In this document: in pieces, positions 1 through 42,833 of the stretch
Layout of the letters: each line of letters begins with the position of its first letter
Numbering within the stretch: the first letter of the stretch is position 1
Source: a virus
Virus record (IMG/VR): IMGVR_UViG_3300045241_000019
Coordinates: 1 to 42,833 of that record
Direction: 5' to 3' (one strand)
Length of the DNA: 42,833 nt
Program-made: the position numbers and the translations under genes
Notes under the pieces: generated by a model
Told to the model about the DNA's origin: nothing
The model's database searches: none
Seen by the model: only the letters and a program-made list of their open reading frames with translations

Positions 1-10
1 GGGGGGGTTA

Positions 11-45
11 GTGAGTGCTCACTGGGGCGGTTGGTAAGCGCTCAC
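11..45. repeat. Two 12-bp palindromic iterons (left copy of junction cluster)
   Basis: GTGAGTGCTCAC lies at 11-22 and GTAAGCGCTCAC at 34-45. They are the last two members of the four-element cluster at 42673-42751, seen again here because of the terminal overlap. The same element occurs five times at 37931-38020. It is close to a perfect palindrome, so it looks like the site of a dimeric DNA-binding protein or an origin iteron. Confidence 0.85.
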
Positions 46-49
46 TAAC

Positions 50-63
50 CGAACGATCGTTCG
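50..63. promoter_or_regulatory. 14-bp perfect palindrome, operator-like
   Basis: CGAACGATCGTTCG at 50-63 is its own reverse complement. It follows directly after the last GTAAGCGCTCAC iteron, about 155 bases before the first rightward gene. It has no T tract, so it is not a terminator. A binding site for a regulator of the rightward block is an inference. The stretch 64-217 around it holds no gene I can support. Confidence 0.5.
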
Positions 64-217
64 ACCGCCCCCCGACGAACGGCGACGGGACTCCCGGCGG
101 CTTCCGGCCCGAGCCGGTCATCACCCGCAACCGCATCGACCATCGTCCCCCGTGCTAGGGAGCGACACCCCCCGCAACCTCGCCCTTTGCATTAACATCC
201 ACCTCCAAAGGAACCCC

Positions 218-412
218 GTGGCCCTGCACTTGCCGCCGCAAAAACGGCCCCCTCCCGCACCCCCGCCCAGCGAGTTGCAGCGCTGGGCTGGGTACTTGGA
301 ACTCGCGCTGGAGAACCGGCTGGATCTGCTCACGGGGGAATCCACCGGCCACGACGCGCTCAAGGCCGTGCTGGACGCTATCGTGGAAGCAAGAAAGGAG
401 ATGGGCTGGTGA
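218..412 (+). CDS. Small protein of unknown function, first gene of rightward block
   Basis: A 64-residue protein read from GTG at 218. I chose this start because AAAGGA lies five bases upstream; an in-frame ATG at 152 lacks such a site. The N-terminus is proline-rich (about residues 5-17) and the rest is helical, with acidic and aliphatic residues. Its stop overlaps the GTG start of the next gene. Position just before the terminase genes suggests a role in packaging or a late-operon leader peptide, but I recognise no family. Confidence 0.55.
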   Translation: MALHLPPQKRPPPAPPPSELQRWAGYLELALENRLDLLTGESTGHDALKAVLDAIVEARKEMGW

Positions 413-777
413 CGCTCCCCTTCGACGTGCCCACGGCGAAGCCCCCGGCGGATCTCCAGCCCGCCTACCCGCCTGCGCTCGCACCTCCAGTGCCTGCGCT
501 CCCACCGGCCCCACTTTCCCCCACTGCCCCCGCGCCCGACGCGCTGCTCGCCGTCGTGGAGCCTGCCATCGTCGGCGCGTTGCAGGCCAACGATCCGCTC
601 GCCTACTTTGAGAAAATGTGCCGCACCGAGCCGCATCTTTTCTACAAGTGGGCGTCCCTCCTGCTGTCCACCCGCAGCCGTCCCGGTGCGATGCAGCAGA
701 ACGTGATCAACGTCGTCACCGCGATCCCGCGCAGCCCACTGGACGAGTTGCCCCCCGGTTTTCAGGTGAACGGATAG
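409..777 (+). CDS. Putative small terminase subunit
   Basis: A 122-residue protein starting at GTG 409, with AAGGAG upstream, and overlapping the previous stop. Residues 5-45 are a proline/alanine-rich linker. The C-terminal 70 residues form a compact helical domain around a YFEKMCRTEPHLF segment. This resembles the short C-terminal domain of small terminase-like phage proteins, which recognise DNA and recruit the large subunit. The call rests mainly on position upstream of the large terminase and on this weak resemblance. No helix-turn-helix is obvious, so a plain hypothetical protein remains possible. Confidence 0.4.
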   Translation: MTLPFDVPTAKPPADLQPAYPPALAPPVPALPPAPLSPTAPAPDALLAVVEPAIVGALQANDPLAYFEKMCRTEPHLFYKWASLLLSTRSRPGAMQQNVINVVTAIPRSPLDELPPGFQVNG

Positions 778-779
778 CC

Positions 780-971
780 ATGCGCCGCCGCGATTTCCTT
801 GCCGCGATCCTCGCCACCGCCTGCGCGCCTGCCATCGTGCGCGCAGCCACGCTCATGCCGGTGCGCCCCATCGGGGAAGCGGGCTTGATCGTCGCCCCTG
901 AGTGGATCGAGTTGGGCACGCTCGCCGGTTGGTACGACGACGATGACCTCCTGTGGTCGCTCGATCCGTGA
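780..971 (+). CDS. Small protein with Tat-like signal peptide
   Basis: A 63-residue protein whose N-terminus reads MRRRDFLAAILATACAPAIV. This has a twin-arginine motif (RRRDFL), a hydrophobic core, and an alanine-rich end before about residue 22. The mature part would be only about 40 residues and acidic (YDDDDLLW). Short proteins with such a leader and an APAIVRA segment recur beside structural genes in podovirus-like phages, but their role is not established. Its stop overlaps the next GTG start. Export through the Tat pathway is inferred from the motif only. Confidence 0.6.
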   Translation: MRRRDFLAAILATACAPAIVRAATLMPVRPIGEAGLIVAPEWIELGTLAGWYDDDDLLWSLDP

Positions 972-1099
972 AGCGCGCGAAGCGCCACAAGTTCGTGCCG
1001 TTCCTGCGCTTGATCATGGCGCGCAACCGCTACCTTGCCGCCCACATCCGGCGCATGAACTGGAGGATGCGGCGCGGCCTCGTCCTGTACGACGGATGA
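968..1099 (+). CDS. Small basic protein of unknown function
   Basis: A 43-residue arginine/lysine-rich peptide from GTG 968, overlapping the previous stop (GTGA) and followed by an ATGA overlap with the next gene. The basic, aromatic composition would suit nucleic-acid or membrane-surface binding. No family is recognised. Support for it being real comes from the unbroken chain of start-stop overlaps on both sides. Confidence 0.5.
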   Translation: MKRAKRHKFVPFLRLIMARNRYLAAHIRRMNWRMRRGLVLYDG

Positions 1100-1245
1100 A
1101 ACGCGCACGCAAGCTGGGACGCCGGTACATCCGCTCGATCTCCGACTGCCTGCGCGAAGCCTTCCGCAATCCCCGCTTCCGTGCGCGGGTTGCGGCCCAC
1201 GTCATTCGCAACAACGCGCTGCTGCGAAAACTCGTTAATTATTGA
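1096..1245 (+). CDS. Small basic protein directly upstream of terminase
   Basis: A 49-residue basic protein (MKRARKLGRRYIRSISDCLR at the start) from the ATG in ATGA at 1096. Its stop TGA shares a base with the terminase ATG at 1245. It resembles the preceding 43-residue peptide in charge and in its N-terminal KRA pattern, so the pair may be a short duplication. The function is unknown; a packaging accessory role is only a positional guess. Confidence 0.5.
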   Translation: MKRARKLGRRYIRSISDCLREAFRNPRFRARVAAHVIRNNALLRKLVNY

Positions 1246-2570
1246 TGCAATATCGGCCTAGACCGCACTTCGTTGCGTTCCACAATCGAGTGCAGCGATG
1301 GGCGGTGCTGGTGTGCCATCGCCGTGCGGGCAAGACGGTCGCCGCCATCAACGAGATCATCGGGAGAGCGCTGCACTCCGCGAAACCCAATGGACAGTAC
1401 GCCTACATCGCCCCTTTCCGTGAGCAGGCCAAGCGCGTTGCCTTCGACTATCTGCTGCGTTATACGACGGGTGTACGTTCCGCCACCAATATTGCGGAAC
1501 TCTCCGTTACCTTGGTCAACGGTACGCGCATCTATCTATTCGGTGCTGACAATCCCGACGCACTCCGAGGGATTTATCTGGATGGGGTCGTCATTGACGA
1601 GCCTGCCCAGATGCGGCCACGGCTGTTCAGTGAAGTTATCCGTCCGCTGCTTGCGGATCGGCGCGGCTGGGCTGTCTTCATCGGCACCCCTGCTGGAAAG
1701 AATGAATTCTGGAGGATCGTAGAGCAGGCCAAGAACGACGCGCTGAACTGGTTCGTTCTCGTCCTCAAGGCGTCCATCTCCGGCATTCTGCCGCAGGAGG
1801 AACTCGATGACTCCGCGAAGATCATGTCGGAGGACGAGTACGCGCAGGAGTACGAGTGTTCCTTCGACGCGGCGATCAAAGGCTCTTACTACGGGAAACT
1901 AATTAATAGAATGGGCACCCGTCTGGGCGAGGCTCCCTACGACGCGGCGCTGCCTGTCCATGTGTCAATGGATCTGGGCTTCACCGACAGCACCGCGACG
2001 TGGATCTGGCAGACCCTTGGCACCGAGACTCGCTACATCGAGGCTTACGAGCATTCCGGCATGGAGATCGCGGACTACGTCGATATCCTGCGCGCGAAGC
2101 CCTACGTCTACGGCGACATCTGGCTCCCGCCGGACGCGAAAGCCAAATCATTGCAGACCGGACGCTCGACGGTGGAGATGCTCGCGCATATGCACGGCAT
2201 CCGCCCGAAGATCGTCCCCAGCCTCTCCGTGCAGCAGGGCATTCAGTCGGCGCGGCTGATGCTCTCCGAGTGCTGGATCGACGCAGCGGCTTGCGCCGAC
2301 GGCGTGGAAGCGCTCCGGCAGTACCAGCGTGAATGGGACGACGAGATCTCCGACTTCAAGCAGAACCCCAAGCACGATCACTCCAGCCACTACGCCGACA
2401 GCTTCCGCTATTCGTCCCTTGTGGCTCATCGCACCAACGAGCGCACCAACCGCATCACGCCCTACAAAGACCCCGCGAAAGCGTATGATCGCACGAAGCC
2501 TTTCGGCGGTAACGTGCGGCTGAACGAGTTGTGGGACACCCAACCTCGTCGCCAATACCGCCGCATCTAG
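1245..2570 (+). CDS. terL: Terminase large subunit (packaging ATPase and nuclease)
   Basis: A 441-residue protein that would drive DNA into the prohead and cut it. The ATPase domain has a Walker A-type CHRRAGKT (C24 to T31) and a Walker B ending in VVIDE (E119), followed by the coupling segment IGTPAG. The C-terminal RNase H-like nuclease has an acidic DLGFTDSTATW strand near residue 243 and a late acidic DSFRYSS. The start is the ATG at 1245, which overlaps the previous stop; a TTG three bases upstream is less likely. Length is typical of podovirus-type terminases. The absence of obvious cos or pac signals leaves the packaging mode open. Confidence 0.93.
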   Translation: MQYRPRPHFVAFHNRVQRWAVLVCHRRAGKTVAAINEIIGRALHSAKPNGQYAYIAPFREQAKRVAFDYLLRYTTGVRSATNIAELSVTLVNGTRIYLFGADNPDALRGIYLDGVVIDEPAQMRPRLFSEVIRPLLADRRGWAVFIGTPAGKNEFWRIVEQAKNDALNWFVLVLKASISGILPQEELDDSAKIMSEDEYAQEYECSFDAAIKGSYYGKLINRMGTRLGEAPYDAALPVHVSMDLGFTDSTATWIWQTLGTETRYIEAYEHSGMEIADYVDILRAKPYVYGDIWLPPDAKAKSLQTGRSTVEMLAHMHGIRPKIVPSLSVQQGIQSARLMLSECWIDAAACADGVEALRQYQREWDDEISDFKQNPKHDHSSHYADSFRYSSLVAHRTNERTNRITPYKDPAKAYDRTKPFGGNVRLNELWDTQPRRQYRRI

Positions 2571-2579
2571 GAGTCCAAC

Positions 2580-5066
2580 ATGGCTTCAGCCTACGCCGAT
2601 CACGCCTCTGCTGATCACGCATCAACCACGCCCGCGACCGCCGAAACCTTTGCCGATTTCGGCACCGACGCGCGAGGGCGTGCCGCGTACTGGAAAGCCG
2701 AGATCAAAGCCTGCGACAAGGAGATGGAGAAGTGGCGCGAGCGCGCCGCGAAAGTGGTCAAGCGCTATCGCGACGACCGTGGCGACACGGGGCTGGCCGG
2801 GGCCAGCAAAAAATATAATTTGTTGTGGTCGATCATCAACACGACACTCCCCGCCGTCTACGGGCGTCCACCGGAACCTATCGTGATGCGCCGCTACACC
2901 GACCCTGATCAAGTGGCGCGTGTGGCATCACTGATTCTGGAGCGGACGCTCACCTTCCAGCTGAAAGCGCAGTCGGATTTCCATCCCAACGTGAAGCACG
3001 CGCTGCAAGACCGGCTTCTCCCCGGCATGGGCTGCGCGTGGGTGCGCTACCAGAAGGCGCAGTCCAGCCCCACCGGCACCTTGGATAACGACTACTACGC
3101 GCGGCTCGCCGGTAACGTCGCGGCGGTGGATTTCGTGTACTGGGAGGATTTCGGATTCGTGCCCAGCAGAACGTGGGAGGAAGTGCCTGCGGTGTGGCGC
3201 ATCGTCTACCTGACGCGCGACGAGTTGAAAAAGCGCTTCCCCGATGTGAAGGACATCCCGCTCGATTACACGCCCGCGCGCCACCCCAACGCGACGGACG
3301 CGCCGAGCGAAACCGACGAGCCGAAGCACAACGTGTTCAAGCAGGCGAAGGTCTACGAGATCTGGGACAAGCGAACGAGTCGCGTGTGCTGGGTACACAT
3401 GGGTGTCGATACGCTGCTCGATGAGAAGCCTGATCCGATGAACTTCCCCGGTTTCTTCCCGTGCCCGCGACCGATGTTCGCGACCAACACCACGGGGAAC
3501 CTCGTCCCGCAGCCTGACTACTATATGTATCAGGATCAGGCCGAGGAGTTGGACAACATCACGCAGCGCCTCGATATGCTCACGAAGGCGCTCAAGGTCG
3601 TGGGCCTCTACGACGGCGGTCAGAACGCCATCGTGCGGCTGCTCACCGAGGGTGTGGAGAACGAATTGATCCCGGTGGACACATGGGCCGCGTTTGCCGA
3701 AAAAGGCGGCATCAAGGGTGTGGTGGATTGGTTGCCCATTGACCAAGTGATCGAGGTGGTGCAGCGCCTCTTTGAGATCCGCCAGCAGCTGATTCAGGAC
3801 ATCTACCAGATCACGGGGCTTTCCGACATCATTCGCGGTGCGTCGAACCCCAATGAAACGCTGGGCGCGCAGCAGATCAAGACGCAGTTCGCGAGCATTC
3901 GGCTGGATAACCTCAAGGCCGACTTGGCGCGCTTCGTCACCGACATCTTGGGGCTGATGGGCCACGTCGTCGTGTCGTTTTTCGATGACGACACGCTGAT
4001 CGAGCAGAGCGCGATCATGCAGTCGCCGGACGGCCAGAAGACGATCAAGGACGCGCAGGCCGCGATTGCCGCGCGCCAAGCCCCGCAGATGCCACCGGCA
4101 GGCCCACCGGGGGCCGCAGGCGCACCGCCGGGGATGCCGCCAGCAGGGCCAACGCCGCCCGCAGGCTCACCGCCTGAGACACCCCCGATGCCGCCGATGG
4201 GCGGCGGGATGCTGCCAGCAAACGTGCTGCCGTTTGCCCCGCCGCCAGCAGCCCCGATGCCGATGCAGCCCCCGCCGGGGCCAACCACGCAGGGCGTGAT
4301 CGCGCAGGCGCTCCAGCTGCTGCGACAGGGCAAGCTGATCGACTATCGGGTGGAGATCGCGTCGGACTCGCTGGTGGAGCCGGATCTCAACGCGGAGCGC
4401 CAAGCGCGTAATGAATTTCTCACGGGCGTCACCCAGTTTCTCCAGCAGGCGATGCCCGCCGTGCAGCAAAATCCCCAGTTCCTGCCCATCGCGCAGGCGC
4501 TGCTCATGTTTGGGATACGCGGTTTTCGCGTCGGTCGCGATATCGAGGGCGTGATCGAGGCTGCGTTCGATGATATGCGGACGAATCCGCAGCCGGAGAA
4601 GCCCGATCCGAAGGTGCAAGCGCTGGAAAAGAAAGCGGAACTTGACCAGCAGGCGCAACAGTCCGATGCTGCCAACAAGCAGATGGAAGTGCAAGGCAAG
4701 TTGCAGCAGGGCCAGCAGGAATTGCAGATGAAGATGGAGGAAATGCAGGCCACGATCCAGAACGAGCGCGAAAAGAACCAAATGGAGATGGAAGCCTTCC
4801 GCGAGAAGACGATGGCCGAAGTGCAGGCGATTCTCATCAAGGCAGGCGTGCAGGCGCAGGCTGCTCGCGACAAGGCGGCGCAGGACGCAACGATCAAGAG
4901 CGCGGAGATGCAGGGCGAGGTCGTGCAGAACGCGCAGGAGATGGCGCAGGCCGACGCCGCGCACCAGCAGGACATGACGCATCAGGCAGAGCAGGGCGAA
5001 TTGCAGCTTGAGCAGCAGAAGGAAGCGGCGAAGGTGAAACCGGCGGGAGGGGATGATGGCGCGTAG
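2580..5066 (+). CDS. Portal protein
   Basis: An 828-residue protein with TAGGAG placed so that the terminase stop is part of its ribosome-binding site. Residues 1-450 carry the mixed helix and strand pattern of large podovirus-type portals, the dodecameric channel at the head vertex. Examples are the SIINTTLPAVYGRPPEPIV segment near residue 85 and the ITGLSDIIRGA segment near 410. Residues 500-575 are a long proline/glycine/methionine-rich linker. Residues 670-815 are a glutamine- and methionine-rich coiled coil. The extended tail makes it longer than the usual portal and may form a barrel into the capsid; that is inference. Confidence 0.85.
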   Translation: MASAYADHASADHASTTPATAETFADFGTDARGRAAYWKAEIKACDKEMEKWRERAAKVVKRYRDDRGDTGLAGASKKYNLLWSIINTTLPAVYGRPPEPIVMRRYTDPDQVARVASLILERTLTFQLKAQSDFHPNVKHALQDRLLPGMGCAWVRYQKAQSSPTGTLDNDYYARLAGNVAAVDFVYWEDFGFVPSRTWEEVPAVWRIVYLTRDELKKRFPDVKDIPLDYTPARHPNATDAPSETDEPKHNVFKQAKVYEIWDKRTSRVCWVHMGVDTLLDEKPDPMNFPGFFPCPRPMFATNTTGNLVPQPDYYMYQDQAEELDNITQRLDMLTKALKVVGLYDGGQNAIVRLLTEGVENELIPVDTWAAFAEKGGIKGVVDWLPIDQVIEVVQRLFEIRQQLIQDIYQITGLSDIIRGASNPNETLGAQQIKTQFASIRLDNLKADLARFVTDILGLMGHVVVSFFDDDTLIEQSAIMQSPDGQKTIKDAQAAIAARQAPQMPPAGPPGAAGAPPGMPPAGPTPPAGSPPETPPMPPMGGGMLPANVLPFAPPPAAPMPMQPPPGPTTQGVIAQALQLLRQGKLIDYRVEIASDSLVEPDLNAERQARNEFLTGVTQFLQQAMPAVQQNPQFLPIAQALLMFGIRGFRVGRDIEGVIEAAFDDMRTNPQPEKPDPKVQALEKKAELDQQAQQSDAANKQMEVQGKLQQGQQELQMKMEEMQATIQNEREKNQMEMEAFREKTMAEVQAILIKAGVQAQAARDKAAQDATIKSAEMQGEVVQNAQEMAQADAAHQQDMTHQAEQGELQLEQQKEAAKVKPAGGDDGA

Positions 5067-5367
5067 ACGATTTCGCTACGATCCGCAGCAGGGGCGCATG
5101 GTCGAGATCGACCTTGCTGCGGAGCGCTCCGATGCTCCGGCGGTGCGCGACGACATCGAGCCGTTCATTTCCCCGATTGACGGCAGCGTGGTTGCCTCGC
5201 GCTCCGCGCTGCGCGATCACATGGGCAAGCACGACGTTGTCCCATATGACGAGGTGAAAGGGACGCGCGTGGAGGATCGCTACGCGGCAAGCCGCGAGCG
5301 GCAGTCGATGCGCGAGATGCTATGGGAATTCACGGATCGAGCGATCCGCACCGGAAAGGCAACTTGA
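5056..5367 (+). CDS. Conserved phage head-region protein of unknown function
   Basis: A 103-residue protein overlapping the end of the portal gene. I prefer the second ATG (5056), which is better spaced from GGGAGG than the ATG at 5053. The central segment, ISPIDGSVVASRSALRDHMG near residues 38-58, is of a kind often found in small phage proteins between portal and scaffold. The N-terminus is basic and carries an arginine run. The function is unknown; a head-assembly role is suggested only by location. Confidence 0.65.
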   Translation: MARRRFRYDPQQGRMVEIDLAAERSDAPAVRDDIEPFISPIDGSVVASRSALRDHMGKHDVVPYDEVKGTRVEDRYAASRERQSMREMLWEFTDRAIRTGKAT

Positions 5368-5368
5368 G

Positions 5369-6427
5369 ATGGCAGATCCACTGGACGTAACTGGGCAGGA
5401 GAACGTCATTCCCGATGCTGGTGGCAATGCGCCATCAGCACCCACAACCCCGTCGCCGGGACTCAACGAATCCATCGAGAAGGCGTTCGACGCTTCTCCT
5501 GCTGCCAAGACCCTAGAGGAGCCGGAAAAGCCCGCCACAGGGCCGCTCGACCGGCCCCGTGACCCGTTTGGGCGCTTCGCGCCGAAGGAAGGTGGCACGC
5601 CGGGGCAGGCAGCACCGGGGGCACCCACAACCCCCGGTGCTATCGCTCCCGGCCCCGGCGCTGCCGCCCCGCCGACGTTCGCGGAGCCGCCCGCCTCATG
5701 GCGACCGGAGATGCGTCCGCTCTACGACAAGGTTCCGGCGGAAGTGCGCCCCTATCTCCATCAGCGCGAGCAGGAGTTGCAGTACGGCTTCGACGCGGTC
5801 GCGCGCCGGGGCAACGTCGCGGAAGCGGTGCTGAACGAGTTCGTCCCCTACGCTGACCAGCTGCAAGCCGAAGGAGCCACGCCGGTCACGGCGATGCGGA
5901 CACTTCTTCAGACGGCACATCAACTGCGTACCGGCGGGCCGGAGTTCAGGAAGGCGATCATCCTGAATCTCGCGCAGCAGTACAGCGTGGATCTCTCGCA
6001 GCCGGTCAACGTGGAGATCGCGCGGGCCGAAGCGCAGGCCGCACAGCTGCTGACGGAGCGGATGTACGGCAGTGCCGCGAATCAGCAACAAGTCCAGCAG
6101 CAGAGCCAGCAGGAATTCATGGCTTTCGCCAATGACCCGCAGAACGAGTTTTTCCCCAAGGTGCGCCACATCATGGCGGCGCTGATCGAGAACAATGTTG
6201 CCCCCAATCTGCGCGTGGCCTACGACATGGCGATAGGCATGGACGGCGACATCCGCACGACGCTGATCGACCGCGAGTACCAGAAGCGCACGCAGGCGCT
6301 GAAGCAGAACGCTGCGGCCAACGTCAGCCTGCGGGGAGCGCCCAACGGCACCGGCATGGCCCCGGCGGGCGCTGCCATAGGGGAGTCGGTGCGGGCATCT
6401 TTGGAGAGAGTGATAGGAGGGGGTTGA
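5369..6427 (+). CDS. Putative scaffolding protein
   Basis: A 352-residue protein. Residues 1-115 are disordered and rich in proline, alanine and glycine. Residues 115-330 are largely helical, with glutamine-rich stretches (QQQVQQQSQQ near 233), and the C-terminus is basic-helical. This composition, and the place between portal and major capsid genes, fits an internal scaffold that guides capsid assembly and then leaves. No protease is visible nearby. The stop codon lies inside the candidate capsid promoter. Confidence 0.65.
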   Translation: MADPLDVTGQENVIPDAGGNAPSAPTTPSPGLNESIEKAFDASPAAKTLEEPEKPATGPLDRPRDPFGRFAPKEGGTPGQAAPGAPTTPGAIAPGPGAAAPPTFAEPPASWRPEMRPLYDKVPAEVRPYLHQREQELQYGFDAVARRGNVAEAVLNEFVPYADQLQAEGATPVTAMRTLLQTAHQLRTGGPEFRKAIILNLAQQYSVDLSQPVNVEIARAEAQAAQLLTERMYGSAANQQQVQQQSQQEFMAFANDPQNEFFPKVRHIMAALIENNVAPNLRVAYDMAIGMDGDIRTTLIDREYQKRTQALKQNAAANVSLRGAPNGTGMAPAGAAIGESVRASLERVIGGG

Positions 6428-6452
6428 CGTGTAGGAAGTACACTGACATTAT
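6424..6452 (+). promoter_or_regulatory. Candidate sigma70-type promoter for capsid genes
   Basis: TTGACG at 6424-6429 and CATTAT at 6447-6452 are separated by 17 bases. The -35 matches five of six consensus bases and the -10 four of six. It sits at the start of a 162-base intergenic gap, the largest in the rightward block, directly ahead of the major capsid gene. A strong terminator follows the second gene downstream, so a separately transcribed capsid unit is plausible. The rest of 6453-6577 shows nothing else I can name. Confidence 0.5.
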
Positions 6453-6589
6453 TTCTCCTGTCCCTCACGGAAACCAGACTAATCCCCCACAGGGGGAGCG
6501 GCCACTGGGTTCCAGCACTGCGCCACTCACGGCGCGGCCAGCCTTCTGAGGTTGCGTGTGTTCGTCCACTCAACTCTTAGGAGCGCCTC

Positions 6590-7561
6590 ATGGCATTCGC
6601 CAACGCTGCAATTTCCGACGTGGTCGCCACGACCATTCAGAACCGCTCGCGCACTGTCGCGGACAACGTCACAAAAAACAATGCAATTTTGCTGAAGATG
6701 AACGGGCAGGGGAACGTGAAGACGTTCTCCGGCGGCAACGTCATCATGCAGGAGTTGTCGTTCCAGCAGAACGGCAACGCAGGGTGGTACAGCGGCTACG
6801 AGGCGCTGCCAATCGGCGCACAGGACGTGATCAGCGCCGCGCAGTACGACATCAAGCAGGCCGCTGCTGCGGTGACGATGAGCGGGCTGGAGATGCTGCA
6901 AAATTCCAGCAAGGAACAGATCATCGACTTGATGGAAGCGCGCATCAAGGTCGCGGAAGCCACGATGCAGAACCTGATCGCTGCGGGCATCTACAGCGAC
7001 GGCACGGCGAACGGCGGCAAGCAGATCAACGGTCTGCTCAACGCGGTTGCGAAGGTTCCAACGAATCTCTACGGCGGCATCGATCGCACCGCGTGGCCGT
7101 TCTGGGCGAACCAAGCGCAGATCGGTGTCGGTGGCGCGGCAACGTCAGCGAACATCCAAGGCAAGTTCAACACGATGTACGCCAAGTGCTGCCGTGGCAA
7201 CGATCACATCGACCTGATCATGGTCGATAACGGCTACTGGGGTCTGTACATGGCCTCGCTGCAAGCGATCCAGCGCTTCAGCGACAGCAAGCTGGGGGAT
7301 CTCGGCTTCCCGGCGGTCAAGTTCATGCAGGCCGACGTGGTGCTGGACGGCGGGATCGGCGGTTTCGCTCCGGTGAACGCGGCCTATTTCCTCAACACCA
7401 AGTACATCTTCCTGCGCCCGCACAGCGCTCGCAATTTCGTCGCGCTCGATCCGTCGAAGCGCTACAGCGTCAATCAAGACGCGGTGGTGCAACTGATCGC
7501 GTGGGCGGGCAATCTGTGCATGAACGGCTCGCAGTTTCAAGGTGTGCTGGCCGACGCCTGA
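6590..7561 (+). CDS. Major capsid protein
   Basis: A 323-residue protein preceded by TAGGAG eight bases before ATG. Its sequence (N-terminal helix, then GNVKTFSGGNVIMQELSF, and a central IDLMEARIKVAEATMQNLIA helix) is typical of major capsid proteins of podovirus-like phages and is presumed to adopt the HK97 fold. Position after scaffold and before a decoration-like gene agrees. It is one of few genes here with its own spacious leader and a candidate promoter, as expected for the most abundant virion protein. Confidence 0.85.
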   Translation: MAFANAAISDVVATTIQNRSRTVADNVTKNNAILLKMNGQGNVKTFSGGNVIMQELSFQQNGNAGWYSGYEALPIGAQDVISAAQYDIKQAAAAVTMSGLEMLQNSSKEQIIDLMEARIKVAEATMQNLIAAGIYSDGTANGGKQINGLLNAVAKVPTNLYGGIDRTAWPFWANQAQIGVGGAATSANIQGKFNTMYAKCCRGNDHIDLIMVDNGYWGLYMASLQAIQRFSDSKLGDLGFPAVKFMQADVVLDGGIGGFAPVNAAYFLNTKYIFLRPHSARNFVALDPSKRYSVNQDAVVQLIAWAGNLCMNGSQFQGVLADA

Positions 7562-7594
7562 TCGACAACCGACAACTGACGAAGGAGCAGACCC

Positions 7595-7936
7595 ATGCCA
7601 GCAACCGCCATTTCCTCGCCGCTCATCGGCGCATCGCTCACCCAAGTCTGGAAGCCGCAACTCGACGGCGTGAACGCCGCCGGTTCGTTCTACGACAAGT
7701 TCGCGCCGTTCGCGCTGGGCACGACGGTTCATGCCGTTCCCAGTGCTACGGGCGGGCGCAACACGGCAGTGTTCTGCCGCGTCGGCATCGCCATCGCGGC
7801 GGGAGCCACTGGGGGCATCACCAACGGTGTATCCGTCGCTGCGGGGGCGGGGAATACTTACACCAACGACACGGGGCAGAATCTGGCGGTGGGCGATTAC
7901 GCCTTCCTCACCGCAGCCGACGCCGTCACGCCGTAA
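7595..7936 (+). CDS. Putative capsid decoration or stabilisation protein
   Basis: A 113-residue protein with GAAGGAG upstream, directly behind the capsid gene and ahead of a terminator. It is rich in alanine, glycine and threonine with alternating hydrophobic residues, suggesting a beta-rich fold. The GNTYTNDTGQNLAVGDYAFL segment near the end is common in small capsid-associated proteins. Expression in equal dosage with the capsid protein fits a decoration role. The family is not firmly recognised. Confidence 0.55.
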   Translation: MPATAISSPLIGASLTQVWKPQLDGVNAAGSFYDKFAPFALGTTVHAVPSATGGRNTAVFCRVGIAIAAGATGGITNGVSVAAGAGNTYTNDTGQNLAVGDYAFLTAADAVTP

Positions 7937-7985
7937 CGGGCACCTCTCGCACGGGCTTTCTTCCTTTCTCCCGTGTTTCTGTCAG

Positions 7986-8024
7986 CGCGGCGAGGGACGA
8001 TCCTCCCCCTCGCCGCGTTTTTTT
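7986..8024 (+). terminator. Strong rho-independent terminator after capsid unit
   Basis: An 11-bp perfect stem (CGCGGCGAGGG at 7986-7996 with CCCTCGCCGCG at 8007-8017) is followed immediately by seven T. It lies 50 bases after the decoration-like gene. The next gene starts only ten bases beyond the T run, so downstream genes need read-through or another promoter. Confidence 0.9.
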
Positions 8025-8033
8025 GGAGATGCC

Positions 8034-8399
8034 GTGTCATTCATCAATCGGCTGCTCGTTGACGACGATAAGGGGCGCGTGGTGATGACAGTGGGTTCGC
8101 CCGTTGCCGGTGATCCGTATCTCGTCGGATTGCGCTACAACGCCGCACAGGCGCTATTCGTGTCCTCCGCTGCGGTGGAAAAGGACTCTCCCTCGCAGAA
8201 CGGCGTAGCGTCCGATAACGGGGGTGCGATGTACATACGGATCGACAATCCGCCGCCGCGCAACGCTCGTTGCTATAACGGCGGGCTGCTGCTCGCCAAC
8301 GATGGTGCGCTCTGCGTGACGATACAGAAGCCCATCGCCGGTTATGTTCGCGGGTGTCCCGTGGACAGCATCGGCCAAGTCTGCATCGGGGCGACGTAA
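8034..8399 (+). CDS. Head accessory protein of unknown function
   Basis: A 121-residue protein from GTG 8034 with GGAG five bases upstream, placed just behind the terminator. The sequence looks beta-rich with many glycines and asparagines (GGAMYIRIDN, NGGLLLANDGALCV). The YNGGLLLANDGAL region is seen in proteins coded near capsid genes of other phages. It may be a neck or head-fibre component; I cannot name a family. Its stop overlaps the next ATG. Confidence 0.55.
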   Translation: MSFINRLLVDDDKGRVVMTVGSPVAGDPYLVGLRYNAAQALFVSSAAVEKDSPSQNGVASDNGGAMYIRIDNPPPRNARCYNGGLLLANDGALCVTIQKPIAGYVRGCPVDSIGQVCIGAT

Positions 8400-9274
8400 T
8401 GCCAGACGCACTCATAGCAGACATCACGCCGGGAGTACCGACAGCAACCGACGAGATCGAACTCCAGCGCACTGCTTCTGGTGCGTCGATCCGCGCCACG
8501 CTCGCGCAGCTTTTCGCAGCGAGCGGGTTCACGTTGGTCGCTCCCAACTTCGTCGGGCCGGTGACGATCACCTCCGGTCAGCTGAACCTACCTGACGGCA
8601 GCAAGCCCGCACCGTCGCTCGTCTTCACCACCGATCCGACGAGCGGCTGGTACAAGAGCGGTGCGGCGCAGTGGACGTGGACTGCTGCGGGCGTTGCCGC
8701 GATTGCGCTCACCGCGACTGCATTGCGTGTGAAGAGTGATTCTGTCGTTGGCTGGTGCGTGGGCGAAACCGACACGCCGATGGACACCGCGTTCGGTCGC
8801 AACGCTGTCGGTGTCGCGGAGGTGAACAGCGGCGTGCTGGGTGTGTTCCGCGATATGCGGCTGCGGAACCTCTACTACGCGCTGCCGACTGTCGTGGAGA
8901 CAGCGAGCGGGCCGGTGACGAGCGACTATCTCACAGGCTACGACAGTGCGGTGGGTGATCTCGTCTATATCGACGTGAACGCACTGTGGCAGAAGACGGA
9001 CGCGAACACCGTCTACAGCGGGATGCTCGGCATCACGCTGGAGGTCAAACTCGCAGGGCAGCAGATGCGCGTGGCGCTTCCCGGTTCCACGATCTACTCG
9101 GCTGCGTTCCCCGCGTTCACCGTTGGCGCTCCCGTGTACATGAGCGAGAACGCGGGTGTGGTCACGCAGACGAAGCCCGTCACTTCGCTCTCCGCGACTC
9201 GCGTCGTCGGCTGGGCGGTGGACACGCAGAAACTTTTCTTCTTCCCATCGCCGGACTACATCACGCACGTCTGA
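8399..9274 (+). CDS. Putative head-fibre or virion surface protein
   Basis: A 291-residue protein overlapping the previous stop (TAATG). The N-terminal 45 residues (helical, TDEIELQRTASGASIRATLA) look like a virion attachment segment of fibre proteins. The rest is beta-rich, with tryptophan in GWYKSGAAQWTW near residue 83, a pattern seen in fibre shafts. Its place between capsid and tail genes suggests a head fibre or collar appendage. The receptor-binding tail fibre lies elsewhere (21398). Confidence 0.5.
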   Translation: MPDALIADITPGVPTATDEIELQRTASGASIRATLAQLFAASGFTLVAPNFVGPVTITSGQLNLPDGSKPAPSLVFTTDPTSGWYKSGAAQWTWTAAGVAAIALTATALRVKSDSVVGWCVGETDTPMDTAFGRNAVGVAEVNSGVLGVFRDMRLRNLYYALPTVVETASGPVTSDYLTGYDSAVGDLVYIDVNALWQKTDANTVYSGMLGITLEVKLAGQQMRVALPGSTIYSAAFPAFTVGAPVYMSENAGVVTQTKPVTSLSATRVVGWAVDTQKLFFFPSPDYITHV

Positions 9275-9283
9275 GGATAACGA

Positions 9284-10465
9284 ATGCCCAACTTCGTACA
9301 GGAATTTCGCTCGACCGACGTGGGGATGCCGGTGCTGAACGGCGTGGCCGGTGCGCTCATCGGTGTGCTGGATGCGTGCTTGGTCAACGGCGGCGCGGCG
9401 CAGCCGGTCACCGGCATCGTGGAAGCGGGAACGACGTACACCGCGACGATCCCAGCGGACGTGACGCTGGAGAACAAGGATTGGTTGGTGATCGCGGGCG
9501 CGGCTCCGGCGGGTGCGAACGGCACGTTCCAGACGACGCTTATCGACAGCACGCACTTCAGCTACGTCGGCCCCGGTTCGCTCGGAGCGATTACCGGCAG
9601 TATCACCTACAAGCGTGCGCCGCTCGGCTGGACGAAACCGTTCGTCGTTGGAAGTGTTGCCGCGTACTTGGCTGCGGTGGTCGCGGGCTTGCCACGTTTT
9701 TATCTGCGTGTCGATGACAACTACGCGGGTCTGGGCACGGTGCTGAACGCAGCGGTGCGCGGCTACGAAACGATGTCGGACGTGAACACCGGAACAGGCC
9801 CGTTTCCTACTGTGGGACAGCAGGCGAACGGGCTTTCTTGGCGCAAGAGTCTCACTGCGGATGCAACTGCGCGACCGTGGATTCTCATTGGCGACGGCGC
9901 GACGTTCTATTTGATCGTCAACAGTGACAATTCGATCACGGCTGGACGCTTGCTATGTTCTTTCGGCGCGTACACCTCGTTCAAGCCCACTGATGCGTAC
10001 AACTGTGCGCTCGGCGGAACGTCCACGTTCAACACCGGCGCTCCCACTCTCAATCTTGTGGGCCTTGGCGGCGCGGTGTTCGCTTCTTCGTATGTCGGAT
10101 CGACGGGACTTTATTGCGCTCGCGGGCTTTCGCAGGCAGGCGGCGCTGTTGCTCTTCAACAGATCAACAAGTGGGCAGCGGCAGGGGGCGCGTTGGGAGG
10201 TGTGACCCAAGCCGGTTACGTTTTGTATCCAGCGCCTGCCGATGGTGCGCTGTGGATCGACACGACGCTGCTTCAGGACGCGACGGGTTCCCCGCGTGGC
10301 AAGCCGCGTGGGCTGTACACCACGCCGCATCTCGTTTCTCCGTTTGCGAGCGAGTTCGACATCGCGACGAACGTAGCAGGGCTTCCCGGCGTAACGCTCA
10401 TCAATTACCTCCACTCAATCAATCAAGCGGGTGCTGTGCAGTTCGACCGTTATGGGCCGTGGTGA
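9284..10465 (+). CDS. Putative virion (neck or head appendage) protein
   Basis: A 393-residue protein with GAGGATAACG before the start. It is rich in glycine, threonine and alanine with a beta pattern throughout. Residues 30-110 could form an immunoglobulin-like module (TYTATIPADVTLENKDWLVI). The C-terminal 70 residues contain aromatic and glycine-rich loops. Large proteins of this composition in head-completion regions are usually virion components. The exact role is unknown. Confidence 0.5.
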   Translation: MPNFVQEFRSTDVGMPVLNGVAGALIGVLDACLVNGGAAQPVTGIVEAGTTYTATIPADVTLENKDWLVIAGAAPAGANGTFQTTLIDSTHFSYVGPGSLGAITGSITYKRAPLGWTKPFVVGSVAAYLAAVVAGLPRFYLRVDDNYAGLGTVLNAAVRGYETMSDVNTGTGPFPTVGQQANGLSWRKSLTADATARPWILIGDGATFYLIVNSDNSITAGRLLCSFGAYTSFKPTDAYNCALGGTSTFNTGAPTLNLVGLGGAVFASSYVGSTGLYCARGLSQAGGAVALQQINKWAAAGGALGGVTQAGYVLYPAPADGALWIDTTLLQDATGSPRGKPRGLYTTPHLVSPFASEFDIATNVAGLPGVTLINYLHSINQAGAVQFDRYGPW

Positions 10466-10677
10466 TGGCGACGATCACTCCCGGCAGTCTCGTCACCTAT
10501 CTGCCCTACGGGCTGTCGTCGGGGCAGGCTGTGCCGATGGCAACTCCACCAACTACAGTCGGCGGTGGCGGCGCACGCTACATCGGCCCAGCACTAAGCA
10601 CTGCCACTCCCCCTGTCACCACGGGTGACGTGAAGACGTGGAATGACGTGCCGTGGGCGGTGGTGCAATCAATATGA
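10465..10677 (+). CDS. Small virion-region protein of unknown function
   Basis: A 70-residue protein starting in the TGATG junction with the previous gene. It is rich in threonine, proline and glycine and ends in a tryptophan-containing DVKTWNDVPWAVV. It could be a small fibre-tip or neck peptide; nothing stronger can be said. Overlaps with both neighbours support it as a real gene. Confidence 0.5.
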   Translation: MATITPGSLVTYLPYGLSSGQAVPMATPPTTVGGGGARYIGPALSTATPPVTTGDVKTWNDVPWAVVQSI

Positions 10678-10973
10678 AGATCAACTTCTCGCAAGTGCTG
10701 TTCGATTTCCGCAACGGGAAGTGTCTCGTTCGCGAGGACACAGGCGACGATCTTACGCTCGGCTTCTGTTGCAGCGAATCGCTGGTGCTGCCCAACGGCG
10801 ACAAGAGCGGGCCGGATCGCAAGATCGCGGATCTCGCGCTCGCGATGAAGGTATTCCCCGGCGGTGAGGTCGAGATCCTGCCGGAAGAGGCGGCGCGATT
10901 GAAGGAGAAAATCGCGGCGACGTACCCATCGGCGCTGGTGGCTGGGCAGTGCTGCCAGATGCTCAATGGCTGA
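10674..10973 (+). CDS. Hypothetical protein in head-tail region
   Basis: A 99-residue protein overlapping the previous stop by ATGA. It contains a cysteine pair (GFCCSES near 32) and another near the C-terminus (GQCCQM), and a helical C-terminal half. No family is recognised. The location among structural genes suggests a morphogenesis role, but the cysteine pairs would also suit a metal-binding or regulatory protein. Confidence 0.5.
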   Translation: MKINFSQVLFDFRNGKCLVREDTGDDLTLGFCCSESLVLPNGDKSGPDRKIADLALAMKVFPGGEVEILPEEAARLKEKIAATYPSALVAGQCCQMLNG

Positions 10974-11220
10974 AGCAGCAACGACGCCTGCGGAAGATCC
11001 ACGGGCTGCGGTCGATGAGCGGGCGCGGATGGAGATCGCGGCGCGAGCGATGCAGGGTCTGCTTTCCGCGCACGCGCGGCTTGCGTTCGACAAGGTTCAC
11101 GACGAGAGAGGATTGACGATTGATTTTGCGGATGGCGTGGCCCGCAATGCAGTTCGCTACGCTGATGCACTGCTGGCGGCACTTGATACCTTAACACCCA
11201 CAAAACGAGAGAGGCGATAA
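10966..11220 (+). CDS. Small helical protein, head-tail region
   Basis: An 84-residue protein, almost entirely helical and alanine/arginine-rich, overlapping the previous gene by eight bases and ending directly at the next ATG. The 'ARNAVRYADALLAAL' stretch near the end is common in small phage proteins of unknown role. It may be a morphogenesis helper or chaperone. Confidence 0.5.
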   Translation: MAEAATTPAEDPRAAVDERARMEIAARAMQGLLSAHARLAFDKVHDERGLTIDFADGVARNAVRYADALLAALDTLTPTKRERR

Positions 11221-11847
11221 ATGCAAGCATTTCAGCAACCACAGGAACAGCCGGAATTTGCACCACCGGAGCCGGGGGACGAAAAGCTGTTCGTCCAGTT
11301 CTATCTCGGCAGCGTGAAGAACGAGGACAAGTCTGCCGAAGCCGGTCATCCGGTGTTCGACGCCGTGCCGTTCGTGCGGATCAAGGTTCCCGGCGACAGG
11401 AACACGATGGTCGATACCATTGCCGATGCGACGTACAAGCGGCGCTTTTCAAAGATGTGGTGGAATTTCCAGCAATCGCTCTCGCAGGAATTGAGCGGGT
11501 TCCCGCTGCGCGATTGGCCTGCGCTCACACGCGCGCAAGTCGAGGAACTCAACTACATGAACATTTTCACCGTCGAGCAGCTGGCGACGGTTGCGGATGT
11601 TTTCGGCGCGAAGATCATGGGCTTCTACGATATGCGCCGCAAGGCCATCGCCTATCTGGAGCAGGCGAAGGACAGCGCGTTCGCGCAGAAGATGGCGAAT
11701 GAGAATAAGGAATTGCGCGATCAGCTGGCCGCAAATCAAGCGGAGATCAAGCGTCTGTCCGATATGTTTGAACAGGCACAGGCCGGGAAACCGTTGAAGG
11801 GGCAAGATGGCAACAGCACTGGCGCTCGCGCAGGACGCAGCAGTTGA
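11221..11847 (+). CDS. Conserved phage protein, head-tail region
   Basis: A 208-residue protein. The N-terminal domain (20-105) has a conserved-looking VKNEDKSAEAGHPVFDAVPF and WWNFQQSLSQELSG. A middle helix-hairpin-like segment (WPALTRAQVEELNYMNIFTV to FGAKIMGF) resembles short DNA- or protein-binding repeats. The C-terminus (140-190) is a coiled coil. Proteins of this kind are frequent near the tail-tube gene of podovirus-like phages and remain uncharacterised. It overlaps the next gene by 41 bases. Confidence 0.6.
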   Translation: MQAFQQPQEQPEFAPPEPGDEKLFVQFYLGSVKNEDKSAEAGHPVFDAVPFVRIKVPGDRNTMVDTIADATYKRRFSKMWWNFQQSLSQELSGFPLRDWPALTRAQVEELNYMNIFTVEQLATVADVFGAKIMGFYDMRRKAIAYLEQAKDSAFAQKMANENKELRDQLAANQAEIKRLSDMFEQAQAGKPLKGQDGNSTGARAGRSS

Positions 11848-12526
11848 GATGGGGTTGACGCCTCCCCAAACAATCTACGGGGGGTCGGAACTCATACCGC
11901 TGCAACTCGGCGCTTTGCTCAACTTGACGGGGCAGATGCTCGTCAAGCGCAAGGTGTGGAGACATCTGTTTCGCGAAACCGTCATCACCGCTGTCAGCGG
12001 ACAGGGGACGTATTCCCTGCCCGCTGATTTCGCGCGCCCGATCTCGCAGACGGAATGGGATCGCGTGAATCGCTGGCCGATGATCGGGCCGGAGTCTTCG
12101 CAGCAGTGGCAGTGGTTGAAATCCGGCATCCTCTCCACCGGCCCGCGTGAGCGGTTCCGCATCGTCGGCAACAATCTGGAGGTGTGGCCTGTCCCCGGCG
12201 CGGGGATGCCGACGCCGCTGGAGTTTGCCTATTACTACGTCAGCAAGTGGTGGGCCATCGACACCAGCGGTCAGTCGAAAGCTAAATGCACTACCGACGA
12301 GGACACCACGATCTTCGATGACCGGCTGATGATCTCCGGCATCAAGCTGCGGTTCTATCAGGCGAAGCAATTCGACACCACCAGCTTCGCTGCGGAATTC
12401 CAGAATAATCTCGATGACGCCATGTCGCAGGACGAAGGTGCGCCGATCCTGTCGCTCTCCCGGCAACCGGCGTTTCCGCTCATCACGATCTACAACATCC
12501 CTGACGGCAGCTGGCCGGTCAGCTAA
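11807..12526 (+). CDS. Tail tubular protein A-like (head-tail adaptor)
   Basis: A 239-residue protein of the size and character of podovirus adaptor or gatekeeper proteins, which ring the portal and start the tail. Key stretches are LNLTGQMLVKRKVWRHLF near 45, a GQGTYSLPADFARPI strand near 68, an RFRIVGNNLEVWPVP strand near 118, and a C-terminal YQAKQFDTTSFAAEFQNNLD helix. Its last base pair overlaps the next gene's ATG, which encodes the partner tail-tube protein. The start at 11807 implies a 41-base overlap upstream. Confidence 0.7.
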   Translation: MATALALAQDAAVEMGLTPPQTIYGGSELIPLQLGALLNLTGQMLVKRKVWRHLFRETVITAVSGQGTYSLPADFARPISQTEWDRVNRWPMIGPESSQQWQWLKSGILSTGPRERFRIVGNNLEVWPVPGAGMPTPLEFAYYYVSKWWAIDTSGQSKAKCTTDEDTTIFDDRLMISGIKLRFYQAKQFDTTSFAAEFQNNLDDAMSQDEGAPILSLSRQPAFPLITIYNIPDGSWPVS

Positions 12527-14232
12527 TGGCGCGTAACTCATCACAATTCGCTGTACCCGTTCCGCAGAGAAGCGAATTGGTGTCGTTTCCCGCGCCGGTC
12601 GGCGGGCTGAACGAGCGCGATGCACTGGCGAACATGGAGCCGACGCAGGCGGTGGTGCTGGAGAACCTCTTCCCGACGAGCGCGGGCGTGATGGTGCGGA
12701 AAGGATGGTTTCGCTGGTACGACCAGATCCCCGGCCCCACCGAAACGATCATCAAGTACAACACGGCGGATGGGCAGGAGAAGATCTTCGCCGCTGCTGA
12801 CGGCAAATTCATCGACGTGTCGCTTGGAGGAACCTACAACGTCACTGATGTGATGAAGAGCGGTTTTCTCAACAACCGCTGGCAGTACACACAGATGGCG
12901 AATCAGTTTGGCGAATTCACGGTGGCGGTGAACGGCGCGGATACGCCGCAAGTCTACAACGGCACGGCGTGGATCAACGCGGTCATCACCATTGCGCCAT
13001 CTGATCTGCTGCTCTATCCCGGCATGACGCCGGAGAGGTTCATCCACGTTTCGCAGATGCACCGTCGCCTGTGGTTCGTGGAGCGCGATTCGCCGCGTGT
13101 GTGGTATCTGCCCGTCGATCAATATCAAGGCGAGGTGAAGCTGTTCGACTGCGGCGAGGTGTTCCCGCTTGGCGGCTTCTGCCAGCTTGCGATGTCGTGG
13201 TCGGTCGATACTGGTTCCGGCATGGACGATCAGTCGATCTTCGTTTCGTCCAAGGGCAACATCGCAGTGTTCAGCGGCTTCGATCCCGATGGTGTAGACA
13301 CATCAGCTTTCATATTGGCTGGGGTGTACACGGTCGGTGCGACGATTGGTCGGCGCTGCGCGTGTCCTTACGGCAGCGATGTGCTGATCCTGTGCGAGAA
13401 CGGCGTGATGCCGCTGACGAATGTGCTAGGGCAGTCGAAACTGCTGCAACAGCGCCCGATCACCGACATCATCCAGCACCGCATATCCAGTCTGGTGACG
13501 CAATTCAGCACGCTTTTCGGTTGGGATCTCTTCACGTCGGCTCGCTACAACCAGCTTTACCTCAACGTGCCCGATCCTGCTGGCACGTTCCAGTACCTGA
13601 TGAACACCGTGCTGCAATCGTGGTGCGTCGTCACCGGATTCTCTGCGCTGTGCTGGGAGAACTATTACGAGGAGCCGGTGTTTGGCGCGGATACCTACGT
13701 CGGTCGTGCGTGGACGGGTAACGTGGACGATCCGGTGTTCACGCCGGTCAGCGAGGTGATAAGGCGCATCACCTCGACCGGCAGCATCCGCATCATCAAG
13801 GACGGGCGCGTTCGCATCATCAACGAGGAAGAGAATTTCGATCTGCACATCGGCACGTCGATCCAGACGAAATGCCTGCAAGCGTTCAGCAATTTCGGCA
13901 GTGCAGTGCAGAAGTGCTGGTCGATGGCGCGTCCGGTGTTCCTTGCTGATGCGGAGATGTCAGTCGCTATCGCGTTCAACACCGACTACGACACGGCGGA
14001 AGAGATCTCTCCGCTGCCGCCGTTTCAGGGCGTTCAGGGCGTGGCGATGTGGGACGACCCCGGCACGCTGTGGGACGGTGCGAAGTGGTCGGGTGGCCCC
14101 ACGATCCAGAAGAAGTGGTATGGCCTGAACGACATCGGTTTCACTGGAGCGGTCTTCCTGCGTACTGCATCGGCAGGCGAGGCGCTATGGGTGTCTACCG
14201 ATTTCCAACTGCACAAGGGCGGCACGCTATGA
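12526..14232 (+). CDS. Tail tubular protein B-like (tail nozzle or tube)
   Basis: A 568-residue beta-rich protein with the opening FPAPVGGLNERDALANMEPT and a VVLENLFPTSAGVMVRKGW segment. This opening is characteristic of podovirus tail-tube or nozzle proteins that extend the channel below the portal. The centre has repeated beta-propeller-like elements (SIFVSSKGNIAVFSGFDPDG; ILCENGVMPLTN). It is translationally coupled to the adaptor gene upstream. The identification depends on these sequence features and the gene pair. Confidence 0.75.
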   Translation: MARNSSQFAVPVPQRSELVSFPAPVGGLNERDALANMEPTQAVVLENLFPTSAGVMVRKGWFRWYDQIPGPTETIIKYNTADGQEKIFAAADGKFIDVSLGGTYNVTDVMKSGFLNNRWQYTQMANQFGEFTVAVNGADTPQVYNGTAWINAVITIAPSDLLLYPGMTPERFIHVSQMHRRLWFVERDSPRVWYLPVDQYQGEVKLFDCGEVFPLGGFCQLAMSWSVDTGSGMDDQSIFVSSKGNIAVFSGFDPDGVDTSAFILAGVYTVGATIGRRCACPYGSDVLILCENGVMPLTNVLGQSKLLQQRPITDIIQHRISSLVTQFSTLFGWDLFTSARYNQLYLNVPDPAGTFQYLMNTVLQSWCVVTGFSALCWENYYEEPVFGADTYVGRAWTGNVDDPVFTPVSEVIRRITSTGSIRIIKDGRVRIINEEENFDLHIGTSIQTKCLQAFSNFGSAVQKCWSMARPVFLADAEMSVAIAFNTDYDTAEEISPLPPFQGVQGVAMWDDPGTLWDGAKWSGGPTIQKKWYGLNDIGFTGAVFLRTASAGEALWVSTDFQLHKGGTL

Positions 14233-14711
14233 CGCGCCAGATCATCATCGGTGCGGATGAAGCGGTCAGCCAATTCATGCAGCAGACGCTTCTCACGCCC
14301 TACGGTTTCCAATCCGGTCGTGGCGTCGGCATGGCCGAAGTGCTGCCGGAAGCCCACGGCGTCACGCCGATGCGTTTGATCGCCGGAGTCTGGTTTGAGA
14401 ATTTCAACGGCGCGAACATGATGATGCACGTCGCTGCGATTCCCGGCACGCGCTGGATGACAAAAGAGTTGATGTGGTACGGCTTCTACTATCCGTTCGT
14501 TGAATGCAAATGCAAGCGCGTCACGGGTTTGGTGGAAGAGAGCAACCTCGCCGCGCGCGAATTCGATGAGCGGCTGGGATTCCACATCGAAGCGAAGCTG
14601 AAGGATGCAGCGCCATCCGGCGATCTGCTGGTGTACGTCATGTTCCGCGACGAGTGCCGCTGGCTCAAGCTGCGGGATCGCATTCCACATTTACGCAGAC
14701 AGGTGAACTGA
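14229..14711 (+). CDS. GNAT-like acetyltransferase fold protein of the virion cluster
   Basis: A 160-residue protein starting in an ATGA overlap. The C-terminal half has the late GNAT signature, with a strand VTGLVEESNLAAREFDERLG, GFHIEA and a final CRWL. The central acetyl-CoA loop (Q/R-x-x-G-x-A/G) is not clearly present. Such GNAT-like proteins are regularly encoded after the tail-tube gene in podovirus-like phages and may be structural or act on internal proteins. Catalysis is doubtful here. Confidence 0.65.
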   Translation: MTRQIIIGADEAVSQFMQQTLLTPYGFQSGRGVGMAEVLPEAHGVTPMRLIAGVWFENFNGANMMMHVAAIPGTRWMTKELMWYGFYYPFVECKCKRVTGLVEESNLAAREFDERLGFHIEAKLKDAAPSGDLLVYVMFRDECRWLKLRDRIPHLRRQVN

Positions 14712-15214
14712 TGGGAATGAATTTCGGCAATGCAAGCGGACGTGGCGCGATGGGAATGCCGCCGACGCGCGAACCCCAGCGTGGTTTCGGATCTGACTCC
14801 AACTGGGCGCGGCAACAGGCGATGCGACCGGGGCCGTCGATGGGGCCGGGGCCAGCAGCGCCGATGCCCATGCCGTGGGGAAGCCCACCCACGAATCCGG
14901 TGCGGCAAGTGCCGCCGAATCTGCCGGGAGGAATGCCGCCGGGATTGCCCCCACCACCTCCACCGGGGGCGGCTCCGAATCCCGTGGGCAACATGGCTGC
15001 TCCAGCGCCGCCGGGAGCGCCGCCGACAGGAGTGCCGCCATCGTCGTACTGGTACGGGCGGGGTCAGCAAGGCACACCGCGCGATCCATCGCTGCCGCCG
15101 ATACCGGAAGGCAACTCATCGTACTGGTATGGGCGTGGGCAGGCACCGCGAGCGCCCGCACAGCAATTCACCAACCCGCTCGCGCAGATGTTGGCAGGAG
15201 GAGGGGGGCGCTGA
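14711..15214 (+). CDS. Proline/glycine/methionine-rich low-complexity virion protein
   Basis: A 167-residue protein, almost wholly disordered, with polyproline (near residues 77-84) and many GMPP/PMP units. The block SSYWYGRGQ occurs twice, near residues 112 and 136. The C-terminus carries a LAQMLAGGGG motif that recurs near the N-terminus of the next protein (LAQMLAGQG). Likely a flexible virion or internal protein; the shared motif hints that the two proteins bind the same partner. The family is not recognised. Confidence 0.55.
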   Translation: MGMNFGNASGRGAMGMPPTREPQRGFGSDSNWARQQAMRPGPSMGPGPAAPMPMPWGSPPTNPVRQVPPNLPGGMPPGLPPPPPPGAAPNPVGNMAAPAPPGAPPTGVPPSSYWYGRGQQGTPRDPSLPPIPEGNSSYWYGRGQAPRAPAQQFTNPLAQMLAGGGGR

Positions 15215-16149
15215 TGGGCACGTCCGCTCTTAGTGGCGGTGGATTGCCGCCGCTCATGGGCTTCGACGCGGCGAGCGTTGCAGCCGCACTCGGCGTTGCG
15301 CCGCAGACGCCTTATGAGCAGAAATCGAAGAACACGCTCGCGCAGATGCTCGCCGGACAGGGGCCGCAGTATCAAGTGCCCGATACGAGCGTTGCTTCTC
15401 GTCCGGCAGCGGGGCTTGGCAGTCTGCCCCCGATGCGCGCGGGTGAGAACTCCACCCAGTACATGATGCGTATCGGCATGAGTCCCGGCGAGACACAAAC
15501 CGCGCTCGCTGCAAGCAAAGCAAATCCGAATATGAGTTTTCAGGACATCCTTTCGCAAGGTCGGTACGACATCCCCGGCATTACGAGCGCAACTCATGGC
15601 TGGGGAATGCCGGGAGATCGGATGCTGCGCTTTACACCGCAGGGTGGGAGCCTCGGCGCTGGCGCGGCCATGCCGCTCGGTGGCGGCGGCGGCGGCGGTG
15701 GTGGTGGTGGCGGTGGTGGTGGCGGTGGCGGTGGCGGTGGCGGTGGCGGTGGCCCGCCTATCAACGGTGTTCCGAATACCGGCAGCAACACGGGTGGCGG
15801 CAGCAACACCGCACCGATTGTTCCCGGCCCTGCGAACGAGAGTTGGGAAAAGGGCCGCGTCATTGGCCCCAACGAAACGGAACGGCTGTATCACCTTTCC
15901 ACAGACGCGCAGGCTCGCATACCGAAGCAACTCTACAATTTCGTCGCGACGAAGAACACGCCTGCGTTGGATTGGTTCAAGCAACCGATAGGCAACACGC
16001 AATTCGGCTCATCGTCTTTCCCGCTTACGCCGGACAAGATGCCCGCGATGAAGGAAGGCGAGTCGGCGGTGCAGTACGCAATGCGGCTGGGCCTCGCGCC
16101 AAACGAGGCGTCGGAATTCATCGCCACAATGATGACAGGCAACGGGTGA
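15214..16149 (+). CDS. Virion protein with polyglycine linker and duplicated domain
   Basis: A 311-residue protein starting in a TGATG overlap. A polyglycine run of about 25 residues (near 157-181) separates two halves. Each half contains a related helical module: PPMRAGENSTQYMMRIGMSP near residue 71, and MPAMKEGESAVQYAMRLGLA near 278, both followed by a short helix. This looks like an internal domain duplication joined by a flexible linker. It sits among internal or tail proteins, so a role in the virion or in ejection is likely but unproven. Confidence 0.6.
   Translation: MGTSALSGGGLPPLMGFDAASVAAALGVAPQTPYEQKSKNTLAQMLAGQGPQYQVPDTSVASRPAAGLGSLPPMRAGENSTQYMMRIGMSPGETQTALAASKANPNMSFQDILSQGRYDIPGITSATHGWGMPGDRMLRFTPQGGSLGAGAAMPLGGGGGGGGGGGGGGGGGGGGGGGGGPPINGVPNTGSNTGGGSNTAPIVPGPANESWEKGRVIGPNETERLYHLSTDAQARIPKQLYNFVATKNTPALDWFKQPIGNTQFGSSSFPLTPDKMPAMKEGESAVQYAMRLGLAPNEASEFIATMMTGNG
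15679..15753 (+). repeat. GGY trinucleotide run encoding polyglycine
   Basis: An uninterrupted series of about 25 GGT or GGC codons, partly as alternating GGTGGC hexamers. The run is in frame with the gene at 15214. It is slippage-prone, so its length may vary between virions and may be slightly wrong in the assembly. Confidence 0.9.
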
Positions 16150-16153
16150 TCTC

Positions 16154-17404
16154 ATGGGTAAGCCAAAAGCACCACCGGCACCGGATTACGCGAGCATTGC
16201 CAAGCAGCAGGGTGCTGTCAATCAGGCGACTGCGGTCACTGAATTCGGGCTGAACAACGCCGATCAGTACACGCCGTGGGGCAGCAAGACGCTGGAGAAA
16301 CTCCCCGGCTCCACGCTCGATGATCCGCGATACAAGATCACCACTGCTCTCGATCCTGCGGATCAGAGGAACCTCGATGCCCAGCGAAGTCTGGAGTCGG
16401 GCCTGCTTAGTCTCGGCCCGACTGCACTGGGGACTGCGGAGAATATTCTCGGTACGCGATTGCCGACAGAGAATCTGCCGCCGATGGCGTATCAGGTGGA
16501 CGCGAACGGGCAGAAGCAACTCGACTACAGCAAGCTGCCGGGATCTGTTTATGACGTAGGCGATACCGGCGACATCCGACAGCGCATGGAGGACGCCGCG
16601 TGGGGCAAGTACATCAGCCGCGCTGCGCCGATGATGCAGCAGCAGACCAGCGATCTCAACACGCGGCTCGCCAACATGGGTGGCGTCACCACGTCGCCGG
16701 GGGCGATGCGTGCGGGCAGTCAGCTGATGCAGTCGCAGGGTGATCAAGCGCGGCAGGCGATCTTCGATTCCATCTTGCAGGGCGGCAACGCCGCGCAGCA
16801 GGAACAGGGGATGCGGCTCAATGCGGCGAATTTGTGGAACACCTCGCGCGGTCAGGATGCGGGGCTGCTCGCAGGACAGACTGCTGCCAACAACCAGACG
16901 ACGCAGCAGGGCATCCAGAATGCATTCGCCAACGCGAACCTTACCAATGCCTCGCGCACGCAGGCGATCAACGAACAGGCGCAGCTGCGGCAGATGCCGT
17001 TGAACGAGTTGATGGCGATGATCAGCGGGACGCAAGTCAACTCGCCGCAATTCCAGCCGGTTATTGCGACCAACATCCAGCCTGCGCCGATCTTCGACGC
17101 GGCGAAGGCGCAGCAGCAGGCCGCGCAGGATGCGTTCAATACGTCGTCGGGAACCTACAACTCGATGATTGGCGCTATCGGCTCGATTGGCGGTGGCTTC
17201 GCGGGACGGCCATCGGATCGACGGCTCAAGTCGCACATTGTGCGCGTGGGCCTGACGCCGGGAGGTGTGCCGCTCTACGAGTACGACATCGGCGGTCACA
17301 GGGAGCGCGGCGTGATGGCGCAGGATATGTTGATCCTGCGTCCGTCCGCAGTCGCGATGGGTGAAGACGGCTACCTCATGGTCGATTACGCACAGGTGGT
17401 GTGA
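16154..17404 (+). CDS. Internal or tail-associated protein with S74-like C-terminal domain
   Basis: A 416-residue protein. Residues 1-340 are helical and rich in glutamine, alanine and asparagine, as in internal ejection proteins. The last 70 residues, beginning with SDRRLKSHI and including GVPLYEYDI, RGVMAQDM and DGYLMVDYAQV, match the pattern of the peptidase S74 (endosialidase-type) intramolecular chaperone domain. That domain trimerises fibres and often cleaves itself off, the catalytic residue being a serine (compatible with the initial S) with a later lysine. Its stop overlaps the next ATG. Confidence 0.65.
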   Translation: MGKPKAPPAPDYASIAKQQGAVNQATAVTEFGLNNADQYTPWGSKTLEKLPGSTLDDPRYKITTALDPADQRNLDAQRSLESGLLSLGPTALGTAENILGTRLPTENLPPMAYQVDANGQKQLDYSKLPGSVYDVGDTGDIRQRMEDAAWGKYISRAAPMMQQQTSDLNTRLANMGGVTTSPGAMRAGSQLMQSQGDQARQAIFDSILQGGNAAQQEQGMRLNAANLWNTSRGQDAGLLAGQTAANNQTTQQGIQNAFANANLTNASRTQAINEQAQLRQMPLNELMAMISGTQVNSPQFQPVIATNIQPAPIFDAAKAQQQAAQDAFNTSSGTYNSMIGAIGSIGGGFAGRPSDRRLKSHIVRVGLTPGGVPLYEYDIGGHRERGVMAQDMLILRPSAVAMGEDGYLMVDYAQVV

Positions 17405-19407
17405 TGGCAGCTGGAAATCCACTCTATCCGGCAGCGCCCGCCTCATCGACGGGCTACGTCAGCGACTTCGATTTGCAGGCTGCGGAACTCGCGCGGCGGC
17501 GCAGATACGCGGAGATGCTGCGTCAGCAGGCAATGAGCGCACCACCACCGCCGCGCAATGCGCCTGTGTCGTGGGCGCAGCCCATCGCGCAGGCGTTTCT
17601 CGGATACAACGCTAGAGCGATTGACGAAGAGGCTGCTGCCAAAGAGCGGGAACTGGAGCAGAAGCGCAGCGAGGAGATCTCACGGTTGTGGCGCGAGGAT
17701 CGTCCACGCGATTCGGCTCCTGTGATTGGCGGTGCTGGTGCGGAGCAAACGGGTGGCCCCGGCGGTGCTGCCGGGATGGAATTGCCAGCGGAGCGCGCAA
17801 CTTCTGCTGGCAGGAAAGCGACCGATGAGGATTGGCTCGATTTCGCTGAGAAGGTTGGCCGCACGGGTGGCCGCTATGGGCAGAATCTTGGCGAGATCAT
17901 CAGCAAGCGCGCGATTGCGAACATCCTTCCGAAAGACGCGAGCGACATCAAGTGGGAGCGCGGCCCAGTGGTCGAAGGGCCGGGAGGTAAATCGTATCAG
18001 CAGTATTACAACAAGGAAAAGCCGCAGCAGACTTACACGGACACCACCGTTCCGGTGTTCCATCAGCCCACGGCGTACCAGCAAGTCTACGACGGGGCGA
18101 TGCAGATCCTCAACACCGATCCGAAGTACAAAACCCTTTCTGATGATCAGAAAAAAATAATTGCGAACGACAGGGCATCGAAAAGCACACAAGTCAATCC
18201 GCAGGGCGGAACGACGAACGTCCTGTCTGGCGGTGCGGATGCGTATGGGTTCACGATGCCGTCAGACGCGGGAGCGGCGGGAACACAGCCTACGCCAGCA
18301 ACGACGCCCACACCCGCAGCAGTTGCACCCACACCCGCAGCAGCTGCACCGACGCCCACGATGGTGTCGGGCGCGCAGGCCCAGCCGCAGGGGATGGTTC
18401 CGAAGCTGCCCGATTTCGGTATGCCGGAGGAAGACAGACCACCATTGCTGCCAACGACGCAGGGTCAAGCACCGACGCCGATGGTTCCGAATATCGCCAG
18501 CTTCAACTTCAGGGATATGCCGGTGAGTGACGCGAAGGCGATGGTTGATCGCGCGATGATCGCAGATCCCAACAATACGGAACTGCGCGGTTATGGCGCG
18601 GGTGGCCCTGTCGGAGCGCCGCCGCACGCGCTCACGCAAGCGCCCAGAGGAGCGCCGCAGCCAGCGCCCGTGCAGCCGATAGGTGCGGCTCCAGCGGCTG
18701 CTCCAGCAGCGCCTGCCGTCGCAGCAGCTGCGCCGCCCACAACAGCACCAGCTACTGCCGCGCCCGCAGCAGAGAAGTCCGTCACCGTGATGAACAACGC
18801 GGAGTTGTGGAAGAAGTACGGCGACAACGCGCAGAACCGGCCATATCTGATCGCTCCACCCACGCGCACCTACGCGCCGAATCCCAACGATCCTGCGCCT
18901 GCCGAAAGGATGAACGCGGAGATCAAAGACATCAAGGTGATGCGCGACAAGCATAAGCTGGGGACGCTGGAAACGGCACTCCAGCAATTCGATCAGACGA
19001 TGGGGGAACTCCAGAAGAGCGGTGTGCCGATCTATCGCGACAAGAAAACCGGCGAGTGGCGCGGTGCGAATCCCGGCATGGGTTGGGAGAGTTTGAATCC
19101 CATCCCCAACGTCGCGCAGCAATTCATGCAGCAGGCGAAAGGCGCTATCGACAACATCGAGATCCTGATCCGTTCCGGTCAGGCGGTCACAGGGACGGAA
19201 CTTCCCCGCGTGCTGAAGGAATTGGGTTCGGCCATCAACCAAGGGCCGGAGGTATTCTGGAAGGCAATCGAGAACGTGCGCCAGCAGCTGCGTAACGCCA
19301 ACAACGACATCCTGAACGCGCACGCACCCATCGTGCGCGACTTCTGGAACGCTTCGCAATTCACGACGCTACCCAACGGTGTGCGGATTCGGCCCACAGG
19401 CAGATAG
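17404..19407 (+). CDS. Large internal virion protein, proline/alanine-rich
   Basis: A 667-residue protein from ATG 17404 (a GTG one codon earlier overlaps the previous stop). Residues 60-105 are a charged helix (EEAAAKERELEQKRSEEISR). Residues 285-330 and 430-460 are proline/alanine/threonine repeats, including PTPAA units. Residues 500-667 are helical. No enzyme motif is visible; in particular there is no transglycosylase catalytic motif. Large low-complexity proteins at this place in podovirus genomes are usually ejected with the DNA. Confidence 0.55.
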   Translation: MAAGNPLYPAAPASSTGYVSDFDLQAAELARRRRYAEMLRQQAMSAPPPPRNAPVSWAQPIAQAFLGYNARAIDEEAAAKERELEQKRSEEISRLWREDRPRDSAPVIGGAGAEQTGGPGGAAGMELPAERATSAGRKATDEDWLDFAEKVGRTGGRYGQNLGEIISKRAIANILPKDASDIKWERGPVVEGPGGKSYQQYYNKEKPQQTYTDTTVPVFHQPTAYQQVYDGAMQILNTDPKYKTLSDDQKKIIANDRASKSTQVNPQGGTTNVLSGGADAYGFTMPSDAGAAGTQPTPATTPTPAAVAPTPAAAAPTPTMVSGAQAQPQGMVPKLPDFGMPEEDRPPLLPTTQGQAPTPMVPNIASFNFRDMPVSDAKAMVDRAMIADPNNTELRGYGAGGPVGAPPHALTQAPRGAPQPAPVQPIGAAPAAAPAAPAVAAAAPPTTAPATAAPAAEKSVTVMNNAELWKKYGDNAQNRPYLIAPPTRTYAPNPNDPAPAERMNAEIKDIKVMRDKHKLGTLETALQQFDQTMGELQKSGVPIYRDKKTGEWRGANPGMGWESLNPIPNVAQQFMQQAKGAIDNIEILIRSGQAVTGTELPRVLKELGSAINQGPEVFWKAIENVRQQLRNANNDILNAHAPIVRDFWNASQFTTLPNGVRIRPTGR

Positions 19408-19409
19408 AG

Positions 19410-21398
19410 ATGAAGCGCAAGATCAACGGCGTCGAGTATGAGATCGAGGGTCTGCCCGAAGACGCCTCGGACGCCGCTGTTACCGAAGCTGTGAGCGGCT
19501 ACATCTCGCGTGGCCGGGGCGAGGTTCCGTCTGCTCCCGGCACGCCCAGCGTGCAGGAGTACAGGCCGCTGCCGCAGTCGTTCAATCCTGCGGAGGGCGG
19601 CAACGCCAATTTCGTAACCAACAATCTTGCTGCGGCGGTGGGTGGGATCAAGGAGAAGGCGCTCGGCGCGCAGATGTTTCAGGCCGACGTTGCTGGCAAC
19701 AAGGAAAAACTCGCGCAGCTGGAGAAGGAATATGCCGATCTCCGCAAGCTGAACGAGCCGCTGACGAGCGAGTGGGGGAAGGGCAAGGTCGGCAATATCG
19801 TCGGCAACATCATCCCCGATGTCATGGCGCAATTCGCAGGCGGCAGCTTGGTGCGCGGCGGCGCGAAGATGCTGCCGGGGATATCGGGAATCGCGGAAAA
19901 GTCTCCGCAGCTGGTGAAGGACATCGTGGGGATGGTCAGGAACGCGCTCGGCGGCGCGGAGTCCGGCGTCACCACGCCCAGCGAGAACTACGACGCGAAG
20001 AAGCAGGCCGTCGTGGGCGCGGCATCCTCGGTTCCTGCGGGCATCACCAGTGCCGCGACGATCAAGGTGCAGAACCCGTCCGGTCGCGCTGACGTGCCGA
20101 ATCCGCGACCGCTGTTCTCTTTCACCAACCCGCGCAAGCAGCTGGAGCCGATGCTCCAGCAGAATCTGAACGAGTTGGAGGGGCCGCTGGGGCCAACGCC
20201 GCTCCTCGGTGCGAATCGCGTTTCTCCAGCAAGCGGCAGTTCGATTCCCGAATTGACGAACGCGCTCTCCCAGATCCCGTTCTTCAGCGATTGGATCAAA
20301 AAGCTGCGCTGGGGGCAGAAGGAAAAGATCACGGAGAACTGGACTGATGCGGTGAACGGCAAGACGACCACCCTCACGCCGGAACACGCGCGTGCGATCA
20401 ACGCGCTCTACGACAAGGAATGGAAGTCGCTCTCCAACTGGCCGGACGTGCCATTGACCGATCTCCCGGCGGAATTGGCACCCACGCTCGCCAAGCTGCG
20501 CGCGATCCCCGAAGTGGAGTCGGTGGCGAAGGGCACCGCGCCGTTGCAGCGGGCGAGCAAAGCCGCCACGCCGCAGCCCCCACCGGCCCCGCCAGCGCAG
20601 CCGGGAGGTGCGGGCTTCCTCCAGACCCCCGGCGCTCCTCCCGTGCCCCCAGCAGCCCCTACGGGGCCGGTGATGATGGCCGTCGAGGATCTGGTGAAGG
20701 CGCGTCGGCGCGCGAGCCAGATCGCCTACGAGTCCAAAGACCCCTACGAGAAACTGTCGAACGAGGCGCTGCGCGATGCGCTCACCAATATCCTGCTGAA
20801 GAACGCGCCCAGCACCGAAGCGGGAGCCTTCTTCCTCGATCTGCTGAAGCGCTCGTCGCTGAAGAAAGACATCTGGCGCTCGCTCCCAGAAGGCGGTCAG
20901 GTCAGCGCCGACGATATGCTGCGTATCCTCAACCAGAACAAGACCGGCACCAGTGTCGCGCCGGGATCACCACTTGAGCGCTACACCACGGCATTCCGCG
21001 ACCAGATACCGGAGCCGCCGCTCTCGCAGAATCGAGCGCTCTCGACCAGCTTGCTGCTGGGAAACTTGAGCGGGCTTACCGGCGGCGGGGCTGGATGGGC
21101 CGCGCACTCGCTCGCGGATCTGGGGCCAACCGGCACGGGGATCGCGGCGCTCACTGGAGCCGCGACTCCGGCGGCATCGCTGTTTCTGGCGAAGCTGCTG
21201 CTCGGCACCGAAGCCGGTGGACGTTACATCACGGGGCAGTCGAAATCGTTCCCTGCTCGCCGTCTTGCTGCGGATGACATCAGCACTCTCATCAAGCGCT
21301 CCAATCTTTCGATGGGCAACCAGCTGGCGCAGCATTTCTACGAAGACCACAAACGCGAACTTGCTGCCCAGCTGCGCGCGCAACGGGAGAATCAGTAA
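19410..21398 (+). CDS. Large internal (DNA-ejection) protein
   Basis: A 662-residue protein starting two bases after the previous stop. The N-terminus (MKRKINGVEYEIEGLPEDAS) resembles the short module at the front of many phage internal proteins that carry a basic beta strand then a helix. Residues 125-170 have glycine-rich amphipathic character. Residues 520-620 contain glycine/alanine-rich hydrophobic helices that could insert in a membrane (LTGGGAGWAAHSLADLGPTG region). This fits a protein forming the trans-envelope channel during infection; that is inference from composition and position. Confidence 0.55.
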   Translation: MKRKINGVEYEIEGLPEDASDAAVTEAVSGYISRGRGEVPSAPGTPSVQEYRPLPQSFNPAEGGNANFVTNNLAAAVGGIKEKALGAQMFQADVAGNKEKLAQLEKEYADLRKLNEPLTSEWGKGKVGNIVGNIIPDVMAQFAGGSLVRGGAKMLPGISGIAEKSPQLVKDIVGMVRNALGGAESGVTTPSENYDAKKQAVVGAASSVPAGITSAATIKVQNPSGRADVPNPRPLFSFTNPRKQLEPMLQQNLNELEGPLGPTPLLGANRVSPASGSSIPELTNALSQIPFFSDWIKKLRWGQKEKITENWTDAVNGKTTTLTPEHARAINALYDKEWKSLSNWPDVPLTDLPAELAPTLAKLRAIPEVESVAKGTAPLQRASKAATPQPPPAPPAQPGGAGFLQTPGAPPVPPAAPTGPVMMAVEDLVKARRRASQIAYESKDPYEKLSNEALRDALTNILLKNAPSTEAGAFFLDLLKRSSLKKDIWRSLPEGGQVSADDMLRILNQNKTGTSVAPGSPLERYTTAFRDQIPEPPLSQNRALSTSLLLGNLSGLTGGGAGWAAHSLADLGPTGTGIAALTGAATPAASLFLAKLLLGTEAGGRYITGQSKSFPARRLAADDISTLIKRSNLSMGNQLAQHFYEDHKRELAAQLRAQRENQ

Positions 21399-22696
21399 TG
21401 CCACGCAACGGTTCAGGGCTGTACATCCTCCCCGCCGGGAATCCGGTCGTCACGCAGACGGTGATCCGCTCGTCGTGGGCGAATCCCACGATGGCCGATG
21501 TCGCGCTCGCGCTCACCAATTCCATCTCCAAGGACGGTCAGACCACACCCGTCCACGATCTGCCGATGGGCGGGTTCCGCCATACCGGCGTGGGCCTTGC
21601 CGTCACGCTTACCCAGTACGCGCGTGTCGATCAGGTGCAGGACGGCAGCATCATCCGCTGCATCAGTGAAGCCGGAGGAGATGCGTACACGGGCCTGCTG
21701 CCATTCGGCCAGACCGTGTTCAAGAACGGCCAGATGATCGGCTACAAGTTCCCGGCGACCAACACCACACTCACTCCGACGCTCAACATCAACGCATCTG
21801 CGCCGTGGCCGATCTTGCGGCAAGACGGCTCCAGCGTGCTGCCGGGAGACTGCAAGACCAACGTGCCGTCGCTGCTCATTTTCAACGACACGTCGTGGCT
21901 GCTGCTCGGCAGCGTGGGCGGCGGTGGCGGCGGCGGGGTGTCTTCTGTCAACGGCAAGAGCGGTGTGGTCACGCTCACCTACGCTGACCTTGAGTATGTG
22001 CCGATGCCCATTGCTGGCGGCACGTTCACGGGTGCGGTGACACTCGCTGGCCCTGCGTCTGCGCCGCTTCAGCCTGCGACCTTGCAGCAGCTGCTCGATG
22101 CAACGACCGCGACGGTTGCCGGGGTGGCGTCGTTCACGGGTGCTGGAGCGCCTCGCACGGGTGCTGTAACGCTCACCAGTGCCGACGTGACGACTGCGCT
22201 GGGCTATGTGCCCACGCAGTCATACAACGGGCGCACAGGCGCTGTCGTGCCACAGCCCGAAGACGTGATCGCGGCGCTCGGCTACGTCCCTGCCAACAAG
22301 GCGGGGCAGATCTTCACCGGAGCGGTTGTCGCGCCAGCGCTTTCCTCCAGCGGGCCGGTGTCGGGATCGCAGTTTCGTACCGTGGTGCAGGACGATGGCG
22401 CGAGTGGCGCGGCGAAGGCCATCGACTTCTCCATCTACAGCTACCACAAGCTGCTGATGACGGGCAACTGCGTTCTCTCGTTCACCGCTCCCGCCGCCGC
22501 TTGCGTGCTGCACATGGAGATGGTGCAGGATGCGACAGGCAACCGCGTGATGACGCTCCCGGCACTGGTGAAGTGGCCCGCTGCCTACAGCGCGACCGAC
22601 AAGGCGCTCACTACCGCAGCCAACGCTCGCGACTTGCTGATCCTGAAATTCAACGGCGTCGATTACGTTGCCAATCTGGTGAAGGGCATCGGCTAA
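21398..22696 (+). CDS. Tail fibre protein
   Basis: A 432-residue protein starting in a TAATG overlap. Residues 1-175 form a virion-attachment and neck domain ending in a glycine stretch (GGGGGGG near 174). Three fibre repeats follow: NGKSGVVTLTYADLEYVP, TGAVTLTSADVTTALGYVP and NGRTGAVVPQPEDVIAALGYVP. These repeats are typical of trimeric phage tail fibres. The C-terminal 120 residues form a distinct beta-rich tip likely to contact the receptor. No S74 chaperone follows in this protein. Confidence 0.85.
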   Translation: MPRNGSGLYILPAGNPVVTQTVIRSSWANPTMADVALALTNSISKDGQTTPVHDLPMGGFRHTGVGLAVTLTQYARVDQVQDGSIIRCISEAGGDAYTGLLPFGQTVFKNGQMIGYKFPATNTTLTPTLNINASAPWPILRQDGSSVLPGDCKTNVPSLLIFNDTSWLLLGSVGGGGGGGVSSVNGKSGVVTLTYADLEYVPMPIAGGTFTGAVTLAGPASAPLQPATLQQLLDATTATVAGVASFTGAGAPRTGAVTLTSADVTTALGYVPTQSYNGRTGAVVPQPEDVIAALGYVPANKAGQIFTGAVVAPALSSSGPVSGSQFRTVVQDDGASGAAKAIDFSIYSYHKLLMTGNCVLSFTAPAAACVLHMEMVQDATGNRVMTLPALVKWPAAYSATDKALTTAANARDLLILKFNGVDYVANLVKGIG

Positions 22697-23353
22697 ATGC
22701 CCTCTGCGTATCGCTCCGTTGCAACCGGGGGTTCCGACACAGGCTCGTTCAGCATCGCGAAACCCGCAGGCACTATCGACGGTGATGTGCTGATCGCGTC
22801 GTTCATATGCGCGGATTCCAACGCTGTGTCAGTGCCCGCTGGATGGACGAGTGTGTTCAGCATCAACACGGTGTTCAACAAACGCAGGCAGCAGATGTGG
22901 AAGATCGCTGCGGGCGAGCCGGGATCGTATGCGTTCGGCACCGCTTCACCTTCGTGCGCCGGGATCATCGTGTGCATCAGCGGCACCACGGGCGTAAAGG
23001 ATGCGAGCGCGAACCAGAACAACGTCAGCAGCAACACCGTCACCGGCCCTGCGTTCACTACGGCGAAGGACAACGAGACAATCGTGTGGGCAGGGTTCCG
23101 CAACGCGATCTCGTCGGGTTCCACCGATGTCAACAAGCCCGCGAGCCTCACGCAGCGCGGTCAAGTCTGGGCTGGGGCAGACATCACCGACGCTACGGTG
23201 TGGGTGGCGACGGGGCAGTTCCCCACTGCCGGTGCGCTCACCAATGCGTACAAGAACGGCACCACTGAAGAGGTGACGAGCAACATGGCGGCGATCATCG
23301 CGTTCATTCCGGCCATACCTCCATCCGGCTCGATGTTCCTTGGGAGTCCGTAA
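22697..23353 (+). CDS. Putative virion adhesin or fibre accessory protein
   Basis: A 218-residue protein beginning one base after the fibre stop. It is beta-rich (SFSIAKPAGTIDGDVLIASF, VSVPAGWTSVFS), a pattern common to phage and bacterial surface proteins with a jelly-roll-type domain. It ends with a hydrophobic AAIIAFIPAIPPSG. Location after the tail fibre suggests a fibre-tip or chaperone partner. It shows no lysozyme or amidase motif, so it is not a hidden endolysin by inspection. Confidence 0.55.
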   Translation: MPSAYRSVATGGSDTGSFSIAKPAGTIDGDVLIASFICADSNAVSVPAGWTSVFSINTVFNKRRQQMWKIAAGEPGSYAFGTASPSCAGIIVCISGTTGVKDASANQNNVSSNTVTGPAFTTAKDNETIVWAGFRNAISSGSTDVNKPASLTQRGQVWAGADITDATVWVATGQFPTAGALTNAYKNGTTEEVTSNMAAIIAFIPAIPPSGSMFLGSP

Positions 23354-23533
23354 ATGCCGTACACACCCGCGCAGCATCGCCTGTTTCAAGCCGCAGCGCA
23401 TAATCCCGCCATCGCCAAGTCGAGCGGCATTCCACAGGCCACTGCTGCGAAGATGGCGAGCGAAGGGATCAAAGCGAGTGTGCAGCATGAGGCACGCAAG
23501 AAAACGCTGGTGAAGGCGCTGCGCGGTGGATGA
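23354..23533 (+). CDS. Small basic phage protein of unknown function
   Basis: A 59-residue protein opening MPYTPAQHRLFQAAAHNPAI. Short proteins with this opening (YTP..H.LF.A..HNP.IA) recur in phage late regions, but no function is known. It follows the adhesin-like gene by one start codon and ends at the GTG start of the next gene. It is a helical, basic peptide without a membrane segment. Confidence 0.6.
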   Translation: MPYTPAQHRLFQAAAHNPAIAKSSGIPQATAAKMASEGIKASVQHEARKKTLVKALRGG

Positions 23534-23686
23534 GTGGTCGATTCGCCCAAGCCGGATGAGTTGCCGCTCCTCACGCGCATTGCGCTGCTGGAAGCGAAGG
23601 TACGGCTCATATCCATCGTGATGAAGGGATTCGTCGCGCTGATTGCAACATCGTTAATCGCTTACTTTTTCGGATACCACACATGA
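23534..23686 (+). CDS. Single-span membrane protein, lysis-region (GTG start)
   Basis: A 50-residue protein from GTG immediately after the previous stop; its own TGA overlaps the lipoprotein ATG. The N-terminal half is charged (DSPKPDELPLLTRIALLEAK). The C-terminal half is one hydrophobic span (LISIVMKGFVALIATSLIAY). One span and tight coupling to a spanin-like gene would suit a pinholin, antiholin or spanin partner. The identification is by context only. Confidence 0.5.
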   Translation: MVDSPKPDELPLLTRIALLEAKVRLISIVMKGFVALIATSLIAYFFGYHT

Positions 23687-24342
23687 GACTGATCGCAGGA
23701 ATCGCAACGCTCGCGCTCGCCGGTTGCCAGACCACCCTCGATCCGAATTTCGCATTGCAGCTGGAGTCGTACCGGCTCACGATCTCGGCGCAGCGCGAGG
23801 TCGATGTCGCCAAGGCCCGTGCGGAGGAAGCGCGTTACGTCGCGATGGCGCAGATCGCGGAGCGCGCCGATCCGCAATCGAAGCAGATGGCGATACTCGC
23901 ACTCGCACTCGGCGGGCGCAGCGAATCGGCAGCACGTCCGGTTGAGGTGCAGCTGCCGCGCATACCGGAGTCGCAGGAGGATCGCGCTCTCAAGTGGGCC
24001 GCAGTTTTTGCTGGCCCGACGACCGCAATCGCAACGGGTTATTTCGGCTATCGGCTGGGACAGACGCAGAGCAACAACCAAGCGGCGACAACGCAGGCAT
24101 CGTACAGCGCGCTCGTTGCGTTCAAGCCGGGGCCAGCGTTGCCTACCAGCAGCACGGTGAACAACATCTGGACGAACACGCAAACCGAAACCCGCACCGA
24201 AGTGCAGAATCGTGATGGTGTTGTCGCGGTCGGTGAAGGCAACGCATCGCAGGATAACCGTGTCACGCCGGTAGTGCCCATCGTGCCGGTGGTCGTTGTT
24301 CCACCTGTCGTGCCGATTGTGCCCGTCGTCACGGGGCCGTGA
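23683..24342 (+). CDS. Lipoprotein with internal membrane segment, spanin candidate
   Basis: A 219-residue protein. The signal peptide ends in a perfect lipobox LAGC (Cys15). Residues 20-95 are a charged coiled-coil-like helix. A hydrophobic segment (WAAVFAGPTTAIATGYFGY) lies at about 104-122, and the C-terminal tail is rich in proline and valine (VPIVPVVVVPP). A lipid-anchored N-terminus plus a transmembrane segment is the plan of unimolecular spanins that fuse inner and outer membranes at lysis. The long tail after the span is atypical for that class, so an ordinary phage lipoprotein is the alternative. Confidence 0.6.
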   Translation: MRLIAGIATLALAGCQTTLDPNFALQLESYRLTISAQREVDVAKARAEEARYVAMAQIAERADPQSKQMAILALALGGRSESAARPVEVQLPRIPESQEDRALKWAAVFAGPTTAIATGYFGYRLGQTQSNNQAATTQASYSALVAFKPGPALPTSSTVNNIWTNTQTETRTEVQNRDGVVAVGEGNASQDNRVTPVVPIVPVVVVPPVVPIVPVVTGP

Positions 24343-24434
24343 AGCGGCTCGTCAATCTTGCCCTATGGCTGCTCGCCGCACTCGTTTTCTGGGCGTTGTT
24401 TCTGTGGTTGCTGTACCTGACCGTGTACCCGTGA
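24339..24434 (+). CDS. 31-residue single-span membrane peptide
   Basis: A GTG-started ORF overlapping the previous stop (GTGA), encoding a basic start (VKRLVN) followed by a single hydrophobic span of about 22 residues with three tryptophans. It would insert in the inner membrane with the N-terminus inside. Its size recalls toxin-like or lysis peptides, but the only support is the overlap and the hydrophobic pattern. Confidence 0.4.
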   Translation: MKRLVNLALWLLAALVFWALFLWLLYLTVYP

Positions 24435-24444
24435 AGGAGACACC

Positions 24445-24615
24445 ATGAGCCTCGGACTTCTATTTTGGATTTTGATGTTGCTGTGGGTAGTCGGCTACGG
24501 CTATGGCACGTTTCGCACACCGAATCCATCGTGGCCGGTGATCGGGCCAAACATCCTGCTGTTCATCTTGCTGCTGCTTCTCGGCTGGCAAGCCTTCGGC
24601 CCTCCCATCAAATGA
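24445..24615 (+). CDS. Two-span membrane protein, holin candidate
   Basis: A 56-residue protein with AAGGAG eight bases before ATG. Hydrophobic spans lie at about residues 3-20 and 34-50, linked by a short loop with FRTPNPSWPVIG, and the end is PPIK. Two short spans in a tiny protein within a late membrane-protein group is the plan of class II holins. Small proteins of this type are also found in bacterial genomes as uncharacterised membrane peptides. It overlaps the next gene by ATGA. Confidence 0.5.
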   Translation: MSLGLLFWILMLLWVVGYGYGTFRTPNPSWPVIGPNILLFILLLLLGWQAFGPPIK

Positions 24616-24770
24616 GCGTCGGCACACTCCTCCTCATCATCCTGATTCTCATCGTCGTCGGCGCGCTGCCGCGCTGGGGATACAGCAGCGATTGGGGATA
24701 CGGGCCGTCCGGCATTGCGGGCTTGCTGGTGATCGTGCTGATCGTGTTGCTGCTGATGGGACGCCTGTAA
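24612..24770 (+). CDS. DUF3309-like small membrane protein
   Basis: A 52-residue protein with two hydrophobic spans flanking a conserved-looking GALPRWGYSSDWGYGPSG segment. Spans rich in leucine and isoleucine around ALPRW and a WGYGPSG motif are the hallmark of DUF3309, a family of tiny membrane proteins widespread in alpha- and betaproteobacteria. Its role is unknown. As the last rightward gene it ends at the first bases of the convergent terminator. It may have been acquired from the host. Confidence 0.65.
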   Translation: MSVGTLLLIILILIVVGALPRWGYSSDWGYGPSGIAGLLVIVLIVLLLMGRL

Positions 24771-24798
24771 AAAAAGCGCCGCCAAACCTCGGCGGCGC
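24769..24798 (-). terminator. Rho-independent terminator of leftward block
   Basis: An 8-bp perfect stem (GCGCCGCC at 24776-24783 and GGCGGCGC at 24791-24798) with a 7-base loop, followed on the minus strand by seven T (A run 24769-24775). It ends leftward transcripts 30 bases after the last leftward gene. The plus strand has no T run, so termination of the rightward block is not explained by it. Confidence 0.88.
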
Positions 24799-24828
24799 AC
24801 AGGGACTGACGTGGGAGCGTCAGTTCGA

Positions 24829-25476
24829 TTACTCGTTGGCGTGCTTGGCCTTGTAGCGGGCTTCGGCTTCGCGCTCGTCCTGCTCCTCGGCGCTCCTGCC
24901 TCTCTTGCCCTTGGGTTCCTTGGGTTCGTACTTCTGCGCGGCTTTGGGCGGAATCCAGATCTGCACCGGCAGCGTGCCGGGGCCGTACCACAGGAGCGCC
25001 GGTACATAGTCTCCCGGCGTGCCGGGGGGCAGCGCCATCCTGTTTGGCGGCAGCAGCACCACCACTGCGTCCGCGCTCTTCTCCGCGCCTTCCGGTGGCT
25101 TTGGCAGCGTCCCATCGGGTGGGATCACGATGGGGTGCGTCGGTACGAGCGGCGGCAGTCCATCGGTCGGCGGCAGTGCAATCGGATGCTCCGGCGTAGC
25201 GGGAAGCCCCGGCGGGAACACGATGGGGTGGCTGGGGAATACCGGCTCTTCCGGCGTTCCCGGCAGCGCGTTGTCGGGATAAGGCGGCAACCAGATCGGA
25301 TGCTCCGGTGTGCCGGGGCCGACGCCGTTGGGCGGGATCACGATGGGATGCTCCGGCGATCCCGGCAGCACGATTGGGTTGGATGGGTGCGGCACTCCCG
25401 GCTGACCGGGAGTCGGCGGGACAACCTCCTTGTCGAGCGGGGTGATCAGCGCGTAGTAGGGCTTTCCTGCTTCCAT
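24829..25476 (-). CDS. Proline-rich HPI-x-PP repeat protein
   Basis: A 215-residue protein. I start it at 25476 because GAGGAGG lies five bases upstream. Residues 20-125 consist of about six degenerate units built on PxxPEHPIVIPP (with variants HPIWLPP and HPIALPP). A hydrophobic segment follows, then a strongly charged C-terminus with KxxEPKEPKGKRGRS. Such repeats occur in phage proteins of unknown role. It is the last gene of the leftward block, so is probably expressed with replication genes, not as a virion part, unless read separately. Confidence 0.6.
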   Translation of the reverse strand: MEAGKPYYALITPLDKEVVPPTPGQPGVPHPSNPIVLPGSPEHPIVIPPNGVGPGTPEHPIWLPPYPDNALPGTPEEPVFPSHPIVFPPGLPATPEHPIALPPTDGLPPLVPTHPIVIPPDGTLPKPPEGAEKSADAVVVLLPPNRMALPPGTPGDYVPALLWYGPGTLPVQIWIPPKAAQKYEPKEPKGKRGRSAEEQDEREAEARYKAKHANE

Positions 25477-25649
25477 TTTTCCTCCTCGGTGTGAGTCGGT
25501 GAGAATGACCACGGGACGTGGCATTCGTGTCCAGTGGTCGTGAACACCTCGATGCAGTCGGGGTATGGTAGCGCGAAACAGTTACCGACGTGTGACCCTT
25601 GCAGCGCCGCCTCGTAGGGGTAGTGCCAGCGGCACTCCGCGCACTTCAA
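25446..25649 (-). CDS. Small cysteine/histidine-rich protein, TTG start
   Basis: A 67-residue reading frame whose TTG overlaps the preceding stop and is preceded by GGGGAG. It opens LKCAECRWHY and has further cysteines and histidines (GNCFALPYPDC, GHECH), a plausible zinc-binding set of CxxC plus four more ligands. It overlaps the next gene by 31 bases. The ligand spacing suggests a real small zinc protein, but the TTG start and overlap keep confidence moderate. Confidence 0.45.
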   Translation of the reverse strand: MKCAECRWHYPYEAALQGSHVGNCFALPYPDCIEVFTTTGHECHVPWSFSPTHTEEEKWKQESPTTR

Positions 25650-27679
25650 AACTTGCTCCCCGGCGTCCCCGGCGCGTTGCGGATGTCGATCACTGTTGCT
25701 GACGGCAGCGGCGGAATGGCGATCCTGCGGTAGCCGCGTGCCTGCGTGACCATCGTGAACCCACCATCCCCATCGGCTAGGCCCACCGGCACGTCCGCAT
25801 CGTTGTATTGGTAGCGCTCCCAATCCCTGCGCGTGGACATCAGATCGCGCAGGCGATGGTAGTGGCCGTTGTTCTGCTGCGCTCGCGATATTCCCAGCAT
25901 GGTGAGAAGGTTCACCGTAGGGACGAAATACATGGGTTTCACCTTGCCGATCACCGGCTGCTTCATCACGTCGGTGAGAACGGCATCGAGATGCCCGTCC
26001 CACGGATCGTAGGTCATCCGCATCGCCTGCGCCTGCAAGATCCCCGGCGGCTCCGTCCACCACTCGTAGCCGCTCGCGTAGAGCGCGTAGGCTTCCGCGA
26101 ACAGCTGCTCGCGGTTGGCCGCGATCCACTCGATGTCGATCTTGTTGTTGCCGCAGTTAATTGGCACGAAGCGGCGATTGCCGGTCACGTCGCGGAGATA
26201 GGCGTCGTCGTTGGTCGTGCCCACCAGCACGAAGTGACGCTTGTACTCGCTCGTTGAGCGGCCATACGGCGGTCGGAACGAATCGGTTCTGCCGGTGATA
26301 ACACCTTTGATCGCGGCGAAGTCGGCGTATTTGAAACTTCCCAGTTCCACGATGTCGATGATCCAGCCGGTGTGGCACGTCACCTTGAAATCCTTGGTAT
26401 CCATCTTGTCGCTGGCAGCGACATACCACGGCCCGCCCAGCACCTCCAGCGCCTTCGACTTGTAGATCCCCTGCTTGCCCTCAAAGATCGTCATGGTGTC
26501 CACTTGACACCCCGGTTGCATCACGCGCGCCACCATGCTCGTCAGCAGATTCTTCGCGATCACGCTGTGGTAAGGGGTATCTTCCACGCCCCAGCCTGCC
26601 GACAGCATCTTCTCCACGCGCGCAGTGCCGTCCCAGCGCAGGCTCTGGAGCCATTCCACGATGGGGTTGCGCCGGAAGTCCGGCTGTGACGGTACTGCCA
26701 TGATCACGTTCTGTACCATCTGTGGTCGCACCTTGAAAATGCGCTGCATCCACACACCCTCGTTGAATGCCATTTCATCGGTGATAGGTTTTACGTCGTC
26801 GTCAATGCGCTCGTAGATGCGGTTCTTCACGCAGTCGAACCAGATCCGTCCCTCGTAGCGTTCGTGCTTTCGCAGCAGCCGCTGCACGTTGTCCTCGTCT
26901 ACGCGCGGAAACCCCTTCTCATCGAAGCGCATCCCCAGCACCCGCGCGAGTGTCGATGGATGCTCAAGGAAGCCTTTGCCGTCCACGCGGGGTAGCAGCG
27001 CGTACTGCGCCTGTCGCGCCGCCTGTGGTATCGCCATGAGCCAATCATCGAGTCCCAGCTGGCCGGGGAGCATTACGAACAGTGGTCGTATGCCGCGCCC
27101 CAGCAGCACGCGGCGCAGCGTCCCGGCGGCGTAGTTGACGCTCTCGTTGGTGTTGATGTCGCCGTCGAAGCAGATCTCCACCGTGTCGCCGGGGCGGAAG
27201 AGCGTGAGCAGCATGGGATGCAGATCGCGCCACGGCATCGCGGTGTTCACCAGCGCGTTGTTGCAACCGCCGATGCCGATCACGGGCTTGCGTAATTCCT
27301 TGCCCCCGCACGTCGCTTTCTTCTCGCCCTCGGTGAGCAACCATGTGACCGGCCCGTTCCACTGCCCCAGCTGCTCCCATGTGATGCCGCCCAGAATCTT
27401 CGGGTTGAGGTAGGGCATCGTCGCGTCGGTCGCCGGGAAGCCCGCATCCATCAGATCCTTGATGGACGGTTGCCCGTAGCGCTGACCGGCGAGCGCCGGA
27501 GTGAAGCGCCAGCGCCGCATCAGTGGGTGCGGCGTCCCGTTCGGGTAGTAGTACGGAATGAGGTAGCCGGTGTCCGGCGTGAAGCCGTTGCCGGGGTACG
27601 GCGTTGCATCGACATCGCTTGGAACCAGACCTGATCGAGCCAGATCGTCGTCCATAGGAACGAACGCTCCCACGTTCAT
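25646..27679 (-). CDS. Primase-helicase with DUF3854/TOPRIM-like and VapE-type domains
   Basis: A 677-residue replication protein. The N-terminal half has a TOPRIM-like pair: a TEGEK strand (E118) and FDGD (D172, D174), as in DUF3854-type primases. The C-terminal half is a VapE/virulence-associated E ATPase with FEGKQGIYKSKAL at 399-411 and the WIIDIVELGSFKYAD and KRHFVLVGTTNDD motifs. The Walker A has tyrosine (Y406) where glycine is usual (GxxGxGKS). It probably unwinds and primes phage DNA for the polymerase upstream. TTGGAG lies seven bases before ATG. Confidence 0.8.
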   Translation of the reverse strand: MNVGAFVPMDDDLARSGLVPSDVDATPYPGNGFTPDTGYLIPYYYPNGTPHPLMRRWRFTPALAGQRYGQPSIKDLMDAGFPATDATMPYLNPKILGGITWEQLGQWNGPVTWLLTEGEKKATCGGKELRKPVIGIGGCNNALVNTAMPWRDLHPMLLTLFRPGDTVEICFDGDINTNESVNYAAGTLRRVLLGRGIRPLFVMLPGQLGLDDWLMAIPQAARQAQYALLPRVDGKGFLEHPSTLARVLGMRFDEKGFPRVDEDNVQRLLRKHERYEGRIWFDCVKNRIYERIDDDVKPITDEMAFNEGVWMQRIFKVRPQMVQNVIMAVPSQPDFRRNPIVEWLQSLRWDGTARVEKMLSAGWGVEDTPYHSVIAKNLLTSMVARVMQPGCQVDTMTIFEGKQGIYKSKALEVLGGPWYVAASDKMDTKDFKVTCHTGWIIDIVELGSFKYADFAAIKGVITGRTDSFRPPYGRSTSEYKRHFVLVGTTNDDAYLRDVTGNRRFVPINCGNNKIDIEWIAANREQLFAEAYALYASGYEWWTEPPGILQAQAMRMTYDPWDGHLDAVLTDVMKQPVIGKVKPMYFVPTVNLLTMLGISRAQQNNGHYHRLRDLMSTRRDWERYQYNDADVPVGLADGDGGFTMVTQARGYRRIAIPPLPSATVIDIRNAPGTPGSKF

Positions 27680-27698
27680 AGAAGAACTCCAAAGTTAT

Positions 27699-29096
27699 TT
27701 ACGCAGCGAGCGGGGTTCGTTTCATGGCCGCGAGCAACCGACGCTGTGTCGCGTCCTTCTGGGCCAATACCGATGCTACGCGCTCGTCAATCGAGTGAGC
27801 AACCACTAACGTGTGAACCGTCACTTGTTCGTTGGGATTTCCCTGTCGCCACACGCGCGCGATGGCCTGTTGATGCAACTCACAGTCCCATGTCGGGCCA
27901 AACCAGATGACGTGCTGAGAGTGTTGCTGGAGATTCAGACCGTGACCCACACTGCGGGGGTGGGAGAGGAGATGAAATTCCCCCCGGTTGAACCCGTCGA
28001 GCATCTCCGTCAACTTCACCGGGGTGGTAGCATCATCGAGACAGCGCACCTCCACCGACGCGCGTTGCAGCGCGCTTTCTATGCGGTCGCGATCCGCGAC
28101 GAACTCGTAGAGGATCAACGCCCGCTGGCCCTGCAACTCGGCCACCAGCTGCATGAGCGCGGTGATCTTCTCGGCATGGAGTATGTGCGCGATCTTGCCG
28201 CCGTCGTAGACGAACCCTCCGCAGATCTGCCGCAATTTCTGCCCCATAGCTGCCGCAGTTGGCGGCATTACCTCCTCCCCATCCGGTAGAGCCGCAACGA
28301 ATTTTTCTTCCAGATCCTCGTAGACATCCCACGCTTCCTGCGGGAGATCCACGGTGATCGTGTTGTGCAGCAGCTTCGGCAGATCGAGGTGATCGAGCGC
28401 ATCGCCGCGCAGGACGTAGGGGCGCATCTTCGCGTCGATCATGGGGACGCACTCTTTCCGCACTACCCAATCATCGAAGTCCCGTCCAATGTTGGCGAAA
28501 TACTTCATCCGGTAGTGGGTGATGAACGGCTCCAGCGCAGCGCCGCGATCCGCGATGTACATCTGCGACCACAGATCCTCGTAGCCGCGCGGTGCCGGGG
28601 TGCCGGTGAGGATGATGCGGCGCTTGAACGACGTGAGCAGCTTGCGGATGTTCTTGAAGCGCTGTGTGCCGTGGTGCCGGAAATAGGACGACTCGTCCAC
28701 GATCAGCACGTCGGCCCCGATCATGCGGATGCGGTGCCCGTCGTCACTGGTAAGCCACGCCAGACCGTCCGGCGTGACCGTCACGATGTCGGCAACGCTC
28801 GCCGCCAGCTTGTCGATCAGCGTCTGCTTTTTCGGCCCGTGCAGCACCGTCACGGAGATGTCGCTGAAGTCGCTCCACTTCGCCTGCTCGGCGGGCCAGA
28901 CTTCCGTCGCCACGCGCAGCGGTGCCACCACCAGCGCGCGCTTGAACATCTTCTGGCTCTTCAGTACCTTCACCGTCGCCAGTACGCAACTGGTCTTGCC
29001 TAAGCCGGGATCGAAGAAAAGCCCGCTGTGCGCGTTCTCCAGCAAGTGCTTCACGCCCTCCAGCTGGTACTGCTTGGGAACCCACGGAATGCTCAT
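27699..29096 (-). CDS. SNF2-type DNA helicase/translocase
   Basis: A 465-residue superfamily 2 enzyme. Motif I is DPGLGKT (29-35), motif II is DESS (134-137), motif III is LTGTPAP (163-169), and late motifs include LSHPRSVGHGLNLQ and RVWRQGN. A DES(S) form of motif II and the WRQGN end are typical of phage SNF2-like helicases. It likely remodels or translocates on phage DNA in replication or recombination. It overlaps the VRR-NUC gene upstream by four bases. Confidence 0.88.
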   Translation of the reverse strand: MSIPWVPKQYQLEGVKHLLENAHSGLFFDPGLGKTSCVLATVKVLKSQKMFKRALVVAPLRVATEVWPAEQAKWSDFSDISVTVLHGPKKQTLIDKLAASVADIVTVTPDGLAWLTSDDGHRIRMIGADVLIVDESSYFRHHGTQRFKNIRKLLTSFKRRIILTGTPAPRGYEDLWSQMYIADRGAALEPFITHYRMKYFANIGRDFDDWVVRKECVPMIDAKMRPYVLRGDALDHLDLPKLLHNTITVDLPQEAWDVYEDLEEKFVAALPDGEEVMPPTAAAMGQKLRQICGGFVYDGGKIAHILHAEKITALMQLVAELQGQRALILYEFVADRDRIESALQRASVEVRCLDDATTPVKLTEMLDGFNRGEFHLLSHPRSVGHGLNLQQHSQHVIWFGPTWDCELHQQAIARVWRQGNPNEQVTVHTLVVAHSIDERVASVLAQKDATQRRLLAAMKRTPLAA

Positions 29097-29479
29097 GCCG
29101 TCCTCGTATAGTCGAGGAAGAATTTTTCAGCCTGCGCTTTTCCGTAGTACACGCGCACGTCCATCCCGGCCTCGCGCATATTCTGCAATCGGCGCATCTG
29201 CGGCGTGGACAGTCGGCCCTTGTGCGTTTTCAACTCAACGAATTTCGGCGGGTTGCCACCGACGATGACATCGGGGAAGCCTCGCCACGATTGGCTCGTC
29301 ACCTTGGCGACGAATAGTCCGTAGCGTCTGCACTCTGCGATGAACCAGCGCTGGATCTTCGCTTCCGTCCAGCGCAATTCAACCGTAGGTACACGGGCCA
29401 CCGTTGGAGCGGCGGAAGTGACAGCCCCGGCAGAATCGGTTCGGCCTCGCCGGATAGATCGTGTCGTTGAGATAGTCAT
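29093..29479 (-). CDS. VRR-NUC domain nuclease
   Basis: A 128-residue protein. I chose ATG 29479 because GGAG lies seven bases upstream. The conserved core starts near residue 31 (TEAKIQRWF), then SWRGFPDVIVGG (aspartate of the active site) and FVELKTHKG (E-x-K), followed by a C-terminal helix. VRR-NUC enzymes are structure-specific nucleases often paired with SNF2 helicases, as here. The start lies 101 bases inside the neighbouring nuclease gene. Since residues 1-28 are not conserved, a later start is possible. Confidence 0.8.
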   Translation of the reverse strand: MTISTTRSIRRGRTDSAGAVTSAAPTVARVPTVELRWTEAKIQRWFIAECRRYGLFVAKVTSQSWRGFPDVIVGGNPPKFVELKTHKGRLSTPQMRRLQNMREAGMDVRVYYGKAQAEKFFLDYTRTA

Positions 29480-30131
29480 GTGAGAACTCCGTGAACTCCT
29501 GTTTGAGCGGCTCCAGCGCCGCCGGGGTGAAATTGAGAATGTCGTGGCCTTCGGGGTAGCGGTCGAGATAGCGGATACGCACGTCCACCGTTTTGCTCGG
29601 ATGCAGCAGCAGCGCCGCGAGCGCGTACAGGCGTGCCTGTTTGTGATGGTCTTCGTACTGCTTGCCGGTCTTCCACTCCCACACGTCGATGTGGTTCTCG
29701 CCCCGGCGTTCGATTGCGTCCAGCACCACGCGCAGCCACACGTTCGGCGCGAAGTAATCGGCCACCGGCTCCCAGTTGCGGTCGAACGCGGCGCGCACCT
29801 CGGTCTGCGCTCCAGCATCGCGCAGATGCTGGAAGAGCGGCATCCACTGATCGGAGAACGCAAGATCGGTATTCACCAGTGCGTCGGACGGCGCGCTGAT
29901 TGCAGCTTCCACAGCAGCATGAACATCCAGCCCGCGTTGCAGATGCTCGCTCTTCGGCTCCGGCAGGCGGTCGATCTTCCTGAAGCGGATCACCAGCGGA
30001 CAGGTGTTGTGCTGCTGCACGTTGGAGAACGACCACGCCGTTTGCTTTGGGTATGCTGGCAGCGTCACCGGCACGACCGGCGTCAGCGGAACCGGCTCGC
30101 CCTTGTGATCGTGCGTTCCGAAATTGTTCAT
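29379..30131 (-). CDS. PD-(D/E)XK nuclease with candidate iron-sulphur cluster (Cas4/RecB type)
   Basis: A 250-residue protein started at 30131, with GGAG eight bases before ATG. An NTCPLVIRF motif (Cys44) and a C-terminal NRFCRGCHF plus GGPC (Cys234, Cys237, Cys247) give four cysteines in the arrangement that binds a 4Fe-4S cluster in Cas4- and AddB-like nucleases. The catalytic E-x-K lies in WEWKTGKQ. Substrates are probably single-stranded or branched DNA during recombination. It overlaps the next nuclease gene by 101 bases. Confidence 0.75.
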   Translation of the reverse strand: MNNFGTHDHKGEPVPLTPVVPVTLPAYPKQTAWSFSNVQQHNTCPLVIRFRKIDRLPEPKSEHLQRGLDVHAAVEAAISAPSDALVNTDLAFSDQWMPLFQHLRDAGAQTEVRAAFDRNWEPVADYFAPNVWLRVVLDAIERRGENHIDVWEWKTGKQYEDHHKQARLYALAALLLHPSKTVDVRIRYLDRYPEGHDILNFTPAALEPLKQEFTEFSHDYLNDTIYPARPNRFCRGCHFRRSNGGPCTYG

Positions 30132-30460
30132 GGTTTTTGCTCCGCGTATTGCTTGCCGATATAGATGGGAAGCTGTGTTGCGTGCGACTGTGGCATCAGC
30201 GCATTCACCGTGCGTCCGGTCTTGATGATGATTCCCTGCTTGATGGCGTGATTCCACATCGCGCCCCATGCGTTGAAATGCTGCGGTGAAAAGCCTTTGT
30301 AATGCTCGTACCAGATGCGAAAGTGTTGCGGCGTGAACTCGCATCCGGCGAAGTAGTTGGAGTAGCGCCGCAGTTTTCCAAGGCAATACGTTTCCCAATC
30401 GGCGTTGTGCGCTAGAACCAGCTGTATTCCAGCGTCACGAAGCTGAGTGCCTTCGCTCAT
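30128..30460 (-). CDS. Conserved phage protein, possible winged-helix
   Basis: A 110-residue protein opening MSEGTQLRDAGIQLVLAHNA, with the pattern W..YCLGKLRRY, NAWGAMWNHAIKQGIII and PQSHATQLPIY. Proteins with this N-A-W-G...AIK.G.I..TG pattern are frequent in phage replication regions, usually unannotated. The helical first half and IIKTGRTVNAL end suggest a winged-helix DNA-binding fold. I read the start from the ATG, not from GTG codons further up. It is coupled to both neighbours by start-stop overlaps. Confidence 0.6.
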   Translation of the reverse strand: MSEGTQLRDAGIQLVLAHNADWETYCLGKLRRYSNYFAGCEFTPQHFRIWYEHYKGFSPQHFNAWGAMWNHAIKQGIIIKTGRTVNALMPQSHATQLPIYIGKQYAEQKP

Positions 30461-30717
30461 GTTTTTTTCACCTTCAGTTTCTTGTACGCGCGCTCCCCGG
30501 CACACGCAGGGCAGTCGTCATGCATGGTGTGCTGCGAATAGATCGCTTTGTCTGCCGCGTTTACCAGCTGTCCTGCCAGATCCAGCAGTTGGGTCAGCCG
30601 CACAATCGTCGCCTGCTGGCTCTCCAGCATCGCAGCGACGTAGTGCGGATCTGGCGGGCGCAACCCGATACGCAACGCCTCGCAGGCGTCGTTGACTTCC
30701 TGCTGAGACACGGTCAT
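30457..30717 (-). CDS. Small protein with possible single CxxC, unknown function
   Basis: An 86-residue protein. A helical middle (LESQQATIVRLTQLLDLAGQ) precedes DDCPACAGERAYKKLKVKKT at the end, with a single CxxC and a basic tail. Overlap of its stop with the next ATG and of its start with the preceding stop supports it as a gene. It may bind zinc as a dimer or with a partner; the function is unknown. Confidence 0.55.
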   Translation of the reverse strand: MTVSQQEVNDACEALRIGLRPPDPHYVAAMLESQQATIVRLTQLLDLAGQLVNAADKAIYSQHTMHDDCPACAGERAYKKLKVKKT

Positions 30718-30938
30718 TGCACCACCTTCATCGGAAGTTCACTGGCGGGAACTTTGGAGCAAGCACCCTCGTTGCAGGCAATGCATTGCAGATGCTGATG
30801 CTTTTTCGGCTCGTCTTCGTGCGAGCAGAAGAAAACTTGAAATGCCTGCTTGCCGCAGTCGCAGACAACGACGACTACCTCTGCCAGATCGCCTGTGCCG
30901 GTAGCAACCGCAGTACCCATCTCCAGATGGACGCTCAT
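30714..30938 (-). CDS. Small cysteine-rich protein
   Basis: A 74-residue protein read from the ATG at 30938, preceded by GAGAGG at a good distance. It carries CDCGK, FFCSHED and CIACNEGAC, several CxxC-like pairs that would suit one or two zinc ions. A hydrophobic strand (LAEVVVVV) precedes them. It is one of three consecutive small cysteine-rich proteins in this operon. No family is recognised. Confidence 0.6.
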   Translation of the reverse strand: MSVHLEMGTAVATGTGDLAEVVVVVCDCGKQAFQVFFCSHEDEPKKHQHLQCIACNEGACSKVPASELPMKVVQ

Positions 30939-31279
30939 TTTTTGCCTCTCTTGACCGGCGGCTTCCACGCCCGCTCTTTTTTCGTGATCCGCTGCTTGAG
31001 TCCGGTGAGTGTCTCGCTCACCCTGCGCGCCTCGGCTTCAGCTTCGGCAGCGCGCCGTGCTTGCTCGGTCGCGATGCGCGTCTGCTCGTCCAGCTTCCTG
31101 CGTAGCCGCGTGTTCTCCGATTCGGTGAAGGCTTGACAGTGCCCGTTCGGACACCAGAAGTCGCCGCCCTGCTGTTTCAACGTCGCGTGCTGGTGGTATG
31201 GCAGACCAAACATCACACCGCACTTGTAGCAAGTAACGGTTTCAAACCATACGTCGGTCTTGACAGCAAGTGATGTCAT
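30935..31279 (-). CDS. Zinc-ribbon plus coiled-coil protein
   Basis: A 114-residue protein from ATG 31279, with GGGGAG seven bases upstream. A zinc ribbon is formed by CYKC near residue 17 and CPNGHC near 43, then a charged coiled coil spans about 50-95 (SENTRLRRKLDEQTRIATEQ), followed by a basic tail ending in RGKK. Proteins of this plan occur in many phage early regions with unknown role, possibly nucleic acid binding. It is coupled to the DNA polymerase by ATGA overlap. Confidence 0.65.
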   Translation of the reverse strand: MTSLAVKTDVWFETVTCYKCGVMFGLPYHQHATLKQQGGDFWCPNGHCQAFTESENTRLRRKLDEQTRIATEQARRAAEAEAEARRVSETLTGLKQRITKKERAWKPPVKRGKK

Positions 31280-33129
31280 AGCAATTCTCCCCATGATGGG
31301 CCGCGCTCGATGTCCACGATCATCGGCACGTCGATGGGCAGCGCGTTCACCATGCAGGCGCGCAGCACGTCGGCGGCTACCTTCGTCGGCGGCGAACTGA
31401 TGTCGATCTCGTCGTAGACTTGCGCCAGCAGCCGCCCGCCGCAGCCGCTCTCGCAGAACTTGATGATCGCTTCCTTGGTCTGATCCGACGCGCCGCCTTG
31501 GATCAATTTATTAAATTGTTTGTAGAGATAGTCCTGCTGGCGCATCCGATCCGGCTCGTCATCGGTGGGATCTTTCACCATCCCCGGCGGCTCCGGCTTG
31601 ATCAGCCGCCCGCCCAGCGAGCGGATGGAGCCGTAGGCGCGGGTGCGGTGCGACACCGCGTCGATCACGCCACGGATGCCGGGATTCACCGCGTAGTAGG
31701 CGTTGCGGATCGCGGTCGCCATCTCCACCGTGCAACCCAGCTGCTGCGCGAGTTTCTTCGCACCGCCCCCGTAGATGATGAGGAACGCGACCGTCTTCGC
31801 GATCTTGCGCCAGCGCTTTTTCTCCTCGTCGGTGTTGTAGGGAGCGTTCAGCGTCTGCGCCAGCAGCGCGGCGGTCTGCGTGTGCAGATCGAGCAGCGGA
31901 TCTTCCTTGTACGCAGCAAGCATCTTGCCGTCTTCGTAATGCGCGGCGATCCGCAACTCCTGCGAGTTGTAGTCGCCTGACACCCACTCGTCGCCTTCCT
32001 CCGGCAGCAGCGCCGTCCGCAATTCGGGGAGCGCGTCGAACCCCGGCGGGATCACGATCTGCGCCGGATTCGGCACGTTGGCGAGGTTGGGATGGTCACT
32101 CGCGATGCGCCCAGTGCGGGTGCCGTCGCCGTTGACCCCGCGCACTTGGTTCCAGTTGGTGTGCAGCCGCCGGTCGTAGGCGCTGGACGCCACCCACGGC
32201 CCCACGAAGGTGTTGAGCATTGTATCGGCGGTTCCCCTGTACGCGAGCAGCTGCGTCAGTGCCACGTCGCTGCAACAGCGCACCAGCGCGGGCTTCGCAA
32301 CGCTCCTCTTGCCGCCGGGAGTCAATTCCCATTCCTTCACCACGCCTGCGGCGTCCATCGCATCGGCCAACTCCTCGCCGGAATTGATGTTGAAGGTCTT
32401 GCCCAGCCGCTTGTAGATCATGCCGTCAGCAGCATCGAGCGTCACCGCCAACTCGTCGGCCCAGATGTTCAACCGGAACCGATCCACGCGGATGCCGCGT
32501 TGCTCTGCCTGCACCAAGTGCGGCATCAATCGGCGCTCCCGGTTGTAGGCTTCCTCCTGCGTTTGCAGAATGTCGGGAGCAAGATGATCAAACAGCGCCC
32601 ACGTCCGCACCACGTCGCCAATCGCGTAGGGCGCGACCAGATCGCCGGATGCGTAGGAAATGAACGCGCCAGCAGTAGACGGTTTGGCTCCCGGTACGTT
32701 CTTCAAGATCCATTCGTGCAGCACGTTCTGCTCGGTCGGCTCTTTCCCCAGCAGGCGCTCGCATGAAGGCTTCAACGAAAACGTCGCGGCGTGCGCTTCG
32801 TGCAGGAACAGCAGATAGAGCGTGTCGTCCCATCGGCGCGGGAAGCGCATCCCGAAATGCAGCCACGACACCTCCAGATCGAACTTCGCGTTGTGGAAGA
32901 GGCACGGCCCCCGCCACGCCATCGCGAGCGCGCGGGCTGCTTCCTCGCGCTCGCAGTTGTTACCGGCAGGATGCCCCCAGCGCAGATACTCGGTCTTGCC
33001 GTCAGGCCAGCGGAACGCTACCCCCACCGGCTCCGGCGGCAGGCCATGTGGACGCGGGCCTATCGCGCGAGTCTCGTAGTCCACCGTCGTCGTCGTTGCG
33101 ATCAGCTGCCGGATCTCTGCCAGATTCAT
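31276..33129 (-). CDS. Family A DNA polymerase with 3'-5' exonuclease
   Basis: A 617-residue replicative polymerase. The exonuclease has DYE (D17, E19) and NAKFD (N80, D84). In the polymerase domain, motif A is GDYNSQELR (D387 region), motif B is RKIAKTVAFLIIYG (R441, K445, F449), and motif C is QVYDEID (D573). Phe at the motif B position corresponds to E. coli Pol I Phe762. Motif C has tyrosine where the family usually has histidine (VHDE). It lacks a 5'-3' exonuclease domain. The start is the ATG in the ATGA overlap with the small upstream gene. Confidence 0.92.
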   Translation of the reverse strand: MNLAEIRQLIATTTTVDYETRAIGPRPHGLPPEPVGVAFRWPDGKTEYLRWGHPAGNNCEREEAARALAMAWRGPCLFHNAKFDLEVSWLHFGMRFPRRWDDTLYLLFLHEAHAATFSLKPSCERLLGKEPTEQNVLHEWILKNVPGAKPSTAGAFISYASGDLVAPYAIGDVVRTWALFDHLAPDILQTQEEAYNRERRLMPHLVQAEQRGIRVDRFRLNIWADELAVTLDAADGMIYKRLGKTFNINSGEELADAMDAAGVVKEWELTPGGKRSVAKPALVRCCSDVALTQLLAYRGTADTMLNTFVGPWVASSAYDRRLHTNWNQVRGVNGDGTRTGRIASDHPNLANVPNPAQIVIPPGFDALPELRTALLPEEGDEWVSGDYNSQELRIAAHYEDGKMLAAYKEDPLLDLHTQTAALLAQTLNAPYNTDEEKKRWRKIAKTVAFLIIYGGGAKKLAQQLGCTVEMATAIRNAYYAVNPGIRGVIDAVSHRTRAYGSIRSLGGRLIKPEPPGMVKDPTDDEPDRMRQQDYLYKQFNKLIQGGASDQTKEAIIKFCESGCGGRLLAQVYDEIDISSPPTKVAADVLRACMVNALPIDVPMIVDIERGPSWGELL

Positions 33130-33299
33130 TTCTTTTCTCCCTTATGCGGTCGAACAGCTTTCGGATGTCCGTCGCGTGGCTTGGCGTGTACTGGAATGTC
33201 GGATCTAAGATCGACTTCATCGCCGTACCTCCATGTGGTCGGTTTGAGAAAGTGCGTGGCCTCGTACCACCGGACGTAGTCACGCACCTCCTTTTTCAT
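33126..33299 (-). CDS. Small basic protein upstream of polymerase
   Basis: A 57-residue protein from ATG 33299; the stop overlaps the polymerase ATG (ATGA). It begins MKKEVRDYVRWYEATHFLKP, with basic and aromatic residues, and ends with a lysine-rich HKGEKK. It is too small for assignment. The coupling suggests it is made with the polymerase, perhaps as a clamp-like or processivity helper, but that is speculation. Confidence 0.5.
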   Translation of the reverse strand: MKKEVRDYVRWYEATHFLKPTTWRYGDEVDLRSDIPVHAKPRDGHPKAVRPHKGEKK

Positions 33300-33301
33300 C
33301 G

Positions 33302-33859
33302 TCACCCCCCAAACGGGTGCGGCGGGGTTGCCGGATGCTCCACCACGACCGGGGGCACGACCGGCGGCACGACCGGGGCTACCGGCATCGCCGCAGGCGC
33401 GAACATCTCCGCGAACGGCGGGCCTGCCGGGATCATCGGCGGGTTGGCCGGTGCCCCGTGCGGGGCTGGCTCCAGACCGGAGTCGGGGATCGCGAGCGGT
33501 GCCGGTGCCGGATTGGCCGGTGGACGGCCCCTGCCACGCCGCGCCGGGGCTGGCGGCGGCTCCGTGGGTAGCGGGGCGGGCGAGATCGCAGCCTGTGGCC
33601 CGTTCTGGAGCGGCTGCGGGGCTACGGGAGCGGCTTGCTGGGCCGCTTGGGCGTGTCGGGCATACGCTGCCTTGCGCGCCTGCTCGGAGCGCACGAACCC
33701 TTTCACCGCCTCGTCCACCAGCGCCATCACCTTGTTGGATTGCTCCAGTGCGGTAGCGAGCGCCTCGCGCGTGGTCGGGTTCGGCCCTGCGTCGATCAAC
33801 GTCCGCAGGATCGCGTTGTCGAGCGCACGGCGGGATACAACGATCAGATCGTCATCCAT
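33302..33859 (-). CDS. Helical protein with long proline-rich tail
   Basis: A 185-residue protein. Residues 1-75 form a helical domain (ISRR-type start, REALATALEQSNKVMALVDE). Residues 76-185 are disordered, with PAPLPTEPPPAPARRGRGRP, an RGRGRP-type AT-hook-like stretch near 108-115, and VPPVVPPVVV near the end. The GRGRP core is what binds the minor groove in AT hooks, so DNA binding is possible. The place between polymerase and ssDNA-binding-like genes agrees. The family is unknown. Confidence 0.55.
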   Translation of the reverse strand: MDDDLIVVSRRALDNAILRTLIDAGPNPTTREALATALEQSNKVMALVDEAVKGFVRSEQARKAAYARHAQAAQQAAPVAPQPLQNGPQAAISPAPLPTEPPPAPARRGRGRPPANPAPAPLAIPDSGLEPAPHGAPANPPMIPAGPPFAEMFAPAAMPVAPVVPPVVPPVVVEHPATPPHPFGG

Positions 33860-33877
33860 TTCTGGTTCCTTCCTTTG

Positions 33878-34663
33878 TTAGAACTTGCGGTTGCTGTTGG
33901 CGGCTGCGGCAGCGGCGGGATCGGGTGCCGGTGCAGCCTTGGGGTAGGGGAAATCCATTGCCTTCAATTCCGCCAGATAGCGAGTCTCCAGCGCGGCGAG
34001 CAACTCCGTCTGGGTGATCGGCGCGATCAGCTTGAAGGTGAACGCCCACATATTTTTCGGATCGGGCTTCAACTCCACCTCGCTCACCGCCGCGAATATC
34101 GGCAGCAGGCGCATCCCCAGATGCTTGACGTGTTCGCTGAACGCCTTGGTACTCGTCACCGGGATGCGGAGATAGCCCACGGTCGCCTTCGCCACGTCGT
34201 CCGGCGTGGCGAGCGCGCTCGCCGGGATGAGCGCGATGCGCCGCTGCTCTTTGCAGGCTTTGCCCTTGCCGCGCACCGGATCGGATTTCCACTCGTCTTT
34301 CGGGCAACCGGCGCACGTCGGATTGACGGGGTTATCCACCTCGTCGTGCGGCTTCATGTCCTCGCCCGTGAAGCTGAACGCATAGCAGGCAGGCGAGATC
34401 GGCGCATCGGCGGCATAGGGCTTGTCGTACCAGACGCGCTCATGCATCGCGCCGATCACGATCACTTGCATCCGGTTGTTCGGCACGGCCTGCCCGCCGA
34501 ATGACAGCTGGCCGTTGCGGCTGCTGAACATATTGCCGGTGACGCGCTCTGCGGCCAGACCCTGCTTCGCGTACTGGGCCATCCTGTTCGCCCACTCTGC
34601 GGGCAGCTGCTGCTCCGGCGCGGTGACATCGAGATTGCGGGGTGGAATGACGTTGTTACTCAT
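33878..34663 (-). CDS. Candidate ssDNA-binding or recombination protein with zinc-like motif
   Basis: A 261-residue protein started at 34663, with GAGGAG nine bases before ATG. The middle holds CAGCPKDEW and GKACKEQRR, a C-x2-C...C signature that recurs in a family of phage proteins near polymerase and recombination genes. The flanking strands could form an OB-like fold (QVIVIGAMHERVWY; MWAFTFKLIAP). The C-terminus is alanine/proline-rich and lacks an acidic tip. A ssDNA-binding role is inferred from context and the motif, not demonstrated. Confidence 0.5.
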   Translation of the reverse strand: MSNNVIPPRNLDVTAPEQQLPAEWANRMAQYAKQGLAAERVTGNMFSSRNGQLSFGGQAVPNNRMQVIVIGAMHERVWYDKPYAADAPISPACYAFSFTGEDMKPHDEVDNPVNPTCAGCPKDEWKSDPVRGKGKACKEQRRIALIPASALATPDDVAKATVGYLRIPVTSTKAFSEHVKHLGMRLLPIFAAVSEVELKPDPKNMWAFTFKLIAPITQTELLAALETRYLAELKAMDFPYPKAAPAPDPAAAAAANSNRKF

Positions 34664-34832
34664 GGAAATCGACTCCTCGTTTGATGATGCTGATGAAACC
34701 CCGCGCCGCGATGACCGCACTCGCACGGGAACGAAACATCTTCGACTGCACGACCGCTCGCCTGCCCTCGCACAGCACATAGCGAAACCGCTGCGGCCCT
34801 GCGCGGTTCTTGCGGATCACGATCTCGGCCAT
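34656..34832 (-). CDS. Small basic protein, YegP/DUF1508-like
   Basis: A 58-residue protein from ATG 34832, overlapping the next gene by eight bases. It reads MAEIVIRKNRAGPQRFRYVL, then VVQSKMFRSRASAVIAARGF. The strand-turn-strand-helix pattern with F.SRASA..A... resembles the DUF1508 (YegP) repeat, a small fold of unknown function. One repeat is present rather than the two of YegP itself. A tentative assignment. Confidence 0.5.
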   Translation of the reverse strand: MAEIVIRKNRAGPQRFRYVLCEGRRAVVQSKMFRSRASAVIAARGFISIIKRGVDFHE

Positions 34833-34833
34833 G

Positions 34834-35340
34834 TCACGCTCCCGTGGGAGTGCGTTGGCTGCGGGGCTTGCGCCCCAGTAGGTTGCGGTAATCCTCCCTC
34901 GTAAAGTCGTCGTGCAGCGGTGCGGGCAGGAAGATCCCGGTGGTGCGCCCGCCGTTGCCGTTCAGGCGCTTGGTGCGTTCGGCCTTGTCATCCTCTGCGA
35001 GCCGTCGCGCCAGCTGCTGCGCGTTCCACGATAGCCGCCGCAACGCGACGATGGCGTGAAGTGTCGAGCGCGCGTACTCGGCATTGAGCCTTTGTACGGA
35101 ATCCCCCACGCGCCGCTCGCCCTCCTCGCGCGGGGGCGATGGCTGGCCCCACGCTTCCTGCGGCACGTCATCCAAATCGAGCAACTCAAGGGCCACAGGA
35201 TGTTGTGTCGTGCTGGTGGGATGATCCGCGATGTACTGGGCGAAGGCGCGCACGGCTTCGGGCCGAATGCTCTTGCTCGCAGCGATAGCCTCGGCCAATT
35301 CACCCAGCGCGAAGGCGAGATCCAGATTGTCGATTTTCAT
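34834..35340 (-). CDS. Hypothetical early protein
   Basis: A 168-residue protein. Residues 1-45 are helical and alanine-rich. The middle holds acidic LDLDDVPQEAW. Residues 90-168 are basic, with RLAEDDKAERTKRLNGNGGR and DDFTREDYRNLLGRKPRSQR. No family is recognised. The start is set by the overlap of its ATG with the upstream stop; the ribosome-binding site is weak, so coupling is likely. Confidence 0.55.
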   Translation of the reverse strand: MKIDNLDLAFALGELAEAIAASKSIRPEAVRAFAQYIADHPTSTTQHPVALELLDLDDVPQEAWGQPSPPREEGERRVGDSVQRLNAEYARSTLHAIVALRRLSWNAQQLARRLAEDDKAERTKRLNGNGGRTTGIFLPAPLHDDFTREDYRNLLGRKPRSQRTPTGA

Positions 35341-35582
35341 AGGTCGTCACTCACGAATTCAACGAACCCCAGCCGCTGTGCCAGCTGCCCTGCCGGGAAC
35401 TCGTTCTTGTGTCGGTTCCAGAAGCCACGGCAGCAGGCGCTCTTGCTGTGGTGGCAGATACGGTGTCCCTTGAACCCCATGTGCGGATCACGCACGTCGT
35501 TCTCCAGCTTGCGGATGTCGAGCGAGGAATCCTTGCGATAGATGCACGTCGCGCAAGCCTTGCGCTGCACTCGGAATGTCAT
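35337..35582 (-). CDS. Cysteine/histidine-rich protein, DUF6283-like
   Basis: An 81-residue protein with KACATCIYRKDSS at the front, CHHSKSACCRGFW in the middle, and an EFPAGQLAQRLGFVEF end. The CxxC...CxH...C-C-RGF pattern fits a small zinc-binding fold like DUF6283 in phages and bacteria. I favour the ATG at 35582, which lies inside the upstream stop overlap (ATATGA). The function is unknown. Confidence 0.6.
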   Translation of the reverse strand: MTFRVQRKACATCIYRKDSSLDIRKLENDVRDPHMGFKGHRICHHSKSACCRGFWNRHKNEFPAGQLAQRLGFVEFVSDDL

Positions 35583-35707
35583 ATGCATTTCCCGAAGTAG
35601 AGGAAGCACACGCCCATGACGTAACCGGCGGTGAAGATCGCGATGACAGCAGCCAGCTGCGCGGCGTTGCGGTAGCGGCTCAATCCGCGATGCTTGAGAT
35701 CGTTCAT
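35579..35707 (-). CDS. 42-residue single-span membrane protein
   Basis: Read from ATG 35707, which overlaps the preceding stop (ATGA); the end overlaps the next ATG. The N-terminus is basic (MNDLKHRGLSRYRNA), followed by one span of about 22 residues (LAAVIAIFTAGYVMGVCFLY). The predicted topology is N-inside. A small early membrane peptide of this kind could act on the host envelope or in superinfection exclusion, but no evidence links it to either. Confidence 0.5.
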   Translation of the reverse strand: MNDLKHRGLSRYRNAAQLAAVIAIFTAGYVMGVCFLYFGKCI

Positions 35708-36030
35708 CGCCGCTCCCCGGCGAGATCGAGCAACAGCCGGAGCGCGGCGAGCAACACCTCCTCGCGCGCCGTGACCTTCGTTGCGCCGTTGGGCTTGCTC
35801 CTAGCAGGCGGTGCCCTTCGCTTGGCCCTGTGGCTGCGCTTTTTTTCATCGGGGATCGCGGCGAGCGGGATGTGCGTGACCTTCGGCTTGCGCTTGCGTT
35901 TCTTCGCAGCAAACTTTTGCAGCGCTGCCGTGTGCGGGTCTTGTGCCTCGTCGTCGGTTCGTTCCTTTTTCTTCGCTGCCATCGTCGCGCGGAATTTCGC
36001 CGTGCGCTCTGGTGTCCATGCCGTTGCCAT
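35704..36030 (-). CDS. Small lysine/arginine-rich protein
   Basis: A 108-residue highly basic protein opening MATAWTPERTAKFRATMAAK. The middle has KKRKRKPKV, and the end is a leucine-rich helix (LLAALRLLLDLAGER). I chose the second ATG (36030) of two adjacent ones because GGGAG then stands six bases away. A WTPERTAKF-type opening is common in small phage proteins. Nucleic-acid binding is plausible from charge alone. Confidence 0.55.
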   Translation of the reverse strand: MATAWTPERTAKFRATMAAKKKERTDDEAQDPHTAALQKFAAKKRKRKPKVTHIPLAAIPDEKKRSHRAKRRAPPARSKPNGATKVTAREEVLLAALRLLLDLAGERR

Positions 36031-36281
36031 CATTTGCTCCCGTTGGTGAATCGGATCGTGTTAACCCCTCGCGTGTACTGGCCCAACTCCTGCCCGCGCA
36101 CCACGTTCAGCACCTCCAGCGTGGTGCCCACAGCAGCCCAGCGCATCTCTTTCAGCGCCGCCCAGTGCGCGCGCTTCGGATCGGAGAAATACTTGCTGGG
36201 GATGCGCTTCTGCGTCTTCGCATTCCAGAGGTGGAATGGTCGGGTGGGGCAGCTGGATCTCTTCTCGGTGAGGTGTGCCAT
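36030..36281 (-). CDS. Hypothetical early protein
   Basis: An 83-residue protein from ATG 36281, overlapping the upstream stop (GTGATG) and ending at the next ATG pair. It has HLWNAKTQKRIPSKYFSDPK, a mixed basic and aromatic stretch, then AALKEMRWAAVGTTLEVLNV. It may be a small alpha/beta protein; no family is recognised. Confidence 0.55.
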   Translation of the reverse strand: MAHLTEKRSSCPTRPFHLWNAKTQKRIPSKYFSDPKRAHWAALKEMRWAAVGTTLEVLNVVRGQELGQYTRGVNTIRFTNGSK

Positions 36282-36832
36282 CACGCCGCCCGCTTCCTGT
36301 CGGCGCGCTCATAGGCGCGCAGGCTCCGGCGGATCTTGGCGATGGCCTTCGTCGCGCGATCCAGCTTGCGTTCCCACAGCGCCTCGCGCTTCATCAGCCG
36401 CTCGATGCGCTCCGCGCGCGCCGACGCTTTGGCTTCGCCCTCGTCCACCACGTCCATCTCCACCAGCGGCGGCGTCGTCACGGTGAGGTAGTCGCGCTTC
36501 AGAATCTCGCGCACCAGCTTCGCCTCAAAGCGCGCGTGCGCCTTGCTGTGGGGCCGCTCGCCGGGGTTGGCCCGTGACCACAGCAGATGCGAGAGATCGT
36601 GCGCGAGCCGCTTCCATCCGGCCTGTGCGTTGACCAGCAGCACGCCGTGGCGCACCCATGTGTAGCGGTTGCCAGTGGTGATCCGCGCAGCTGCCGGGAA
36701 TTCTCCCAGCCCCCAGCGGTAGAGCCTGCGCGCGCATCGGAGCGCGTGATCGGGGTTGATCGGCGTCGTCGGCAGCACCGTGCTGTCGCGGTAGTCGATT
36801 CCATCGTAGTGCTTGGCGATGCCGGTCTTCAT
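36281..36832 (-). CDS. Putative metal-binding protein with HDLSH motif
   Basis: A 183-residue protein. WKRLAHDLSHLLW near residues 73-85 is followed by HSKAHARFEAKL near 95-106. The H-x3-H plus a downstream H-x3-H and glutamate resemble metal-binding sites of SprT-like or other small metalloproteins, but no HExxH is present. The C-terminal 60 residues form a basic helix (EALWERKLDRATKAIAKIRR). Proteins with this histidine pattern recur in phage early regions. Enzymatic activity is unproven. Confidence 0.55.
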   Translation of the reverse strand: MKTGIAKHYDGIDYRDSTVLPTTPINPDHALRCARRLYRWGLGEFPAAARITTGNRYTWVRHGVLLVNAQAGWKRLAHDLSHLLWSRANPGERPHSKAHARFEAKLVREILKRDYLTVTTPPLVEMDVVDEGEAKASARAERIERLMKREALWERKLDRATKAIAKIRRSLRAYERADRKRAA

Positions 36833-37020
36833 TCCGACACCTCGCTCGTATCCACGTTGATGACGATGGTGCCGTCAGCATCGCGGGTGATCGTGGGTGC
36901 TGCGAACGGCAGCACGGTGCCGTTGGCGTTACGCACGACGACAGTGGGATCGGCTCCCTTGCCGTGGACGTGCGTCAAGAGGCGCGCGAGCGAATCTGCG
37001 GAGAGATCGTTGTGTCTCAT
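36829..37020 (-). CDS. Small hypothetical early protein
   Basis: A 63-residue protein with an excellent ribosome-binding site (GGAGGTG, then six bases to ATG). It has helix (DLSADSLARLLTHVHG) then strands (PTVVVRNANGTVLPF; DADGTIVINVD), and an acidic end. No family is recognised. Its stop overlaps the next ATG. Confidence 0.6.
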   Translation of the reverse strand: MRHNDLSADSLARLLTHVHGKGADPTVVVRNANGTVLPFAAPTITRDADGTIVINVDTSEVSE

Positions 37021-37023
37021 GGC

Positions 37024-37347
37024 TCACACCTCCGGTTCGTCGGGGAAGTCCACGGTGGCGTCGATGTCGGCCATCTCCACCTCGATGCCGTCCGCGATCT
37101 CGTCGCACTTCGATCCAATATCTTCGATCCAGCTGCTGACGGCTTGGCCCTTTTCACCCTCCTGCCAGCGCTCGCTCTTCTCGTCGTACTCGCCCTGCAA
37201 TCCATCCTTTGCCTCTTCGATGGTGCCGTGCAGAGCATCGAGCGCCGCGTTGTAATCTTCGACTGCACTGATCACCGCATCCTTGGCAGCGCTTGCTGCT
37301 GCGGCCTGCTCGGTGATCGTTGCGCGTACCGCTTTGCTGATCTTCAT
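37024..37347 (-). CDS. Acidic coiled-coil-like early protein
   Basis: A 107-residue acidic helical protein. The leading half is alanine-rich helix (ITEQAAAASAAKDAVISAVE), then EYDEKSERWQEGEKGQAVSS, ending in a strongly acidic tail (DIDATVDFPDEPEV). AAAGGA precedes the start in the CGAAAGGAT leader shared by other leftward genes. Charge and size recall small phage host-takeover or DNA-mimic proteins, but this is only a composition argument. Confidence 0.55.
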   Translation of the reverse strand: MKISKAVRATITEQAAAASAAKDAVISAVEDYNAALDALHGTIEEAKDGLQGEYDEKSERWQEGEKGQAVSSWIEDIGSKCDEIADGIEVEMADIDATVDFPDEPEV

Positions 37348-37350
37348 CGT

Positions 37351-37743
37351 TCATCCTTTCGGTGCGGTGAGTTTGATTTTCGCGAGATTGACGGCAACCA
37401 CGCCCTGCGGCAGATCTCCAGCCTGCTCGCGCTCGCGTACTGCGGGAATGGAGAGCCGACGATGCAGCAGATCGAACTCCCCGGTCATGCGGATGCGCGC
37501 GTACAGCTTGGGCCAATCCTCGCCCTTGTAGACGCGCTCGATGTGGATGGTGGCGGTGGCACTCGCGCCGCCAATGGTCAGGATTCCGGCGGCGTTCATC
37601 GCGGCGAGGATGCCGCGCTCCAGCTGACTGATCTGCTCGTCCACCTTCTTCAAGCGCGCCGCCAATTCATCGTGCAGCGCGTGCAGGCCGGAGAGCGTGT
37701 CGATCTCGTTGACGATGAGATCGGTGCCGTCAGTTGTAGACAT
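37351..37743 (-). CDS. First gene of the leftward replication block, unknown function
   Basis: A 130-residue protein with GGGAG seven bases upstream of ATG. Residues 15-50 form a leucine-rich coiled coil (ALHDELAARLKKVDEQISQL). The rest is alpha/beta (ATATIHIERVYKGEDW; VVAVNLAKIKLTAP). A coiled coil followed by a small globular domain recalls the phage Gp157-like siphovirus family, but I cannot confirm it. It lies about 40 bases from a candidate promoter. Confidence 0.55.
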   Translation of the reverse strand: MSTTDGTDLIVNEIDTLSGLHALHDELAARLKKVDEQISQLERGILAAMNAAGILTIGGASATATIHIERVYKGEDWPKLYARIRMTGEFDLLHRRLSIPAVREREQAGDLPQGVVAVNLAKIKLTAPKG

Positions 37744-37791
37744 CGTGCGACTCCCTTACTCGATTACTGAATTGACCTAGTGACAGGAGCG

Positions 37792-37820
37792 AATGTGCGC
37801 TCGCGCCGGAACCGTGTCAA
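37792..37820 (-). promoter_or_regulatory. Candidate promoter for leftward replication block
   Basis: On the minus strand TTGACA (37815-37820) is a perfect -35. It is preceded upstream by an AT-rich UP-like stretch (37826-37852) and followed after 17 bases by CACATT (37792-37797), only three of six -10 matches. The start would lie near 37785, about 40 bases before the first gene. The -35 and UP element are persuasive; the -10 is weak. Confidence 0.45.
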
Positions 37821-37930
37821 GGGGTAAAACAAAATAATTTTTTAACTCCGAAGTTTCTTGCGCGCGCGATCTAGGTTTTCCTGTTGTAATGAGCGGGCGG
37901 CGGGGGGAGTCGGGCCGCGCGGCGCGCGCA

Positions 37931-38020
37931 GTGAGCGCTCGCTAACGTGCGAAGTGAGCGCTCGCTCACGTTAGTGACCGCTCACGTTAGTGAGCGCTTA
38001 CTTCCCCAGTGAGCGCTCAC
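37931..38020. repeat. Five-copy palindromic iteron cluster
   Basis: Five 12-bp elements lie at 37931-37942, 37954-37965, 37974-37985, 37990-38001 and 38009-38020. The last is the perfect palindrome GTGAGCGCTCAC; the others differ by one or two bases. The second is part of a longer run GTGAGCGCTCGCTCAC. Neighbours are spaced 16-23 bases start to start, not helically even. The cluster sits between the replication-block promoter and the AAA+ unit. An origin or operator array is the best guess. Confidence 0.9.
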
Positions 38021-38169
38021 TATCACTCCGGCGCGCGGGCACGGTTTTCGCTTCGCTCGCAAAATCGGTTGGCAGTCGGCAGCTTGCTGGCAGCAAGCCG
38101 GACGCACGCAACCGGGGGCGGATCGGCGCGCAGCTGGCGCAGCTGGAGCGCTTCTGCCGGGGGCGCGCG

Positions 38170-38218
38170 ATCTCAGGGGGCGGAATTACAACACTGTTGC
38201 AATCGCGCCCCCTGAGAT
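38170..38218. repeat. 13-bp stem, 23-base loop hairpin
   Basis: ATCTCAGGGGGCG (38170-38182) and CGCCCCCTGAGAT (38206-38218) are exact reverse complements. The loop is AT-richer and contains a smaller dyad (CAACActgTTG). It has no T run, so termination is unlikely. A structural element of an origin or an RNA is possible. Confidence 0.75.
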
Positions 38219-38385
38219 TGCCGGGGGCATCTCCGGCGGGCAGCTGGCGCGGATCGCGGGCAGCTGCCGGGGGCGGGCATCCGGCGGGCAGGCTGAAACG
38301 CCCCGGCAGCAGGCTTAGAACGGGCGCAGGGGCGCGCAGCTGGCGCGCGGCAGCATCCGGCAGCTGGCAGCAGGCGCGGGCAGCT

Positions 38386-38396
38386 GGAGAGTCTCC
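38386..38396. promoter_or_regulatory. GGAGA-G-TCTCC palindrome, operator-like
   Basis: An 11-base perfect dyad around a central G. It resembles the larger palindrome at 38473 and the GAGACAGTCTC elements near the AAA+ promoter (42009-42057), so all may bind one regulator. Confidence 0.5.
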
Positions 38397-38472
38397 CGGC
38401 TGATGCGATGCGTCCCAGGAGATCTAGAATTTACTTTAACTTGTGCTGCCTGGTAGCAAGTAGGACATTTTG

Positions 38473-38487
38473 CCGGAGAGTCTCCGG
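38473..38487. promoter_or_regulatory. CCGGAGA-G-TCTCCGG palindrome, operator-like
   Basis: A perfect 7+1+7 dyad directly next to the terminator of the AAA+ unit. Its core GGAGAGTCTCC repeats that at 38386. Because a terminator stem stands just beside it, it could also act in RNA, but it lacks its own T run. Confidence 0.5.
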
Positions 38488-38489
38488 GC

Positions 38490-38525
38490 AAAAGAAAACG
38501 CCCCGGCAAGCCTGCTGCCGGGGCG
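38490..38525 (-). terminator. Rho-independent terminator of the AAA+ unit
   Basis: A 9-bp stem (CGCCCCGGC at 38499-38507 with GCCGGGGCG at 38517-38525) is followed on the minus strand by TTTTCTTTT (38490-38498). It lies 21 bases after the last leftward gene of the unit and separates it from the replication block. Confidence 0.85.
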
Positions 38526-38545
38526 CTAGGGGCGCAGCTGGCGCG

Positions 38546-38719
38546 CTAGGTGCGCTCTGCCTGCTGGAGCGCCAGCAGGCGCGCTCCGGCGATCTCCAGC
38601 AGCATCTCGCAGTCGCGCAGTGCATCCAGCGGATCGCGCCGCGCCGTGCTATCGAGCGCAGCTGTCAGCCAGTAGGACGTGGCAGGATCGGCGCGCACGG
38701 CGCGCTCCAGCGGCGTCAT
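38546..38719 (-). CDS. Small helical protein, last gene of AAA+ unit
   Basis: A 57-residue protein from ATG 38719, overlapping the previous stop (TGATG). It is helical and leucine/alanine-rich (TSYWLTAALDSTARRDPLDAL; CEMLLEIAGARLLALQQAER). A DPLDAL.D..ML pattern recurs in small phage proteins. No function is known. Confidence 0.55.
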   Translation of the reverse strand: MTPLERAVRADPATSYWLTAALDSTARRDPLDALRDCEMLLEIAGARLLALQQAERT

Positions 38720-38976
38720 CAGTGCATCCCGGCTTTGCCGATAGCAGCAGCAGCGAGCGCAGCTGCCGCGCGCGCCTCTTCGCTCTCGCTCTCCAGCTGC
38801 GCCTCTCCGTGCTGCGCGTCTGCTGCATCAGCAGCGAGCGCGTTATCGTGCGCCTCGCGCGCACGTTGCATCACTTCGCGGAAGCGCTCCATAAAATCCG
38901 CGAATTCATCCTGCGACAAATCCGCGATCAGCGACAACAGGATCAGCGGACGCACTGACTGCATACGATCAGACAT
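38719..38976 (-). CDS. Small acidic helical protein
   Basis: An 85-residue protein, helical throughout, with DLSQDEFADFMERFREVMQR followed by an alanine/glutamate-rich tail. GTCGAAAGGT stands before the ATG, nearly identical to the leader of the preceding gene. A helical, acidic, alanine-rich peptide could be an adaptor to the AAA+ ATPase upstream; that is conjecture from operon membership. Confidence 0.55.
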   Translation of the reverse strand: MSDRMQSVRPLILLSLIADLSQDEFADFMERFREVMQRAREAHDNALAADAADAQHGEAQLESESEEARAAAALAAAAIGKAGMH

Positions 38977-38978
38977 GA

Positions 38979-39128
38979 TTAACCTTTCGACTTGAGGATT
39001 GAAACGATTGCCAGCACGACGCAAACCGCGACAACAAAATAGAGCGCGAGAGGTTCCTGCGCGCCGTGCAAGTGCGCGCCGTGCGTTGCGTGGCATTCCG
39101 ACGTTGCGACTGCGAGACTGCGAAACAT
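38979..39128 (-). CDS. 49-residue single-span membrane protein
   Basis: From ATG 39128, with GTCGAAAGGT eight bases before the start. Residues 1-26 contain several histidines (CHATHGAHLHG), which could bind a metal. Residues 28-45 are one hydrophobic span (LALYFVVAVCVVLAIVSIL), ending KSKG. The basic C-terminal end favours N-outside. It ends two bases before the next ATG. Confidence 0.55.
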   Translation of the reverse strand: MFRSLAVATSECHATHGAHLHGAQEPLALYFVVAVCVVLAIVSILKSKG

Positions 39129-39148
39129 GATTTACCTTTCGACGTTGC

Positions 39149-39195
39149 GGGCAACAGGTTTGCCCCCAATGCGCCGCGCGAGCCTCGCGCGGCGC
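39149..39195 (-). repeat. Tandem intergenic hairpins in AAA+ unit
   Basis: A 6-bp hairpin (GGGCAA at 39149-39154 with TTGCCC at 39160-39165) and an 11-bp hairpin (GCGCCGCGCGA at 39171-39181 with TCGCGCGGCGC at 39185-39195, 3-base loop) fill the 79-base gap between two leftward genes. No T run follows on either strand. They may stabilise or process the mRNA, giving different levels of upstream and downstream genes. Confidence 0.7.
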
Positions 39196-39207
39196 ATGGA
39201 GAGTGCC

Positions 39208-39531
39208 CTAGTGCCCCGAATGCCAGCTGCCGCCCCCGTCGTGCGAATGCACGCCTGTTGCGATTGCCAGCCGGGAGACTTTGACGCCAGCGAGTGCCTC
39301 TGCCCGCGCGACGGCGCGGCGCACTTCCGGCGTATTCATCAGCGCACGATAGGCGCACAAGTCGGACACTCCGGCGTTATCTTTCCAGCCACGGAACGCC
39401 AGCGCTCCATTGCGCCCGACGACGACAGTAACTTCTCCGGCGCGGATCGCATCCTGCAATCGCCGGAGCGCGGACTGCTGCGCCGTTTTCTGTTGCTGCG
39501 TGAGATCGGTTTGCGTCGTGCAAGTCATCAT
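39208..39531 (-). CDS. Hypothetical protein of AAA+ unit
   Basis: A 107-residue protein; the ATG at 39531 overlaps the previous stop, and a second ATG at 39528 has slightly better spacing from GGAG. Residues 10-30 are a glutamine-rich helix (LTQQQKTAQQSALRRLQDAI), then a strand-rich core (VTVVVGRNGALAFRGWKDN), then a helix (VRRAVARAEALAGVKVSRL) and a histidine/glycine end. It could be a small DNA-binding or regulatory protein; no family is recognised. Confidence 0.5.
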   Translation of the reverse strand: MMTCTTQTDLTQQQKTAQQSALRRLQDAIRAGEVTVVVGRNGALAFRGWKDNAGVSDLCAYRALMNTPEVRRAVARAEALAGVKVSRLAIATGVHSHDGGGSWHSGH

Positions 39532-40337
39532 CACTCTCCGAATTCAAACGCCGGGACTGCAATCGGCGTCACTGCTGGCGCATCCTGCGCCGGGATCAGA
39601 TCGAGCGAGCGCGCCGGAATGCTTTCGACTTGCTGCGCTGTCATTGAATCATCGCCCCCTGCCATATCCAGCACTGCAAACCGCGCGGATTGGAGCGCTT
39701 CCATTTTGAGATCCGCGACGACTTCCGCAGCAACCTCTCCCGCCTTTTCCACGCGCGAGACAATCGTGCGCGCCGCGCGCCGTGCTTCTGCGATTGCCAG
39801 CGAGACTTTGCGCTCCGTTTCGTCGGAGAGCATTCCAGCCAGCGCTCGCGCACTGTTGGCAGCTGCGCGGATCACGTCGGGATTTGCCGCGCGAATGCCG
39901 CGCTCCATGTCGCGGATCAAATCGCGCACTTCGCTGGCAATCGCGCGCGCCGCCTGTTCGTCGCTGTCCGCGATCCTGCCCGTGAAACAGTACAAATCCA
40001 CGCGCGTGTGGCGCGACGTTGCGTTATGCGCGTTTGCGACTGCCTGCGCTTCGAGGATCGCAGCTGCCAGCGCTTGCTCGCTGTCAACCGGACACAACAG
40101 CCCGAATGACGACGGGCAGCACACGCGAGTGATCAGTGCGCGCGCCTTGCCACGCGCGACGACGGCGCGCGCGTGTTCCTGCGCGTCCGCGATCTCGCGC
40201 GTCGTGTTCCAGCTGGCAACCGTTGACGCGCCGACTGCTGTCTCCGGCTGGATGGTTTGCTTCTGGTACTGAACGCCCCCGCGCAGTGTGCTTTTCAGGC
40301 TTACCAGCAAGCCGGGGCGAATGAGAGTGCTATCCAT
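39531..40337 (-). CDS. Helical partner protein of AAA+ ATPase, unknown function
   Basis: A 268-residue protein. The first 40 residues form a beta element (LIRPGLLVSLKSTLRGGVQY) that recurs in phage proteins coded next to AAA+ ATPases, though I cannot name the family. A cysteine pair (RVCCPSSFGLLCP) lies near 90. Residues 125-235 are one long alanine-rich helical region with coiled-coil character. The CGAAAGGAT leader precedes the ATG. Adjacency and similar composition suggest it is a substrate or co-factor of the ATPase. Confidence 0.55.
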   Translation of the reverse strand: MDSTLIRPGLLVSLKSTLRGGVQYQKQTIQPETAVGASTVASWNTTREIADAQEHARAVVARGKARALITRVCCPSSFGLLCPVDSEQALAAAILEAQAVANAHNATSRHTRVDLYCFTGRIADSDEQAARAIASEVRDLIRDMERGIRAANPDVIRAAANSARALAGMLSDETERKVSLAIAEARRAARTIVSRVEKAGEVAAEVVADLKMEALQSARFAVLDMAGGDDSMTAQQVESIPARSLDLIPAQDAPAVTPIAVPAFEFGE

Positions 40338-40354
40338 GTCGCGATCCTTTCGGG

Positions 40355-41935
40355 TTAGATATCGAGCGAGCGCGCGGCGGATGCCGGAGCGCTTTTGACT
40401 TCTGCCACGGACGCCGGACGCGCGCGCCCCTGCGCCCACTGCCGGAGCGCGGCGATCTTGTCGCTGGCAGTGCGCGCGAGTGGCACGGTTTGCTTTGCAG
40501 CTGCGAGCAAATCGTTGGTGCAAATCTCGCGCGCGTCGTCGGCAAAGCCTGCATACATCGCATCGATTACCAACTGCGCCATCTCCGCGCCGGTAAAGTC
40601 GGATGATGCGGCGACGACTGCCGCGTAATCAATCGGCGCATCCGCGCGCCCATTCGCGCGCAGTGCGGTTTGCAGGATTTCCGCGCGCTCGCTCGCTGTC
40701 GGGAGATCGACAAAAAACATACCGTCGAAACGCCGGATGAATTCAGGCTTCAGCACGGTTGCATCGTTGGCTGTCGCGACGACGAACACGGGCGCAGTGT
40801 GATCCTGCATCCATGACAGGATCACTCCCAATTGATCCTTGCTGACGCCGCCATCCTGCCCGCCATCGTTCGCGCCTGCGAGCGCTTTTTCCACTTCGTC
40901 AATCCAGAGGATGCACGGCGCGACAGTCTCCGCGACTTTCAGCGCTTTGCGGAAATTCGCTTCGCTGTCTCCGACGAATTTGCTTTTCAGTGCGCCCATA
41001 TCCAGCTTGAGAAGTGGAACGCTCCATGCAGCTGCGAGCGCTTTCGCAGTGAGGCTCTTACCGCAACCGGGAACGCCCACTGCCAGCAAGCCTTTGGGCG
41101 CAGGCAATCCATACGCGCGCGCCTTTGCGCTGAATGCCTGCCTGCGCTGGATCAGCCAGCCTTTGAGATTCTCCAGCCCGCCAATCGCATCCAGCCCGCC
41201 AGCAACCGGATCGAACCACTCCAGCACTCGCTCGCGCGATATCACTCTGCGCTTTTCGCCGGAGATGATGCCCGCATCCATCATTTGCTTGCTGATCAGC
41301 GAGCGCGCGAAAGTGCTCTGCGCCTCTTCTGCGCTCAAACCGAGCGCGGCATCTATCGCTTGCTCGCGCACGCCATTGGGCGCAGCTGCCGCGCGCATTT
41401 GCTCCGGCAGTGCGCCCACTGCCGCATCGAGTAGCGTCGCGATCTCCGCGCGATCCGGCAGAGGCACGTCGATGGTGATCACGTTGCCGGACAATTCGGC
41501 GGGCACTTCTGCCGTGCTGCTGATCATTACCATTGCGCGAGCGCTGTCGCGCGGGGATTGCGGCAATTCGCGGCAGAGTGATTTGACTGCGCGGCACACG
41601 TTTGGATCTTTCAGCCACGGCGCGAGATCGCGCAGTATCCAAACTTGCCGCTTCTCGCTGTCGCGGATCTCATTGAGCATTTCAATCGGATCAGTGGCGC
41701 GAGCGTTCAGCACTTCGCCGCTCATGTTGGAGATGCCACGCGCGCAATCCCACACAACGGGAGCGTATCCAGCGCTGGCTGCGCCGTCGAAAACGACGCG
41801 CTCCGTGCGCGCCTCTTCGCGGGAGACACACAACAGCAGCGGATTGCGAGCGCGCAGCAGTGCGGCGATATCGAGCGCGCACTTTGCGCCAGCGGTTTGC
41901 ATTGCAGCTGCGAGTGGAGTCGGTTGCGATTGCAT
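40355..41935 (-). CDS. Ycf46-like AAA+ ATPase
   Basis: A 526-residue protein started at 41935, with AAAGGAT seven bases upstream. The C-terminal AAA+ module (about 245-480) has Walker A GVPGCGKS (287-294), Walker B CILWIDE (D346, E347), sensor-1 N390 in VVATAND, and arginine fingers in FIRRFDGMFFVDLP. The N-terminal 30-170 looks like a degenerate second ATPase module without a P-loop, the plan of Ycf46-type proteins. These act as hexameric remodelling machines, but substrates in phages are unknown. It is the first gene of a separate, GCGC-rich leftward unit with its own candidate promoter. Confidence 0.8.
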   Translation of the reverse strand: MQSQPTPLAAAMQTAGAKCALDIAALLRARNPLLLCVSREEARTERVVFDGAASAGYAPVVWDCARGISNMSGEVLNARATDPIEMLNEIRDSEKRQVWILRDLAPWLKDPNVCRAVKSLCRELPQSPRDSARAMVMISSTAEVPAELSGNVITIDVPLPDRAEIATLLDAAVGALPEQMRAAAAPNGVREQAIDAALGLSAEEAQSTFARSLISKQMMDAGIISGEKRRVISRERVLEWFDPVAGGLDAIGGLENLKGWLIQRRQAFSAKARAYGLPAPKGLLAVGVPGCGKSLTAKALAAAWSVPLLKLDMGALKSKFVGDSEANFRKALKVAETVAPCILWIDEVEKALAGANDGGQDGGVSKDQLGVILSWMQDHTAPVFVVATANDATVLKPEFIRRFDGMFFVDLPTASERAEILQTALRANGRADAPIDYAAVVAASSDFTGAEMAQLVIDAMYAGFADDAREICTNDLLAAAKQTVPLARTASDKIAALRQWAQGRARPASVAEVKSAPASAARSLDI

Positions 41936-42002
41936 GGGTTGATCCTTTCGGTTTTCGGTTTGAGTGACCGGCTGCGCCGGGGGTGATACAGCACCCACAC
42001 AA

Positions 42003-42032
42003 ATCATACCGGGAGACAGTCTTTATATGCAA
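42003..42032 (-). promoter_or_regulatory. Candidate promoter for the AAA+ unit
   Basis: On the minus strand TTGCAT (42027-42032) and TATGAT (42003-42008) are 18 bases apart. The -10 matches five of six bases, the -35 three of six. The start would lie near 41996, with a leader of about 60 bases. The promoter is embedded in an inverted repeat (42009-42057), as expected of a regulated promoter. Confidence 0.5.
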
Positions 42033-42057
42033 GCGATGTTTTGAGACAGTCTCCCGG
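42009..42057. promoter_or_regulatory. Inverted repeat overlapping AAA+ promoter, operator candidate
   Basis: CCGGGAGACAGTC (42009-42021) and GACAGTCTCCCGG (42045-42057) are inverted copies with one mismatch. Each also holds a GAGACAGTCT dyad: perfect (GAGACAGTCTC) on the right, one base short on the left. The left arm lies in the spacer of the candidate promoter. A repressor binding both would block transcription of the AAA+ unit. Related palindromes occur at 38386 and 38473. Confidence 0.6.
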
Positions 42058-42099
42058 CAGTGAAAACAGGCGCAGGAAAACGACGCGCGGCGCAGGATT

Positions 42100-42116
42100 G
42101 AATTACACGGTAATTC
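42100..42116. promoter_or_regulatory. GAATTAC-N3-GTAATTC palindrome, operator-like
   Basis: A perfect 7+3+7 dyad in an otherwise GC-rich stretch. A half-site GAATTAC recurs in the loop of the hairpin at 38183-38189. The size and symmetry fit a helix-turn-helix regulator binding as a dimer. Confidence 0.5.
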
Positions 42117-42255
42117 GGGCGCAGAACGGAGCAGCGGGCATTTTGCTTTTTGTACCGCGCGCAGATTGAATTTTTGCCTATTTTTCCCTTTCGCTTCATT
42201 GTCAGCAGACTTTCGACAGTGTAAGTAAGTTTTCCGCCGTAAAAACATCCTGTTA

Positions 42256-42364
42256 TGCAGACTTTCACTTACTTCTAAGTTTGGAGATATGCAATAGAAT
42301 CAGTGTCCTACAAATGAAATTAGGCTATAGGGGCTTTTTCAGTGAAAGGTAGTGAAAGTCTGCA
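42256..42364. repeat. 13-bp inverted repeat flanking an AT-rich promoter-like patch
   Basis: TGCAGACTTTCAC (42256-42268) and GTGAAAGTCTGCA (42352-42364) are exact reverse complements 83 bases apart. Partial copies lie near 42207 (GCAGACTTTC) and at about 42340 (AGTGAAAGG). The enclosed sequence is the most AT-rich in the junction region. This looks like several sites for one regulator around a promoter. Confidence 0.75.
42273..42300 (+). promoter_or_regulatory. Weak candidate promoter for rightward block
   Basis: TTCTAA (42273-42278) and TAGAAT (42295-42300) with 16 bases between. The -10 matches five of six, the -35 three of six. It lies within the inverted repeat described above, about 620 bases upstream of the first rightward gene across the circular junction. 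The long leader makes this tentative. Confidence 0.35.
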
Positions 42365-42672
42365 TGGCATCGTGCTGCCAGCAAAACGGAGACAGAATCC
42401 GCATCCGCCAGCCCGCCAGCGCAGCCCGCCAGCGCTCCGGCGCAGGCTTCCAGCTGCCACGCGCAGCCAGCCAGCTGCCGCGCGCTCTGCGCCGCATCCT
42501 GCGCCCCTGCTGCCGCATCCGCGAGCGCTCCGGCGCAGGCTTCCAGCTTGCTGCTGGCAGCGCTCCGGCGCGCGGCGCGCTACGCCCCGGCAGCTGCCGC
42601 GCCTGATCGGCAACCGGGGCGCGTCGTGCCGAGCAATCCGGCGCAGAATCCGACTTGCTGCCAGCAGGAAAT
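42365..42672. other. Gene-free GC-rich region with direct repeats
   Basis: No gene is supported. An open frame at 42342-42743 is arginine/proline-rich low complexity without a ribosome-binding site. A 25-base direct repeat (AGCGCTCCGGCGCAGGCTTC then CAGCT) occurs at 42431-42455 and 42524-42548. A shortened copy, AGCGCTCCGGCGC, is at 42559-42571. CAGCTG-rich units like those at 38.1-38.4 kb also recur. Confidence 0.7.
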
Positions 42673-42751
42673 GTAAGCACTCACTCAGGGTTAGTAAGCG
42701 CTCACTGGGGGGGTTAGTGAGTGCTCACTGGGGCGGTTGGTAAGCGCTCAC
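42673..42751. repeat. Four-copy palindromic iteron cluster at the circular junction
   Basis: GTAAGCACTCAC (42673-42684), GTAAGCGCTCAC (42694-42705), GTGAGTGCTCAC (42717-42728) and GTAAGCGCTCAC (42740-42751) share the consensus GTRAGYRCTCAC of the cluster at 37931. Start-to-start spacing is 21-23 bases, about two helical turns. The last two also appear at 11-45 because of the terminal overlap. The cluster lies upstream of the rightward packaging genes. Confidence 0.9.
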
Positions 42752-42833
42752 TAACCGAACGATCGTTCGACCGCCCCCCGACGAACGGCGACGGGACTCC
42801 CGGCGGCTTCCGGCCCGAGCCGGTCATCACCCG
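42707..42833. repeat. 127-bp exact terminal direct repeat (right copy)
   Basis: Identical to bases 1-127. Closing the molecule on this overlap gives a 42,706-bp circle with the junction upstream of the first rightward gene. Confidence 0.95.

Follow-up and report, generated by a model that had tools for sequence, protein, structure and literature searches.

Three adjacent genes in a viral DNA of 42,833 nucleotides (IMG/VR record IMGVR_UViG_3300045241_000019, here called the window) encode a Ycf46-family AAA+ ATPase, a 268-residue partner (P2) and a small Cys/His protein (P3), and they constitute a co-inherited unit: dozens of viruses that are unrelated in other respects carry it, and its members almost always occur together. 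We favour, with modest confidence, the view that these genes encode a dedicated ATP-driven protein-remodelling machine acting in the infected cell. An earlier note on this DNA had described a six-gene unit; all six open reading frames are present on the minus strand, but by comparison of loci the conserved core consists of the first three only, the last three small reading frames lying outside it:

40355 to 41935, minus strand: AAA+ ATPase of the Ycf46 family, P0001, 526 aa, phrog_8638 (Pfam, PHROGs, tblastn, alignment)
39531 to 40337, minus strand: P2, obligate partner, P0002, 268 aa, phrog_11021 (PHROGs, locus comparison, structure prediction)
39208 to 39531, minus strand: P3, small Cys/His protein, P0003, 107 aa, phrog_11784 (PHROGs, alignment)
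38979 to 39128, minus strand: P0004, His-rich single-span membrane peptide, 49 aa (lineage-specific)
38719 to 38976, minus strand: P0005, helical reading frame, 85 aa (locus comparison)
38546 to 38719, minus strand: P0006, reading frame of 57 aa (locus comparison)

The order AAA+, 268-aa protein, 107-aa protein is conserved, whereas the membrane peptide that the note had placed next in the series has no relative in the compared loci, nor does P0005. P0006 is related to a reading frame downstream of the module in loci L124-L127 and L130 (E ~2e-10). Marginal Pfam matches of the small reading frames (HCV_NS4b, FAM176, KfrA_N) were put down to chance, and searches of the window for RNA families and tRNA genes returned none. 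PHROGs files all three core families (8638, 11021 and 11784) under 'unknown function', in keeping with the description of the partners as having no recognised role.

With the window's own gene and 72 from relatives, our census of viral AAA+ genes reaches 73 distinct members. P2 is present in 67 of these loci and P3 in 65, and the exact order AAA-P2-P3 is kept in 57; a contig end is no more than 0.9 kb away from each of the five loci that lack both partners. The evolutionary distances of the three proteins are correlated (AAA-P2 0.89, AAA-P3 0.73, P2-P3 0.78), values reached in none of 999 permutations. The viral AAA proteins form a single virus-only clade (SH-aLRT 99). None of 30 carriers tested shares the window's polymerase and only two match its capsid protein, both faintly; these two matches aside, carriage by phages without the window's polymerase and capsid indicates that the module is portable. 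In the fragments available for the window's closest relatives, which are incomplete records, no AAA+ gene was seen. Because carriers have unrelated polymerases and capsids and the relatives' fragments show no AAA+ gene, the claim that no standard phage function needs this set stands. The genes turned out neither to be an ordinary replication or morphogenesis set nor to be confined to this virus, since many other genomes carry them. Conservation of the gene set is not in itself proof of a physical complex.

The AAA+ protein was examined through its Pfam and tblastn matches and its alignment with relatives, which place the following elements:

P0001 residues ~22-220: degenerate N-terminal AAA-like region (alignment)
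P0001 residues ~250-490: motor domain (alignment)
P0001 K293, E347, N390 and R401/R402: catalytic residues, namely the Walker A lysine, the Walker B glutamate, the sensor-1 asparagine and two arginines
P0001 K319-F320-V321-G: pore loop

The sole Pfam AAA match in P0001 is PF00004 at residues 284-410 (E 2.7e-26). Against 80 cellular loci, tblastn aligns residues ~22-509 with E values of 1e-97 to 1e-114, and similarity to Ycf46 amounts to 36-41% over residues about 22-510; these full-length matches, N-terminal region included, bear out the Ycf46-like identity proposed earlier. The ~220 residues before the motor align to Ycf46 N-termini and contain no P-loop (GxxxxGK[ST] is absent from residues 1-240), so that 'degenerate N-terminal module' is a correct description. 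The Walker A lysine, Walker B glutamate and sensor asparagine are invariant in all 186 aligned AAA+ proteins, and both arginines are invariant in the same alignment except in two divergent viral rows. Judged by these residues, the motor domain is intact. The pore loop is aromatic (F, Y or W) in 73 of 74 module AAA+ proteins; at the corresponding position, cellular Ycf46 proteins carry leucine in 20 of 30 and in 38 of 49. The aromatic loop represents one inherited character of a single clade. The motor is similar to that of Cdc48/VCP, an established threading unfoldase. P0001 thus has the aromatic-hydrophobic pore loop 1 expected of unfoldases, from which unfolding activity is predicted.

P2 had been described as a helical protein, a description that the structure prediction overturned: three long strands are followed by a mixed alpha/beta region (AF2 model, pLDDT 90). 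Its best matches outside its own family in BFVD include a phage DUF3150 protein (Foldseek probability 0.99, but E 0.024 and TM 0.41/0.39), and the model suggests a DUF3150-like fold. Membership of DUF3150 by sequence was rejected (in one comparison, hhalign E 0.015-0.024 at a probability of 2-3%), and P0002 has no Pfam match to PF11348 (DUF3150) above the gathering score. Solved structures gave no match by sequence or fold. A single-sequence search of viral contigs with P2 found nothing; its relatives were reached starting from the AAA+ protein. Proteins of 200-230 aa that follow AAA+ genes in Rhizobium, Pseudomonas, Rhodobacter and Aeromonas phages were considered as P2 relatives and discarded, their profiles being dissimilar.

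P3 retains C4, D57 and C59 invariantly and H95, H97 and D98 almost so, a pattern from which it is probably metal-binding. Its ATG overlaps the P2 stop codon (TGATG), and the start used by the family is probably the second ATG, at 39528. P3 was considered as a diverged member of DUF1257 or DUF2997, which profile comparison ruled out. Neither sequence nor fold searches of solved structures returned a match for P3, whose fold is not recognisable.

The closest named relatives of the module are in cluster O mycobacteriophages, which share the AAA+ protein (45%), P2 and P3 with the window: Corndog gp96/gp95 and Firecracker gp100/gp99/gp97 belong to phrog_8638, 11021 and 11784. These genes are annotated merely as AAA-ATPase and hypothetical proteins, and in Firecracker an additional 90-aa gene separates P2 and P3. 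Both phages differ from the window in host and have an unrelated backbone. Members of the Ycf46 family proper, cyanobacterial and plastid with chromosomal homologues in many phyla, have the same degenerate N-terminal region, motor and catalytic residues, but the viral proteins stand in their own clade with an aromatic pore loop and adjoin P2 and P3, whereas the cellular ones adjoin DUF1257 and DUF2997 proteins. The Ycf46-DUF1257-DUF2997 modules of phages, bacteria, archaea and plasmids share the AAA+ family with the window; some add DUF3150, radical SAM, Hsp70, GrpE or HEAT proteins. Unlike these, the window's unit is without radical SAM and Hsp70, and none of P0002-P0006 has a Pfam match to DUF1257 or DUF2997.

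The nearest AAA+ relatives of the viral clade, in phages and Verrucomicrobia, are paired with DUF3150, DUF1257 and DUF2997 proteins. A DUF3150 protein adjoins the AAA+ gene in phages L004 and L005 and in the verrucomicrobial locus L063, where it scores 97 bits; the neighbours in L010 and L018 join it in a DUF3150 profile. One viral locus, L186, bridges the two arrangements with the order AAA-P2-DUF1257-DUF2997. MoxR/CobS-type AAA+ genes likewise adjoin DUF3150-fold partners (cellular loci L201, L202 and L204), but these AAA+ proteins belong to a different, MoxR-like clade whereas the window's is Cdc48-like, and their neighbours are DUF3150 proteins whereas P2 fails that profile. P0001 matches PF00004 best, not AAA_5 or AAA_3, and the unit has no vWA match.

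In the mechanism that we propose, the AAA+ protein would form a ring whose platform is the degenerate N-terminal region and whose motor is the C-terminal AAA+ domain. P2, with its DUF3150-like fold, would dock on the ring as obligate partner and select or present the substrate, and P3 may act as a second adaptor or cofactor subunit, probably with bound metal. The motor would then thread or pull the substrate via the aromatic pore loop, so that a target inside the infected cell is dismantled or reshaped; this target would most likely be a complex of the host or of a defence system and less likely a phage complex. Any of the roles suggested earlier (host-complex remodelling, takeover, or a defence or counter-defence function) may apply. 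More tentatively, the module might be the viral branch of a prokaryotic machine that is widespread yet undescribed and composed of a Ycf46-family ring, a DUF3150-fold adaptor and a small Cys-bearing or metal-binding subunit. The aromatic pore loop would make the viral branch a threading unfoldase, traded among unrelated phages to dismantle a common host target. The small subunit in such a machine would be DUF1257/DUF2997 in cells and plasmids and P3 in viruses.

A phage-borne defence or counter-defence cassette, in which the AAA+ protein with P2 and P3 inactivates a defence complex of the host or keeps out rival phages, would also account for carriage by unrelated phages and the lack of an AAA+ gene in the fragments of close relatives. 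The unit's foreign base composition, together with the palindrome arrays that flank it, suggests acquired cargo. The motor is distantly related to that of IetA, the classical AAA+ protein that acts with a subtilase in the anti-phage system IetAS, but the match covers the motor at 91-92 bits, far short of the curated cut-off of 510, and the IetA N-terminal region is distinct. This weak match was the only one in the defence library, and an identity on that basis was rejected. The unit has no effector (nuclease, protease or NADase), no IetS-like subtilisin protease was matched among P0002-P0006, and P2 and P3 have no PADLOC match. P2 was not found in plasmids and had no convincing match in 396 Actinomycetota genomes; plasmids and such bacterial genomes are where defence genes usually circulate. 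We regard such a cassette as rather unlikely.

It is improbable that the module is a maturation chaperone for a metal cofactor or radical enzyme, with the AAA+ protein inserting or repairing the cofactor and P3 as metal donor or sensor. The conserved cysteines and histidines of P3 would fit, as would the NrdG-like 4Fe-4S/radical SAM and Hsp70/GrpE proteins that adjoin cellular and plasmid relatives, and in Synechocystis the DUF2997-Ycf35 genes neighbour the ferredoxin gene fed7 (PMC4284462). However, the window's unit yielded neither a radical SAM nor a ferredoxin gene, the metal site of P3 is a prediction, the P3 profile is unrelated to DUF1257 or DUF2997, and an aromatic pore loop suggests threading rather than gentle cofactor insertion. 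Very unlikely, in our estimation, is an ordinary morphogenesis or replication helper such as an assembly chaperone or a clamp-loader-like protein. Phage assembly does use chaperones, the AAA+ gene sits between lysis/tail and replication genes in several phages, and ParB-like genes lie near it in some. Yet the polymerase and capsid comparisons show that the module is not tied to one virion or replication system, and the clamp-loader matches are marginal and cover the AAA+ core only (phrog_168, E 3.4e-4; phrog_11838, E 0.0099). Corndog AAA+ peptides were detected in infected-cell extract only and in none of the purified virion samples (PMC4351075).

Ycf46 and Ycf35 (DUF1257) are conserved plastid and cyanobacterial reading frames known for decades, to which, to our knowledge, little mechanism has been attached. 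Ycf46 is now tied to a recurrent gene system of phages, plasmids (IncC resistance plasmids included), bacteria and archaea, of which the window supplies a compact three-gene viral version. Since a version is carried by the culturable mycobacteriophages Corndog and Firecracker, its function is directly testable by gene deletion. Should the module prove to take a host complex apart, it would expose a weak point that many unrelated phages exploit.

The DNA around the unit carries the following features:

38497 to 38527, minus strand: intrinsic terminator with a 13-bp stem, 5-nt loop and T-rich tail (fold energy, pattern)
42003 to 42052, minus strand: candidate promoter/operator, with TTGCAT-N18-TATGAT at 42032-42003 read by eye
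37930 to 38021, no strand assigned: cluster of five AGTGAGCGCTCACT-like palindromes, left of the unit
42672 to 42752, no strand assigned: cluster of four AGTGAGCGCTCACT-like palindromes, right of the unit

The terminator claimed earlier was recovered as a hairpin with a T run past the last reading frame (-30.5 kcal/mol with a neighbouring hairpin counted in; z -2.0). Of the claimed promoter, a consensus scan found none, and what is left is the weak candidate read by eye, at which two copies of GAGACAGTCT lie 30 bp apart (42013-42022 and 42043-42052). GCGC frequency (43/kb in the unit vs 16/kb in 20 other genes) and GC3 (0.70 vs 0.78) support a foreign composition and hence a compositionally distinct unit. 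The GCGC bias is real but not confined to the unit: it begins earlier, at ~36 kb, and reaches 41.7/kb in the gene at 36281-36832 (183 aa). The flanking repeat arrays were confirmed as the palindrome clusters on both sides; the window holds 12 matches, a number reached in none of 100 shuffles. Owing to a 127-bp overlap between the ends of the record, the last two right-side palindromes reappear at window positions 10-46.

The gene for the AAA+ ATPase, P0001 (526 aa, Ycf46 family), recurs among viruses together with those for two partners, P2 (268 aa) and P3 (107 aa). An alignment of close AAA+ relatives returned 80 viral loci at 42–63% identity, and removal of near-duplicates at 90% left 73 distinct AAA+ genes, the window and Cluster O phages included; being selected by AAA+ similarity, this sample describes one AAA+ branch rather than all phage AAA+ proteins. 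P2 is present in 67 and P3 in 65 of the 73 loci, in the order AAA-P2-P3 in 57 and P3-AAA-P2 in six more, and the five loci without either partner all lie at most 0.9 kb from a contig end. Between-locus distances correlate at 0.89 for AAA-P2, 0.78 for P2-P3 and 0.73 for AAA-P3, values as high being reached in none of 999 permutations. The earlier note had described a six-gene unit, but among the compared viral loci the 49- and 85-aa ORFs (P0004, P0005) have no relatives and the 57-aa ORF (P0006) has a few, and the conserved unit is thus three genes. ParB-like genes lie near the module in five viral loci, including L023, L129 and L186.

The set is not bound to one kind of phage. Cluster O mycobacteriophages also carry it, and among 30 carriers tested the window DNA polymerase has no detectable relative and the window capsid only two faint matches. 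No AAA+ gene was seen in partial relatives of the window portal (62–76%), a weak negative given incomplete records.

P0001 aligns over its full length (residues ~22–509) with Ycf46-type proteins encoded on the chromosomes of cyanobacteria, Chloroflexi, Planctomycetes, Armatimonadota and other groups, at 36–41% identity (E 1e-97 to 1e-114). Its N-terminal third lacks a P-loop and is not matched by Pfam AAA; the motor domain, which resembles that of Cdc48/VCP, is complete. In an alignment of 186 AAA+ sequences the Walker A Lys, the Walker B Glu and the sensor Asn never vary, and the two arginines vary only in two divergent viral rows. The pore loop reads K-[FYW]-V-G, its aromatic position kept in 73 of 74 AAA+ proteins of the module, while cellular Ycf46 proteins mostly have Leu there (20/30 and 38/49). 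Members of the classical AAA clade that thread a substrate hold on to it with an aromatic residue at this place.

The P2 structure is predicted confidently (pLDDT 89.9, 60-sequence alignment), and its best fold matches outside its own family include a DUF3150 phage protein (prob 0.99, E 0.024, TM 0.41). This match is only suggestive of a shared fold, and sequence-profile comparison did not confirm the link. The start of P3 overlaps the P2 stop. In 65 P3 sequences C4, D57 and C59 are invariant and H95, H97 and D98 near-invariant, a pattern resembling a metal site; fold comparison returned no known fold.

All six ORFs were confirmed, as were the terminator and flanking repeats:
38546–41935, minus strand: six ORFs, P0001 first
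38527–38497: convincing terminator, downstream of the ORFs
Upstream of the AAA+ gene: candidate promoter TTGCAT-N18-TATGAT, flanked by two GAGACAGTCT copies
37930–38021 and 42672–42752: clustered AGTGAGCGCTCACT-type palindromes, either side of the unit

The palindrome core has 12 matches in the window at up to two mismatches, a count that none of 100 shuffles reached. The candidate promoter was recognised by eye; a promoter consensus scan gave no match. The reported compositional bias is real (GCGC 43/kb versus 16/kb, GC3 0.70 versus 0.78) but not confined to the unit: it sets in near 36 kb, since the 183-aa gene at 36281–36832 is also GCGC-dense (41.7/kb). Palindromic GGAGAGTCTCC motifs near the terminator (38384–38402 and 38473–38490) resemble the GAGACAGTCTC motifs of the AAA promoter, and one regulator possibly serves both.

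The aromatic pore loop, the obligate adaptor-like P2 and the small Cys/His protein P3 make a dedicated unfoldase the simplest reading of AAA-P2-P3, in which the AAA+ motor would thread a substrate, P2 would act as its obligate partner and P3 as a small companion. For Corndog, extracts of infected cells were the only samples to yield AAA+ peptides, and the P2 homologue gp95 was detected both in infected cells and in particles purified through one gradient (PMC4351075), a distribution that fits an intracellular function. The foreign base composition and flanking palindromes would also be consistent with acquired cargo, that is, a defence or counter-defence cassette, but we consider this unlikely: the unit contains no effector, similarity of the AAA+ to IetA, the AAA+ of the IetAS anti-phage system, falls far under the IetA cut-off, and P2 was neither found in the plasmids searched nor convincingly found in 396 Actinomycetota genomes. 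We regard the putative unfoldase as an apparently undescribed viral form of a known kind, AAA+ machines that have partners of their own.

Among more distantly related Ycf46 genes, in phages and in cells, the neighbours are DUF1257 (Ycf35) and DUF2997 (Pfam matches; local profiles), and cellular loci often add NrdG-like radical SAM, Hsp70, GrpE and HEAT/WD40 proteins; cellular and plasmid operons at L036, L042, L056, L061, L070 and L208 mix these components. Such operons look like an undescribed chaperone system, archaea included. As far as checked, no DUF1257/DUF2997 paper among the open-access papers searched describes an AAA+ machine with such partners, and no mention of DUF3150 was found there. 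In Synechocystis, DUF2997-Ycf35 adjoins the ferredoxin fed7 (PMC4284462). P0001 has matches on 685 PLSDB plasmids, 580 of them conjugative; plasmids with the grouping include:
Pseudanabaena pPg_01: GrpE, Hsp70, DUF1257, DUF2997, AAA
Paenarthrobacter pC and Bacillus pBP1: a grouping of the same kind
IncC plasmid p02B17002_A_KPC (L209), 4632–6792: Ycf46-like AAA+, DUF2997, DUF1257-like (local profile)

The function of the IncC genes has apparently not been described so far. Javan368, a Streptococcus satellite phage (L024), and L015 share a four-gene set (~575-aa, 170-aa, Ycf46-like AAA+, 160-aa) from which DUF1257 and DUF2997 are absent.

The viral locus L186 (5686–8900) carries AAA-P2-DUF1257-DUF2997, with DUF1257 and DUF2997 in place of P3, and its pore loop is S-L-V, like that of cellular Ycf46; it bridges the two module types. 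In a tree built by a quick method, all AAA-P2-P3 members and L186 form a single clade of viral sequences only (SH-aLRT 99). Among its closest neighbours, placed with modest support (93 and 80), are phages L010, L016 and L018 and the Verrucomicrobiaceae locus L063. A DUF3150 protein occurs within the Ycf46 group in phages L004/L005 (71.6 bits) and on the L063 chromosome (97 bits). DUF3150-type proteins adjoin Ycf46 AAA+, with DUF1257/DUF2997, in L004/L005, L010, L018, L063 and L097 (phages, Verrucomicrobia); the assignment is by Pfam for L063 and, for L010 and L018, by a local profile to which these two themselves contributed, L010 also giving a marginal Pfam match. DUF3150 also follows the AAA+ in L201, L202 and L204, but there the AAA+ is MoxR-like.

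The window spans an entire virus record. Its positions 1–127 and 42707–42833 are identical, an exact 127-bp terminal repeat, which points to a circular assembly that is complete at 42,706 bp, and the right-hand palindrome array therefore runs on into the left end (10–46). The record encodes a terminase, portal, major head protein, tail proteins, amidase, helicases and DNA polymerase. Similarity to named phages is faint, the capsid gene sharing 65–67% identity with its counterparts in Stenotrophomonas phage BUCT555, Myxococcus Mx8 and a Bradyrhizobium phage (query, first 8 kb). One of 31 smaller window ORFs matches phrog_4470 (acyl-CoA N-acyltransferase, E 7e-34) in alignment A9.
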